Shown: positions 1-48,262 of the stretch, piece by piece | Position numbering within the stretch: the stretch's first letter is position 1 | Layout of the letters: every line of letters starts with the position of its first letter | Assembly (NCBI RefSeq): GCF_000750005.1 | Contig: NZ_JPYA01000169.1 | Span: forward strand, 1-48,262 | Source: Geobacillus icigianus | GTDB lineage: Bacteria; Bacillota; Bacilli; Bacillales; Anoxybacillaceae | Length of the DNA stretch: 48,262 bases | Reading direction: 5' to 3' | Translations under genes and position numbers: made by a program | Notes under the pieces: model-generated | Seen by the model: the letters and a program-made list of their open reading frames with translations, nothing else | Databases searched by the model: none | Told to the model about the DNA's origin: nothing

Positions 1-109
1 CATCCACAATATGAACGAGATGCTTGATGACCGGTTTCGAGAAATAAAGCGCCAATCCCAGCGTCATGAAAAACTTGTGGATTCCTTGATGATGTGCTAA
101 TCTATTCAT
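1..109 (-). CDS. Transposase N-terminus, partial (runs off the window)
   Basis: The first 36 codons of a transposase are present; the rest lies beyond the left edge. The product begins MNRLAHHQGIHKFF and then GLALYFSKPVIKHLVHIVD, which I recall as the start of a common Geobacillus transposase of the IS4/IS701-like type. That family call is from memory and not checked. The ATG at 109 is preceded by a strong AAGGAGG at a good distance. An in-frame upstream ATG is closed by a stop, so this start is well supported. The Shine-Dalgarno lies inside a long inverted repeat (110-177). Confidence 0.7.
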   Translation of the reverse strand, partial: MNRLAHHQGIHKFFMTLGLALYFSKPVIKHLVHIVD

Positions 110-177
110 GAGACATGAACCTCCTTGCGGGTAGTTTGAGCACATCTATTTTACTCAAGGAGCTGGGTTCATGTCTC
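110..177 (-). promoter_or_regulatory. Inverted repeat covering the transposase ribosome binding site
   Basis: The arms at 110-126 and 157-177 are complementary (GAGACATGAACC against GGTTCATGTCTC, then the AAGGAG stretch with a small bulge). In a transcript entering the element from outside, this hairpin would bury the transposase AAGGAGG. A transcript started inside the loop would lack one arm and leave the site free. Protection of this kind is known for IS10 and IS50; applying it here is inference. Confidence 0.6.
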
Positions 178-267
178 CTTTTTTGTTTAGCTGTCAATTT
201 ATGTTAGCAAATTTGCTCATCTACAGTAAAGTGGAAAAATCATTTTCCTGAGTTTTCAATCGTCATA

Positions 268-434
268 AGCAACTCTGAACGAACAAAGCCATATTCTCAT
301 GAAGAAATACAACGTCTCAAAGAAATGAAAAAACAAGGATAATAAACGAAATTGCTGAAGCGCTACAACGCAGCTATTGGTCGGTAGTGTATAAATGGAA
401 AGAAATAAAGAAGACTTTTTCACACTTTGAGTGA
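268..434 (+). pseudogene. Frameshifted small DNA-binding (SANT/HTH-like) protein remnant
   Basis: Two adjacent reading frames together read like one small helical DNA-binding protein. The first (268-339) gives SNSERTKPYSHEEIQRL then KEMKKQG and meets a stop at 340. The second (342-434) gives INEIAEALQRSYWSVVYKWK then EIKKTFSHFE and a stop. One lost base near 340 explains the break. No intact start codon is seen; ATA stands just before the first serine codon. The layout (charged helix, then IAEALQRS-type helix-turn-helix with Trp residues) suggests a small Myb/SANT-like regulator, but the family is uncertain. Confidence 0.5.
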
Positions 435-459
435 CAGTATTTTAATATTAAAAAATATC

Positions 460-494
460 AAAAGGGACCTTTGGATATCCAAGGTCCCTTTTTT
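460..494 (-). terminator. Rho-independent terminator after hag
   Basis: A near-perfect inverted repeat (AAGGGACCTT, TGGATATCCA core, AAGGTCCCTT) is flanked by T or A runs on both sides, so it can work in either direction. It lies 14 bases beyond the second copy of the flagellin stop codon (508-510). That placement suggests the hag transcription unit includes the intron and the downstream exon. Confidence 0.85.
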
Positions 495-507
495 GATTTG
501 GCTAAGA

Positions 508-552
508 TCATCGAAGTAATTGAAGAACTCCTTGTGGTTGTTGGTTGGATTG
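508..552 (-). other. hag: Downstream exon of hag: second copy of the flagellin C-terminus
   Basis: Read on the minus strand from 552, these 15 codons give [14 protein letters not shown] and a TGA stop at 508-510. This matches the classic flagellin C-terminus (B. subtilis flagellin ends [16 protein letters not shown]). The stretch has no start codon of its own. It directly follows the predicted 3' end of a group I intron (G at 553). Splicing from position 938 to 552 joins codons in phase, GCT to CAA. Confidence 0.8.
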
Positions 553-937
553 CCATGCCTCAACGTCTTTCGACCGTTGTGTAGACTATATCTTCACCCT
601 CAGCTTGACCTGTTAGGGGCTGGGCACTTCGGGGGTCGGCGATTGCCTCCCCTACGGACTTCATCGCCATAGCGTTTCGCCTTAGGTGGTATGTCCTAGT
701 CGTTGAACCTTCTCCACCCTTTCGGGACAGGAGCTTGGCTGCTGGTTGCCCATTGTTGCATCTTTCCTTTTTTTCAAGCCATCACGCCTGCTGTTTCCAG
801 CTACGTTGTGGCAAGGAAAGCTTTAGGGGATCCCAGCAATTCACCCAGTCATACTCTAGCTCGTTTCCAAGCTAGACGCCCTTCCAATCAAATTACCGAA
901 GTAGTTGCAACACTCCCTGCGGCATTTGATTGGATTG
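553..937 (-). ncRNA. Group I self-splicing intron in the flagellin gene
   Basis: The conserved core is present on the minus strand. The Q-type element CCAGCAGCCAAGCTCC is at 745-730. The P7 strand GACTA is at 701-697 and pairs with TAGTC in the S element AAGATATAGTC at 594-584. A P9-like hairpin with a GAAA tetraloop is at 579-561. P1 can be drawn with exon GCU and intron C (940-937) pairing GGGC (882-879), which puts the required U-G wobble at the splice site (938-881). It is extended by a perfect 10-bp helix, 933-924 with 894-885. The last intron base is G (553). Size about 385 nt; no homing endonuclease ORF. The boundaries are my inference. Introns of this class have been reported in flagellin genes of thermophilic bacilli. 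Confidence 0.85.
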
Positions 938-1705
938 AGCCAACATAGCTTGCGCCGCTTGCATTAAGATATTATTTTTAGTGAATTCCATCATTTCTTT
1001 CGCCATATCAACATCACGGATACGTGATTCAGCAGCAGTTAAGTTTTCTGCAGTTGCGCCAAGGTTGTTGATGGTGTGTTCTAGGCGGTTTTGAACAGCC
1101 CCAAGCTTCGAGCGTTCTCTCGACACTGTTTCAATTGCATTGTTAATTTTCGAAATCGCGGCATTTGCGCTTGATGCCTTCGTTACGCTTAACCCGTTTA
1201 CCGAGAGCGCAGCTGCACCCATATTGCCAATTGATAATGTGATCGATTGGCCGCTATTTGCCCCGATTTGGAACATTTTCGCCGAAAAGCTACCATTCAG
1301 AAGTTTTTGCGTGTTGAATTCCGTGTTATTGGCGATACGAGTAATTTCCAATGAAAGAGCACTAATCTCCGCTTGGATTGCACTACGGTCAGCACTTACG
1401 TTCGTATCGTTTGCGGCCTGAACGGCAAGTTCGCGCATGCGTTGAAGGATCGCATGTGTCTCGTTTAACGCACCTTCAGCGGTTTGGATCAACGAGATGC
1501 CGTCTTGCGCGTTTTTTGATGCCATTTCCAGACCGCGGATTTGGCCGCGCATTTTTTCAGAGATGGCAAGGCCTGCTGCATCGTCGCCAGCGCGGTTGAT
1601 GCGGTAACCCGAAGACAGTTTTTCCAAGTTTTTCGCCGCTTGCGTGTTGTTGAATGACAATTGGCGATACGTGTTCAACGCAGAGATGTTGTGTTGGATT
1701 CTCAT
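893..1705 (-). CDS. hag: Flagellin
   Basis: Flagellin is the filament subunit, exported through the flagellar type III apparatus. The product (270 aa) begins [16 protein letters not shown] and has the conserved N-terminal D0/D1 helices (residues 1-140, [20 protein letters not shown]), a short variable middle, and the C-terminal D1/D0 helices ending [16 protein letters not shown]. It is shorter than B. subtilis Hag (304 aa) because the middle is small. The ATG at 1705 follows AAGGAGG by 7 nt. The last 14 codons and stop (937-893) lie inside the predicted intron. Splicing would replace them with the exon at 552-508 and change one residue, M to Q. Expression is likely set by sigma-D and by CsrA. 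Confidence 0.97.
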
Positions 1706-1712
1706 GTTCCTT

Positions 1713-1747
1713 CCTCCTTGAATCGTTTTTTCTACATCCTTGTAGAA
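1713..1747 (-). promoter_or_regulatory. hag leader: two CsrA-type binding sites
   Basis: On the transcript, the hairpin TTCTACA-AGGA-TGTAGAA (1747-1730) shows the CsrA-favoured GGA in its loop, within CTACAAGGATGT, close to the SELEX consensus RUACARGGAUGU. Ten bases further on, CAAGGAGGA overlaps the hag Shine-Dalgarno (1719-1713). B. subtilis hag also has two CsrA sites, one covering the ribosome binding site. With csrA and fliW next door, this supports the FliW-CsrA-Hag feedback loop. Confidence 0.85.
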
Positions 1748-1766
1748 ATTTTACAGGGGCGGCCGC

Positions 1767-2045
1767 TTATTGTTCCCTGTCTACATTTTTAATATCGGAA
1801 GCATTTATGGAATGTTTAGTGGTTTTTTTATTATTTTTTAGTTGTTGCAGCAAAATTGCTTGAACATTGGCCGCCAGCTTGTTTTCTTTTTGGATCGCTG
1901 CATAGATCTCTTTTCTGTAAATGTCGATATGCTTTGGTGCAATAATGCCGAGTTTGATTTGTTCTCCTTCGATGGCAAGCACTTTAATCTCGATTGAATC
2001 GCCAATCATAATCGATTCATTTTTCTTGCGGGCAAGAACGAGCAT
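1767..2045 (-). CDS. csrA: Carbon storage regulator CsrA, with extended C-terminus
   Basis: CsrA is a small dimeric RNA-binding protein that represses hag translation. Residues 1-60 ([20 protein letters not shown] onward, with [18 protein letters not shown]) match the family. The protein has 92 residues against about 74 in B. subtilis. The extra tail (about 75-92, [17 protein letters not shown]) is polar, and the DNA encoding it also holds the hag sigma-D promoter. The ATG overlaps the fliW stop as TAATG, so the two genes are translationally coupled. A good GGAGG precedes it. Confidence 0.95.
1792..1818 (-). promoter_or_regulatory. Sigma-D promoter of hag, inside the end of csrA
   Basis: On the minus strand the sequence reads TAAA (1818-1815), 15 bases, then TCCGATAT (1799-1792). 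The sigma-D consensus is TAAA-N15-GCCGATAT, so only one base differs. It lies within the last codons of csrA, whose stop is at 1767-1769, and upstream of the hag leader hairpin. Confidence 0.85.
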
Positions 2046-2488
2046 TAGTTCCCCTCCTTCCCGCGCGCTTCGAACAGCGGAAAACGGATCGGGTAGACGC
2101 TGTCATGAAGAATGAGTTGCTTTCCTATTTTTTCTTTCACGTTAATAACGATTGGCGCTTTTAAGTTAATGGTGGAATGAGCAAACGGCTCTTTTAGCGT
2201 CATCATCGTATATGTCAAGCAATCATCAGGAGAGTTCAATTTCAGCTTTTCAATATCTTCTTCTGTTAAATCAAACGCATAATCGGGGTAGAAAGAGAAT
2301 GGATAAGCAATGACAAAGCCGACATGGCCGTGATGAATCGACTGCAAAATCGCAAACGGCGATTGTTCTTCTAATGGCAAAATGACAAATTGTTTTTCTT
2401 CTTCAAATCCAGGGATCCCGTTGGGAAAATGGATAATTTGTTCTTCATTTATTTCAATTTCCCCGAAAAATTTTGATGTTATTTTCAT
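2045..2488 (-). CDS. fliW: Flagellar assembly factor FliW
   Basis: FliW binds flagellin and also CsrA as a non-competitive antagonist, releasing CsrA from hag mRNA when cytoplasmic flagellin falls. The protein (147 aa) has the family features: [39 protein letters not shown], and an [12 protein letters not shown] strand near the end. I chose the ATG at 2488 because AAGGAGC lies just upstream. An ATG at 2509 adds seven residues but has no ribosome binding site. A strong terminator-like hairpin lies immediately upstream (2516-2547). Confidence 0.95.
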
Positions 2489-2515
2489 AGCAAAAAGCTC
2501 CTTTCTCATTTTCGC

Positions 2516-2547
2516 AAAAAAAGCGGTACATCATCAGTACCGCTTTT
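2516..2547 (-). terminator. Intraoperonic terminator between yviE and fliW
   Basis: The stem AAAAGCGGTAC / GTACCGCTTTT has a 7-base loop and is followed by a run of T on the minus strand. It lies directly after yviE (stop at 2550) and ends 28 bases before the fliW start. It should cut fliW-csrA off from the flgM-yviE transcript, at least in part. Confidence 0.8.
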
Positions 2548-2549
2548 TG

Positions 2550-3104
2550 TTAATATTTCACATCCATTTTGATAGTTGGGTATTGAATCATATAGGCAGA
2601 GACGTTCCCCGGCTTGTATTCATGAATCGGTCTATTTACGTTTGCCTTAATGATTGGCTTATTTGCATCGATTTTCATATCCAAATAACTTGGTTGATAG
2701 CCAATATCTACACTATGAACAGATGGAATAAATGTTATTCCAAGTTGTTTATAAGGATGGAAGCCTTTTTCAGCCGCAATCGCTGCAATGGCATTGCCTC
2801 CATTTTCAATCTTCATGAGCTGGTCTCCTTCCTGCGCGCGGCGGGCAATGCCTTCCAACAACGCTTCGCGACCCTCCTCTGCAAACTTTCTTGTAGAATC
2901 AAATGGATCAAGCAGCCCCATATCTCTCCATGCTTTTGACTGGTCAATCGTCAACCGGGCCGGTTGGGAGTCGATTGTGAGTGTTGCCGGTTTCTGTTCA
3001 ATGGACAAGTCGGCTTTCGGCTGCTCGATGTGCTGGATCGGCTTTTCCATGTGTAAACCAAGAATCGCTTTTGTAGTGTGAATTTGTATTTGCGGGAAAT
3101 TCAT
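2550..3104 (-). CDS. yviE: YviE-like protein (DUF6470 type)
   Basis: This 184-residue protein sits between flgL and fliW, exactly where B. subtilis has yviE. It is rich in alternating strand-like repeats (KPATLTIDSQPARLTIDQSK, IKANVNRPIHEYKPGNVSAY) and has a central helical part (about 58-100). There is no signal peptide or membrane segment. Its role is not known; conservation of its position in the late flagellar operon suggests a link to filament or hook-junction assembly. The start follows AAAGGGTGA. Identity rests on synteny and composition. Confidence 0.8.
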   Translation of the reverse strand: MNFPQIQIHTTKAILGLHMEKPIQHIEQPKADLSIEQKPATLTIDSQPARLTIDQSKAWRDMGLLDPFDSTRKFAEEGREALLEGIARRAQEGDQLMKIENGGNAIAAIAAEKGFHPYKQLGITFIPSVHSVDIGYQPSYLDMKIDANKPIIKANVNRPIHEYKPGNVSAYMIQYPTIKMDVKY

Positions 3105-3126
3105 GTTTGCTCACCCTTTCCGTTTG

Positions 3127-4014
3127 TTAACGGAGAAAATCAACCAATGTAGGCTGAATGATGCGGGCGCCCACACTTAAAGCAGCGCGATGTACGCTCT
3201 CTTGGGTAATCAAGTCGGTAATCGCTTTTTCGTATTCGATATCTTCGTTGTTGGACATTAATTTTGTCGCGATTTCTTCTTGAGTGGCTAAGCGGTTTTC
3301 CATCATTTCCACTCGATTTTGTTTGGCACCAAGCTCCGAACGGGCCGATAACAAAGCGTTTTGTTGCGTTTCAATCCGGCTTAAATAACCTTCAATCGCT
3401 TTTCCGTTGCTGCTTGGATCATTCAAAGCTGTTTTTAATTGATCCAGCATCCCGATCATCCCGGTAAACAATGTTTTCCCGTCAATATTGACATCTAGCT
3501 TAATCCCGCCAAACACCTCAATCTCCACATCGCCTTGATTGCCGTTAACTGCAAAGCCCGGTTGCCCTGGGTAGCCGATAAATAACGGATTTTTCGTATC
3601 AGCTCCGTTAAAAATATATTTATCCCCGATTTTCGTATTGGCGATATCAACCACGTGCTTTTGAATCTGATCAATTTCATCAGCGATTTTTTTACGATCT
3701 TCTGGGGTAGCTGTGTCAGTCGATGCTTGAACAACAAGTTCTTGGATGCGCTGTAAAGCGAGCCCGACTTTATCTAATGCATCATCTGCGCTATCAATCC
3801 AGTTGTGAACTTCTCCAATATTGCGTTGATATTGCTTGACACGCGCCAACTCTTCTCGGTAGGCTATTCCCTTCATTGCCACGACCGGGTCATCTGAAGG
3901 ACGAGTAATCTTCTTTCCTGTTGTCAATTGTTCTTGATATTTTCCAAGCCGGTCATAACTGTTTGATAAGTTGCGAAGCATATTATTGGCCAGCATAAAT
4001 TGTGTCACTCTCAT
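3127..4014 (-). CDS. flgL: Flagellar hook-filament junction protein FlgL (HAP3)
   Basis: FlgL forms the second junction ring between hook and filament and is exported by the flagellar apparatus. The 295-residue product has the flagellin-like N-terminus (MRVTQFMLANNMLRNLSNSY, then GKKITRPSDDPV) and the C-terminal helix ending VGARIIQPTLVDFLR, the usual FlgL layout and length. It lies 11 bases after flgK in the same operon. Confidence 0.96.
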   Translation of the reverse strand: MRVTQFMLANNMLRNLSNSYDRLGKYQEQLTTGKKITRPSDDPVVAMKGIAYREELARVKQYQRNIGEVHNWIDSADDALDKVGLALQRIQELVVQASTDTATPEDRKKIADEIDQIQKHVVDIANTKIGDKYIFNGADTKNPLFIGYPGQPGFAVNGNQGDVEIEVFGGIKLDVNIDGKTLFTGMIGMLDQLKTALNDPSSNGKAIEGYLSRIETQQNALLSARSELGAKQNRVEMMENRLATQEEIATKLMSNNEDIEYEKAITDLITQESVHRAALSVGARIIQPTLVDFLR

Positions 4015-4025
4015 CTATCGTTCAC

Positions 4026-5627
4026 CTACCTTCCAGACACACCCATATTATTAATGATTTTATCGAGCATTTCATCAATTGTTGTAATCATGCGGGCAGC
4101 AGCATTATACGCATGCTGAAATTTAATCATATTGGTCATTTCTTCATCCAAGGAAACAGAACTAACTGATTGACGGTTATTATCCACATAAGCAGCAAGC
4201 GTCTCAGCGTTCGTTTTCATTCTCTCCGCTTGCTGTCCATCAACCCCTATTTTGCCAATCAATCCTTGATAAAATGTTTGTACCGTTCCGCCAATAATGG
4301 GCACGCTCACCGTCGCTCCGTTTCCACTCGGCAGAGGAGCTAACCTGTTCGTGATTTGAACGTCTTTTATCATGGATAAATAAAGGGCATTATTTCCATT
4401 ACCTGACTCCCCGCTCTTTGCAGATGCAGCTATTTGACTAAGATCATTCACAATGACATCTGACACTTTAATCGAACCTGCCGCCCCTTTTCCTGTCGTA
4501 TTATCGGCGTTTAGCTCAAAAAAATCAATTCCGTTTGAATTGTTTAGACCGTACCCTTGGCGATGTTGAGCATTGAATATAGCGGCGAAAGAATACGCCA
4601 TTTTATCCAGGTCGGCAAGCATATCCGGATAGTAGCCTTTTACATTATCACGATTAGGACCATAGCCATATAGCTCAATCAATGATTTAATTCTACCGTT
4701 CGCTAAGTTACCGAAATCGCTATCGCTTATTGTTGTGATGGCTCCACTGGCGCCTTCAATTTGTATTTTGGAAACATAGCCGTCCGGGTTCGTACGATCG
4801 TTAACAGGGTTGACGGATGGTTCAACAAATAATTTGGAATAGCCATCTTTCGCCACCACTTTTATTGTGGACCCATCTTGATTGACTAAAGAAATCTCAT
4901 ATACACCTTCTGCAATATCAAGAGCATTTCCGCCAGAGGGAACGGTTTCCACCTTTACCTGAAAGTACTTTGACAGTTCATCCACAAGAGCATCGCGTTT
5001 ATCATAAAGATCATTAGGTAAATACCCATTGGGTTCGACAGTTTTGATCTGGTCATTTAGTTCGCTGATCTGCTTCAAAATTGAATTGACTGCCAATAAG
5101 CCTGTTTTAATTTCTTGTCCTATATCCGTACGAATTTGCGATAAAGAAGTATTTAGATAATGAAACGATTCTGCGACCGCTATGCCGCGCTGGCGCACGA
5201 CAGCACGTGCTCCCTCATTTTCAGGATTGGCACTTAAATCTTGCAAAGATTCCCAAAACTGTGTCAACGCCTTGCCAAGACCAAATTCGCTCGGTTCATT
5301 CATAATCTCTTCCATTTTTGCAATAGTTTCGGAACGAGCGCTCCAATAGCCTGATTTGCTTGCTTCATTGCGATATTGATAATCTAAAAAGTGATCGCGC
5401 ACCCGCTCAATCGACCCCGCTTCGACCCCCGTCCCCATCTGTCCCGGAATTTGCGGGCGGTTCATGGACGCTGGAGGGTACGGCTCGCTTTGGACAAAGT
5501 TGACGCGCTGACGTGAATAGCCGGGCGTGTTGGCGTTGGCAATGTTATGGCCGGTCGTGTACAGCGCCATTTGCTGCACGGCCATGCCGCGCTTGGCGAC
5601 TTCCAGCCCGTGAAATGTTGATCCCAT
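4026..5627 (-). CDS. flgK: Flagellar hook-associated protein FlgK (HAP1)
   Basis: FlgK is the first junction protein on the hook tip. The product (533 aa) begins MGSTFHGLEVAKRGMAVQQM, followed by TTGHNIANANTPGYSRQRVN, the signature of rod/hook axial proteins. It ends with the conserved EEMTNMIKFQHAYNAAARMI region and a final coiled-coil helix. Its length is normal. AAGGAGGAGCACG precedes the ATG. It is probably co-transcribed with flgN upstream, the gene for its likely chaperone. Confidence 0.97.
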   Translation of the reverse strand: MGSTFHGLEVAKRGMAVQQMALYTTGHNIANANTPGYSRQRVNFVQSEPYPPASMNRPQIPGQMGTGVEAGSIERVRDHFLDYQYRNEASKSGYWSARSETIAKMEEIMNEPSEFGLGKALTQFWESLQDLSANPENEGARAVVRQRGIAVAESFHYLNTSLSQIRTDIGQEIKTGLLAVNSILKQISELNDQIKTVEPNGYLPNDLYDKRDALVDELSKYFQVKVETVPSGGNALDIAEGVYEISLVNQDGSTIKVVAKDGYSKLFVEPSVNPVNDRTNPDGYVSKIQIEGASGAITTISDSDFGNLANGRIKSLIELYGYGPNRDNVKGYYPDMLADLDKMAYSFAAIFNAQHRQGYGLNNSNGIDFFELNADNTTGKGAAGSIKVSDVIVNDLSQIAASAKSGESGNGNNALYLSMIKDVQITNRLAPLPSGNGATVSVPIIGGTVQTFYQGLIGKIGVDGQQAERMKTNAETLAAYVDNNRQSVSSVSLDEEMTNMIKFQHAYNAAARMITTIDEMLDKIINNMGVSGR

Positions 5628-5718
5628 CGTGCTCCTCCTTTTCCCCTTCCATAATGGGGTGTAGTTTTCTGTTTAGCGGCTCCAGTTGCTTTCCTTTTGG
5701 CCGCCCGTCGGATCGTTG

Positions 5719-6246
5719 CTATGCTTTCGAATCAAAGAGTGAACGCGCGCGCTCGTGCGCGGCAGCGTTCTGATTTGGCGCCGTATAGGTCACGTTGGGC
5801 GGCTGCGGCAGCCATTGGTCGAGCATAAGCGTCACCCATTGCAGCGACTGGCGGATGAGCTGCCCGTTCAGCTCGTTGGCCGCTTGAAGTTCGCGGATGA
5901 CGGCAAGGAGCTCGTCTGCCAACCGTTCGACTTTTTGCCGCTCCTCCCCGCCTATTTTCGGCAGGCAATCGGCTAATGATGGCGGATTCTCATCGCCAGA
6001 CCATGCGGCAACGAGCTGTGCTCGCTCGCGCTCGAGCTGCTGGATGGCGGCGATCGCCGGTTGTTCTTTTTGGATCAGCCGCATTAATCCGTCCGTATCT
6101 CCTCGTTTTAATACGTCCGTTTTTTGATAGGCCAATTGAAGCAAATGCCGGTGCAGCGCCAGATGCCGGTCAAGGATCGCCATCAGCCGCAATGCTGGCA
6201 CACGCTGTTCATCATCGGTTCGCTGATTTTCTATCCTTGTGTTCAT
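5719..6246 (-). CDS. flgN: FlgN-family chaperone
   Basis: FlgN proteins are small helical export chaperones for FlgK and FlgL. This 175-residue protein is almost wholly helical and charged, with the typical helix LALHRHLLQLAYQKTDVLKR near residues 30-50 and a KEQPAIAAIQQLERER segment. It lies between flgM and flgK, as in B. subtilis (yvyG/flgN). The listed ATG overlaps the flgM stop as ATGA. The core family match begins around residue 22 (MAILDRHLALHRH), so a later start is possible. Confidence 0.88.
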   Translation of the reverse strand: MNTRIENQRTDDEQRVPALRLMAILDRHLALHRHLLQLAYQKTDVLKRGDTDGLMRLIQKEQPAIAAIQQLERERAQLVAAWSGDENPPSLADCLPKIGGEERQKVERLADELLAVIRELQAANELNGQLIRQSLQWVTLMLDQWLPQPPNVTYTAPNQNAAAHERARSLFDSKA

Positions 6247-6512
6247 TGGCCATCGCCCTTATAGAACTTGTATAGTTTCTCCGCGATAGCGCGGGCATCG
6301 ATCTCATACGTTCCGCTGTCGATTTGCTCCTTCAACCGGCGCACTTTCTCTTCCCGCTCGGCAGCCCAAGTGGAGCGGTGCTGCAGTTCTTTTGCCTCCT
6401 CAGAAATTTCAACCCGATCCCGCCGTCCGGGTTGCCCTGTTTTTCCTTCAGGGATGCCCGCGTACTGACGGTAGGGATGAACGCCCATCGAAAACCGGTG
6501 ATCGATTCTCAC
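6243..6512 (-). CDS. flgM: Anti-sigma-D factor FlgM
   Basis: FlgM holds sigma-D until the hook-basal body is complete and FlgM activity is relieved. The 89-residue product has the family pattern: a disordered N-terminal half, RDRVEISEEAKELQ, then VRRLKEQIDSGTYEIDARAI and AEKLYKFYKG, which is the sigma-binding C-terminal helix region. It is preceded by a sigma-D promoter (6557-6583), which would give negative feedback. It overlaps flgN by four bases. Confidence 0.95.
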   Translation of the reverse strand: MRIDHRFSMGVHPYRQYAGIPEGKTGQPGRRDRVEISEEAKELQHRSTWAAEREEKVRRLKEQIDSGTYEIDARAIAEKLYKFYKGDGQ

Positions 6513-6556
6513 TGCGATTCCTCCTATCGGTTCCGCACATTGTTGTCTTACTACTA

Positions 6557-6583
6557 TTATCGGTCAATCCGTTCATTTGTTTA
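6557..6583 (-). promoter_or_regulatory. Sigma-D promoter before flgM
   Basis: The minus strand reads TAAA (6583-6580), exactly 15 bases, then ACCGATAA (6564-6557), six of eight matching GCCGATAT. The -35 element overlaps the TAA stop codon of yvyF. The placement fits a late-class promoter for flgM-flgN-flgK-flgL. Confidence 0.8.
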
Positions 6584-6991
6584 GCGGCCGTTTCGCCCTT
6601 TATCGGTGTAATACGTGCGAAACGCTTGTTGTTTCTTCTGCTCTTCCTCTTTCTTTACCATTTCTAGCTGCCTTTGCAAATCTTTTGAACAGTCGGCGCA
6701 CATTCTTCCTTCACGGATCAGCTTGCCGCAACGGTCGCACGGATATCCTAAGTTCGGCAACTGCGCCAACGTTAATCGACCGCTTTTGATGAATTTTGTC
6801 AACAACATTTCAGAAACCCCGGTTGCCGCAACGATCTGCTCCATCGTGGCCAACCGATTTTCCCGGCGCCGCAAAAATTGGGCTACGATTTGAAATTGCC
6901 GTTCTTCTTCTTCACGGCAAGCTGGACAAACATCGCGGACCAGCGAGCGGACAAACAGACGACCGCAAGCCGGGCAATTTTCTAAACCCAT
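6581..6991 (-). CDS. yvyF: YvyF-family flagellar operon protein with two zinc ribbons
   Basis: The product (136 aa) matches YvyF, found between comF and flgM in Bacillales. Cys pairs near residues 6-9 (CPACGRL) and 27-30 (CPACREE) form one zinc-ribbon-like unit, and CDRC with CADC near residues 90-106 form another. Between them lies a winged-helix-like part (MEQIVAATGVSEMLLTKFIK). The C-terminus is a charged helix. The ATG at 6991 has GGAGG 7 nt upstream; an ATG at 7006 would lie within that ribosome binding region. Function unproven; a regulatory or nucleic-acid role is inferred. Confidence 0.88.
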   Translation of the reverse strand: MGLENCPACGRLFVRSLVRDVCPACREEEERQFQIVAQFLRRRENRLATMEQIVAATGVSEMLLTKFIKSGRLTLAQLPNLGYPCDRCGKLIREGRMCADCSKDLQRQLEMVKKEEEQKKQQAFRTYYTDKGRNGR

Positions 6992-7015
6992 CCTTCTCCC
7001 TCCCACATGTGGCCA

Positions 7016-7456
7016 TTACGTATACAAGTTGATGATCAATCCTTGAATTTCCCCCAGCGTCTGCAGCAAATCCATCCGCGGCCGTTCTTGTTCGAGCACC
7101 GCATTGGTGACGTCCAGCAGCTTTTGGTCGATCGTTTTGACGATCTGATAAACGCGAGAACGGCCGCTCCAATGGAACCCATACTGTTCCGTCAGCTTCA
7201 ATCCATGGTTCACCGCTTCATCAAGCAATTGTTTGACGAGCTGCTTATACCGCCGCAAATCGTCAACCGTCCGCGACTTGGCCAGTTTTTGTCCTTGCTG
7301 TTCGATTTCATCCGCCAGCTGCTTCAACCGCTCGTTGCGCAGCTTTTCCTGCTCCTTGGCGGTCAGCTCGGCAAATGACACAGAAGGCGAAAAAGAAGCG
7401 GCCGCTTTTTTGCCGATTGGCACCGATGGGGTGTTGGCAATTTTATTGATCTCCAT
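7016..7456 (-). CDS. YaaR-family (DUF327) protein
   Basis: This 146-residue protein begins MEINKIANTPSVPIGKK and is helical throughout. YRQ-like and QYGFHW motifs (VNHGLKLTEQYGFHWSGRSR near residue 90) are typical of the DUF327/YaaR family. Function unknown. B. subtilis yaaR lies in the dnaX-holB region, so this copy beside flagellar genes is probably a second, flagellum-linked paralog. The ATG at 7456 follows GAAGGAG; a longer form from 7486 is possible. It overlaps the end of the upstream gene by 14 bases. Confidence 0.75.
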   Translation of the reverse strand: MEINKIANTPSVPIGKKAAASFSPSVSFAELTAKEQEKLRNERLKQLADEIEQQGQKLAKSRTVDDLRRYKQLVKQLLDEAVNHGLKLTEQYGFHWSGRSRVYQIVKTIDQKLLDVTNAVLEQERPRMDLLQTLGEIQGLIINLYT

Positions 7457-7706
7457 CTCCTTCGCTCCTACCGTCTTGTTCATCAAGCTTCTGAATCCAT
7501 TGTAAAACTTCCCCGATCACCGCGTAAAGCTGCGGCGGGACGCGCAGCACCGGATCGGCCAGCTGTCTGAGCAACTCCCGGTCGCGAGGCAGCGGAATGC
7601 CCGCCCGCTCCGCCTTGTCGGCCACCTTATCAGCGAGCTGCCGGGGCTGCCGGCTGAGATGTTGCTCATACGACGTAAACGCAGGGACGTAACGGCGCCT
7701 GTTCAT
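7443..7706 (-). CDS. FlhB C-terminal-domain-like protein (YlqH type)
   Basis: The product (87 aa) resembles the free-standing FlhB/EscU cytoplasmic tail proteins such as YlqH: QLADKVADKAERAGIPLPRD, then ELLRQLADPVLRVPPQLYAV and IGEVLQWIQKLDE. The NPTH autocleavage motif of true FlhB is not present. The ATG at 7706 overlaps the stop of the FliK-like gene as ATGA, so the pair is translationally coupled, as ylqG and ylqH are neighbours in B. subtilis. It probably interacts with the FliK-like partner or the export gate; this is inference. Confidence 0.8.
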   Translation of the reverse strand: MNRRRYVPAFTSYEQHLSRQPRQLADKVADKAERAGIPLPRDRELLRQLADPVLRVPPQLYAVIGEVLQWIQKLDEQDGRSEGDGDQ

Positions 7707-9418
7707 ATCGTCCACTCCCACTGGCTCGTTTCGTTTTCCGTCTTCATTCTGTCTGTCGCTGCTCGCTCTTCGTCTTCGGTGTCCATCGGTTGAAAAGCGA
7801 GGCGTTGCACCCGATAACCGATCTGTTCCAGATGATCTTTGACTGTCGAAGCGTATGACTGCAATACTTCCGCCAATTTCTCGGATTCTGTTTCCACCGT
7901 CACGGACAGCTGCCGTTCGATCGCCTGCAAAGAAATCCCCACTTTGCCTTGATTCGTATCCAACAAAAAGTAGAGGCGGCAGTTTTGCCAGTCAAGCTGT
8001 CCGTTACCGCTGCGAGCGTTGACGTGCACATGCACGGTTGCCATCTCACCATGAAGCGAGAGCGGCCACTGGTACAACATCGTTTGCGTGTGGCTGTCAA
8101 CAGTAAATTTGTTGAGCAGCTGTTGGCCGGTAAGATTCATGAGCACCCGTTCCGCCTGCGCGGGTGCGGTTCCTTCCTCCACCCATGACAGCAGCAGCGA
8201 TTTCAAATTCTCGACCGGTGGTAACCGCTCTCCGCTCAAGAGTGCCTGGGCCGCTTCTTGCTCATGGAAAAAGCCGAGGCGGCGCAGCGATTCAACGACG
8301 CCTCTCGCCGATAATGCGTTGTCACGAGCCGCTTGGGACGCTTGTTTCAGTATGCGCGACAGCTGCTCGTGCGGCTTCGTACCTTGCCGCTCGTCCGATT
8401 CGAGAAAAAAGCGCATCACCTTTTGCTCGGACGGCTGAAAGCGAAGCGACTCCAACAACGCTTTCACTTCACGCACCGTCTTGGCGGCTTCGTCCATCTT
8501 TCCTTCCGCAAGGCCGCGTTTCGCCTCTGCCAACTTCGCCCCCGCCTCCAGCAGCTTCGTTTCCGTTTTCATATCGGTAAACAACAGCCAGTCCCCGTTT
8601 AACAACATCCGGTCAAGCGAATGAATGAGCGACTCGACAAGCGGCACGGCTCGCTCTGGCGTCTTCTGGGCCGCGGCATGCGCAAATTGTTCCAGCTGAC
8701 GGGCCATATCACGCTGCCAAACGCGAAAATCGTGGACCAATTCCTTCATTTTTTCTGTCACTGCCGTCATGACAAACGTCCGCGTCTCTGCCGGGGGAAG
8801 AACGAGCTCCGATGCAGCTGCGTACGCACGCGAACCTTCCCATCGCTCCGTCTGTTCGCGAACAGGCGCCGCTTTTGCTTCATCGGTTTCTTCCGGTTCT
8901 TCTGTTTTCGTCAACAACGGCGCCAACAGGTCGCCGAGCGGCGGGCCGTGGAGCGCTTCATGCGCTAGGCGCAAATGTATCTCGGTCACCTCGAGCTGTT
9001 TCGCCGTCAAAGCAGCGACCGTTTCTTGCTTTTGTTTGATCGAGCCGCCTTCCGTCTCCCAAAAGCGACGAACGGCTTCCTTTTCCTTTTCGGTCAGGCG
9101 AATGCCACGGGCTGACAGCCATAGGTCGATTCCATCGTCCAATGAAGCTGGCACAAACCGCCCTATAGACGACAGGGGCACCGCTTGCGCCACCCACGTC
9201 CCCCCTTCTTGCTTCACAAGCCGCACCATAAACGAACGGTCACTCGGCACACCATCCACAAAGCGGACGCGGACATCCTGTTGACCGATGGTGACCACGG
9301 CCTCCTGATCGGTAAGCTTTTCTTTCATTACCGCCATCTGCACACTCTCCGGCTGGAAGGAAACAGCCGGTGTGGGGATTTCATTCGATCGTTGATCGTG
9401 ACGAATACGCATCATCAT
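7703..9418 (-). CDS. FliK-like protein (YlqG type)
   Basis: This 571-residue soluble protein ends in a domain like the hook-length control (FliK) C-terminus: LHGEMATVHVHVNARSGNGQ, then LLDTNQGKVGISLQAIERQL and VTVETESEKLAEVLQSYAST, about residues 455-550. The first 440 residues are helical and charged, with no clear family match. It overlaps the FlhB-tail-like gene by four bases, which echoes the FliK-FlhB substrate switch. Its role is inferred. It starts with three Met codons; the second or third has the better spacing to GAGGA. Confidence 0.75.
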   Translation of the reverse strand: MMMRIRHDQRSNEIPTPAVSFQPESVQMAVMKEKLTDQEAVVTIGQQDVRVRFVDGVPSDRSFMVRLVKQEGGTWVAQAVPLSSIGRFVPASLDDGIDLWLSARGIRLTEKEKEAVRRFWETEGGSIKQKQETVAALTAKQLEVTEIHLRLAHEALHGPPLGDLLAPLLTKTEEPEETDEAKAAPVREQTERWEGSRAYAAASELVLPPAETRTFVMTAVTEKMKELVHDFRVWQRDMARQLEQFAHAAAQKTPERAVPLVESLIHSLDRMLLNGDWLLFTDMKTETKLLEAGAKLAEAKRGLAEGKMDEAAKTVREVKALLESLRFQPSEQKVMRFFLESDERQGTKPHEQLSRILKQASQAARDNALSARGVVESLRRLGFFHEQEAAQALLSGERLPPVENLKSLLLSWVEEGTAPAQAERVLMNLTGQQLLNKFTVDSHTQTMLYQWPLSLHGEMATVHVHVNARSGNGQLDWQNCRLYFLLDTNQGKVGISLQAIERQLSVTVETESEKLAEVLQSYASTVKDHLEQIGYRVQRLAFQPMDTEDEERAATDRMKTENETSQWEWTI

Positions 9419-9482
9419 GTTTCCTCGCTCATTGTTCTCTTACTGTTTATATCGGCATCCCATCGGCAAATGTTTAGCCCGC

Positions 9483-10175
9483 TCACGCCCTCACTAGCGT
9501 CAGTGATCCCACCTCGGCCGCCCCCGCCTCCAGCAGCACACGGGCCGCGTGGCGAACGGTGACGCCCGTCGTGTAAATGTCATCGATGAGGACGATTCGC
9601 TTCCCATTGATCGGCGGATGTCCGGAGAGAAAAAACGGATTGTCCGTTTCAAGCCGCTCGCGGCGCGATTTTTTCGATTGTTTTTCAGAGTGTTTGCGGG
9701 CCAGCCAAGGAACGGACGGCAACGGAAGCAGGCGGGCGAGCGCTTCCGCTTGGTTGAAGCCGCGTTCATGCAGCCGTTCGGCGCTGAGCGGAATCGGAAC
9801 GAGTTGCCACCCCGACCCAAAATCGCGGCGAAAAACGGCGGTCAAGGGCTGACGGAACGCCTCCGCCACCACATAGTCTCCACGAAATTTCCATAAAGCA
9901 ATGACTTCTTTCATCCACTCGTTGTATACGTATACGGAACGGTTTTTCGCAAGCACTCCGCGCCAGCGCTCATCTTCCTCCCAGTCGAGGCAGTCGGCGC
10001 ATATCGAAGGCGCCGACTCCTCGAGCGAGCGGCCGCACATCTCGCAAAGGCGGCCGTCAATGAGTTGGAACGCCCCCCGGCAGCGCGGGCAAAGGACGTC
10101 AAAGTCTTCGAGGAAAAGAAGCTGGCGCCAGTTCGCAATCGGATTGTACGGGGAATGGCAAAGAAGGCAGTTCAT
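9483..10175 (-). CDS. comFC: Competence protein ComFC
   Basis: ComFC is a cytoplasmic protein needed for efficient DNA transformation and binds ComFA. The 230-residue product has N-terminal Cys pairs (C3/C6, then CPRC, CEMC and CADC before residue 65), fitting a zinc-binding head. A phosphoribosyltransferase-type fold follows, with IVLIDDIYTTGVT near 194-206 and ERGFNQAEALA near 133-143. The start overlaps the comFA stop as ATGA. Size and layout are usual. Confidence 0.95.
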   Translation of the reverse strand: MNCLLCHSPYNPIANWRQLLFLEDFDVLCPRCRGAFQLIDGRLCEMCGRSLEESAPSICADCLDWEEDERWRGVLAKNRSVYVYNEWMKEVIALWKFRGDYVVAEAFRQPLTAVFRRDFGSGWQLVPIPLSAERLHERGFNQAEALARLLPLPSVPWLARKHSEKQSKKSRRERLETDNPFFLSGHPPINGKRIVLIDDIYTTGVTVRHAARVLLEAGAAEVGSLTLVRA

Positions 10176-11563
10176 CGGCGCAATAACCCCCGTTTCTTCG
10201 CTTCTTCATTCATGCGGAGGATATGGCGGCGCGCTCGCACCATCGCGTTCGTTTTTCCGTGATGAAAAAAGCGGACATCGCCATCCGGAAACGCGGCGTG
10301 GCGGCCCACGCGGCCGGCGATTTGCACGAGAGCGCTTTCCGTGAAGATGCGGTCTTCGGCGCCGAGAACGGCCACGTCGATGTTCGGCACCGTCACGCCC
10401 CGTTCAAGAATCGTTGTGGTCACCAACAGCGGCACGCGCCCATCGCGAAACGCCTGAACGTGCTCGGCTCTGTCTGGGGCTTCGGCATGAACGCCGACGA
10501 TGGTGGGATTGACGCGCTGCAAGAGGCGGGTGACAGCTTCAAGCTCATCGATACGAGGAACAAACAAAAACGCTTGTTTTCCCTGCTCCAAACGACGGAG
10601 CACCCACGCAAGGACGTTCTGGGGCAAGCGGCCGCGCTCTAACCGCTTGCGCCAATTGCCGCACCATTCGAACGCGGGGACGGGAAGCGGACAGCCGTGG
10701 TAGCGGGCGGGGATGACGGCGGCATTCCGCCGCCCGCGCCGAATGTCGAGCTGCCAAACACGCGATGGGGTGGCGGTCAGATAAATAAGGCTCGACTGTT
10801 CTTTTCGCGCTTGACTGGCGGCGTATTCGAGCATCGGTTCAACCGAGTAGGGGAACGCATCCACTTCATCAATGATCATGACGTCAAACGCGCGGTAGGC
10901 GCGCAACAACTGATGGGTCGTGGAGAGAACAAGCGGAGCGATTCGTCCGCGCTCTTCGCTTCCTCCGTGCCAAACGGCGAGTGGAACGCGGGGAAACGCT
11001 TGGCGAAAGCGAGGAGCGAGCTCGCGGACAACATCGATCCGCGGCGTGGCAAGGCAAACGCGTTCGCCGTTCTCAAGCGCCGCAGCGATAGCGGGAAAGA
11101 GAATTTCCGTCTTTCCCGCCCCGCATACCGCCCAAACGGTGAGCTCGCTTCGGTCAAGCACCGCCTGGCAGACAGCCTGCGCGGCCTCCGCTTGGGCGGC
11201 GGATAGTTCCCCGTCCCAAGTGAACGGCGCTTCATAACGCTCGGATGGAAGCAGAAGCGCCGCATGAACAAGGCGAGTGCAAGTGCCGATGCGCCCCATC
11301 ACTAAGCACTTGCGGCAATACGTGCAGTCCGATCCGCAGCGGGCGCACGGAAATGAGGCAAAAAGATGGGGATCGTCATTTCCGCAGCGGACGCAGCGCC
11401 AGGCGCGCGCTGTTTTGATAAGCCCGGGTTGTTCGTGAAGCAAACCGGCCTGAACGGCGGCGGCGATGTCTTCATCGGGAAACGGCAGCTGCTCCCGCAG
11501 GAGACGCTGGCCGTTCAGCCAGGAAACGAGCGGCGAAGCAACGGAAGATGGGAGAATGTACAA
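10172..11563 (-). CDS. comFA: DNA translocase-type ATPase ComFA
   Basis: ComFA is the superfamily-2 helicase-like ATPase thought to drive single-stranded DNA uptake. The product (463 aa) has a four-Cys zinc motif (C57, C60, CARCGSDC, CRKC near 73-86), Walker A AVCGAGKTE (145-153), a DEVD box (231-234), a SAT-like LTATPSR, and the C-terminal motif QIAGRVGR. The start is TTG at 11563 with AAGGAG upstream; no in-frame ATG is better placed. Unlike B. subtilis, comFB is missing, and comFA overlaps comFC directly. Confidence 0.95.
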   Translation of the reverse strand: MYILPSSVASPLVSWLNGQRLLREQLPFPDEDIAAAVQAGLLHEQPGLIKTARAWRCVRCGNDDPHLFASFPCARCGSDCTYCRKCLVMGRIGTCTRLVHAALLLPSERYEAPFTWDGELSAAQAEAAQAVCQAVLDRSELTVWAVCGAGKTEILFPAIAAALENGERVCLATPRIDVVRELAPRFRQAFPRVPLAVWHGGSEERGRIAPLVLSTTHQLLRAYRAFDVMIIDEVDAFPYSVEPMLEYAASQARKEQSSLIYLTATPSRVWQLDIRRGRRNAAVIPARYHGCPLPVPAFEWCGNWRKRLERGRLPQNVLAWVLRRLEQGKQAFLFVPRIDELEAVTRLLQRVNPTIVGVHAEAPDRAEHVQAFRDGRVPLLVTTTILERGVTVPNIDVAVLGAEDRIFTESALVQIAGRVGRHAAFPDGDVRFFHHGKTNAMVRARRHILRMNEEAKKRGLLRR

Positions 11564-11569
11564 TGAGCA

Positions 11570-12430
11570 TCACTCCTTTTAAAATTCAAGAAAAGCATGT
11601 TCCCGAGCTGGGAGCCAAAAAGAGCGGACAGCGCAGTGATGCGGTAAAAACGTGCCCCCCAAGGTGAAAGATTTTGAGCGCATCAATGAACCAGTGTTAT
11701 GGAGAAAGAGGGAGCTAACAATGCTCTTTTTTCCTAAAAAAGGGTAGGAAGCACAACGTGGCAACCTTCGATCAGAAAAGAAAGTGGAGGCAAAAACGTT
11801 TTTCCGAATAGAGTTAAGATGTGGTTGGACCCTCTTTTTCACGACATATCGACCTTCGAAAGAAATGGATGCGATGAAATCCGACACTATTAAAAAGCCT
11901 CAAAGAGTCATCAAAGTGATCGACAACGCGCTTCGACAACATTCCCGGGGAAATAGTGACACATTTTTCAGGAAAGAACCGTTCGACAAGTTCGGCCAGC
12001 CTTCTCGTTGAGAAGGAGGAGAGAGGAAAAAACGATGTAGCAATGAATGAAAGCACGCGGCGATGGGGAATACAGTCGAGGGAGAACGACTCACAACATA
12101 GGAGAGCAGCGAAGGCGGGAGAAAAAACGGAAAGTTCCATGAATAACAACCCCATATTGCTCAACGCTCATTCCGTCCCATGAAAACCAAACAGGGTGTG
12201 ACAAGACAAACAAAGTAGCCAACCGATTCGCCGTAGCGCAAGGCGGAGCGAACCGTTCCTCCTTGCGCCCGGCCCTCGAGCCTAGAAGGGCGGTGATTTA
12301 GTACAAAATACTGCTTTTATCAGTTAGAAAAGCCTAGCGAAATCAGCCTTCTTTTTTGGCGCCATGTCGCTGATTTGCTCGTGGCAGCCGTTTTTCACCA
12401 GCCTCCTTGAGGCGCGCTTGGCACCCCAAT
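11570..12430. other. 860-bp intergenic region without a convincing gene
   Basis: Several open frames exist here (for example 11784-12011 plus, 11814-12164 minus, 11956-12183 plus). None has a good ribosome binding site, a recognisable motif or plausible composition. Short protein-like stretches on the plus strand are broken by stops, as expected for decayed genes. An AAATCAGC / GCTGATTT inverted repeat lies near 12341-12376. I see no RNA gene. The region lies upstream of comFA and downstream of degV, so it should hold the comFA promoter, which I could not place. Confidence 0.5.
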
Positions 12431-13276
12431 TCACAGCTCATACCACGTCAACCCGAGCGCGCCTTCGCCGACATGGGTGGCGATGACCGGACCGAAATAA
12501 CTGATCGAAAACTCGACGTGCGGATAGCGAGCGGACAGCTCGTCGCGCCAGCGGTTCGCCTCATCCGGCTGGTTGGCATGGATGATGGCAGCTTTGAGCG
12601 GCACGCCTTTGGCGGCATCTTCGGCGAACAATTCTTCGATTCGTTTGACCGCCTTTTTGCGCGTGCGGATTTTTTCAAACGGCACGATCACTTTGTTTTC
12701 AAAGCGAAGAAGCGGCTTGATTTGCAAGAGGCCACCGATGAACGCCTGCGCCCCGGTCAGCCGTCCGCCGCGCTGCAGGTGGGACAAGTCATCAACCATA
12801 AAATAAGCGCGCAACGTTCGCTTCATTTCATCGAGGCGGGCGAGGATCTCGTCCGGCGTTTTCCCCGCCTGCGCCATCTCCGCCGCCTCGATGGCGTAAA
12901 ATCCTTGCGCCATGCAGCTGATTTCCGAGTCGTAGGCGTAAACGCTCAATCCTTCGACCATCGTTCCCGCCGTAACCGCCCCTTGATACGTGCCGCTGAT
13001 GCCGCTTGAAAGGTGGATGCTGATAACCGCATCGTACCCTTCCTCACGAATGGCGGTGAACAAGTCAACGAACTCGCCGACCGATGGTTGAGACGTCGTC
13101 GGCAACACAGAATGTGTTTTCATTTTGGCGAAAAATTCGTCAGCGGTCATGTCGATTTCTTCACGATACGCTTCCTCGCCAAAAATGACGCTGAGCGGAA
13201 TGAGGCGAATGCCCAACCTCTCGCGCACGTCTTTTGGCAAATAGGCCGTACTGTCAGTAACAATTGCGGTTTTCAC
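12431..13276 (-). CDS. degV: DegV-family fatty-acid-binding protein
   Basis: DegV/FakB proteins bind a fatty acid and present it to FakA kinase. The 281-residue product starts KTAIVTDSTAYLPKDVRERL and has the lipid-pocket motifs TTSQPSVGEF (near 59), SIHLSSGISGTYQ (near 85) and the LQRGGRLTG loop. Length is normal. It lies between comFA and degU as in B. subtilis; the name reflects that position and does not imply DegU regulation. The start is GTG with GGAAGGGAG upstream. An extended -10 element lies at 13312-13320. Confidence 0.95.
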   Translation of the reverse strand: MKTAIVTDSTAYLPKDVRERLGIRLIPLSVIFGEEAYREEIDMTADEFFAKMKTHSVLPTTSQPSVGEFVDLFTAIREEGYDAVISIHLSSGISGTYQGAVTAGTMVEGLSVYAYDSEISCMAQGFYAIEAAEMAQAGKTPDEILARLDEMKRTLRAYFMVDDLSHLQRGGRLTGAQAFIGGLLQIKPLLRFENKVIVPFEKIRTRKKAVKRIEELFAEDAAKGVPLKAAIIHANQPDEANRWRDELSARYPHVEFSISYFGPVIATHVGEGALGLTWYEL

Positions 13277-13311
13277 AAACTCCCTTCCTTCCTGACCGGG
13301 AATTTAATTCC

Positions 13312-13320
13312 ATTATACCA
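13312..13320 (-). promoter_or_regulatory. Extended -10 promoter element for degV
   Basis: The minus strand reads TGGTATAAT, an extended -10 (TGn plus TATAAT), 36 bases before the degV GTG. The -35 region is poor, as is common for extended -10 promoters. The 220 bases between this and the degU stop hold no other feature I can name. Confidence 0.55.
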
Positions 13321-13540
13321 AAAAGGCGGACGGCCTACCACTCTTACTAGCGAGCGCGCAGGATGAAACGGAAACAACAGATGCCCGCTGACGTCTCTAA
13401 CCGCTTGTTGTTCTTGGCGCTGCCCGTTCGCTTTCGTCCTCCGATCCCAAAAGCGGGAATGCCGTTTTCGCGCCACCGAACGAAAACAAACGATGCGGGA
13501 AGCGGGACCGCCAGCCTCCGATCGCCAACGCCCAAGGCGG

Positions 13541-14215
13541 TCAGCGCACTTCCACCCAGCCGTTTTTGATCGCCACAACGACCGCTTGCGTCCGATCATT
13601 GACATTTAATTTTTGCAAAATGCTGCTGACATGGTTTTTCACCGTTTTCTCGCTAATGCACAGCGCCTCACCGATGGCGCGGTTGCTTTTTCCATCCGCC
13701 AACAGTTGGAGCACTTCGCATTCGCGTCGCGTCAATAAATGGAACGGACGGCGCACTTCTCGCTTGACTGACCCCCCTCTTTTTTCCATCGCCAAACGGC
13801 GGTATTCGCGAATCAAATTGTGCGTCACTTTCGGATGCAAATAGGAACCGCCCTCCGCTACGACCCGCACAGCTTCGATCAGCGTATCGGCGTCCATCTC
13901 TTTAAGCAAGTAGCCGGTCGCTCCGGTCTGTAAAGCGCGCATGACATAGTTTTCATCGTCATGAATCGACAGGACGACCACTTTCGTATCAGGGTAGGCT
14001 TCAATCAGCTGTTTCGTCGCTTCAACGCCGTTGATGTCCGGCATGTTAATGTCCATCAGCACCAAATCCGGGCGATGTGTTTCCACGATCGAAAGCGCTT
14101 CGCTCCCGCCGCTTCCTTCCGCCACGACTTCAAAGTCGCCCTCAAACTCCAAAATGCGCTTAATGCCTTCACGAAACAGCTGGTGATCGTCAATGATGGC
14201 AATGCGTGTTTTCAT
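13541..14215 (-). CDS. degU: Response regulator DegU
   Basis: DegU controls degradative enzymes, competence and motility after phosphorylation by DegS. The 224-residue product has a receiver domain (acidic pair D9-D10, phospho-acceptor D55 in LMDINMPD, K near 105) and a NarL/LuxR-type helix-turn-helix (about 155-215, [32 protein letters not shown]). Length is close to B. subtilis DegU. It is downstream of degS, separated by an unusually long 228-bp spacer. Confidence 0.97.
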
Positions 14216-14333
14216 CGGTTCCTCTCCTCCTTAAGATGTATTTGTCGAACGTTCACTCGAGTTCTTCCGTGCTGATCAATTAGGGATACCCAATTCCATT
14301 CCCGTTGTGCATCGGCATCACGCAAGAACGGTT

Positions 14334-14417
14334 TGTGTTCCTTACTGACTTGGCGCGGCAACATGTCGGGGGTCGCTCCGCCTTATTCCAAAAGCGCGGC
14401 CTGTGTTCCTTATTGAC
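14334..14417 (-). repeat. Direct repeat in the degS-degU spacer
   Basis: TGTGTTCCTTACTGAC (14334-14349, plus-strand sense) recurs as TGTGTTCCTTATTGAC at 14402-14417, 15 of 16 identical and 68 bases apart. The whole spacer (14216-14443) is non-coding on both strands as far as I can judge. It could carry a second degU promoter or operator. Confidence 0.55.
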
Positions 14418-14443
14418 CCCACCGCACATGGCCAGTCAGCCCA

Positions 14444-15607
14444 TTACCTGTCTTCCGAAACGGTACGGTCCAGCGGGATGCGGATGAACACCGTCGTTCC
14501 GCGGCCAGGTTTCGAACGGATCGTCAATGTACCGCCAAGAAGCTCGACCCGCTCTCGCATGCCGATCAGACCGAACGCGTTTTCTTTTTTGACGGCCGGG
14601 TCGAACCCTTTGCCGTCGTCCTTGACGCTGACCAATACGTCTCCGCACGCCACTTCCAGCTTAACATCAATGCGGCGCGCTTCAGCATGTTTCAAAGCAT
14701 TTTGCACCGATTCTTGGACAAGCCGAAACACGGCCGCCTCCATCCGCGACGGCAGCCGAACTTCTTCGCCGATATGTACAAAAGAAATATGGACTCCCTT
14801 ACTATATTCTTCGGCCGTCTGTAAGTATTTTTTAAGTGTCGGCACGAGTCCAAGGTCATCCAATGCCATCGGCCGCAAGTCATAAATAATACGACGCACT
14901 TCCGACAAAGCCGAATACACCATTTTGCGAAAATCGCGAATTTCGGCGATCGCTTCTTCGGTTCCTCGCTCTTTGATTACCTTTTCCACCAAATCGGAGC
15001 GAAGAAGCACATGGGCGAGCATTTGTGCGGGACCGTCATGAATTTCCCGCGACAGACGCCGTCGTTCTTCTTCTTGCGCTTCGATGATTTTCAAACCGAA
15101 TTCTTGCTTTTGTCTAACTCCCTCAATCATTTCGCTCACGTGGCGAAAATCGCTGTTTAAATAGTTGAGGACAACGGTGATTTGCCCAACTAAATGGTCA
15201 GCGCGCGCGATGATTTGAGAAAGGCTCGCCAGCCGCCGCTCGAGTTCATCGCGGCGCAGGCGCAATTGCTTTTCGCGTTCACGCACCATCGCCAGCTTGA
15301 CGTGTAGCTCATGGGCGGCTTCATACGCTTGGCGAATATACCGTTCAGAATGGGAGGAAAAGTTTTGGCTCACTTCCGACAGGCGACGGCGCGCCTGCCG
15401 CGCTTCCCCTTCCAAACGATCCGCCTCTTCGATCGTCTCGGCCGTCAACCGTTTCACTTCTTCGAGTTCCCGCAATAAGTGATCATGTTCTTGCCTTGAC
15501 TGCTCGCCAATCTGGAAAATTTCGTCTTTGCTATGTTGAACGGTGTCGATCATTTTTTCGACAATTTCATCCAACTGTTTGACATCCCAACGTTTTTCCC
15601 CAGCCAT
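14444..15607 (-). CDS. degS: Sensor histidine kinase DegS
   Basis: DegS is a soluble kinase/phosphatase that phosphorylates DegU. The product (387 aa) has no membrane segment. It has a long coiled-coil sensor (about 1-160), the phospho-acceptor H190 in RRRLSREIHDGPAQML, and a C-terminal HATPase with VKDDGKGFDPA and FGLIGMRERVELLGG (about 325-360). Layout and length match B. subtilis DegS. A sigma-A-like promoter lies upstream at 15688-15716. Confidence 0.97.
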   Translation of the reverse strand: MAGEKRWDVKQLDEIVEKMIDTVQHSKDEIFQIGEQSRQEHDHLLRELEEVKRLTAETIEEADRLEGEARQARRRLSEVSQNFSSHSERYIRQAYEAAHELHVKLAMVREREKQLRLRRDELERRLASLSQIIARADHLVGQITVVLNYLNSDFRHVSEMIEGVRQKQEFGLKIIEAQEEERRRLSREIHDGPAQMLAHVLLRSDLVEKVIKERGTEEAIAEIRDFRKMVYSALSEVRRIIYDLRPMALDDLGLVPTLKKYLQTAEEYSKGVHISFVHIGEEVRLPSRMEAAVFRLVQESVQNALKHAEARRIDVKLEVACGDVLVSVKDDGKGFDPAVKKENAFGLIGMRERVELLGGTLTIRSKPGRGTTVFIRIPLDRTVSEDR

Positions 15608-15687
15608 TTGCCAACCTCCAGCAGCGCTGCCAAGCCGTGCGCACGAGCGCCATCAAAATTTATTTGAAGGAAAAAAGTTGTCGATTT

Positions 15688-15716
15688 ATAATAGTAAAAG
15701 CATGCCCTGTCTGCAA
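15688..15716 (-). promoter_or_regulatory. Sigma-A-type promoter of degS
   Basis: The minus strand reads TTGCAG (15716-15711), 17 bases, TATTAT (15693-15688). It lies about 80 bases upstream of degS in the divergent region shared with yvyE. Confidence 0.65.
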
Positions 15717-15809
15717 CTCTTGTATTTTCAGTTTACCATAGTCAGCGCAAATCGCTACCTTTTTCAGCAAAATCATCGCATACCTTCTTAACGATCGGGG
15801 GGTTTGGCG

Positions 15810-16460
15810 TTGCTGCCATCGTATTACACCGTCAAAGGGTATGGCGAACAAGAAATGGTGATTGAAAAATCACGGTTTATTTGCTATATCAGCCGCGCCG
15901 AGACGGAGGAAGAAGCCATCGCCTTCATCCAGCAAATCAAAAAGAAGCATTGGGACGCAACCCATAATTGCTCGGCTTACCTTATCGGCGAACACGACCA
16001 GATTCAAAAAGCCAACGATGACGGAGAACCAAGCGGCACTGCGGGCGTGCCAATGCTGGAAGTATTGAAGAAAAAAGGACTAAAGGACACCGTTGCCGTC
16101 GTCACCCGCTATTTCGGCGGCATCAAACTTGGCGCCGGAGGATTGGTACGCGCCTACAGCCGCGCCGTCACCGAAGGGCTAAAAGCCGCCGGCATCGTCG
16201 AACGCCGTCTCATGCGCGTCATGCATGTCACGATCGACTATCCATGGCTCGGCAAAGTGGAAAACGAATTGCGGGCGTCAACCTATATGATCAAAAACAT
16301 CCATTACGCCGATCGTGTCACCTTTGAGGTGCTTGTTCCTGAAGATGGACAATCGTTGTTTGCTGAATGGGTGACAGAATTGACCAATGGAAGAGCGGAC
16401 CTCGTAGTGGGCGCAGCTGAATATAGGGAACGGCTGCTCCCGTCTGAAACGAAACTGTAA
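15810..16460 (+). CDS. yvyE: YvyE (YigZ/IMPACT family) protein
   Basis: This 216-residue protein matches the YigZ/IMPACT family: SRFICYISRAETEEEAIAFI at the start, DDGEPSGTAGVPML (about 69-82), VVTRYFGGIKLGAGGLVRAY (about 96-115), then a small ferredoxin-like second domain. The eukaryotic relative IMPACT affects translation control; the bacterial role is unsettled. It is divergent from degS, as in B. subtilis. The start is probably TTG at 15810, 7 nt after a G-run, giving MLPSYYTVKG. A TTG at 15804 is too close to that run. Confidence 0.93.
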   Translation: MLPSYYTVKGYGEQEMVIEKSRFICYISRAETEEEAIAFIQQIKKKHWDATHNCSAYLIGEHDQIQKANDDGEPSGTAGVPMLEVLKKKGLKDTVAVVTRYFGGIKLGAGGLVRAYSRAVTEGLKAAGIVERRLMRVMHVTIDYPWLGKVENELRASTYMIKNIHYADRVTFEVLVPEDGQSLFAEWVTELTNGRADLVVGAAEYRERLLPSETKL

Positions 16461-16479
16461 GGAAAGAAGGGTAATAACT

Positions 16480-17484
16480 ATGAATACGAGAAAATCGACA
16501 AGAAAACGAAAGAAAAAGAAGCGACTTCGCCGATTCGTGCTGCTCTTGTTTCTTCTTTTAATCGGCGGAGTAGGGGCTTTTGGCTATAACATTTACTCCG
16601 AGACAAAAAAAGCATCGGACAAGATTTATGAAGCGCTCAAACCACCGGGTAGTCGGAAAGATCACATTGAAATGCGCAAAGATCCATTTACCGTCCTGCT
16701 GGTAGGAGTCGAAAACCAGTATCATGATGAGAAAGGGCGATCGGATGTCGTCATGCTGCTGACCGTCAACCCAAAAACGAACAAAGTGTACTTGTTGAGC
16801 ATCCCCCGTGACACTAGGGTATACATTCCAAGCGAAGGACGGAAGGACAAAATCACCCACTCCTATAGCTATGGGGGCATTCAATCGACAATAGAAGCCG
16901 TCAATAAGCTGATTGATGTTCCGATCGACTATTACGTGACGACTGATTTTGAAGGGTTCGAAAAAATTGTCGATTCGTTAGGCGGCGTCACGGTGGATGT
17001 TCCGTTCACATTCAAAGCCCAACTGACAGGTTCACTCAAATGGCATACGTTCCATAAAGGCAAACAAGAGTTGAACGGCAATGAAGCGCTCGCCTATGTG
17101 CGCATGAGAAAATCCGACCCCCGCGGCGACTTCGGCCGCAATGAGCGGCAAAAACAAGTCATCCGGGCCATTATTGACAAAAGCACGTCCATCACCTCGC
17201 TGCCGAAGCTAGATGACGTCATCGCCGATTTAGGGGATCACGTGCGGACGAACATCCCTCCGTCCGATTTGTTGTCGTTTATCTATGTCTATCAAAAAAT
17301 GAAGAACGCGGATGTCGAAAATTTGCATCTAAAAGGATACGACGAAACGATCAACGGCGTATACTACTACATCCCGGATGAGCAATCGGTTAGCTCAATC
17401 AATGAAACGCTTCAGCAAGCGCTTGAGACGTCCAACGTCTCCCTCACACGCAACGATTCGCCGTCGGTGCAAAGCGAAAATTAA
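16480..17484 (+). CDS. tagV: LytR-CpsA-Psr (LCP) wall-polymer ligase, TagV-like
   Basis: LCP enzymes transfer wall glycopolymers from undecaprenyl phosphate to peptidoglycan outside the membrane. The 334-residue product has a basic start, one membrane anchor (about 20-40), and the LCP domain with LLVGVENQYHDEKGRSDVVM, IPRDTRVYIP, and DFEGFEKIVDSLGGVTVDVP, including the Arg and Asp residues that bind the pyrophosphate. It follows yvyE as B. subtilis yvhJ/tagV does. Here the likely substrate is the polymer made by the downstream wbp/wzx/wzy locus rather than teichoic acid (inference). Confidence 0.92.
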   Translation: MNTRKSTRKRKKKKRLRRFVLLLFLLLIGGVGAFGYNIYSETKKASDKIYEALKPPGSRKDHIEMRKDPFTVLLVGVENQYHDEKGRSDVVMLLTVNPKTNKVYLLSIPRDTRVYIPSEGRKDKITHSYSYGGIQSTIEAVNKLIDVPIDYYVTTDFEGFEKIVDSLGGVTVDVPFTFKAQLTGSLKWHTFHKGKQELNGNEALAYVRMRKSDPRGDFGRNERQKQVIRAIIDKSTSITSLPKLDDVIADLGDHVRTNIPPSDLLSFIYVYQKMKNADVENLHLKGYDETINGVYYYIPDEQSVSSINETLQQALETSNVSLTRNDSPSVQSEN

Positions 17485-17495
17485 CAGTCTGTAAG

Positions 17496-17532
17496 AAAAG
17501 GTGTCCAAAAACCTCAGCCGGGCACCTTTTTT
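17496..17532 (+). terminator. Terminator after the LCP gene
   Basis: The stem AAAAGGTGTCC / GGGCACCTTTT (one G-U pair) is followed by a T run. It ends the yvyE-tagV transcript. Confidence 0.85.
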
Positions 17533-17651
17533 CCTGTTTTAACCACCACACACATATGAGATTTCTCGTCTTCCGCAACCGTCATCGTCCTCTCATTCTC
17601 CCTTTTTCAACAAAACATTTCATTTTTCCTCATAATAGGACTGAATTCGGG

Positions 17652-17680
17652 TTGGATAAAACGGCAAAATTCGCTATGAT
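17652..17680 (+). promoter_or_regulatory. Sigma-A-type promoter of the amidase gene
   Basis: TTGGAT (17652-17657), 17 bases, TATGAT (17675-17680). It lies 44 bases before the TTG start of the amidase. Confidence 0.6.
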
Positions 17681-17723
17681 AGTAGAGAAAACGTAAACTT
17701 GAAAAAAGGAGGGGATCGAATCC

Positions 17724-19949
17724 TTGAAAAAAACGCTTCTTTCCGTCTTGTTGGCGACTTGCCCGCTATGGCCGTCAGCCGTCTTAGCTGCAGATGGGAG
17801 TCCGTCCTCATCGTCCCTGATGGTCGCTGAGCAGAACTCTTTGCTTAGGAGGGGAGCGACCGATTCATATCAAGTCGTCGGATCGATTCCCGCTGGCCAA
17901 CAAGTGAAGATCATCGACAAGTTCCAAAATGCTGCTGGCGAAACGTGGTACCGCATCGAATATGGAGGCGTCACCGGCTGGGCGCGGGCCGACCGCTTTT
18001 CGAACCAACCGCCTTCTATGCTCGTTGGAAAGCGGGCAGTCATCGCCGCTAACGACATTGCGATGCGCAAGGGGGCATCCCCTTACTATCCAATCGTGAA
18101 AACACTGTCTAACGGCGATGTCGTCTCGATCATTGCCCAGTTCACCAATTCGCTCGGGGAACAGTATGTGCGTGTGGAATGGGCGGGAGTCAAAGGATGG
18201 ATAAAAGCGGAACAGATCTACATACCAGAACAGCTTCCGACACTTTTGCCGGCATTCATGAACATTGTGCAGTCCTCCTCGGTTCGCCGCGGGGCGAGCG
18301 TCCATTACCAAGCCGTCGCCACAGTGTCACGCGGTCAATCCGTCAAGGTGATCGATTTATTCGTCACACATGGTCAGGAGCTTTGGTACCGTGTTGATCT
18401 CGGACACGTCCGGGGATGGGTGTCGGAAAAAGTGTTGTCGATGTCATCAACGATTTCGGTTCCAAGCGGTGTCTCGGATACGTCCAGCATCTCAGGCCAA
18501 CCGCTGACGGTCAGCGTGTCGTTCGCCAATGTGCGGCAAGCTCCATCTTTAAAAGCCAAAGTCGTCACCCAACTGAAAAAGGGAACCAAACTGAACAGCC
18601 TGTCAAGCGCCAAAGATGCGTCGGGAGCGCTTTGGTACAAAGTGTCTCTCAATGGAAAAACGCTCGGCTGGGTGCACGAGACGGTCGTAACCAAGTCGTA
18701 CCTTTCCCCACCAGCCAGCGAAGGGATGCAAAAACAGGTGACAACCGCTAATGCGGCGCTGTTTGCCGAACCTTCGTTGAGCGCCGCAGTCATCGAGCGG
18801 ATTGCGAAAAACAGAACGGTCACGGTTTTGAAGACGACAGACGGGTCTCCGTTCGGCTGGGTGCAAGTCACCTCTGCATCGGGAAAAACGGGATGGATGC
18901 CGGCGTTTGAAGTAAAAGCCCCATCCTACGTATACGTCAAACAGGCTAATACTCTATTACGACGAGGTGCATCTTCGAACTATCCATCGTTGAAGGCGTT
19001 GGCAGCGAATGAGCGGCTGGCTGTCCTGTACGAATATCATGGGTGGCTGAATGTCGAAACATCCAATGGAGTGCGCGGATGGGTTGAGGAATCGAGCACC
19101 TCTACCGTCGCCTTAAATAGTCTCGTTGAACCAACCTTTTCAACCGTCAACGAAGATGTCTATTTGATATGGAGAAAAACTTCCAATTTCCGCATCTCCT
19201 ATTCGTTGTTGCCGGGCAATCGTCTGAAAATCACCGGCTCGTTTTCCTACGCCGAAGTCCCGTCGACCGATATTCCCGGCATACAAACGGTGGAATGGAC
19301 CGGCAGCAGCCTGCTCATCACCTTTGAACCGGGGTACACGTTCACCCTTCGCCATTACAGCGACCGATTGGCGCTGAAAATTCTCGAGACCGGGCTTAAA
19401 GGCAAAAAAATCATCATTGACGCAGGACATGGAGCACACGACACGGGAACGATCGGTCCTAGCGGCACGCGGGAAAAAGATATTACTCTCGACACCGCCT
19501 TATTGCTAAAAGAAGAATTGGAACGCGCCGGGGCCATCGTCAAATTGACGCGGAGCACCGACATCTTTTTAGAGCTGTCTGAACGGACATGGATCGCCAA
19601 CAGTTCCGATTTCGACGCCTTTATCAGCATTCACGCCGACTCGTACTCGCGGACATCTCGCGGAACGACAACGTACTACAACGTATCAAGCAACTTCAAT
19701 GGACCAAAAAGCAAGCAATTGGCCGCCATTGTACAAAAACATCTTGTCCAACAGCTCGGAACGTACAACCGCGGCCATAAAACACAAGACTATTACGTCA
19801 ACCGAAAAAACGCGCTGCCAAGCATTCTTGTTGAGCTCGCCTTCCTCTCCAATCCAAATGAGGAGGCGTTGCTGAAAACAAAAGCGTTCCGCCAAAAAGC
19901 AGCCGTCGGCATTCGCGAAGGATTGGAAGAGTATTTCAGTCAATTCTAG
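17724..19949 (+). CDS. Six-SH3 N-acetylmuramoyl-L-alanine amidase, exported
   Basis: This enzyme cuts the amide bond between muramic acid and the stem peptide. The product (741 aa) has a signal peptide (about 1-22) and six bacterial SH3 repeats (to about 470), many with RRGAS...Y and GW(A/V/I) motifs. A beta-rich AMIN-like segment follows (about 475-555), then an Amidase_3 domain. Zinc ligands and catalytic residues are visible: DAGHGAHDTG, GTREKDITLD, FISIHADSYS, and LVELAFLSN. The start is TTG, with AGGAGG 11 nt upstream. It heads a set of three exported wall proteins on the plus strand. Confidence 0.95.
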   Translation: MKKTLLSVLLATCPLWPSAVLAADGSPSSSSLMVAEQNSLLRRGATDSYQVVGSIPAGQQVKIIDKFQNAAGETWYRIEYGGVTGWARADRFSNQPPSMLVGKRAVIAANDIAMRKGASPYYPIVKTLSNGDVVSIIAQFTNSLGEQYVRVEWAGVKGWIKAEQIYIPEQLPTLLPAFMNIVQSSSVRRGASVHYQAVATVSRGQSVKVIDLFVTHGQELWYRVDLGHVRGWVSEKVLSMSSTISVPSGVSDTSSISGQPLTVSVSFANVRQAPSLKAKVVTQLKKGTKLNSLSSAKDASGALWYKVSLNGKTLGWVHETVVTKSYLSPPASEGMQKQVTTANAALFAEPSLSAAVIERIAKNRTVTVLKTTDGSPFGWVQVTSASGKTGWMPAFEVKAPSYVYVKQANTLLRRGASSNYPSLKALAANERLAVLYEYHGWLNVETSNGVRGWVEESSTSTVALNSLVEPTFSTVNEDVYLIWRKTSNFRISYSLLPGNRLKITGSFSYAEVPSTDIPGIQTVEWTGSSLLITFEPGYTFTLRHYSDRLALKILETGLKGKKIIIDAGHGAHDTGTIGPSGTREKDITLDTALLLKEELERAGAIVKLTRSTDIFLELSERTWIANSSDFDAFISIHADSYSRTSRGTTTYYNVSSNFNGPKSKQLAAIVQKHLVQQLGTYNRGHKTQDYYVNRKNALPSILVELAFLSNPNEEALLKTKAFRQKAAVGIREGLEEYFSQF

Positions 19950-19962
19950 TTTGTTCGTATTC

Positions 19963-20129
19963 GGAGAATAATAGCATGAGAAGGCCGGTAACGCAAGCGA
20001 CCGCAAATCTTTAGTTCGTCAAACCGAGGGACATGACAACATCGCATTGTCATTCCTCGCGATTTCTCATGAACCGAGCGAATCGGTTGGAGCTCACCGG
20101 CCTTTTCGTTAGGAAAGCTATTATTCTCC
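19963..20129 (+). ncRNA. Structured leader RNA of unknown class before the SH3 protein
   Basis: A perfect 13-bp helix GGAGAATAATAGC / GCTATTATTCTCC (19963-19975 with 20117-20129) encloses about 140 nt. Inside are hairpins at 19986-20003 (CGGT-CGC/GCG-ACCG), 20025-20059 (CGAGG and ATGACAA stems) and 20072-20088 (AACCGA/TCGGTT). Two pairings exclude each other: AAGGCCGGT (19981) with ACCGGCCTT (20096-20104), or CATGAGAA (19975-19982) with TTCTCATG (20064-20071). This looks like a riboswitch or attenuator. I could not match it to a class I know. Confidence 0.6.
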
Positions 20130-20164
20130 TTTCTTTGCCATATCGAAAAACGGGGGAGATGAAC

Positions 20165-20842
20165 ATGATGAAACGAAAATCCAAATGGGCCATTGCTGCC
20201 AGCCTAGCGGTCGGAATGACGGCAGGCGCTCTCTTGTTTACGCCATCAGCAATGAAAGCATCGGAAGAAGTCGTGTTAGCGAGCGTCGACTGGGTGACTT
20301 CCCAGCTCAACCCAATGAAAAACGACATTGCCAACTTGAAAGCGCAACTGAACGCCCAGCAACAACAAATTCAACAACTTCAACAACAACTTGCCAGCAA
20401 GCCCGCTTCGCCGTCTTTACCTTCCGTCGTCTATGTAGTGAAAAACAATGCGGCCATCCGCAGCGGAGCGTCAACGAGCTATCGCGTCATCACTTATAAA
20501 CAGACAGGAGCTTCCCTGCAAGTAGTCGGAGCACACCTTACTTCCCAAGGGTTGTGGTACAACATCGTTCTCTCCTCTTCGTCGAAAGGTTGGATCTATT
20601 CCGGCGATGTCTCGACATCCGCTGTCAGCAGCGACAGCACCAAGCATGTCATCGCCCTAGCTGCCGTCAATATTCGAAAAGGAGCGACGACGTCTTATCC
20701 GATTATTGCGACCGTCCCAAAGGGAACCGTGATGGTCTATATTCAACCGTTTACCGACAGCAAAGGGGAGAAATGGTACAACGTACAACTGTCTGATGGG
20801 CGTCGGGGCTGGATGGCCGCTGAATTTGGTGAGGTGAAGTGA
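20165..20842 (+). CDS. Exported two-SH3 protein with glutamine-rich coiled coil
   Basis: The product (225 aa) has a signal peptide (about 1-32, cleavage near ALLFTPSAMKA), a coiled coil rich in Gln (about 55-80, QQQQIQQLQQQL), and two SH3b repeats (about 95-155 and 160-225, each with RSGAS/RKGAT...Y and GW). It has no catalytic domain, so it may be a wall-binding or amidase-modulating protein. The start at 20165 has GGGGGAG 6 nt upstream. It lies between the amidase and the SpoIID-like gene and behind a structured leader. Confidence 0.85.
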   Translation: MMKRKSKWAIAASLAVGMTAGALLFTPSAMKASEEVVLASVDWVTSQLNPMKNDIANLKAQLNAQQQQIQQLQQQLASKPASPSLPSVVYVVKNNAAIRSGASTSYRVITYKQTGASLQVVGAHLTSQGLWYNIVLSSSSKGWIYSGDVSTSAVSSDSTKHVIALAAVNIRKGATTSYPIIATVPKGTVMVYIQPFTDSKGEKWYNVQLSDGRRGWMAAEFGEVK

Positions 20843-20844
20843 CG

Positions 20845-22179
20845 GTGAAAAAATTAGCGTGGTTGGCCGTCAGCCTGTTTTTGCTCATCATCTCTCCTTC
20901 CGCTTCGAACGCCGCTGGGGTGAAAACGTACAACAATCCCGTGCAAGTCCTTGTATATAAAGGGACATCGCTGACAGTCGCCGTCGAAGGAAACTATCAA
21001 ATCGTCAATAAAGAGACGTTGACGATCACCCCGCTGCCAAGCGGGACAAGCCTGACATTCGGGTCTTCCTCTTCGACCGTGTTTGTCACGTACAACGGAA
21101 AAACGGATTTTTCAAGCACGGGATTTACCATTCAAGAAACGATCGGCACTGCGCCGTTATCGCTGGTGAAAGTGAATCGAACCCGTTATCGCGGCAGTGT
21201 CGACATTCGCTTGCAAAGCAACGCTTTGTATGCTGTCAATATTTTAGATATGGAAGATTACTTAAAAGGAGTCGTACCGAGCGAGATGCCCGCCTCTTGG
21301 CCGCTCGAAGCACTGAAGGCGCAAGCCATTGCGGCCCGAAACTATGCCTATAAACATAAAACAAGTTTGACGACCAATCCAAACACACAGACGTATAAAG
21401 GATTTGATGGAGAATCTCCACGATCGAACGCAGCAGTGGATGCGACAAGAGGATTGTATCTGAAATATAATGGCAGTGTCGTTGAAACGTATTACCATTC
21501 GACAAGCGGCGGCAAAACCGCCAATGTAAGCGACGTCTGGAACTCGTCGCAAACCTCCTACCCATATTTAGCGAGCGTCGATGACCCGTATGAATCATCG
21601 CCATACAGCCGATGGTCATTCACCTTCTCCCCAACTGTGCTGTTGCGTTCGTTCGGGTTCACCGATCCATCAGTCGTTTTATACGACGTTTCGATTGCCA
21701 AAACCGGCGCGAACGGAGAAGTGGGTGCCGTCACGATTGAAACCTCGGCAGGCGAAAAAACGGTGAAAGGCAATGAGACGACCATCCGCAAACTGTTCCC
21801 GCTAGACGGCAATCAATTTTACGGCATCTTGCCGTCCAACTGGTTTGACATTCAAGTGCAAAAAAACGGACCATCCGTGTCGATTCAAACGGCCAGCGGC
21901 AACATCGCCGCCTCTTCCTTGTCATCTTACTCCGTCCAAACAGGGAGCGGAACCGTTTCGCTCGCCGGCGTCGAAGGAATCAAGGTGCAAACAACGGATG
22001 GCATCGCGCCGCTTTCTGCCTCGCCGTCAGGGGTTCGCTCGATCACTGTTACTGGAAAAGGATGGGGGCACCGGATCGGCATGAGCCAATACGGAGCAAA
22101 AGCATTCGCCGAGCGCGGATGGACGGCGGAGCAAATTTTACAGCATTACTTCCGTGGGGCGGAAGTCTCGTTCGAGTGA
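20845..22179 (+). CDS. SpoIID/LytB-domain exported protein
   Basis: SpoIID-type proteins are lytic transglycosylases or amidase modifiers acting on peptidoglycan. The product (444 aa from the GTG at 20845) has a signal peptide (about 1-23) and the SpoIID signatures DMEDYLKGVVPSEMPASWPL, then EALKAQAIAARNYA (about 137-170), YYHSTSGGKTANV, and the C-terminal GKGWGHRIGMSQYGAKAFAE. GAGGTG lies 8 nt upstream. In B. subtilis, LytB (this family) and LytC (an amidase) work together, so this gene may serve the upstream amidase. A sporulation role is unlikely given the neighbours. Confidence 0.9.
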   Translation: MKKLAWLAVSLFLLIISPSASNAAGVKTYNNPVQVLVYKGTSLTVAVEGNYQIVNKETLTITPLPSGTSLTFGSSSSTVFVTYNGKTDFSSTGFTIQETIGTAPLSLVKVNRTRYRGSVDIRLQSNALYAVNILDMEDYLKGVVPSEMPASWPLEALKAQAIAARNYAYKHKTSLTTNPNTQTYKGFDGESPRSNAAVDATRGLYLKYNGSVVETYYHSTSGGKTANVSDVWNSSQTSYPYLASVDDPYESSPYSRWSFTFSPTVLLRSFGFTDPSVVLYDVSIAKTGANGEVGAVTIETSAGEKTVKGNETTIRKLFPLDGNQFYGILPSNWFDIQVQKNGPSVSIQTASGNIAASSLSSYSVQTGSGTVSLAGVEGIKVQTTDGIAPLSASPSGVRSITVTGKGWGHRIGMSQYGAKAFAERGWTAEQILQHYFRGAEVSFE

Positions 22180-22281
22180 TCGCATAGCCATTGGATAAAG
22201 AAAACGATCATTCCATATAGAGACCATGTTTGAAGTTTTCCCGTACAGTTTTTACTGAGGACGGGATCGACTGTCGAGCGT

Positions 22282-22430
22282 CCGAACCACGCCGCTTCCA
22301 CATCGGGAAGTCTGTGAAGCAGGCGGTTGTTCGGTCTTCCGTCACACCTTGGCTTGCTTTCGCCAGTCGAACATGGACGAACCGTTTTTTCGTCAAGAAT
22401 TTGTTCTATGTCTTCGTTGCATCTATCCAG
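22282..22430 (+). repeat. Dispersed repeat, copy 1
   Basis: This intergenic stretch resembles 43482-43628. Shared blocks are CGAACCACGCCGCT (other copy CGAACCGCGCCGCT), GGTTGTTCGGTCTTCCG (GGTGGTTCGGTCTTCCG), CACACCTTGG and TCGCCAG. The second copy has an extra 17-18 bases after CACACCTTGG. I see no reading frame. It lies between two convergent genes. About 340 bp in total (22180-22516) hold only this repeat and a terminator. Confidence 0.7.
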
Positions 22431-22459
22431 ACGAAACATGCCACTTTGTCTCGAAAAGA

Positions 22460-22500
22460 AAAGAAAGGGCGTCAGCTTATAAGCTGGATGCCCTTTCTTT
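22460..22500. terminator. Bidirectional terminator between convergent genes
   Basis: A perfect AAGAAAGGGC / GCCCTTTCTT stem holds a CAGCTTATAAGCTG palindrome, with A and T runs on the flanks. It can end both the plus-strand wall-protein genes and the minus-strand polysaccharide operon. Confidence 0.85.
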
Positions 22501-22516
22501 TTTATTGTTCTGCCGG

Positions 22517-23758
22517 TCAAACGGATTCGCGATTTGTTTCATTGCTAAGGGCGTGAAGCAAGTCGTCGACAATGCGGATCCATGAGTATTGCTCGACCGC
22601 CAACTTGCGCCCATTTTCCGCCATCTTTTCGTATTCCTCGCTCGGAAGGCAAAGCAACTCGAGAACCGCGGCAGCGATCTGTTCAGGATTTTCTGGAGGA
22701 GCGATTTTTCCGCAATGGTATGTTTCTAAAATCTCTGCACTCTCCCCTTCGCCGCAATACAGTACCGGGGTTCCGGTGGCGATCGCTGGGAAAATTTTCG
22801 ACGGCCTTGCTCCTTTAAACAAATCGATATTGCGCAACGAAACGATGCTGTAATCGGTGATGGAGAAAATCGCTGGCATCTTCTCAACCGGAACGGATCC
22901 GTAAAACGTCACGTTGTCAAGGCCAAGCTCTTCTTTTAACGCCATCAACGTTTCTCGCTCTTGGCCGTCGCCGACAAACAGGAAATGCGCCCGTTCATCT
23001 TTTGCTTTGACGATGGCCGCCGCCCGCAACACCGAATCGAGCCCTTGGGCGTATCCCATCGTTCCGGCGTACGTAAACACCACTTTTCCTTCGAGCCCTA
23101 ATTCCGCAAGCAACTCTTTGTTTTTCGGCAGCGGGCGAAACACATCCGTGTTGACACCGTTCGGCAATAAAAAGACATCCTCGGGCGCCTTTCCTTGTTC
23201 AATCATATAATCGCGAATGCCTTCTGTCGCAGCCGCGATTTTCCAAGCCTTCCGGTATAAAAACAGCTCGAGCCATCTCGCCATTCGGATGAACAGCCGA
23301 TTTTTCAAAATGCCGAGCTCAACGGCCGATTCCGGCCAAATGTCAGCGACGTTGAAAACAAACTTCGCCCGTTTCCACTTCGCGCCCACGTACCCGGTGA
23401 TCCCTAAAAACAACGGCGGGGAATTGCAAATGATCACATCCGTCGGCTTCGCTTTCACAAGCAATGAATAAAACGAACTGAACGTAAATGAAAAATACGA
23501 AGCAAGTCGCTTCCAAAAGCTCCCCTTTGGCGACGGATAAATCCATGTCCGATGAACGGGAATGCCGTCCCATTGTTCAAACAAATAAAACAGGCCGCGG
23601 TATGGCTCCGGGATCACGCCGTGCGGATGATGCGGGAATGCCGTGAGCACTTCCACTTGATGCCCCCGTTTGATCAGTTCTTTGCTCACCTCATACACAC
23701 GAATTTGCGGTGCGCCCGTTTCCGGTGGGAAGTGTTGGCATAGGTAAATGATCCTCAT
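22517..23758 (-). CDS. Glycosyltransferase, GT4 family (WbuB-like)
   Basis: This is a cytosolic GT-B retaining sugar transferase acting on a lipid-linked oligosaccharide. The product (413 aa from the ATG at 23758, with GGGGAG upstream) has the WbuB-like start MRIIYLCQHFPPETGAPQIR, then VLTAFPHHPHGVIPEPYRG, and the C-terminal donor-site region with SLRNIDLFKGARPSKIFPAI and GTPVLYCGEGESAEIL, where WbuB-type enzymes bind UDP-sugars. It is the last gene of the polysaccharide operon. Donor and acceptor cannot be told from sequence. Confidence 0.92.
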   Translation of the reverse strand: MRIIYLCQHFPPETGAPQIRVYEVSKELIKRGHQVEVLTAFPHHPHGVIPEPYRGLFYLFEQWDGIPVHRTWIYPSPKGSFWKRLASYFSFTFSSFYSLLVKAKPTDVIICNSPPLFLGITGYVGAKWKRAKFVFNVADIWPESAVELGILKNRLFIRMARWLELFLYRKAWKIAAATEGIRDYMIEQGKAPEDVFLLPNGVNTDVFRPLPKNKELLAELGLEGKVVFTYAGTMGYAQGLDSVLRAAAIVKAKDERAHFLFVGDGQERETLMALKEELGLDNVTFYGSVPVEKMPAIFSITDYSIVSLRNIDLFKGARPSKIFPAIATGTPVLYCGEGESAEILETYHCGKIAPPENPEQIAAAVLELLCLPSEEYEKMAENGRKLAVEQYSWIRIVDDLLHALSNETNRESV

Positions 23759-24021
23759 CGTCCGCTCCCCACCACTTTCCCCCACAATCGCCAACAAACG
23801 TTCCGTTTCGAGCGCCAAGAGGTGAGCGCAAACGAGGCGTGGAAAACGGGCAACGCCCCCCTGACATCGTTCCGCTGTCCTTGGATGTATAGTCGTTGCC
23901 GCAAGCCAACGGCCATCATGAGCTTGCCAACGTAAAGCCGCCGGCTTCGCGTCCTAGCCGCCGCTTTCGGCAACCAACGAGCACCAACCGCACCGGCTGA
24001 CATGACGGTTTTGTTCCTCAT
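23755..24021 (-). CDS. Small basic ORF between two glycosyltransferase genes
   Basis: An 88-residue frame starts ATG at 24021, with a very good GGAGGGAG 7 nt upstream and an ATGA overlap with the gene before it. It overlaps the next gene by four bases. The product is very basic (many Arg, several Trp) and matches no family I know. Start signal and coupling favour a translated gene; the composition suggests instead the start of a lost glycosyltransferase or noise. It may be a remnant whose ribosome binding site now couples the neighbours. Confidence 0.4.
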   Translation of the reverse strand: MRNKTVMSAGAVGARWLPKAAARTRSRRLYVGKLMMAVGLRQRLYIQGQRNDVRGALPVFHASFALTSWRSKRNVCWRLWGKVVGSGR

Positions 24022-25100
24022 CGACTCCCTCCACCGCCTTTCAACGTTTGTTCATACAAGCGGATCATGCGCATCGCATTTTCCGTCCAATCGTAATGTT
24101 CATGAACATGGTTGACGCCGTTTTCCCCCATTCGTTGCCGCAGCCTCTCATCAAGCAACAGCCGTTTGAACGCCTCCGCTAGCTTTTCCGGACTGTTTTT
24201 CGGCACAATCAACCCCGTTGTTCCCTCACGGACGACTTCCGGCAACCCACCGACGTTGGAGACGACAACGGGAACGCCGCACGCCATCGCCTCGACGGCG
24301 GCAACGCCAAAACTTTCGCTGTCTTCCGTCGAAGGCACGGCGAAAATATCCATTTGATTGATGTACAGTGGCACTTGTTCGTTCGGAACTTTGCCGACAA
24401 ACGTCGTCACGGATTGGATGCCGAGGTGGGCACACAGCTCCTCGTATTCACTTCGCTGCGGTCCATCGCCGACGATCAACAGCTCCGTTTGTGGATGCCG
24501 CTCGTGCACAACGGCAAACGCTCGAATCAAATCAGCGATCCCGTACTTGTCCGAAAGAGCTTTCACTGTGCCGATCGTCACGGTCCGTTTCGGCTGTTTC
24601 GGCAATGGTTTGAAGCGGGCGACATCCACCCCAAACGGCGTCACCTCGATCGGTTTGTCCGTATACTTTCCGGTTTCTTTCGCCATCACATAACTTGTCG
24701 AACAAATGACATCCGCTCGCTGCAATGTATATTCAAGCATCCGTCGGTTCCAGCGATTGGCATTCGGAAACTGATACACATCGCGCCCCCAGACGGAGAC
24801 GTAAAATGGATGATACCCCGCAAGCGCCCCGATCAACCCGTAGCTGGAGGCATAATGAGCGTGCAAAATATCTGGTTGAAACGAAGCGAGCAGGCGCTTT
24901 AGCGCAAAGACAGTGGAAAAATACGACAACTTCCCCGGCAGCCATTTCGGCAGCACGACTGTCTCGACTTCTTTCGCTTGCTCCGGTCCGTAATGGTCTT
25001 TAAACGTCACGACTTTCACGTCGATGCCTTGCGTGTGGTAAAAGCGGGCCCACTTATGCGTATGGATCGATTTGCTCGGAGCCAATAAGGCGACTTTCAT
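24018..25100 (-). CDS. Glycosyltransferase, GT4 family
   Basis: The 360-residue product is a typical GT-B enzyme: MKVALLAPSKSIHTHKWARF, DILHAHYASSYGLIGALAGY, VTPFGVDVARFKPLPKQP, and the EX7E region ESFGVAAVEAMACGVPVVVS. It is cytosolic, adding one sugar of the repeat unit. I start it at the ATG at 25100, which overlaps the preceding stop as ATGA; the open frame continues to 25256 without a ribosome binding site. The donor sugar is unknown, with UDP-ManNAc3NAcA or UDP-Glc likely from the operon. Confidence 0.93.
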   Translation of the reverse strand: MKVALLAPSKSIHTHKWARFYHTQGIDVKVVTFKDHYGPEQAKEVETVVLPKWLPGKLSYFSTVFALKRLLASFQPDILHAHYASSYGLIGALAGYHPFYVSVWGRDVYQFPNANRWNRRMLEYTLQRADVICSTSYVMAKETGKYTDKPIEVTPFGVDVARFKPLPKQPKRTVTIGTVKALSDKYGIADLIRAFAVVHERHPQTELLIVGDGPQRSEYEELCAHLGIQSVTTFVGKVPNEQVPLYINQMDIFAVPSTEDSESFGVAAVEAMACGVPVVVSNVGGLPEVVREGTTGLIVPKNSPEKLAEAFKRLLLDERLRQRMGENGVNHVHEHYDWTENAMRMIRLYEQTLKGGGGSR

Positions 25101-26212
25101 CGGAGGCCCCCCACCAACGTTTCTTTCACCTTTTCCACTCTCGCTTCCCATGAATGTTTCGCCATAAACGTCTGCGCAATGCGCAAGCGGCACTCCTCGA
25201 GCATGTCCGCCATCTTGGCGATCGCTTCTGCCATCGACGACGGGTTGTCGTCGCAAATGACGCCATACCCATCCGCTTCAATCAATCGCTTTTGCGCCGA
25301 ACAAGCGGTGGCAACAATCGGCAGGCCGCTCGACAGATAGTCGACCAGTTTGACGGGAACGGAAAAATCATTGTACTCGCTCCGCCGCCGCGGGATGAAG
25401 GCGAAATCCATCTCCGCATACAAACGGTCGAGCGCTTCGCCGCTGACGTGCTCGACGCGCACTTGCAAAGCGGCAAGCTCTTCTTTCACCACAAGCGGCT
25501 GCCGCTCGTACTCGTCTTTTCGGCAGACGACGGTGAGCGAAACAAGCGGCTCACGGCGGTTGGCTAGGCGAATCGCCTCAAGCAGGAGCGGAAGCCCGTA
25601 GTCGGCATTGTTGATGCCGCCGACATAAATGGCATTCAACGGCTGTTTTGCCGTCTTGGACCGCTGAAACGGCTTTTGCTTCCCTCCCGGCGGCAAATCG
25701 GCCATCGGGCGGCGGATCGCGACGTATGTTCCCATTTCCAGGCTCGGCAAAAAGATGACATCGCAGTACCGCTCATAAAACCGTTCTTCCCAACGGTATA
25801 TCATTTGCATGGCCGCTTTTTTCCAGCCGCGGAGCGGATACAAATCAGGAAACTTCCAATAGACGTCGCGGTAAAAGACGCCAATGGGAACGTTGCGGCC
25901 TTTCAGGTAGCGGAGCACATCGCGATCGACGAACGGACGCTGCGGCCGGTGTCCCGGGTCAGTGAGCCAAAGCGGAATCGTCTGGTTTTCCATATAGCAA
26001 AACAAGACATCATCGAGCTTGCCTTGGCTGCGGAGCTCTTGAAATTGCTTTTCCCGCTCGGCGGACGTGCCAGCGATCAGAAGAACGTCCACTCCCTCCT
26101 TCGCTCCCCAACGCAAAAACGCCTGATGCATTTCATACGGCCGCAGCTTGGACCCGCTGTTTCGTTCCGCGGCGAGTGAAAACGGGTAATAAATCAATAC
26201 GGTTTTCATCAT
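25097..26212 (-). CDS. Glycosyltransferase, GT4-like
   Basis: The 371-residue product has a GT-B layout: VLIYYPFSLAAERNSGSKLR at the start, an N-terminal half with GVFYRDVYWKFPDLY, NAIYVGGINNADYGLPLLLE entering the second half, and FAFIPRRRSEYNDFSVPVKL, then VDYLSSGLPIVATACSAQKR at the donor site. No membrane segments. It starts just after the wzy stop (TGAATG) with GAGGGATGA upstream. It is the third transferase of the cluster. Specificity unknown. Confidence 0.88.
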   Translation of the reverse strand: MMKTVLIYYPFSLAAERNSGSKLRPYEMHQAFLRWGAKEGVDVLLIAGTSAEREKQFQELRSQGKLDDVLFCYMENQTIPLWLTDPGHRPQRPFVDRDVLRYLKGRNVPIGVFYRDVYWKFPDLYPLRGWKKAAMQMIYRWEERFYERYCDVIFLPSLEMGTYVAIRRPMADLPPGGKQKPFQRSKTAKQPLNAIYVGGINNADYGLPLLLEAIRLANRREPLVSLTVVCRKDEYERQPLVVKEELAALQVRVEHVSGEALDRLYAEMDFAFIPRRRSEYNDFSVPVKLVDYLSSGLPIVATACSAQKRLIEADGYGVICDDNPSSMAEAIAKMADMLEECRLRIAQTFMAKHSWEARVEKVKETLVGGLR

Positions 26213-27601
26213 TCATCCCTCATCCGTGATTCGCCTTTTCGCTGCAAACCATGCCCGTAAGTCCCCCTGCACCCGCAGCCATAGCGCCATACCGCCAAAC
26301 AACGCCACGATCAGCACCCAAGTCGGATTAAACAAAAAATCGGTGAACCCACCGACAAGGGTGCGGGGGATGTTAATGGAAAAATACACGAACAAGCTTA
26401 AAAACAAAGGATTTTTCGGAAGACGTAGAAACCCAATGTACAACAGCTGCGTCACAACGCCGACATAGAGCGTGCCGACGACGATTCCCACATAGCCGAA
26501 GTTCGCATACGCCTCAGCGACAAAAAGCGTGTTGAGCACTCCTCCTGTCCCGTCTTCGATCCGCTCCGGGAATACGTGCGCCATCACGAGGCGGGCGGAG
26601 CGAACATTCTCAACATCAAACAAGTTGGTCAAAAAGGATGGGAGACTTTTCCCATAAAGAAACGGCAGCGCTTCGCCGAACATGTTCAAATGCAGAAACG
26701 TCGGCGCGATTTGCGCGAAAATCATACGGCCAATAGGACCTTTATTATAAGACAAAAACGTGTCAATGTCCCGCACCCCTTGGATGACCATGTACATGCC
26801 GATGAGCACGAGCGCCCCGACCCCACCGCAGAGCGCTAGTTTCCCCGCCGATAGCTTTGTTTTTCCCACATAAATGCGCAGGAGCAAAAACATCATTACA
26901 TAAAAGAAAATCGGTGATTTCGCCAAATCATACACATTGACGAATACCGCTCCGACGAGCAGGCCAAGAAACAACAACTTCCACCGCCATTCGTTTGTGA
27001 GCACGGCAAACAAATAGGCGGCCAATGATAACAGCGGCGTAAGCGTAATGGCAAAAATATTGCGGAACAGCACATTTCCGGCAAAATGACGCGATGCCTC
27101 AATGCGCAACGCCGCCAAGCTTTCGTCTGTCCCAGTAAATAGCGCGAACACTGGAATCGTCGGCGTTTTCCAAATCATGTACGCAATGGCGGCAAAACTG
27201 AGCAGGGACAGGGCCAAAAACGAATAAAACACTTGATTGCCTGTCGCTCCGGTCAGCGGGGAAAGCGGCTTGCGCATATAAGCGCGAAACTCCTGCCTAG
27301 CTTCAAATCCGAACAGCCTAGAAACGACCACCATCGACAACGGGAACAGAATCATAACGAAGCTGACGACGAAAAACCCGATCTGCCGGTATTCTTCGGG
27401 CCGAAACAATTTGCGAATCATGTAGTAATGATCGATTCCTAATGCGATCAGCAACGCGCCAATGAAGCTCGACAGAAGAAACGAGTAATAGTACACCATC
27501 GACACTAGGTTCGGCGCCGTCAATGAAAGCGTCCCCGCTGCATAGCGAAACATCAAGGTGGAGGCGACAAAAACGATCAACCAGATCAACACGTCCAACA
27601 T
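26213..27601 (-). CDS. wzy: O-antigen-type polysaccharide polymerase (Wzy)
   Basis: Wzy joins undecaprenyl-linked repeat units on the outer face of the membrane. The product (462 aa) has about eleven hydrophobic segments and a large outer loop (about 285-360, with VFPERIEDGTGGVLNTLFVA), then EAYANFGYVGIVVG, the usual pattern of Wzy proteins. Sequence identity in this family is low, so the call rests on topology and on the flanking wzx, wzz and transferase genes. Confidence 0.88.
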   Translation of the reverse strand: MLDVLIWLIVFVASTLMFRYAAGTLSLTAPNLVSMVYYYSFLLSSFIGALLIALGIDHYYMIRKLFRPEEYRQIGFFVVSFVMILFPLSMVVVSRLFGFEARQEFRAYMRKPLSPLTGATGNQVFYSFLALSLLSFAAIAYMIWKTPTIPVFALFTGTDESLAALRIEASRHFAGNVLFRNIFAITLTPLLSLAAYLFAVLTNEWRWKLLFLGLLVGAVFVNVYDLAKSPIFFYVMMFLLLRIYVGKTKLSAGKLALCGGVGALVLIGMYMVIQGVRDIDTFLSYNKGPIGRMIFAQIAPTFLHLNMFGEALPFLYGKSLPSFLTNLFDVENVRSARLVMAHVFPERIEDGTGGVLNTLFVAEAYANFGYVGIVVGTLYVGVVTQLLYIGFLRLPKNPLFLSLFVYFSINIPRTLVGGFTDFLFNPTWVLIVALFGGMALWLRVQGDLRAWFAAKRRITDEG

Positions 27602-27613
27602 GCCGACGCACCC

Positions 27614-28672
27614 TTATCGCTGCCCGATCGCCGCCACGATTTTCTCCGCCGCATGTCCATCGCCAAAGACGTCCGCATAAACGGGGGCGACTTCCCTGCG
27701 AACCGCCGCGACGATCTTCTCGCGATCCGTGCCGGTTAAGATGTTCGCTCCCCCTTCGAGCGTTTCCACCCATTCGGTTTGTTCGCGCACCGTTACGCAA
27801 GGCACGCGTAGGAAATAGGCTTCCTTTTGCACGCCGCCTGAATCGGTGATGATTTTTTTCGCGCCGCTCTCCAGCCTCAGCATGTCCAAATAACCGACCG
27901 GATCGATCAGCCGAAGCCCGGGGATCGTTGAGACGTCCAACCCGTATTCTTCCAACTTATGCCGCGTCCGCGGATGAATCGGCCACACTTTCGTGCCGTC
28001 GATGTCCGCAAAGGCAGCCAAAATGGCTTTCAATTTGTCGGGGTCATCGGTATTTTCCGCTCGGTGAATGGTGATCAAGTAGTAGGATTGTTCGGCCAGC
28101 GACAAATCAGCCAAAATCGTCGATTGGCGCTGTGCGAGCGCTTTGTTGTACAAAATGGCGTCATACATGACGTCGCCGACATTCCAGACGTTTCGCGTAA
28201 TGTTTTCTTTGCGTAAATTTTCCACGGCTGTCTCCGTTGGGCAAAATAAGAACTCAGAGACATGATCGGTCATAATGCGGTTGATTTCTTCCGGCATCTG
28301 CTTGTTGAAGCTGCGCAGTCCGGCTTCGACATGGATGACGGGAATATGGAGCTTCGCCGCGACAAGAGCGCCCGCGAGCGTCGAGTTGGTATCGCCATAG
28401 ACGAGCACATAATCCGGTTTTTCCTTCAGAACGATTTCCTCAATTTTGATGAGCATTTCCCCTGTTTGCTTTCCATGGCTGCCTGAGCCTACCCCAAGAT
28501 AGTAGTCAGGCGTCGGAATGTTCAACTCCTCAAAAAAAATGGCCGACATATTGGGGTCATAGTGTTGCCCAGTATGGATCAGCACTTCGGTATATTGTTT
28601 TCGCAAGACGCGCGAGACGGGGGCAGCCTTGATAAACTGCGGTCTGGCGCCCAACACGGTGGCAATTTTCAT
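27614..28672 (-). CDS. UDP-sugar 2-epimerase, WecB/WbpI family
   Basis: The enzyme inverts C2 of a UDP-HexNAc. The product (352 aa) starts MKIATVLGARPQFIKAAPVS and has TGQHYDPNMS, YGDTNSTLAGALVAAKL, HVEAGLRSF, and ITDSGGVQKEAYFLRVPCVT, all family signatures. WecB/MnaA makes UDP-ManNAc; the homologous WbpI makes UDP-ManNAc3NAcA. The four other wbp-type genes nearby favour WbpI-like activity, but motifs alone do not settle it. The ATG at 28672 follows AGGAGG. A weak hairpin lies in the 154-bp gap before it. Confidence 0.9.
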   Translation of the reverse strand: MKIATVLGARPQFIKAAPVSRVLRKQYTEVLIHTGQHYDPNMSAIFFEELNIPTPDYYLGVGSGSHGKQTGEMLIKIEEIVLKEKPDYVLVYGDTNSTLAGALVAAKLHIPVIHVEAGLRSFNKQMPEEINRIMTDHVSEFLFCPTETAVENLRKENITRNVWNVGDVMYDAILYNKALAQRQSTILADLSLAEQSYYLITIHRAENTDDPDKLKAILAAFADIDGTKVWPIHPRTRHKLEEYGLDVSTIPGLRLIDPVGYLDMLRLESGAKKIITDSGGVQKEAYFLRVPCVTVREQTEWVETLEGGANILTGTDREKIVAAVRREVAPVYADVFGDGHAAEKIVAAIGQR

Positions 28673-28826
28673 CTGAAACACCTCCTAGACGGTTGGTGAA
28701 AAACATTGGTTTCCTTTAGTTGACGAAAAAAGTTTGCATTGTTGCAAGGCTTTTCTATTTGAGAAACAATGCTGGGAAGCAGTTGCGCGAGTAAATCACC
28801 GGCCTTCTAGATCAGATGACCGATTA

Positions 28827-30275
28827 TCAAGTATTTTGCACATTTTCTCCCTCGATCGTGCGCACCGGACGCCGCAAATCACGATCAACCCGGGTGGCAA
28901 ACAGCATGGCGGCAAACAAGCCCCAACCAGCGAGCACCCAACCGTCAGCAAGCGGCGCCTGCTGGACATAGACGATGACGATGAGGGCGAGCAAGGTAGC
29001 GACCAAAATAAAATTCATCTTTTTCCATGACACCGGCACGGGATACACTTGCTGGCTTTTGCGAAAAATGAAAACCACAGCAATCAGATATGTGATCAGG
29101 CTGGCTGCAACCGCCCCCCAGCTGAGCCAAAGCGGCACCAAAACGGCGTTCAACCCAAGGTGAAGAAGCGCTGCTAACGTGAACACTCGTGAAATATAGC
29201 CGGTTTCCTTTGTCAAAAATAAACCGGTGGACAAAATCAAATAATAAAAATTTAAAAAGGTCACGGCCGACAAAAACGGGATATAAACGGAGGCTTCCCG
29301 ATATTCCGGCTTGAAAAACGCCTCGACCAGCCACGGACTTACCGTCGCGATCGCCACCAAACCTACGGCTCCGATGACAAGAAGCGCCATATACACTTTC
29401 GCAAACAGCTCACGGTGTCCAGGGCGATCTTTCATCGACATCGAATACGGCCGCCAAGCCATTTGCACCCCGCTCGTAATCAAGGTAATCACCGTCGCCA
29501 ACCGTAAGGCTACCCCAAATACTCCCACTTCCTCCAATGAGGCAAAATGTTTGAGAAACAATGTGCTGACATTGGCGATCGCCCAAAAGGCGAGCGAAGT
29601 CGGCACAAGCGGCGCCCCGTAAGCTAAAAGCTGCTTGACTACATCCCAACGCACACGCCACACCATGTACTTTACCGTGAAGTGAAGCATCAACAAAAAG
29701 ACGAGTGCGCTGCTGACTAGGCGGCCCATCAGCAATCCTTCGGGAGTGGCCGCCAACCAACGGAGTGCCGCGTACGACAGCACAGCGACCAGCGACATCT
29801 TCACCAACGTCCAGATGACGACCGATTTCGTCCGAAATTCAAAGCGCATGACCGTTGTCGCTACAACGAAAATCGTATCAAGCAACAAGGTCATAAGACT
29901 CAGATACAACAAATCGACATCGCCAGGCTCATCCAACAGGGCATGCGCTATCCATGGTCCAGCCACCACGACAGGGAGAAACAAGAGAGCGACTATGAAC
30001 AGCCGAACATACATGACATTCCGCACATACAAAAGGCGCTTCTCTTTGTCATCGGTATCATAATAATAAAAAGAGAGCGCCGAATCCGTTCCAAAAATGA
30101 CGAGAAACGTCAGCATCGACGTCCATTGGTCAATCAAGTAGACCGCTCCGTACTGCGCCTTGGACAAATAGCTTGTATAAACTGGCAGCATCAAAAACGC
30201 GATCAGCTTCGTGCCGACGTTCATAAACGCGTAAAGGAGCGAATCCGCTCCTAAACGCTTGAATGCTGCGAACAA
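28827..30275 (-). CDS. wzx: Polysaccharide flippase (Wzx type)
   Basis: Wzx moves the undecaprenyl-linked repeat unit across the membrane. The product (482 aa) has twelve or more hydrophobic segments typical of MATE/MOP flippases, beginning KRLGADSLLYAFMNVGTKLI, then LMLPVYTSYLSKAQYG, and ends in a short polar tail. The likely start is TTG at 30275, one base after the stop of the acetyltransferase gene, with GGGAG upstream. The frame is open to 30335 but has no ribosome binding site there. Confidence 0.9.
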   Translation of the reverse strand: MFAAFKRLGADSLLYAFMNVGTKLIAFLMLPVYTSYLSKAQYGAVYLIDQWTSMLTFLVIFGTDSALSFYYYDTDDKEKRLLYVRNVMYVRLFIVALLFLPVVVAGPWIAHALLDEPGDVDLLYLSLMTLLLDTIFVVATTVMRFEFRTKSVVIWTLVKMSLVAVLSYAALRWLAATPEGLLMGRLVSSALVFLLMLHFTVKYMVWRVRWDVVKQLLAYGAPLVPTSLAFWAIANVSTLFLKHFASLEEVGVFGVALRLATVITLITSGVQMAWRPYSMSMKDRPGHRELFAKVYMALLVIGAVGLVAIATVSPWLVEAFFKPEYREASVYIPFLSAVTFLNFYYLILSTGLFLTKETGYISRVFTLAALLHLGLNAVLVPLWLSWGAVAASLITYLIAVVFIFRKSQQVYPVPVSWKKMNFILVATLLALIVIVYVQQAPLADGWVLAGWGLFAAMLFATRVDRDLRRPVRTIEGENVQNT

Positions 30276-30276
30276 T

Positions 30277-31008
30277 TTACAACAACTCCCGCTCGTCCAC
30301 CATTTTGCTGAAACGGGCCGGGAATCCTTTGACAACGGTTTTCGGCTCCGTATCTTTTGTTACGAGCGCTCCGGCGGCAACGAACGTTTCTTCCGCCACC
30401 GTCACGCCCGGCAGCAAAATCGCGCCGCCGCCAACACGCGCCCCGCGCTTGATGGTCGCTCCTTTGATTTTCGCAAATCGCTCCTCCGTCCGCCCCATGT
30501 AGTTGTCGTTGGTCGTCGTGACGCACGGGGCGATGAACACATGATCTTCGAGCGTCGTGTACGCCGTGATGTAGGAGTTCGACTGGATTTTCGTCCGATC
30601 GCCGATTTGGACGTGGTTTTCGACGCACACCCCGCGCCCGACGATCACATATTGACCGATGTGTACGTTTTCGCGCACGCTCGCCAAATCCGCGATCAAT
30701 GTGTAGGCGCCGATCGTCGCGCCTTGATAGATGACAGCGTTGGCGCCGATCGTGCAATGGTCGCCAATGACAAGCGGCGGCAGCTCACCGGACAGCTTGA
30801 CGGTGCTCGTTTTCGCCGGCTTCGGCGGTTTGCCGAGCACCGCGCCGTCGGCGATCGTCACGCCGTCCCCAATGACCGTTCCTTCGTGAATCGTGACGCG
30901 ATGGCCGATTTTAACGTCATTCCCGATTTTTACATTCGCCTCGATGACAGTGAAATGGCCGATTTCGACACGTTCACCGCAAACAACAGAGGGATCGACA
31001 ATATGCAT
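30277..31008 (-). CDS. wbpD: Hexapeptide-repeat N-acetyltransferase, WbpD-like
   Basis: WbpD acetylates the C3 amino group of UDP-GlcNAc3NA to give UDP-GlcNAc3NAcA. The 243-residue product is a left-handed beta-helix of hexapeptide repeats (VKIGNDVKIGHRVTIHEGTV and others) with the nucleotide-sugar acetyltransferase loop IAPCVTTTNDNYMGRTEERF and a C-terminal AAGALVTKDTEPKTVVKGFP. Its place between WbpA- and flippase-type genes supports WbpD. AAGGAG lies upstream of the ATG. Confidence 0.88.
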   Translation of the reverse strand: MHIVDPSVVCGERVEIGHFTVIEANVKIGNDVKIGHRVTIHEGTVIGDGVTIADGAVLGKPPKPAKTSTVKLSGELPPLVIGDHCTIGANAVIYQGATIGAYTLIADLASVRENVHIGQYVIVGRGVCVENHVQIGDRTKIQSNSYITAYTTLEDHVFIAPCVTTTNDNYMGRTEERFAKIKGATIKRGARVGGGAILLPGVTVAEETFVAAGALVTKDTEPKTVVKGFPARFSKMVDERELL

Positions 31009-31025
31009 CGTTTCGTCTCCTTCGC

Positions 31026-32339
31026 TTACAATTTGACGTATTTGGTTGGTTTCGACACATCGTTCATGGCGTTGCGTGTGTCAAACACGACGCGGCTGTG
31101 ACGAGCGACCATTTCATAGTCGATGTTGGAATGGTCGGTCGCAATCAAGACAAGATCCGACTTCTCCAGCAATTCCGGCGTCAGCTCGACCGTTTTCACC
31201 ACCCGATTGCACGCCCGGAACGACGGAACATACGGGTCGACGACCGCAAACTCCGCTCCGTATTGCTCGAGCAGCTCGACGATTTTCAACACTGGCGATT
31301 CGCGCACATCATCAATGTCTTTTTTATAGGCGACGCCGAGCACCGTCACTTTCGAACCGCGCAGCGCCTTCCCTTCTTCGTTCAAAATGAGCATCGCGCG
31401 GTTGACGACATATTCCGGCATGGCGTTGTTGATTTCGCCAGCCAGCTCGATCAAGCGCGTATGGTAGTTGTATTCGCGCGCTTTCCATGTCAAATAAAAC
31501 GGGTCGATCGGAATGCAGTGGCCGCCAAGCCCCGGTCCCGGATAAAACGCCATAAATCCATACGGCTTCGTTTTCGCTGCATCGATGACTTCCCAGACAT
31601 CAATGCCCATCCGTTCGCACAAAATGGCCATTTCGTTCGCCAACGCGATGTTGATATGGCGGAACGTGTTTTCAAAAATTTTCTCCATTTCTGCCACCGC
31701 TGGACTCGACACTTCATGGACATCGCCTTCAAGCACGGCTCGATACATCGCCGCCGCCACTTTCGTGCACGTCTTTGTCACGCCGCCGACGACTTTCGGC
31801 GTGTTTTTCGTCTTAAACTGCTTGTTGCCCGGGTCCACCCGCTCCGGCGAATAGGCGACAAACACCGTTTCCCCGACGACAAGTCCTTTTTGCTCCAGCG
31901 CCGGCTTTACAATTTCTTCCGTCGTCCCTGGATAGGTGGTCGATTCCAAAACGACGAGCATCCCCTCATGGGCATATTTCGCGATTTCCTTCGCCGAGTT
32001 TTCGACGTACGACGTATCCGGCTGATGATGCTCATCAAGCGGGGTCGGCACCGCGATCGCCACCGCATCGACTTCCGCGATCCGGGCGTAATCGGTCGTC
32101 GCTACCAGCCGCCCTTGTTTGACCATTTCATGCAGATCTTCATCAACGACATCGCCAATGTAGTTGATGCCATTGTTCACTTGATCGACGCGGCTTTGTT
32201 GGATGTCAAAGCCGATGACATGAAACCCTGCTTTTGCTTTTTCGACTGCCAGCGGCAGCCCGACGTAGCCAAGCCCAACCACGCCGATCACCGCGTCGCG
32301 TTTCTCAAACTTTTGCAACAGCCGTTCCGCGCAGTTCAT
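31026..32339 (-). CDS. wbpA: UDP-GlcNAc 6-dehydrogenase, WbpA-like
   Basis: The enzyme oxidises C6 of UDP-HexNAc twice to the uronic acid with NAD. The product (437 aa from the ATG at 32339) has the Rossmann motif VIGVVGLGYVGLPLA, the SPERVDPGN loop, catalytic Cys near residue 275 in PGLGGHCIPIDPFYL, and VTVLGVAYKKDIDDVRESP. WbpA (UDP-GlcNAc) and WecC (UDP-ManNAc) are close relatives; the adjoining wbpB, D and E types favour WbpA. The ATG at 32348 directly abuts AAAGGA, so the later ATG is better spaced. Confidence 0.92.
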   Translation of the reverse strand: MNCAERLLQKFEKRDAVIGVVGLGYVGLPLAVEKAKAGFHVIGFDIQQSRVDQVNNGINYIGDVVDEDLHEMVKQGRLVATTDYARIAEVDAVAIAVPTPLDEHHQPDTSYVENSAKEIAKYAHEGMLVVLESTTYPGTTEEIVKPALEQKGLVVGETVFVAYSPERVDPGNKQFKTKNTPKVVGGVTKTCTKVAAAMYRAVLEGDVHEVSSPAVAEMEKIFENTFRHINIALANEMAILCERMGIDVWEVIDAAKTKPYGFMAFYPGPGLGGHCIPIDPFYLTWKAREYNYHTRLIELAGEINNAMPEYVVNRAMLILNEEGKALRGSKVTVLGVAYKKDIDDVRESPVLKIVELLEQYGAEFAVVDPYVPSFRACNRVVKTVELTPELLEKSDLVLIATDHSNIDYEMVARHSRVVFDTRNAMNDVSKPTKYVKL

Positions 32340-32355
32340 TCTTCTCATTCCTTTC

Positions 32356-33369
32356 TTACTGAGATAATTGCACTCTTGCCCCGGTTTCCGCCGAACGCAA
32401 AATGGCTTCGATCAGCCGAACAGGAGCCAGTCCGTCCCAACCATTGACGATCGGCTCGCGGTTTTCGCGAATCGCTTGCACCATATCTTCAATGATCCAT
32501 TGGTGCCCTGACTTGCCAAACGGGTCGGCGTTGATCTCATCGATGAGCTTGGCTCGCTCTTCCTCACTGACGCCTTCCGCTTCCCACGTTTCGATAAAGT
32601 TCGCCGTCCGGCCACCGATTTTCACTGATGCCGTTTCGCCGAAAATGGCGATCGATTCCTCTAAGTTTTGCGGGTAAATCGTCGTCGCTGCTTCGATAAC
32701 GCCAAGCGCTCCGCTTTCAAACTCCACGACCGCCGCCGCGACGTCTTCCGTCTCAATCTTGCGCAGACGAGTCGCCGCCATCGCTTGCACCGCCTTGACC
32801 GGCCCCATCAACCAAAGCAGCAAATCCAAGTTGTGAATCGCTTGGTTCATCAAAACGCCGCCATCGAACGCTTTCGTCCCTCGCCACGCCGCCTGATCGT
32901 AATAGGCTTGATTTCGATTCCAGCGCACCGTGGCGTTCGCGTGGCTCAGTTTTCCGAACATCCCGCGCTCCATCGCCTCTTTCAGCTTCCGAATGGCCGG
33001 ACGGAAGCGGTTCGGATGAACGACCGCGAGCTTCACGCCGTATTCTTTCGCCGCCTTGATCATCTCTTCAGCATCGTTCGTGCAGAGCGCCATCGGCTTT
33101 TCCACAATGATATGACGGCGATAACGGGCCGCTAACCTCGTCAACGGCGCATGCAATCCGGACGGAACACAAATGTTGACAACATCGATCTGTTCGTTTT
33201 CCTTCAACATCGTCTCCATATCAGTGTAAACCGGAACCCCCGATACATCGCTCAGCCGCTCCGGGTTCGTGTCGCACACGGCCGCCAGCTCAGCGCCGTC
33301 CGCCTTTTCAATAGCATCGATATGTTTTTTCGCGATATGTCCCATGCCGACAATAGCAAAACGGATCAT
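32356..33369 (-). CDS. wbpB: Gfo/Idh/MocA oxidoreductase, WbpB-like
   Basis: WbpB oxidises C3 of UDP-GlcNAcA, in a paired cycle with the WbpE aminotransferase. The product (337 aa) starts MIRFAIVGMGHIAKKHIDAI, has the family motif HIIVEKPMAL with catalytic Lys near 96, VVHPNRFRPAIRKLKEAM, and GGVLMNQAIHNLDLLLWL. The ATG at 33369 overlaps the wzz stop as ATGA and has AGGAGGT 10 nt upstream. The upstream open frame to 33420 lacks a start signal. Confidence 0.92.
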   Translation of the reverse strand: MIRFAIVGMGHIAKKHIDAIEKADGAELAAVCDTNPERLSDVSGVPVYTDMETMLKENEQIDVVNICVPSGLHAPLTRLAARYRRHIIVEKPMALCTNDAEEMIKAAKEYGVKLAVVHPNRFRPAIRKLKEAMERGMFGKLSHANATVRWNRNQAYYDQAAWRGTKAFDGGVLMNQAIHNLDLLLWLMGPVKAVQAMAATRLRKIETEDVAAAVVEFESGALGVIEAATTIYPQNLEESIAIFGETASVKIGGRTANFIETWEAEGVSEEERAKLIDEINADPFGKSGHQWIIEDMVQAIRENREPIVNGWDGLAPVRLIEAILRSAETGARVQLSQ

Positions 33370-34115
33370 GAAGAATAGTACCTCCTCGCGTCCAATACAT
33401 ACTTCCAAAGCGTCAGCCAAACAACCGTCAAAAACAGGCCGAGGACAAGGCCGATCGCCGCAAGCTGCCCGGTATACGTGTTCGATTTCCCCACCGTTTC
33501 CGACAATACGGCCGGTTTTTCGTAAAAGACAAGATTGCCGCGGATGCGATTGACGCGCTCCATCACTTCGGTCAAATTGTTTTCCGACTCAACCAACAAG
33601 TCACTGATGTCATCAAGCTGTTCCGGATTCAAGCGGCCCGACTGGACTTGTTTGCTATAATAATCAACTTTTTGCTGCAATGCGCGCTCACGCTCTTCCA
33701 ACGCATGCAAGTATTTCGTGGTGACATCAATCCGCTCTTGTGAATGGCGCTCAAGCTCCCGGCTGTATTCGGACACTACATGCTTCAATTCCCGGCTCAC
33801 CGCTTGTTCATTGTCGCCTTTGACCTTGATTTGTACGTACTGTTCTTCAGGAACGACGATGTCCAAGTTTTTCGCCTCAGGAAACTTCGCTTCTATATTT
33901 TTCGGATCCGTTAACTCTTTTACGTCAATTGATCCGGTAAACACGACAGCTTTCCCCGTATACTTCTCCCCCAGCAACAAAAGCCTTCCTGCGATGACGG
34001 TCAACACGATCGTCGCAAGCGGAATGAGAAGAAACCACCATTTTCGCTGCCAAAAAAAGCGCAAATATTCGTATAGCACAAACGGTCGTTTTTCCGCCGT
34101 CAATCCGGCCACCAT
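33366..34115 (-). CDS. wzz: Chain-length determinant protein (Wzz type)
   Basis: Wzz co-polymerases set the chain length made by Wzy. The 249-residue product has two membrane segments (about 26-48 and 215-240) flanking a charged coiled-coil periplasm-side domain, with YEYLRFFWQRKWWFLLIPL at the front. There is no BY-kinase domain. The ATG at 34115 lies only five bases after a TATGAT element (34121-34126), so the real start may lie a few codons downstream; the exact start is uncertain. Confidence 0.88.
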   Translation of the reverse strand: MVAGLTAEKRPFVLYEYLRFFWQRKWWFLLIPLATIVLTVIAGRLLLLGEKYTGKAVVFTGSIDVKELTDPKNIEAKFPEAKNLDIVVPEEQYVQIKVKGDNEQAVSRELKHVVSEYSRELERHSQERIDVTTKYLHALEERERALQQKVDYYSKQVQSGRLNPEQLDDISDLLVESENNLTEVMERVNRIRGNLVFYEKPAVLSETVGKSNTYTGQLAAIGLVLGLFLTVVWLTLWKYVLDARRYYSS

Positions 34116-34120
34116 CCCTT

Positions 34121-34149
34121 ATCATAAAATAACAAAGTGTTGTGAACAA
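34121..34149 (-). promoter_or_regulatory. Candidate promoter before wzz
   Basis: The minus strand reads TTGTTC (34149-34144), 17 bases, TATGAT (34126-34121). It would start transcription at or inside the first wzz codons, giving a nearly leaderless message. The 106-bp gap between wbpE and wzz has no other clear feature. Confidence 0.4.
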
Positions 34150-34221
34150 AACAAACGATCCAACGCCAAAGAAAACGCCATCGCTGTATGCAAGTGACGT
34201 TTCCTTTGACAGGTTGGACGA

Positions 34222-35340
34222 TCAAACGAAATGACGGTAAAATTCTGCGATTTTCTCCACGACGTATCGTTGCTGCTCCTCTTTCAGCTCTGGGAACATC
34301 GGGAGCGACAGCGCTTCTTTCGCTGCTTTTTCCGCCTCCGGCAACAGCCCTTCCTTATACCCGAGCGAAGCAAACACCGGCTGCAGATGCAACGGCAGCG
34401 GATAGTACACCATCGTCGCGATCCCCTGTTCTTTCAAAAACGCCTGCAGCTCGTCGCGCTTCGGCACGCGAATCGTGTATTGATGGAACACATGATAGCA
34501 CCCCTCGACCTCTTTCGGCGTCACGACAAGGTCGCCGACCGCCTCCTGCAGCAGGCGCGTATACGTCGCCGCATGCTGGCGCCGCTGTTCCGTCCAACGA
34601 TCCAGATGCGGGAATTTGACGCTTAAAATCGCCGCTTGCATCTCATCGAGACGGCTGTTGTAGCCAAGCACATGATGGTAATATTTCGGCTTGCTGCCAT
34701 GAACGCGGATCACCCTGCATTTTTCCGCCAATTCATCATCGTTCGTAATGATCATGCCGCCATCCCCGTAGGCGCCCAAGTTTTTCGTCGGGAAGAAGCT
34801 GTACGTCGCCGCTGTCCCCAGCTCGCCAACGCACTTCCCGTGGTATTTGGCGCCGATGGCCTGGGCGGCGTCCTCAATGACAACCAACCCATGACGTTTG
34901 GCAATCGCAGCGATCGCCTCCATATCCGCCATTTGCCCGTATAAATGCACCGGGATGATGGCTTTCGTTTTCTCTGTTACCGCAGCTTCGATTTGTCTAG
35001 GGTCGATGTTGAACGTCACCGGATCGATATCGACAAACACCGGTTTGGCGCCAAGCCGCACGATGGCTCCAGCCGTCGCAAAAAACGTGAACGATGTGGT
35101 AATGACTTCGTCCCCTGGCCCGACGCCGGCTGCTTGCAAAGCAATATGTATCGCATCGCTTCCGTTGCCGCAGCCGATTCCGTGTTTCGCCCGGCTGTAG
35201 GCGGCAATTTCCGCTTCCATTTTCTTTACATAGTCCCCTAAAATAAAGCGGGAAGAACGCATCACCTCGTCCAATACACGCAAAATCTCCGGCTTCAATT
35301 GTTCATACTGTTCGCTCAAATCCAACATAGGCACGTTCAT
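34222..35340 (-). CDS. wbpE: DegT/DnrJ/EryC1-type aminotransferase, WbpE-like
   Basis: WbpE transfers an amino group from glutamate to the C3 ketone made by WbpB. The product (372 aa) has the PLP-fold signatures SSRFILGDYVKKMEAEIAAY, CGNGSDAIHIALQAAGVGPG, DEVITTSFTFFATAGAI, VIEDAAQAIGAKYHGK, and the PLP Lys in YSFFPTKNLGAYGDGGMI. Length is usual. The ATG at 35340 has GGAGG 8 nt upstream. It is the first gene of the minus-strand polysaccharide run, after a terminator that ends tagO. Confidence 0.93.
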   Translation of the reverse strand: MNVPMLDLSEQYEQLKPEILRVLDEVMRSSRFILGDYVKKMEAEIAAYSRAKHGIGCGNGSDAIHIALQAAGVGPGDEVITTSFTFFATAGAIVRLGAKPVFVDIDPVTFNIDPRQIEAAVTEKTKAIIPVHLYGQMADMEAIAAIAKRHGLVVIEDAAQAIGAKYHGKCVGELGTAATYSFFPTKNLGAYGDGGMIITNDDELAEKCRVIRVHGSKPKYYHHVLGYNSRLDEMQAAILSVKFPHLDRWTEQRRQHAATYTRLLQEAVGDLVVTPKEVEGCYHVFHQYTIRVPKRDELQAFLKEQGIATMVYYPLPLHLQPVFASLGYKEGLLPEAEKAAKEALSLPMFPELKEEQQRYVVEKIAEFYRHFV

Positions 35341-35532
35341 CGCAAGTTCCTCCAAATCCAAAAAATATATCGAATAAACATGTTTAGTTTATCACATTTG
35401 TGACAATATATAATGACAGTTTTGTGGCAATCTTGGCCTTGTCGTAAAAAATCAGCGATAGAATTGTATAAACTGCATAAACAACGAAAAAGAAGGGTAT
35501 AATTTTCCAAAGACGGGCAATTCCTGAAAAAA

Positions 35533-35563
35533 GCCGTTTGTCCTTTTCTATGACACAAACGGC
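35533..35563 (-). terminator. Terminator after tagO
   Basis: On the minus strand, GCCGTTTGT / ACAAACGGC forms a 9-bp stem followed by six T. It separates tagO from the downstream wbpE run. The AT-rich 35342-35520 stretch, with a TCACA-AA-TGTGA palindrome near 35392-35403, should hold the wbpE promoter. Confidence 0.85.
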
Positions 35564-35578
35564 CCCTTTGCTATTTAT

Positions 35579-36661
35579 TTATCGGTCATTTCCGTATACT
35601 TTTCGGGTCCCCCGAAGCAACTTGCGAATAAAAGTCATAAACGGCTTGTACTGATCATTGACCAAGCCGATCAGCTCAGCCAGCAGCTCCCCGAAGACGA
35701 TCAAGGCAAAAACGATGAGAATGGACTGCCATAACGTCGAGGCGGAGAACAAAATAGCGCTGACTGCGAACATCAAACCGAACGCATAAATCAACAAGAC
35801 CGTGTTGCGGTGCGAAAACCCGAGAGCGAGCAACCGATGATGGAGATGCGACTTATCGGGCGCCGAGATCGGCCGCTTGTTCACGATGCGGCGGATAATA
35901 GCAAACGTCGTATCGAAAATCGGCACGCCCAAAATGATCACCGGAACGACGAAGCTGAAGAGCGTCACGCTTTTGTAAAGGCCTAGCACCGACAGAACGG
36001 AAATGGCATAACCTAAAAACAACGCACCGGTATCCCCCATGAAAATTTTCGCTGGGTGGAAGTTGTAAAACAAGAAAGCGATGACGCTGCCTAGGATGAT
36101 CAAACAAAGGGTGAAAATGAGCGTTTTGCCCGCCATGCCCGCCATGACGGCAATGGCCGCAATCCCAATGGCGGAAATGCCCGCGGACAATCCATCCAAC
36201 CCATCGATCAAGTTGATGGCGTTCGTGATCGCCACAATCCAAAATATCGTAATCGGGTAGCTCCACAGTCCCAACTCAAAGGTGCCGACAAACGGGACGG
36301 TCAAAAGATCGACCTTCAGTCCGGAAGCGACAACAACGAACGCCGCCAACAACTGTCCGGCCAGCTTCACCTTGGGAGACAGCTCGTACAAATCGTCAAG
36401 CACCCCAACGAGGACAATGATGATGGCCCCAATTGTTATCCCGGTTACTTGTTCTTTGTACACCCCACCGACAAAATAGCCGACGGCCACACCAACAAAA
36501 ATAGCCAATCCGCCAAGCCTTGGCATGACTTTTGTGTGCACTTTCCTCCCGTTTGGCCGATCAACCGCGCCCATTTTGATAGCGAGCTTGATCACAAACG
36601 GGGTGATGACCAATACCGCAATAAACGAAGCCAAACATGCGAAAAATGCTTCCGTATTCAT
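35579..36661 (-). CDS. tagO: Undecaprenyl-phosphate GlcNAc-1-phosphate transferase TagO
   Basis: TagO starts wall-polymer synthesis by putting GlcNAc-1-phosphate on undecaprenyl phosphate. The product (360 aa) has about eleven membrane segments and the MraY/WecA-family motifs: RPNGRKVHTKVMPRLGGLAI, VGVLDDLYELSPKVKL, NAINLIDGLDGLSAGISAIG, KIFMGDTGALFLGY, and SAPDKSHLHHRLLALGFSHR. The ATG at 36661 has AAGGTGA 6 nt upstream; a TTG two codons earlier is less likely. It ends in a terminator, so it can serve any GlcNAc-started polymer. Confidence 0.96.
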   Translation of the reverse strand: MNTEAFFACLASFIAVLVITPFVIKLAIKMGAVDRPNGRKVHTKVMPRLGGLAIFVGVAVGYFVGGVYKEQVTGITIGAIIIVLVGVLDDLYELSPKVKLAGQLLAAFVVVASGLKVDLLTVPFVGTFELGLWSYPITIFWIVAITNAINLIDGLDGLSAGISAIGIAAIAVMAGMAGKTLIFTLCLIILGSVIAFLFYNFHPAKIFMGDTGALFLGYAISVLSVLGLYKSVTLFSFVVPVIILGVPIFDTTFAIIRRIVNKRPISAPDKSHLHHRLLALGFSHRNTVLLIYAFGLMFAVSAILFSASTLWQSILIVFALIVFGELLAELIGLVNDQYKPFMTFIRKLLRGTRKVYGNDR

Positions 36662-36868
36662 GTGCAATCACCTTGGCCTTATAAAAAATCGGAGAAACAC
36701 ACATCATCTTTATGTTACCATATACGATGAGTAAATCAATCTTTTTTTACACCACTTTTTGTCCCCAAGGATGGAAAATTTCTTTTTCCCTTCCTTTTGT
36801 GAAACTCCGAACACCAACTCGACGAATCATTCCACATTTTACATTTTGCCTCAAAAACGAACGCATTG

Positions 36869-36877
36869 TGTTATAAT
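36869..36877 (+). promoter_or_regulatory. Extended -10 promoter of secA2
   Basis: TGTTATAAT is an extended -10 with a perfect TATAAT at 36872-36877. A possible TTGCCT at 36846-36851 is 20 bases away, too far for a normal -35. It lies 55 bases before the secA2 start, divergent from tagO. Confidence 0.65.
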
Positions 36878-36932
36878 TAGGTTTTAGAGCACTTGGTGTG
36901 AATCATGCCTGTCTAGGAGAGGAATGGACAAT

Positions 36933-39326
36933 ATGTTGACAAAAGTAAAGCAACTATTTGACGAAAGCGCTCGAGAAGTACAGCGTCTTGCTAAACTGGT
37001 GGCGCAAGTCAATGAATGGGAGCCCACCATTTCTTCGCTCAGCGACGAACAACTGCGTCAAAAAACGGTCGCCTTCAAAGAACGGCTCGAAAGCGGCGAG
37101 ACGCTCGACGACATAAAAACCGAGGCGTTTGCCGTCGTCCGGGAAGCGGCCCGGCGCGTGCTCGGGCTGCGCCATTACGACGTGCAACTGATGGGCGGAT
37201 TGGCGATGCATGAAGGAAACATCGCCGAAATGCAGACCGGGGAAGGAAAGACGCTGGCAGCCACTTTGCCAAGCTACTTGCACGCCCTCCTTGGGAAAGG
37301 CGTCCACATTATTACAGCCAACGAATATTTAGCGCGCCGCGACTGCGAACAAATGGGCCGTGTGTTCCGCTTCCTCGGCTTAACCGTCGGCCTGAATGTG
37401 TCGCAAATGACGGCGAGCGAAAAAAAAGAAGCGTATGCGGCTGATATCACCTACGGCACCGGCACCGAGTTTGGCTTTGATTATTTGCGCGACAACATGG
37501 TGTACCGCCTCGAAGATAAAGTGCAGCGCCCGCTGTATTACGCCATTATCGATGAAATTGACAGCATTTTAATCGACGAAGCGCGCACCCCGCTCATCAT
37601 CGCCAACAAATCGGGCATCGGGGCCGAACTGTTCCCGATTATGGCGCGGATCGTCTGCACCTTTCAAGAAGGAAACGATTATGAGCGCTCACTCGAGACA
37701 AAGCAAATTTTTCTCACGGAAGAAGGAGCGCAAAAACTTGAACGGGCGTTTGGCATCGACAACCTATACGACTGGGAGCATCACGTGCTGCTTCACCATG
37801 CGATGCAATCGCTGCGCGCTTGGTTTATCATGCGGCGAGATGTCGATTACATCGTCAAAAACGGCAAAGTCATGATCGTTGACCCGTTCACCGGTCGGGT
37901 GATGGAAGGACGCTCATTCAGCGATGGTCTGCATCAAGCGATCGAGGCGAAAGAAGGCGTGGACATCACCGAAGAAAACGACATCCAAGCAACGATTACG
38001 ATCCAAAACTATTTTCGGATGTATGAAAAGCTAGCCGGGATGACGGGCAGCGCTACGCCGTCGAAAGAAGAATTTTGGCAAACGTACCGGCTGCGCGTGA
38101 TCGCAATTCCGACAAACCGTCCATCCCGCCGCACCGACCGGGACGACCTCGTCTACCAGACACATGAGGCAAAAGTGCGGAAAATTGTTGACGAAGTAAA
38201 GAAAATGAATGCCATCGGCCGCCCCGTTCTCATCGGCACGACGTCAGTCGCTCAGTCGGAACGGTTATCAGCGGAGTTTGCCAAAGCAGACATCCCTCAC
38301 CACCTGCTCAATGCCAAAACGGAGGAGGAAGAGGCGCGCATCATCGCGACCGCCGGGCAGAAAGGGCAAGTGATGATCGCCACCAATATGGCCGGGCGCG
38401 GAACGGATATTTTGCTTGGGGAAGGCGTCAAGGAACTGGGCGGGCTGCACATCATCGGCACAGAGCGACATGAAAGCCATCGCATTGATATGCAGCTGCG
38501 CGGCCGCGCAGGACGCCAAGGGGATCCGGGGTCTTCCCAGTTTATCATTTCGCTGGAGGATGATTTATTTCGGTTGTACGATCAAGAGGAACTGGAAAAA
38601 TGGCGAAGCAAAGTCAAGACGGATGACACCGGGCTCATTGTGTCGCCTGACCCGATCAAGTTCGTCCAAAAAGTGCAAACAACGATCGAAAACGCCCATT
38701 ATTCGGCGCGATTGCATTTATTGAAATTGGACACCGTGATCGACCAACAAAGCAAAGTCATCTACCATATGCGTGATCGCGCCTTGGCGCTGAAACAGGC
38801 AGAGGTGTTGTCCGAGCTCCTTCGGCACATCCATCGCTATATCACGCAAACGATCGACCGTTACTGTCCGGAAAACGTCTTTTTTGAAGAGTGGAACATC
38901 GAAGGATTGCACAACGAGCTGCGCCTTGCCTTTTTCCGGTTTGCTTATCTGATTGATGATCTGCGCCATAAGCAAAAAGAAGAAATCGCCCGGCTCGTTT
39001 GGGACGAATACCAATCGCTTGAAGCAGCACTCACCGATCTTCCGTGCGACGAAGAACAAACCATGCGGCTTAAGCATTTGATGGTTGAAACCATCGATGC
39101 CCACTGGATTCGCCACTTAAATCAACTGAATGTATTAAAAGAGGGCATTCATTTGCGCAGCTATGGCCAAGAGGATCCGTACCGCGCCTTTGAAATGGAC
39201 GCTTATCGCGAATTCGTCGCGCTCCAGCAAGCGATCGACGCCGGCGTCTCCATCGCCGCCATGAACTATTTGAAAAGCCAGTTTGTCATTGATGACGAAG
39301 CGGCCGCCGCCGCGAACCAGCCATAA
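36933..39326 (+). CDS. secA2: Accessory preprotein translocase ATPase SecA2
   Basis: SecA2 drives export of a small set of proteins, often S-layer proteins in Bacillus. The product (797 aa) has the SecA motor: [11 protein letters not shown] (Walker A, about 100-110), [33 protein letters not shown] (DEAD region), [15 protein letters not shown], and [20 protein letters not shown]. It ends AAAAANQP without the C-terminal zinc/SecB-binding tail of housekeeping SecA. That, the length and the slaP neighbour support SecA2. The ATG at 36933 follows AGGAGAGG by 10 nt; the ATG at 36924 is too close. Confidence 0.93.
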
Positions 39327-39364
39327 CGCGGCGCAGCACGCCGCCCCGTAAAGGAGGGGGTTCG

Positions 39365-40258
39365 ATGATTTTTCGAAAAAAACAACGCACGCAACCGGAG
39401 GCCGAGCTGCCGGCACAACATGTCGAACAGCCGGAGGTCGGAACGAAAACAACGCTGTCGTTTCATCCGGACTGGCAGCTGTCTCCAGAAGAAACGTACG
39501 TCTATCGCTTTTACCACGAACAGCTGCCGCCGCTTCAGCCAAACCAAATTTCCATTTCGGGCGTCAAGCTGGTCGAATACAATGATGGATTTGTCGCTGT
39601 CGCCATGTTGCGCAATACGCTGCCGAAACCGGTCCGCTTTGAACGAATTCGCCTGTTGCTGCTTGGCGAGGATGGCACAGCGATCGCCCGCAAAGAGTTT
39701 GATATGAGCGCTTTCGGCGAACTGCCGCCGATGACAGCCCGTCCGTGGCGGTTCTTGTTCGCCGCCGAGGACAAGCTCGTCGACCAGTTGCCTAAAGGCG
39801 GATGGAAGGTCGCCTTTGAACTGCCCCCACAGCACCGGCTCGAGCTGGAGGAAAGCTGGGAGCAGTCGCTGTCGGTCGAACAGCGCCAACAGCTGCAAGC
39901 CCTTGTCGACTCGGTTCCGCCTCCTGCTCGCGGGGAAGTGAACTTCATGGGCATTGAAGCGAAACAGCTGCCTTCCGGCGAGCTAGCCGTCACGCTGCTC
40001 ATTCGCAACGGCAGCGACCAGCAGATCCGTTTTGAACAAATCCCGCTTGAAGTGCGGGATCATGCTGGCGACATCGTCGCTCGCGGATTGTTTGCCTGCC
40101 ATCTGGAAGTGAAAGCCCACACCAGCAAACCATGGACGTTCCTCTTCCCGCCGGAATTGCTGCGCAAAGCAGAACCGGATTGGACGTCTTGGAAGGTGGC
40201 GATCCCATCCCCCCCAGCACAGAGCGAAAGGCAAGAAACGCAATCAAGCGAGGAGTAA
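39365..40258 (+). CDS. slaP: Accessory Sec system S-layer assembly protein SlaP
   Basis: SlaP is a soluble partner of SecA2 in S-layer export, as in B. anthracis. The product (297 aa) has no signal peptide and has two similar SLAP modules: residues about 32-140 (LSFHPDWQLSPEETYVYRFY ... RPWRFLFA) and about 160-275 (LEESWEQSLSVEQRQQLQAL ... KPWTFLFPPELL). Each has a strand pattern ending in WxFLF. It lies 38 bases after secA2 with AAGGAGG upstream, so the two are one operon, closed by a terminator. Confidence 0.9.
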   Translation: MIFRKKQRTQPEAELPAQHVEQPEVGTKTTLSFHPDWQLSPEETYVYRFYHEQLPPLQPNQISISGVKLVEYNDGFVAVAMLRNTLPKPVRFERIRLLLLGEDGTAIARKEFDMSAFGELPPMTARPWRFLFAAEDKLVDQLPKGGWKVAFELPPQHRLELEESWEQSLSVEQRQQLQALVDSVPPPARGEVNFMGIEAKQLPSGELAVTLLIRNGSDQQIRFEQIPLEVRDHAGDIVARGLFACHLEVKAHTSKPWTFLFPPELLRKAEPDWTSWKVAIPSPPAQSERQETQSSEE

Positions 40259-40263
40259 CCGGC

Positions 40264-40313
40264 AAAAAGCTGGCCCCCATGGTCGCCAAACGACCGATGG
40301 AGGCCAGCTTTCT
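40264..40313 (+). terminator. Terminator after secA2-slaP
   Basis: A long imperfect stem AAAGCTGGCC...ATGGTCG / CGACCGAT...GGCCAGCTTT is followed by TCTTT. It can also act on the convergent S41 gene. Confidence 0.75.
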
Positions 40314-40430
40314 TTGCACCGTTCCATTCAAAACGGCCGCGCTCCCGTTGTCCGCTGAGCCTTAGACGTAACAGCCGAACGTTGCATCATCAAGAACGAC
40401 GGCTATCCAACCCATCTCGACGGGAGGGCC

Positions 40431-41828
40431 TTATTTCGTAGTTTGAATCTCCATGTAAGCACCTTTTTTCATTACCACGCCGTCTTTGCTTTTCAACACC
40501 GGCGGAATGACCAATAAATAGCTCTGCCCTTTGGCCAACCTCGCTCCCGGTTTGATCACCAACTCCGTCCCCCGACGGATTTGCGCCGTCACCGCTGCTT
40601 CCTGTCCGCCTAATTGATACAATTTCACCCCGCTTACCCCGGTATTGGCGAGCGGACGAGAGAAGCGGACGACAAACGTCTTATCGACCGGCGCATTGCG
40701 CAGCTTGCCGAGCGACTGATACCCTTTCAGCTGACCAATCAGCAAATCGCGGTGAGCGGCGTACAGCTCTTTCCCAACGACCGTCGGCACATCCGGCTTC
40801 ACCCCAACATGGTGAATCGGCGTCCCTTTTGGCGAGAAAAAGTGGGCGACGGTCAACTTCAACACACTGCCGTCCGACAGCTCAAACATTTCTTGCATCG
40901 ATCCTTTGCCAAACGTCCGCTGTCCGTACAAAACAGCCGCCTTTTGCTCCTTCACCGCCGCCGCCAACATTTCCGACGCGCTCGCGCTCGACGCATTGAC
41001 AAGCAACCGGATCGGCCCCGTCATTTGCACCGGCTGTTTGACAGCAGCATACACTTCCGGGCGATTCGAACGGTCGCGCAACTGAAACGCTTGCTTCACA
41101 TTTGGGAAAAAGCCGGCGATTTGCTGCGCTGTTCCGACATATCCTCCCGGATTGTTCTGAAGGTCCAAAATCCACCCTTTCACCCCGCTTAAGGAGCGGA
41201 TGGCGTGTTCGATTTCACTGGGCGCTGTCTCGTCAAAACTATGTAGCTGAATATAGCCGATATTCCCTGCCAGCCGTTTGAACTCAACGTTCGGCCAGTC
41301 GATTTTTTCCCGTTTGATGGTGACACTGAAAGTTTCCTCAGTCGACGGCCGCCAAACGGTTACGGCCACCGTCGTCCCTTCTTCCCCTGCGATCAAGCTC
41401 AATACTTTTTCCGTGGTCTCATTTGTTACCGGCTGACCATCAACTGTCCGAATGACATCGCCCGGCTGCAGTCCGGCGCGGGCGGCTGGTCCATTGTCCA
41501 AGACAGACAGGATGTGAACGCCGTCCTCATCTTCCTCAATCATCACACCGATGCCAACAGACTCCATGTCAATCCACTTCAAAAATTCCTCGTATTCTTG
41601 TTTTGTCATATAAGAAGAATACGGGTCAAGCTGTTTGACAATCTCTTGCGGAGTGCTGGCTTTCAGCACTCGATCGCCTACGGGTTCAACATAATACTGA
41701 CGAACCAACTCCCGCACTTCTTCGAGCACTTTCGTTGACGCCGGCGCCGCCTCCGCCGGTGGGCTCCAAGCCAAAAATGGAGCCGCAAACAACAGAAGAG
41801 CCGCCACCCATCGTTGCATCACCGTCAT
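40431..41828 (-). CDS. Exported S41-family (CtpA-like) protease with C-terminal Ig-like domain
   Basis: S41 carboxyl-terminal proteases cut proteins outside the membrane. The product (465 aa) has a signal peptide (about 1-27), a helical lead-in (DPYSSYMTKQEYEEFLKWID), a PDZ domain (about 90-165, NGPAARAGLQPGDVIRTVDG), and the S41 core with probable Ser283 in SASASEM and Lys308 in TFGKGS. Residues about 375-465 look like a Big_5/SbsA-type Ig domain (VVRFSRPLANTGVSGVKLYQ). Such a tail is not usual for CtpA. A substrate at the wall or S-layer is inferred from context. GGAGAGGAGAG precedes the ATG. Confidence 0.92.
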   Translation of the reverse strand: MTVMQRWVAALLLFAAPFLAWSPPAEAAPASTKVLEEVRELVRQYYVEPVGDRVLKASTPQEIVKQLDPYSSYMTKQEYEEFLKWIDMESVGIGVMIEEDEDGVHILSVLDNGPAARAGLQPGDVIRTVDGQPVTNETTEKVLSLIAGEEGTTVAVTVWRPSTEETFSVTIKREKIDWPNVEFKRLAGNIGYIQLHSFDETAPSEIEHAIRSLSGVKGWILDLQNNPGGYVGTAQQIAGFFPNVKQAFQLRDRSNRPEVYAAVKQPVQMTGPIRLLVNASSASASEMLAAAVKEQKAAVLYGQRTFGKGSMQEMFELSDGSVLKLTVAHFFSPKGTPIHHVGVKPDVPTVVGKELYAAHRDLLIGQLKGYQSLGKLRNAPVDKTFVVRFSRPLANTGVSGVKLYQLGGQEAAVTAQIRRGTELVIKPGARLAKGQSYLLVIPPVLKSKDGVVMKKGAYMEIQTTK

Positions 41829-41859
41829 ATTCGTCTCTCCTCTCCCGAGATGCGCCCGT

Positions 41860-42600
41860 TTACTCGATATCGACATCTAAGACAACCGGCGCTTTAAAAT
41901 CATCGATATACACCGCCAGCTGCTTGCGCGTCGCCACATCCACCACGTTTGGCAGCCATCGGTCGCAAAGCGACAACAGCCGCTCCGCCCGCGCGATATC
42001 CCCTTCATCATACGCATCAAGCAGCTTGTCCATGGCTTTCATAATATTGATGGGATCATACGCGCGCTGCTGAACAGCCAAAGCCGGGCGTTGAAACCAT
42101 CCTTCCATCTTTTCGCGCAGCGCCGCTCCCGGAACACCGCCGATGAGAATCGCCGTTTTGCGAATTTGGTATTGCAACAGGGTATAGGAATCATACACGA
42201 CATCCACATCCCCCGTCCGCAGCGCCCGGTCGACGTTGGCCGTCAAGGCGCGCAATCGCTCCCCGCTTTCGACAGCGCTGATATAGGCAGAAGCCTTTTT
42301 GATTGTCTGTTCTCCGGCAGCGATCCGTTTTTCCAACTGCGCCCTTGCCGTTTGCGGACGCACGCGCGCCACTTCTGTTTTTGCCGCCTGAAAATCGCTT
42401 TTGACTTGATTGAAGAGACGGTACGGCTTGGACCATTGATTGGCTTTCATCACCCGCTCAAGTTGGGCGGCATGCTGCTCAAGCCGCTCCACATTCGGGA
42501 ACGGAGCCGCTTCCGTCTGAACGGCCAACAGTGAAAAAGACAGCCAAAACACCGCCAGCCATCCGATGATGAAAAATGCTTTTCTCCGTTTTCTCCTCAC
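41860..42600 (-). CDS. Secreted helical protein of unknown function
   Basis: The product (246 aa) has a signal peptide (about 1-32, cleaved near VQTEA-A). The rest is almost all helix, with repeats of the type RLRALTANVDRALRTGDVDV, YDSYTLLQYQIRKTAI, and AYDEGDIARAERLLSLCDRW. The helical repeat style recalls the regions of Geobacillus S-layer protein SbsC, but I would not call homology by eye. It lies 31 bases before the S41 protease gene and is likely co-transcribed. Start GTG with AGGTGA. It may be a wall-binding or protease partner protein. Confidence 0.8.
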   Translation of the reverse strand: MRRKRRKAFFIIGWLAVFWLSFSLLAVQTEAAPFPNVERLEQHAAQLERVMKANQWSKPYRLFNQVKSDFQAAKTEVARVRPQTARAQLEKRIAAGEQTIKKASAYISAVESGERLRALTANVDRALRTGDVDVVYDSYTLLQYQIRKTAILIGGVPGAALREKMEGWFQRPALAVQQRAYDPINIMKAMDKLLDAYDEGDIARAERLLSLCDRWLPNVVDVATRKQLAVYIDDFKAPVVLDVDIE

Positions 42601-42716
42601 GCTTTCACCTGCTATCTACCAAAATATAAAACATGTATTTCAATTTTACTGGAAAAGAAGCAAAATGAAAATAGGCCCTGAAAAAAAATTCATCGTAACC
42701 CCTTCCAAGCAAAAAT

Positions 42717-42765
42717 AAGGCTGACTCTTCAGTCGCCTTTCCATTGACTGTCAGAGTCAGCCTAG
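42717..42765 (-). terminator. Terminator after the 133-residue gene
   Basis: On the minus strand AGGCTGACTCT / AGAGTCAGCCT forms an 11-bp stem with a further partial pairing inside and a TTATTTTT tail. It lies two bases after the stop codon at 42767. Confidence 0.85.
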
Positions 42766-42766
42766 A

Positions 42767-43168
42767 TCAACAAAAGTGCGGCCAGTTCGTTTGCTGCTGA
42801 TCTCCTTCGATTTTGCTTAGCGTCCGGTAGCGAAACGGAATGATGGCCTGCTCTGGCTTTCCCAGAAACTCTTTCGCCCATTCGAATGGAATCAAATCGA
42901 ACTGCTCCTTGTTTTCGGCGATGAAATAGACACCAACAACTCTCCCTTGTTGATGGAGATCAATCGTTAAAAAAGCCGGATAATACGTGCCGTCTTGCGC
43001 TTGTAACACGGCTTTGGCTGTCACCCGTCCGCCTTCTTCCTCTTCCACATCCGGATTGGCGATTCTCTCCAACACCTTGATCGCCCATCCTTGTTTTTTA
43101 TATCCTCCGACCAGCTTTGGCGGGTTTTGCCGCAACTGCTCCAACAACGTTTGTTCGTCCATCGTCAA
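42767..43168 (-). CDS. Conserved-looking cytosolic protein, unknown function
   Basis: The product (133 aa) has no signal peptide or membrane segment. It looks like a small alpha/beta protein: a helix (EQTLLEQLRQ), GGYKKQGWAIKVLERIANPD, strands with YYPAFLTIDLHQQGRVVGVY, FIAENKEQFDLIPFEWAKEF, and a Cys as the last residue. I do not recognise the family. It is followed by its own terminator and preceded by a long non-coding stretch, so it is probably a single-gene unit. Composition and the clear terminator make it a real gene. Confidence 0.8.
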   Translation of the reverse strand: MTMDEQTLLEQLRQNPPKLVGGYKKQGWAIKVLERIANPDVEEEEGGRVTAKAVLQAQDGTYYPAFLTIDLHQQGRVVGVYFIAENKEQFDLIPFEWAKEFLGKPEQAIIPFRYRTLSKIEGDQQQTNWPHFC

Positions 43169-43917
43169 GCTTTTGCCTCCCTTGCGGTTTGCCTATCCAC
43201 ATATATACAATACTTTTCAGAGAAATGCAAATGCCCCGCAGAACAGCGTGCAAGGGGTCTCGATTCATGATGATGCGATTGGAAGTTTTTTGTTTGCATA
43301 ATATATATACATGCTCATTGAAAAATGAACATTTGGCTTCTCCTGCAACAAGCTTCCTCTCCCATGGCTCAGCTTGCAGGTTGAGCCACAGGATCTTTGG
43401 AGGAAATGTGCAGCGCTTAGGGTGTGCAGGATAACAGAGAGGTGAACTCTTCATGTTGCATGTATAATACATGAGCTAGCGAACGAACCGCGCCGCTCCC
43501 AGACTCATAAAGCAGACGGTGGTTCGGTCTTCCGCCACACCTTGGTGTGGCGAAGCAAGCCACAGACTTGCTTCGCCAGCCAAATATCGACAACCTCCAT
43601 CAAAGATCGGTTTCTCGTCTTCATCGCGTCCTAAGAGGCTGGTGATTGAATCGTGTATAACGCTTTACAATGTTATTTCTCATTTAGAAAAACCTTGTTA
43701 CATCGGTCCTGCTTTTCGCTCATTCTCCCATTGATGAAAGGAATCAGCGGTTTTTCCCCGTCCTCCTAAAAATACACGAATTCGGAAATGCGCAAAATTA
43801 TACAGGGACCGTTTCTTTTATTGGTGACGAATTTTCCTTCATGAAATTCTGTCTATATAGCAATTCTTACGAGCGCCCAACATCCCTTATTCGTTCGCCG
43901 TCTTTCCAGACTGCGCA
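43169..43917. other. 750-bp intergenic region with palindromes and a dispersed repeat
   Basis: No convincing reading frame is present. It holds a CATGTAT-A-ATACATG palindrome (43459-43473), a GGCTCA...TGAGCC stem near 43365-43387, an AT-rich ATAATATATATACATG stretch near 43299-43314, and copy 2 of the dispersed repeat (43482-43628). No tRNA or known riboswitch was recognised. Confidence 0.5.
43482..43628 (+). repeat. Dispersed repeat, copy 2
   Basis: This copy resembles 22282-22430 in the same orientation. It has an internal stem: CACACCTTGGTGTGG, and GGCGAAGCAAG against CTTGCTTCGCC (43549-43577), which the first copy lacks in part. The imperfect copies and intergenic placement suggest a small mobile or REP-like element. 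Confidence 0.7.
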
Positions 43918-45876
43918 TCAACGGAAAATGGCGCGAAGACCGTCGATGTAAATCACCCCGGCGTTTTTCCGCCCTGCGTCTGTTTCCATATAACGCACCG
44001 GCGTCTCCAACATGAGCGGAAGCACAACATCGCTAGGCACGGCGGCCTGCACGTATTTCCACCCCACCCAATCAACATGACGGGTAAAATCGATCCAAAA
44101 GCGCCGTCCTCTTCCGTCCCGGAGCTGGGCGCGCAGCCAATGGCCGCTTCCGTCTCCATACACCCACATACCAATCGCTTGCGGCCGTTTCGAAATCCAA
44201 ATCGCTTCCTCCCGACTAGCATAGACGCCGGATGTTCCCAGCATCCCGCGGAAATCGTATGAAATTTTCAACGCCTTCGTTCCGTCTTTCGCCTTCTCCA
44301 TCGTCCGCTCAACCGCCGCCCCTACAGCGTTAACGCCTGCTGCCTTCCACTTCGACTCCGTTTCAAAATCGTCAAGCACTTCTTCGCTGTCCCCGTTCTC
44401 CTGCGTCTCTTTGTACACCACAAGAAGCGCATTGGCCACCGGCCGCGGGAACCCATCAGATGGTTTGTTTTCGACCTTGAGCTGCCCGTTTGGCTGACGG
44501 ACGACCAATGTCGACGATCCACCGCCATCCAGCGTCATCGCATCGACTGCGCCAAGCTCACCCATCAACTTGGCCATCTCGTTCAACGTCATGCCTTGAC
44601 TATGAGCAGGCTGACGACCATCGACAACAACGAGCATGACATTTCCATCCCGATCAATGCCGACAGCGGTGCGAGGATGAGCACCGGCGATCGCAAACGA
44701 CTGCACTTGCCCTCCTGCCACCAATCGATATCGACCGCCAAGCGCTTCTTTCACCCCGCTCCATTGGGGTTGGTCATACTGAAGGGAAATTTGCACCGTA
44801 TCCCCCGCTTTCGCTTGCCGCAAATAGTCGCTCGCCCGTCCGTGGCCCGACAACACCAATTCCCCCGGCTGAAGCGGCTCATCTCCTTGACTCACAGCCA
44901 CCTTCTTCACCGTTGCAGTGACCGTTCCATTCCCGTTCAACACCCCTTGGACGTTCGTCAACACGACTTCCGTCCCAAGAGCGTTCGTTTTCGTGGAGGC
45001 AGCGAAATACGGGGTATACAAAATCAACTGATGAGCACGCCGCGGTTTATTGATGCCGTCAATGGGATAAGGGCTTCCTTGTCCCATTTGAACTCGAATC
45101 TGGACATCCGGATTGCCGATCATCGGCTTCCCATCAGCGCCGATGCCAAAAATCGTCCGTTCCGCCGCCGGCGTCGTATTCGTCATCACGATTTCCCCAC
45201 GGTGCACCATCAAATCGGTCGGTGACCCGTCCTCTTTGAAATAATCCCCATTCACTGCCGCTAACACGATTCCGTCGCGGCCATCATAGCGCTTGGCCTG
45301 CTGAAGCACCGGTTCAATGCCAAGCACTTGATCATTGGACAGCGCCGTCTCGATGGCCAACTTCTCATTCGCCGCATCGATGTCAAGCTTGTATACGTGT
45401 TGCTTGCCGCGCACGCCGACAATCTCCATTTCTTCCTTTTCTACCCCTGGCGCCACGCGCGCCAACGCTTCCTTCACCACTGTGCCCACAGCCAACTGTT
45501 TCGCTCCGTACCGTCCCGGATTGACAAGTTTAAGCTTCTCCCTCGACGGCGTTTTATACAAGACATGCCCTTTGATATTGGTGACGTAATATCCACCGCC
45601 AACCCCGTATTGGCCGCCAAGCGCTTCATCGTACGAATACACCCGGTACTGTTCTCCAGGCTCTAGCACGCGAACAAACGTCATTGTCCCATTTTCCCGT
45701 TTCCATAGATTAATCGGTTTCACGATCTCTAATTTTCCAATTTGCCCCGGCACAAGGCGCATGCCTTCCCAGTAGACGATGTTCGCCCCAGCATCCGCTT
45801 CTGTCGCTTGCAGCGCCGTCCATGCCGCCAACACCGCCCCGATCCCGATGCGGATAATGCTCTTCGCTGTTCCCAC
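43918..45876 (-). CDS. Exported phosphodiester glycosidase (NAGPA family) with shared N-terminal module
   Basis: NAGPA-family proteins are thought to hydrolyse sugar-1-phosphodiester bonds, here perhaps in wall polymers. The product (652 aa) has a signal peptide (about 1-29). A module at about 34-118 (YWEGMRLVPGQIGKLEIVKP ... GGGYYV ... YKTPSREKLKLV) is also found in the next two genes. The NAGPA domain follows (IVLAAVNGDYFKEDGSPTDL, HPRTAVGIDRDGNVMLVVVD, MTLDGGGSSTLVV). The last about 150 residues form a beta-sandwich like a carbohydrate-binding domain. Start GTG with GAGGAA upstream. Confidence 0.92.
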   Translation of the reverse strand: MGTAKSIIRIGIGAVLAAWTALQATEADAGANIVYWEGMRLVPGQIGKLEIVKPINLWKRENGTMTFVRVLEPGEQYRVYSYDEALGGQYGVGGGYYVTNIKGHVLYKTPSREKLKLVNPGRYGAKQLAVGTVVKEALARVAPGVEKEEMEIVGVRGKQHVYKLDIDAANEKLAIETALSNDQVLGIEPVLQQAKRYDGRDGIVLAAVNGDYFKEDGSPTDLMVHRGEIVMTNTTPAAERTIFGIGADGKPMIGNPDVQIRVQMGQGSPYPIDGINKPRRAHQLILYTPYFAASTKTNALGTEVVLTNVQGVLNGNGTVTATVKKVAVSQGDEPLQPGELVLSGHGRASDYLRQAKAGDTVQISLQYDQPQWSGVKEALGGRYRLVAGGQVQSFAIAGAHPRTAVGIDRDGNVMLVVVDGRQPAHSQGMTLNEMAKLMGELGAVDAMTLDGGGSSTLVVRQPNGQLKVENKPSDGFPRPVANALLVVYKETQENGDSEEVLDDFETESKWKAAGVNAVGAAVERTMEKAKDGTKALKISYDFRGMLGTSGVYASREEAIWISKRPQAIGMWVYGDGSGHWLRAQLRDGRGRRFWIDFTRHVDWVGWKYVQAAVPSDVVLPLMLETPVRYMETDAGRKNAGVIYIDGLRAIFR

Positions 45877-46024
45877 TGTTCCTCTTTTCCTCTCTTTCTA
45901 TCATTTTGTTGCAATCGATTCTATTATACGACAAACTTCTACAAAAAGGAGGATTATTTTCCATTTGTTTTAAAAAACGTCCGGCAGCGCCGGAACGGCC
46001 CCTAAGAGATGGAAAACCGCGCCA

Positions 46025-47257
46025 TTACGGAGCGTAAAATTCTTGAGAATAGTAGGGTTGATGGAATGAAGTGAACGCCACCCCGACGCCGAGGCGGGTA
46101 AAGTTCGGATATAAAAGATTTTGCCGATGTCCGAGCGAGTGCATCCACGCTTCATGGACAAAAATCGCATCGTACTGGCCGTAGGCAATGTTTTCCCCTG
46201 CGACATGATAAACGATACCGTGGCGCTTTAAACGATCATACGGCGACAATCCTTGCAAATTTGTATGAGAAAAGTAGCGGTGAACGGCCATATCTTCGCT
46301 ATGCTCACGAGCAGCCGCCGCCGCTTTCGCATCCCACACGAGCGCCGGAAGCCCGTGCAAGCGGCGCGCGGCATTCGCCAAATCAAAAATTTGATATTCA
46401 TAGGCCGCACGCAGTTCTTCTGTCGTCGTTCCATAAAACCCGGGCTTTTCATCCTCGAGCGCCCGATTGACGACAAGCACGCCATCCACCCGGTTGTTGT
46501 TGTACCGGTCATAAAAGAAGGTAAGGTAGCGACCGTTGACAAGATACGTGTCGTATTCCTCGCTTTGAATGTTGTAGTAAACATTCTCTTTTTGGATAAA
46601 AGAGAGCGGGCGACCATAACGGACTTTCACCGCTGTTTTCGCAGTGCCGATCCCCACTCCGTTTTTCGTTTGTACAATCGGCTGATTCGTGTACATCGCC
46701 GCCACCCGATCACGTTCATAGCTCACCATCAAAAAGTTTTTGTACCCCCCCTGATCATACGCCTCCCAATATAGGCCGTAGGCGTTTTTCGTCTTCCGCT
46801 TCGCCTTGCCGTACATCGCTTCGACCTTGGCGCGCGAGTCGCCGATCGCCACCCCATTCATCGCGACATCGGCCATGCTTGTTTTCGCCTGCTGCACGCA
46901 TAAAGCAGCGACCAACTTCTCTTTTGCCGGCGTTTCATAGCGGACGCGGGCATCGTTCTTAATCGCATATCCTTGGCCGACATCGAAATAGCCGTTGCCC
47001 AACGCGTACACCCGATACACCGCTCCGCTTGGCAGCGTCTCTACCGCTTTGGTCGACAACCATAGTTCTGTCGGCGCCGCCACCGTCACCCGGCCGATTT
47101 GTCCAGGCTTCAGTTCAGCACCGGCCCACCGCACTTTCTCCGTGCCAACACGTTCTTCGCATCCCCCGGCCTTGACCATGGATGTACTCGGCACCCAAAG
47201 CCATCCGACTGCCGCCAACAGTATTCCAATTGTCAGTGTCTGCCCCCATTTCCTCAA
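46025..47257 (-). CDS. Exported CAP-domain (YkwD-like) protein with shared N-terminal module
   Basis: The product (410 aa) has a signal peptide (about 1-30). The shared module is at about 41-120 (VRWAGAELKPGQIGRVTVAA ... YRVYALGNGYF ... RYETPAKEKL). A CAP-associated region follows (about 130-260, GVAIGDSRAKVEAMYGKAKR and a second copy GVGIGTAKTAVKVRYGRPLS), then a CAP/SCP domain with HSEDMAVHRYFSHTN, AGENIAYGQYDA and GHRQNLLYPNFTRLGVGVAF. Bacterial CAP proteins are extracellular and of uncertain activity. The start is probably TTG at 47257 with GGAG 9 nt upstream. Confidence 0.92.
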   Translation of the reverse strand: MRKWGQTLTIGILLAAVGWLWVPSTSMVKAGGCEERVGTEKVRWAGAELKPGQIGRVTVAAPTELWLSTKAVETLPSGAVYRVYALGNGYFDVGQGYAIKNDARVRYETPAKEKLVAALCVQQAKTSMADVAMNGVAIGDSRAKVEAMYGKAKRKTKNAYGLYWEAYDQGGYKNFLMVSYERDRVAAMYTNQPIVQTKNGVGIGTAKTAVKVRYGRPLSFIQKENVYYNIQSEEYDTYLVNGRYLTFFYDRYNNNRVDGVLVVNRALEDEKPGFYGTTTEELRAAYEYQIFDLANAARRLHGLPALVWDAKAAAAAREHSEDMAVHRYFSHTNLQGLSPYDRLKRHGIVYHVAGENIAYGQYDAIFVHEAWMHSLGHRQNLLYPNFTRLGVGVAFTSFHQPYYSQEFYAP

Positions 47258-47403
47258 CTCCGTCCGCTCCTTCCTTCTCTTTTTCTTTCATCATAGACAT
47301 CTTTCCGTCAAAAGAAAAGAGAAAAAAGAATGATTTCGAAGAAAAAGAGGGGGCTTTGGTGGCGCAAAGGTCAACATTTCGTCAAACAAGCTTCTCATCG
47401 GAC

Positions 47404-47432
47404 TTGGCTAAGGGAAAAAGATAGGTTAAAAT
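47404..47432 (+). promoter_or_regulatory. Candidate sigma-A promoter for the last gene
   Basis: TTGGCT (47404-47409), 17 bases, TAAAAT (47427-47432). It lies 46 bases before the ATG, in the region divergent from the CAP gene. Confidence 0.55.
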
Positions 47433-47478
47433 AAATCATCATTTATTCTTCCATTTTCATGAGAGAGGAGCACATTTT

Positions 47479-48225
47479 ATGAACATTACGAAAAAATTTC
47501 TAGCCGTCTCAGCGCTAAGCGCTGGAATCCTTCTGTCACCGTTTCATGCCCACGATGCGCAAGCAAAAGTTTGGTGGAATGGCATGGAATTAGTACAGGG
47601 ACAAATCGGCAAATTAACCATTGTAAAAGATACAGAGCTTTATAAGTTGCAAGGCGAGAAGAAAGTCTACGTCAAAACGTTAAAAGCCGGCGGAACCTAC
47701 CGCATTTACACGTTTAAACCGGGCATGTTAGGTTTAGGAGGCGGATATTATGTCGATCGCGATGCTCGACGAGTAAAATACGAAACTCCGTCCAAAGCAA
47801 AACTCAATCAAGTCAAAATAGAACAGCTGTTCCGTGGAGTAAAACTGGGCATGCCCACTTCTCAAGTCAAGAAGTTGGAAACAGCGAAATTTCTACAGCG
47901 TGAAAAAGCAGATGGGACCGATACTTGGGTCTACTCTACTTCCCTCTTCGGGTATTCTACATTGCTGGTATATGGATTTGAAAATGAAAAACTCGCTTTC
48001 TACGGCTATTCATTTGATGCTGGGCAGAAGCTTGGGAAAGATCAGCTTACAGCGATTTACAATCATCTGAAACAACAGCTTATCACACTGTTCGGAAAAC
48101 AATATGAACAGTCGGATTCTGATCAAGGCTATCCGCCTCGACTCGCATTTCACAAAAACGGCCTTGTGATTGCTCTTTCCTATGATGCGGACGGGTTGAC
48201 GATTACGATCACGGGTGAACAATAA
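47479..48225 (+). CDS. Exported protein of unknown function with shared N-terminal module
   Basis: The product (248 aa) has a signal peptide (about 1-29, cleaved after HDAQA). The shared module is at about 30-115 (VWWNGMELVQGQIGKLTIVK ... GGTYRIYTFKPG ... LGGGYYVDRD ... KYETPSKAKL). The rest (about 116-248) opens with LFRGVKLGMPTSQVKKLE, which resembles the start of the CAP-associated region of the neighbouring protein and of BamE-like folds. No catalytic motif is seen. GAGAGGAG lies upstream of the ATG. It is divergent from the CAP gene. Confidence 0.85.
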   Translation: MNITKKFLAVSALSAGILLSPFHAHDAQAKVWWNGMELVQGQIGKLTIVKDTELYKLQGEKKVYVKTLKAGGTYRIYTFKPGMLGLGGGYYVDRDARRVKYETPSKAKLNQVKIEQLFRGVKLGMPTSQVKKLETAKFLQREKADGTDTWVYSTSLFGYSTLLVYGFENEKLAFYGYSFDAGQKLGKDQLTAIYNHLKQQLITLFGKQYEQSDSDQGYPPRLAFHKNGLVIALSYDADGLTITITGEQ

Positions 48226-48262
48226 CGTGCAAAAAGCGAGGCTGCCCTTTGATTTGGACTGC

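What the first reader, a model, noticed from the sequence alone, without database searches (positions are those of the whole stretch)
508..940. Group I intron whose 5' end encodes a substitute flagellin C-terminus
The last 14 flagellin codons occur twice: once continuous with hag (937-893, [14 protein letters not shown]) and once beyond a group I intron core (552-508, [14 protein letters not shown]). With the splice sites I infer (U938 and G553), the first copy lies inside the intron. Unspliced and spliced RNA would then both encode complete flagellin, differing by one residue (M or Q). The intron could be neutral to its host even when it fails to splice, and could switch transcript 3' structure with temperature or growth. 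The first copy also forms the extended P1 helix, so one sequence codes for protein and folds the ribozyme.
Basis: partly seen in the sequence, partly recalled or inferred. Interest (0 to 1): 0.9.

Follow-up and report, generated by a model that had tools for sequence, protein, structure and literature searches.

The report
Flagellin intron with its own ending
A probable self-splicing intron near the end of a bacterium's flagellin gene carries its own copy of the protein's last 14 residues, so the message reads as a complete flagellin whether or not the intron is removed, and related bacteria keep both copies intact.

Summary
A group I intron (RF00028, 70.2 bits, cut-off 50) sits in hag after U938. 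Its first 45 nt encode [18 protein letters not shown]; the 3' exon, 552-508, encodes [18 protein letters not shown]. The arrangement is conserved: in 67 distinct introns at this site, picked without looking at the copies, copy 1 is intact in 67 and copy 2 in 66 (one cut by a contig end). Copy 1 evolves as coding sequence beyond the P1 pairing: codons 7-14 of 68 introns show 49 DNA variants, 9 peptides, no stop (0 of 3000 column shuffles). Its first codons also form the P1 extension, with compensatory changes. Unspliced and spliced readings are therefore probably both translated and useful. Splicing was not shown here; self-splicing of a Geobacillus flagellin intron is published. Beyond the finding: a second flagellin site (after RDVD), empty in this window, holds a related intron in 87 copies examined. 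Its in-frame tail is YALAA or similar (80 of 87 end Ala-Ala), like the host tmRNA proteolysis tag; that case is likely but less secure. The two introns look like two answers to one problem: unspliced message yields a whole flagellin at one site, a fragment marked for destruction at the other. Function is inferred, not tested.

The parts
938..1705 (-). hag 5' exon (MRIQ... to ...QAMLA), ending at U938
   Evidence: ORF 893-1705; flagellin by match to solved flagellins such as 6t17, E 7.8e-105
553..937 (-). group I intron, 385 nt, inferred splice sites U938|C937 and G553|C552; longest ORF wholly inside on the same strand 36 aa
   Evidence: RF00028 match 901-561, 70.2 bits; ORFs; borders from reading frame, the U and G rule and comparison with intronless relatives
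893..937 (-). copy 1: intron-encoded substitute C-terminus [14 protein letters not shown] plus UAA stop
   Evidence: intact in 67 of 67 site-B introns picked by core motif
924..934 (-). 5' strand of the P1 extension (codons 2-5 of copy 1)
   Evidence: fold z -4.35; 97.9% of cells paired, 5 of 13 pairs with changes on both sides
883..893 (-). 3' strand of the P1 extension; its first base is the last base of the copy-1 stop codon
937..940 (-). P1 core at the 5' splice site, GCU|C
   Evidence: pairs with 881-878; unvaried in all 15 distinct rows
878..881 (-). internal guide sequence GGGC; G880 opposite U938
561..901 (-). extent of the Rfam group I match
508..552 (-). 3' exon, copy 2: [14 protein letters not shown] plus UGA stop
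   Evidence: differs at residue 2 only from [14 protein letters not shown], the commonest intronless end (36 of 56)
460..492 (-). hairpin with T run after copy 2, possible hag terminator
   Evidence: my reading of the sequence; the scan reports only its plus-strand side at 469-484, with 4 sites found against 3.0 expected in the region, so weak

Best explanation
It is a group I intron inserted 14 codons before the end of hag whose 5' end carries a working spare of those 14 codons and a stop. If the message is translated before or without splicing, ribosomes end flagellin on copy 1 and stop before the ribozyme core; if it splices, U938 joins C552 and flagellin ends on copy 2. Both products are complete flagellins. 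The first codons of copy 1 double as the 5' strand of the P1 extension beside the splice site. The likely reason is protection against the cost of translation ahead of splicing in a heavily translated message. Shown: both copies, their conservation, coding-type constraint on copy 1, the P1 covariation, the core. Inferred: splicing at these sites, translation of both forms, equal function.
For: Rfam match above cut-off. Copy 1 intact in 67 of 67 distinct site-B introns picked by core motif and upstream exon alone; copy 2 found in 66, the other (G016) being cut by a contig end, with a copy 2 on another contig of that genome. Of two genes called intronless that seemed to hold a second copy, one is a further site-B intron with a variant core and one a false pattern match. 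Family set (19 introns): pN/pS of copy 1 codons 7-14 is 0.07, 0 of 20000 column shuffles as constrained. Wider set (68 introns): pN/pS of codons 6-14 is 0.135 for copy 1 and 0.142 for copy 2; codons 7-14 show 49 DNA variants, 9 peptides, no stop, 0 of 3000 shuffles; copy 1 versus copy 2 in codons 7-14, summed over introns, 314 synonymous and 18 non-synonymous codon differences; the last residue agrees in 68 of 68, including 3 Q/Q and 2 G/G pairs. P1 extension on 15 distinct family rows: 97.9% of cells paired against 88.3% shuffled and covariation score 0.283 against 0.107 (both 0 of 500), 5 pairs with changes on both sides (6 of 500). Over 55 distinct strand pairs, own strands pair better than swapped ones: 14.35 against 11.77, sd 0.30, best of 300 swaps 12.64.
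Against: No RNA or protein evidence was available. By my reading P1 at site B has only 3 base pairs on the exon side (GCU with GGC) and no clear P10, so splicing could be inefficient or need help. The sequences are related, so shuffles overstate independence, and the count of further pair types in P1 does not exceed shuffles (189 of 500). Copy 1 differs from copy 2 by 1 to 4 residues in each of the 68 introns, and its codons 1-5 are much less constrained than those of copy 2 (pN/pS 0.33 against 0.08), so equal function is assumed. The 49 wider introns were first collected with a pattern that required both copies; only avoids that.
Confidence: 0.8

Rival explanations
1. Regulated switch: the two ends give flagellins with different properties, and temperature or translation sets the ratio.
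For: Copy 1 has a recurrent signature ([14 protein letters not shown] in 27 of 68) unlike the usual copy 2 ([14 protein letters not shown] in 52 of 68) and the commonest intronless end (36 of 56). PMC4853749 (passage) says flagellin intron activity is temperature dependent with a possible regulatory role. P1 extensions are stronger in the window's family: mean helix score 20.8 over 19 introns against 13.0 over 49 others.
Against: Residues 2-5 of copy 1 are those that pair in P1, so the signature may be a by-product of folding. Host-specific last residues match in both copies, which suggests equal rather than different function. A similar QSNQLPQ ends a paralogous flagellin.
Confidence: 0.2
2. 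Copy 1 is only an RNA element: it is conserved because it forms P1 and its loop, and its coding sense is accidental.
For: Codons 2-5 pair in P1 with compensatory changes.
Against: Codons 7-14 lie outside the conserved P1 pairing yet vary almost only synonymously, with no stop in 49 variants; the host-specific last residue is matched in copy 1.
Confidence: 0.03
3. The intron is dead: copy 1 is the only end used and copy 2 is a relic.
For: No splicing data here; weak P1.
Against: Copy 2 is found in 66 of 67 and its codons 6-14 are as constrained as those of copy 1; the core is recognisable over 20 family labels (my hand count); a self-splicing flagellin intron of Geobacillus is published (title cited in PMC3984707, paper not held).
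Confidence: 0.05
4. The in-frame stop serves only to keep ribosomes out of the ribozyme core, as proposed for other protein-gene introns.
For: In-frame stops after the upstream exon occur in many group I introns and are viewed as helping folding (PMC3984707, passage).
Against: A stop alone would not need the whole conserved flagellin end before it; it explains the stop, not the copy. Probably true in addition.
Confidence: 0.05

Closest known systems
Group I introns in flagellin genes of thermophilic Bacillus species (Hayakawa and Ishizuka 2009, 2012; papers not held, seen only as citations and in one summary passage)
   [quoted passage not shown] self-splicing in the 2009 title, temperature dependence per PMC4853749.
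   Different: The passages I saw mention no second copy of the C-terminus and no degron-like tail; whether the original papers do is unknown to me.
Other protein-gene group I introns of this order (nrdE-like, thyA-like and others; gene names by my recall)
   Same: Recognised by the same Rfam model; reading frame ends soon after the upstream exon in many.
   Different: Of 45 non-flagellin intron loci, 42 gave a readable tail; recurrent ones are ...HLVEQGGSR and ...CQLYQR, and 1 of 42 ends Ala-Ala. I did not test whether any of these tails copies the host's own 3' exon.
IStrons (group I intron plus insertion element)
   Same: Reported to give alternative protein variants (PMC4853749, passage).
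   Different: No long ORF in this intron; the alternatives here are spliced versus unspliced, both encoding the flagellin end.
tmRNA (ssrA) proteolysis tags
   Same: Site-A intron tails end like the host tag: YALAA in 58 of 87, Ala-Ala in 80 of 87; the tag in this genome is GKQNYALAA.
   Different: Encoded in cis by an intron and read by ordinary translation. Absent from the window, which lacks the site-A intron.

Membership tests
Group I intron (RF00028) | Covariance-model score above the curated cut-off | tested here: met
   70.2 bits against 50
Group I intron (RF00028) | P1 with U-G wobble at the 5' splice site | tested here: met
   U938 opposite G880, unvaried in 15 of 15 distinct rows; also in the fold
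Group I intron (RF00028) | G as last intron base, exon reading frame restored | tested here: met
   G553; 3' exons read as flagellin ends in 19 of 19 family introns and 49 more, all of which were located by pattern
Group I intron (RF00028) | P10 pairing of the 3' exon with the guide sequence | tested here: inconclusive
   by eye only about one base pair at site B
Group I intron (RF00028) | Guanosine-started self-splicing | not testable with these tools
   needs RNA work
Flagellin introns of Hayakawa and Ishizuka | Located in the flagellin gene of a Geobacillus or relative | tested here: met
   flagellin; three contigs of same-genus genomes have the lengths of named Geobacillus records
Flagellin introns of Hayakawa and Ishizuka | Same insertion site | not testable with these tools
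   papers not in the library
ssrA-like C-terminal degron (site-A introns, not in the window) | Ends in LAA or a known variant such as LVA or AAV | tested here: inconclusive
   80 of 87 end AA, 5 VA, 1 AS, 1 AV; most are LAA, but some third residues differ (for example YTEAA, YASAA)
ssrA-like C-terminal degron (site-A introns, not in the window) | Recognised and degraded by ClpXP | not testable with these tools
   needs protein work

The most novel reading that the evidence does not exclude
Flagellin group I introns of Bacilli have evolved coding 5' ends that decide the fate of the protein made from unspliced message: at the site 14 codons from the end they supply a complete substitute C-terminus, and at the site 37 codons from the end, where that would be long, they supply a C-terminal degron like the host tmRNA tag, so the truncated fragment is destroyed. 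The introns thereby make themselves nearly harmless, or turn splicing into a clean on/off control of flagellin.
Probability: 0.7. Interest if true: 0.92.

Novelty: new variant of a known kind. Interest (0 to 1): 0.86.

Why it matters
How group I introns persist in bacterial protein genes, where translation runs ahead of splicing, is an open question. Here is a widespread natural case in which the intron appears to encode the remedy itself, possibly in two different ways at two sites of one gene, with one stretch of RNA read both as codons and as the splice-site helix. It also means that a plain reading of these genes gives the unspliced product: a variant end at site B, or a truncated protein ending in YALAA at site A.

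Tried and rejected
Rejected: chance duplication (recurs in relatives); copy 1 as pure RNA structure; copy 2 as relic. A homing endonuclease in the intron: longest same-strand ORF inside 553-937 is 36 aa, longest overlapping one on the other strand 81 aa; no profile search was made of them. Phage source: distant blastn finds 71 phage records matching part of the intron, none covering 80% of the query; not followed. Literature: the listings (70 returned nothing), plus passages of PMC3984707, PMC4853749 and PMC9382460, showed no paper on a duplicated C-terminus or degron tail in a flagellin intron. The one paper holding both 'YALAA' and 'flagellin' (PMC9753991) was seen as a listing only. The two original flagellin-intron papers are not held, so this is no proof of absence.

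Results against or limiting my reading. Of 45 non-flagellin control loci, 42 gave a readable tail; 1 (L177) ends Ala-Ala and seven nrdE-like tails end in a single Ala. My notes first said none ended in AA and used 41 as the total; the script used 41 too; the recount is 1 of 42 (Fisher p 5e-23 against 61 of 66 order tails; related sequences, so not a true probability). In the site-A hairpin the Ala codons mostly pair, so RNA and peptide constraint are mixed: of 76 distinct folded hairpins the second base of the last codon is unpaired in 17, of which 16 read GC. On the family site-A rows the number of pairs changed on both sides (2) is reached by 370 of 500 shuffles and that of further pair types (7) by 498, though paired cells and covariation score exceed all 500. 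pN/pS of site-A codons 4-5 is 0.28. Tails outside the order came from a pattern that itself demands Ala-like codons and are not used as evidence. Family P1 counts used 19 of 20 site-B introns; G016 was dropped because its intron is split over two contigs. The wide collection required intact copies; one search repeated the choice by core motif alone. In one search only the best matches were listed; eight listed hits were not fetched. The 30 genomes for the second tmRNA survey were chosen by me to over-represent unusual tails.

Full report
What is there. On the minus strand of the window, hag (1705-893) ends [18 protein letters not shown]; 340 bases on, at 552-508, the same end is encoded again as [18 protein letters not shown]. 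Between them lies a group I intron core, RF00028 at 901-561, 70.2 bits against a cut-off of 50. The first copy is then the first 45 nt of a 385-nt intron whose longest same-strand ORF is 36 aa. What I take for csrA and fliW lie upstream (my naming from the ORF sequences).

How common it is. In the 41 genomes of the family held here, 20 have the intron at this place (site B), counting one split over two contigs. From group I hits in 397 genomes of the order (most of the listed best hits fetched or held, eight listed ones not), I collected 49 more site-B introns in 48 loci, by hand count over 20 family labels including the window's own. Chosen by core motif and upstream exon alone, 67 of 67 distinct site-B introns have copy 1 intact and 66 have copy 2; the other is cut by a contig end, and a second copy lies on another contig of that genome. 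Two of 56 genes without the core motif were flagged for a second copy: one is a site-B intron with a variant core, the other a false match. Named records with both copies are Geobacillus jurassicus, G. thermodenitrificans, Anoxybacillus vitaminiphilus, Parageobacillus caldoxylosilyticus, P. thermantarcticus and Bacillus suaedaesalsae.

Copy 1 behaves as coding sequence. Within the window 8 of the 9 codon differences between the copies are synonymous, the stop included. In the family, pN/pS of copy 1 codons 7-14, outside the P1 pairing, is 0.07, and none of 20000 column shuffles is as constrained. Over 68 introns, codons 7-14 show 49 DNA variants, 9 peptides and no stop (0 of 3000 shuffles); pN/pS of codons 6-14 is 0.135 for copy 1 and 0.142 for copy 2; summed over introns the copies differ in codons 7-14 by 314 synonymous and 18 non-synonymous codons; the last residue agrees in 68 of 68, with Q in both copies in 3 and G in both in 2. 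Codons 1-5 are looser in copy 1 (0.33) than in copy 2 (0.08), and the copies differ by 1 to 4 residues in each intron. The unspliced reading therefore very likely matters for the protein.

Copy 1 is also RNA structure. The 82 nt around the 5' site fold at -30.9 kcal/mol (z -4.35) with U938 opposite G880 and an 11-bp P1 extension whose 5' strand is codons 2-5. On 15 distinct family rows 97.9% of cells pair (shuffled 88.3%, 0 of 500; slid versions 24-60%), the covariation score is 0.283 (shuffled 0.107, 0 of 500) and 5 of 13 pairs show changes on both sides (6 of 500). Over 55 distinct strand pairs from the 68 introns, own strands pair better than swapped ones: 14.35 against 11.77, sd 0.30. Relatedness inflates these contrasts, but quite different strands still match (UCCAAUCAAA/UUUGAUUGGA, GCAAAUAACCAGC/GUUGGUUAUUUGC, UCAAACCAAC/GUUGGUUUGG).

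Mechanism. Most likely, a ribosome that reaches the intron before it is excised finishes flagellin on copy 1, stops ahead of the core and leaves; a spliced message finishes on copy 2, whose usual peptide ([14 protein letters not shown], 52 of 68; QSNQQ... in this window) is also the commonest intronless end (36 of 56). The gene works either way. That splicing happens here is inferred from the core and from published self-splicing of a Geobacillus flagellin intron (cited in PMC3984707; passage in PMC4853749). A temperature switch between two flagellin forms is possible but not tested.

A second site that sharpens the picture. Twenty-one of the 41 family genomes carry a related intron 37 codons before the end, after RDVD (12 carry both; the window has only site B). 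There a substitute end would be long; instead the in-frame tail is YALAA-stop or similar. With 66 more from the order: 58 of 87 tails read YALAA, 80 of 87 end Ala-Ala, 5 end VA, 1 AS, 1 AV, against 1 of 42 readable non-flagellin intron tails. The tmRNA tag of 29 of 29 family genomes tested ends YALAA (this genome: GKQNYALAA), with partly different codons in the six genomes where I set tag and intron side by side; the tags of 23 of 30 further genomes, those that ARAGORN could read, all end Ala-Ala. In the 17 distinct family hairpins the two pairs that change on both sides fall at third codon positions; tails with an extra codon (YDLIAA) or a lost stop (YALAASAA) still end Ala-Ala. Because the Ala codons mostly pair in the hairpin and some shuffle measures are unremarkable, peptide selection is likely but less secure than at site B. 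The review PMC9382460 (passages) names LAA as the common tag end and LVA and AAV among used variants. The simplest reading is that unspliced site-A message yields a truncated flagellin marked for ClpXP.

Novelty. Flagellin group I introns are known; an intron-borne spare of the host protein's end, kept under coding selection and doubling as P1, and a tag-like tail at a sister site, I did not find in the searches made, with the caveat that the two original papers are not held.

Noticed in passing
family loci L011, L012, L016, L017, L025-L028, L032-L036, L038-L044, L062 and 64 of the order loci L124-L240 (site A, after RDVD): Second flagellin intron site whose in-frame intron tail is YALAA or similar, like the host tmRNA tag.
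   Followed up: yes
L289-L296 (genomes of other orders of the class): Site-A introns outside the order with tails YAKAA, YAEAA (4), YVLAAA, YVLTAA, YVIAA: the middle changes, Ala-Ala stays; the sample is biased by the search pattern.
   Followed up: partly
L013, L018-L020 and order loci such as L164, L208, L228: Introns in what looks like nrdE (my recall) with a recurrent in-frame tail HLVEQGGSR, some running on to GKSA, GKVA or RVA; unexplained.
   Followed up: no
L070-L073 (G010, G009, G007, G011): A paralogous flagellin ends QSNQLPQGILQLLKS, resembling copy 1 at its first residues; possible source of copy 1.
   Followed up: no
site-B P1 extensions: P1 extensions are stronger in the window's family (mean helix score 20.8, 19 introns) than in the 49 others (13.0), as if tuned to growth temperature.
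   Followed up: partly
G000:C97:26835-27001 (L002): Second, sub-threshold group I match (27.9 bits) in this genome, beside a coding frame that by my recall looks like a phage tail tape-measure protein; not searched.
   Followed up: no
window 1-200: Inverted repeat and an open-ended ORF at the contig edge that by my impression could be an insertion sequence; not searched.
   Followed up: no
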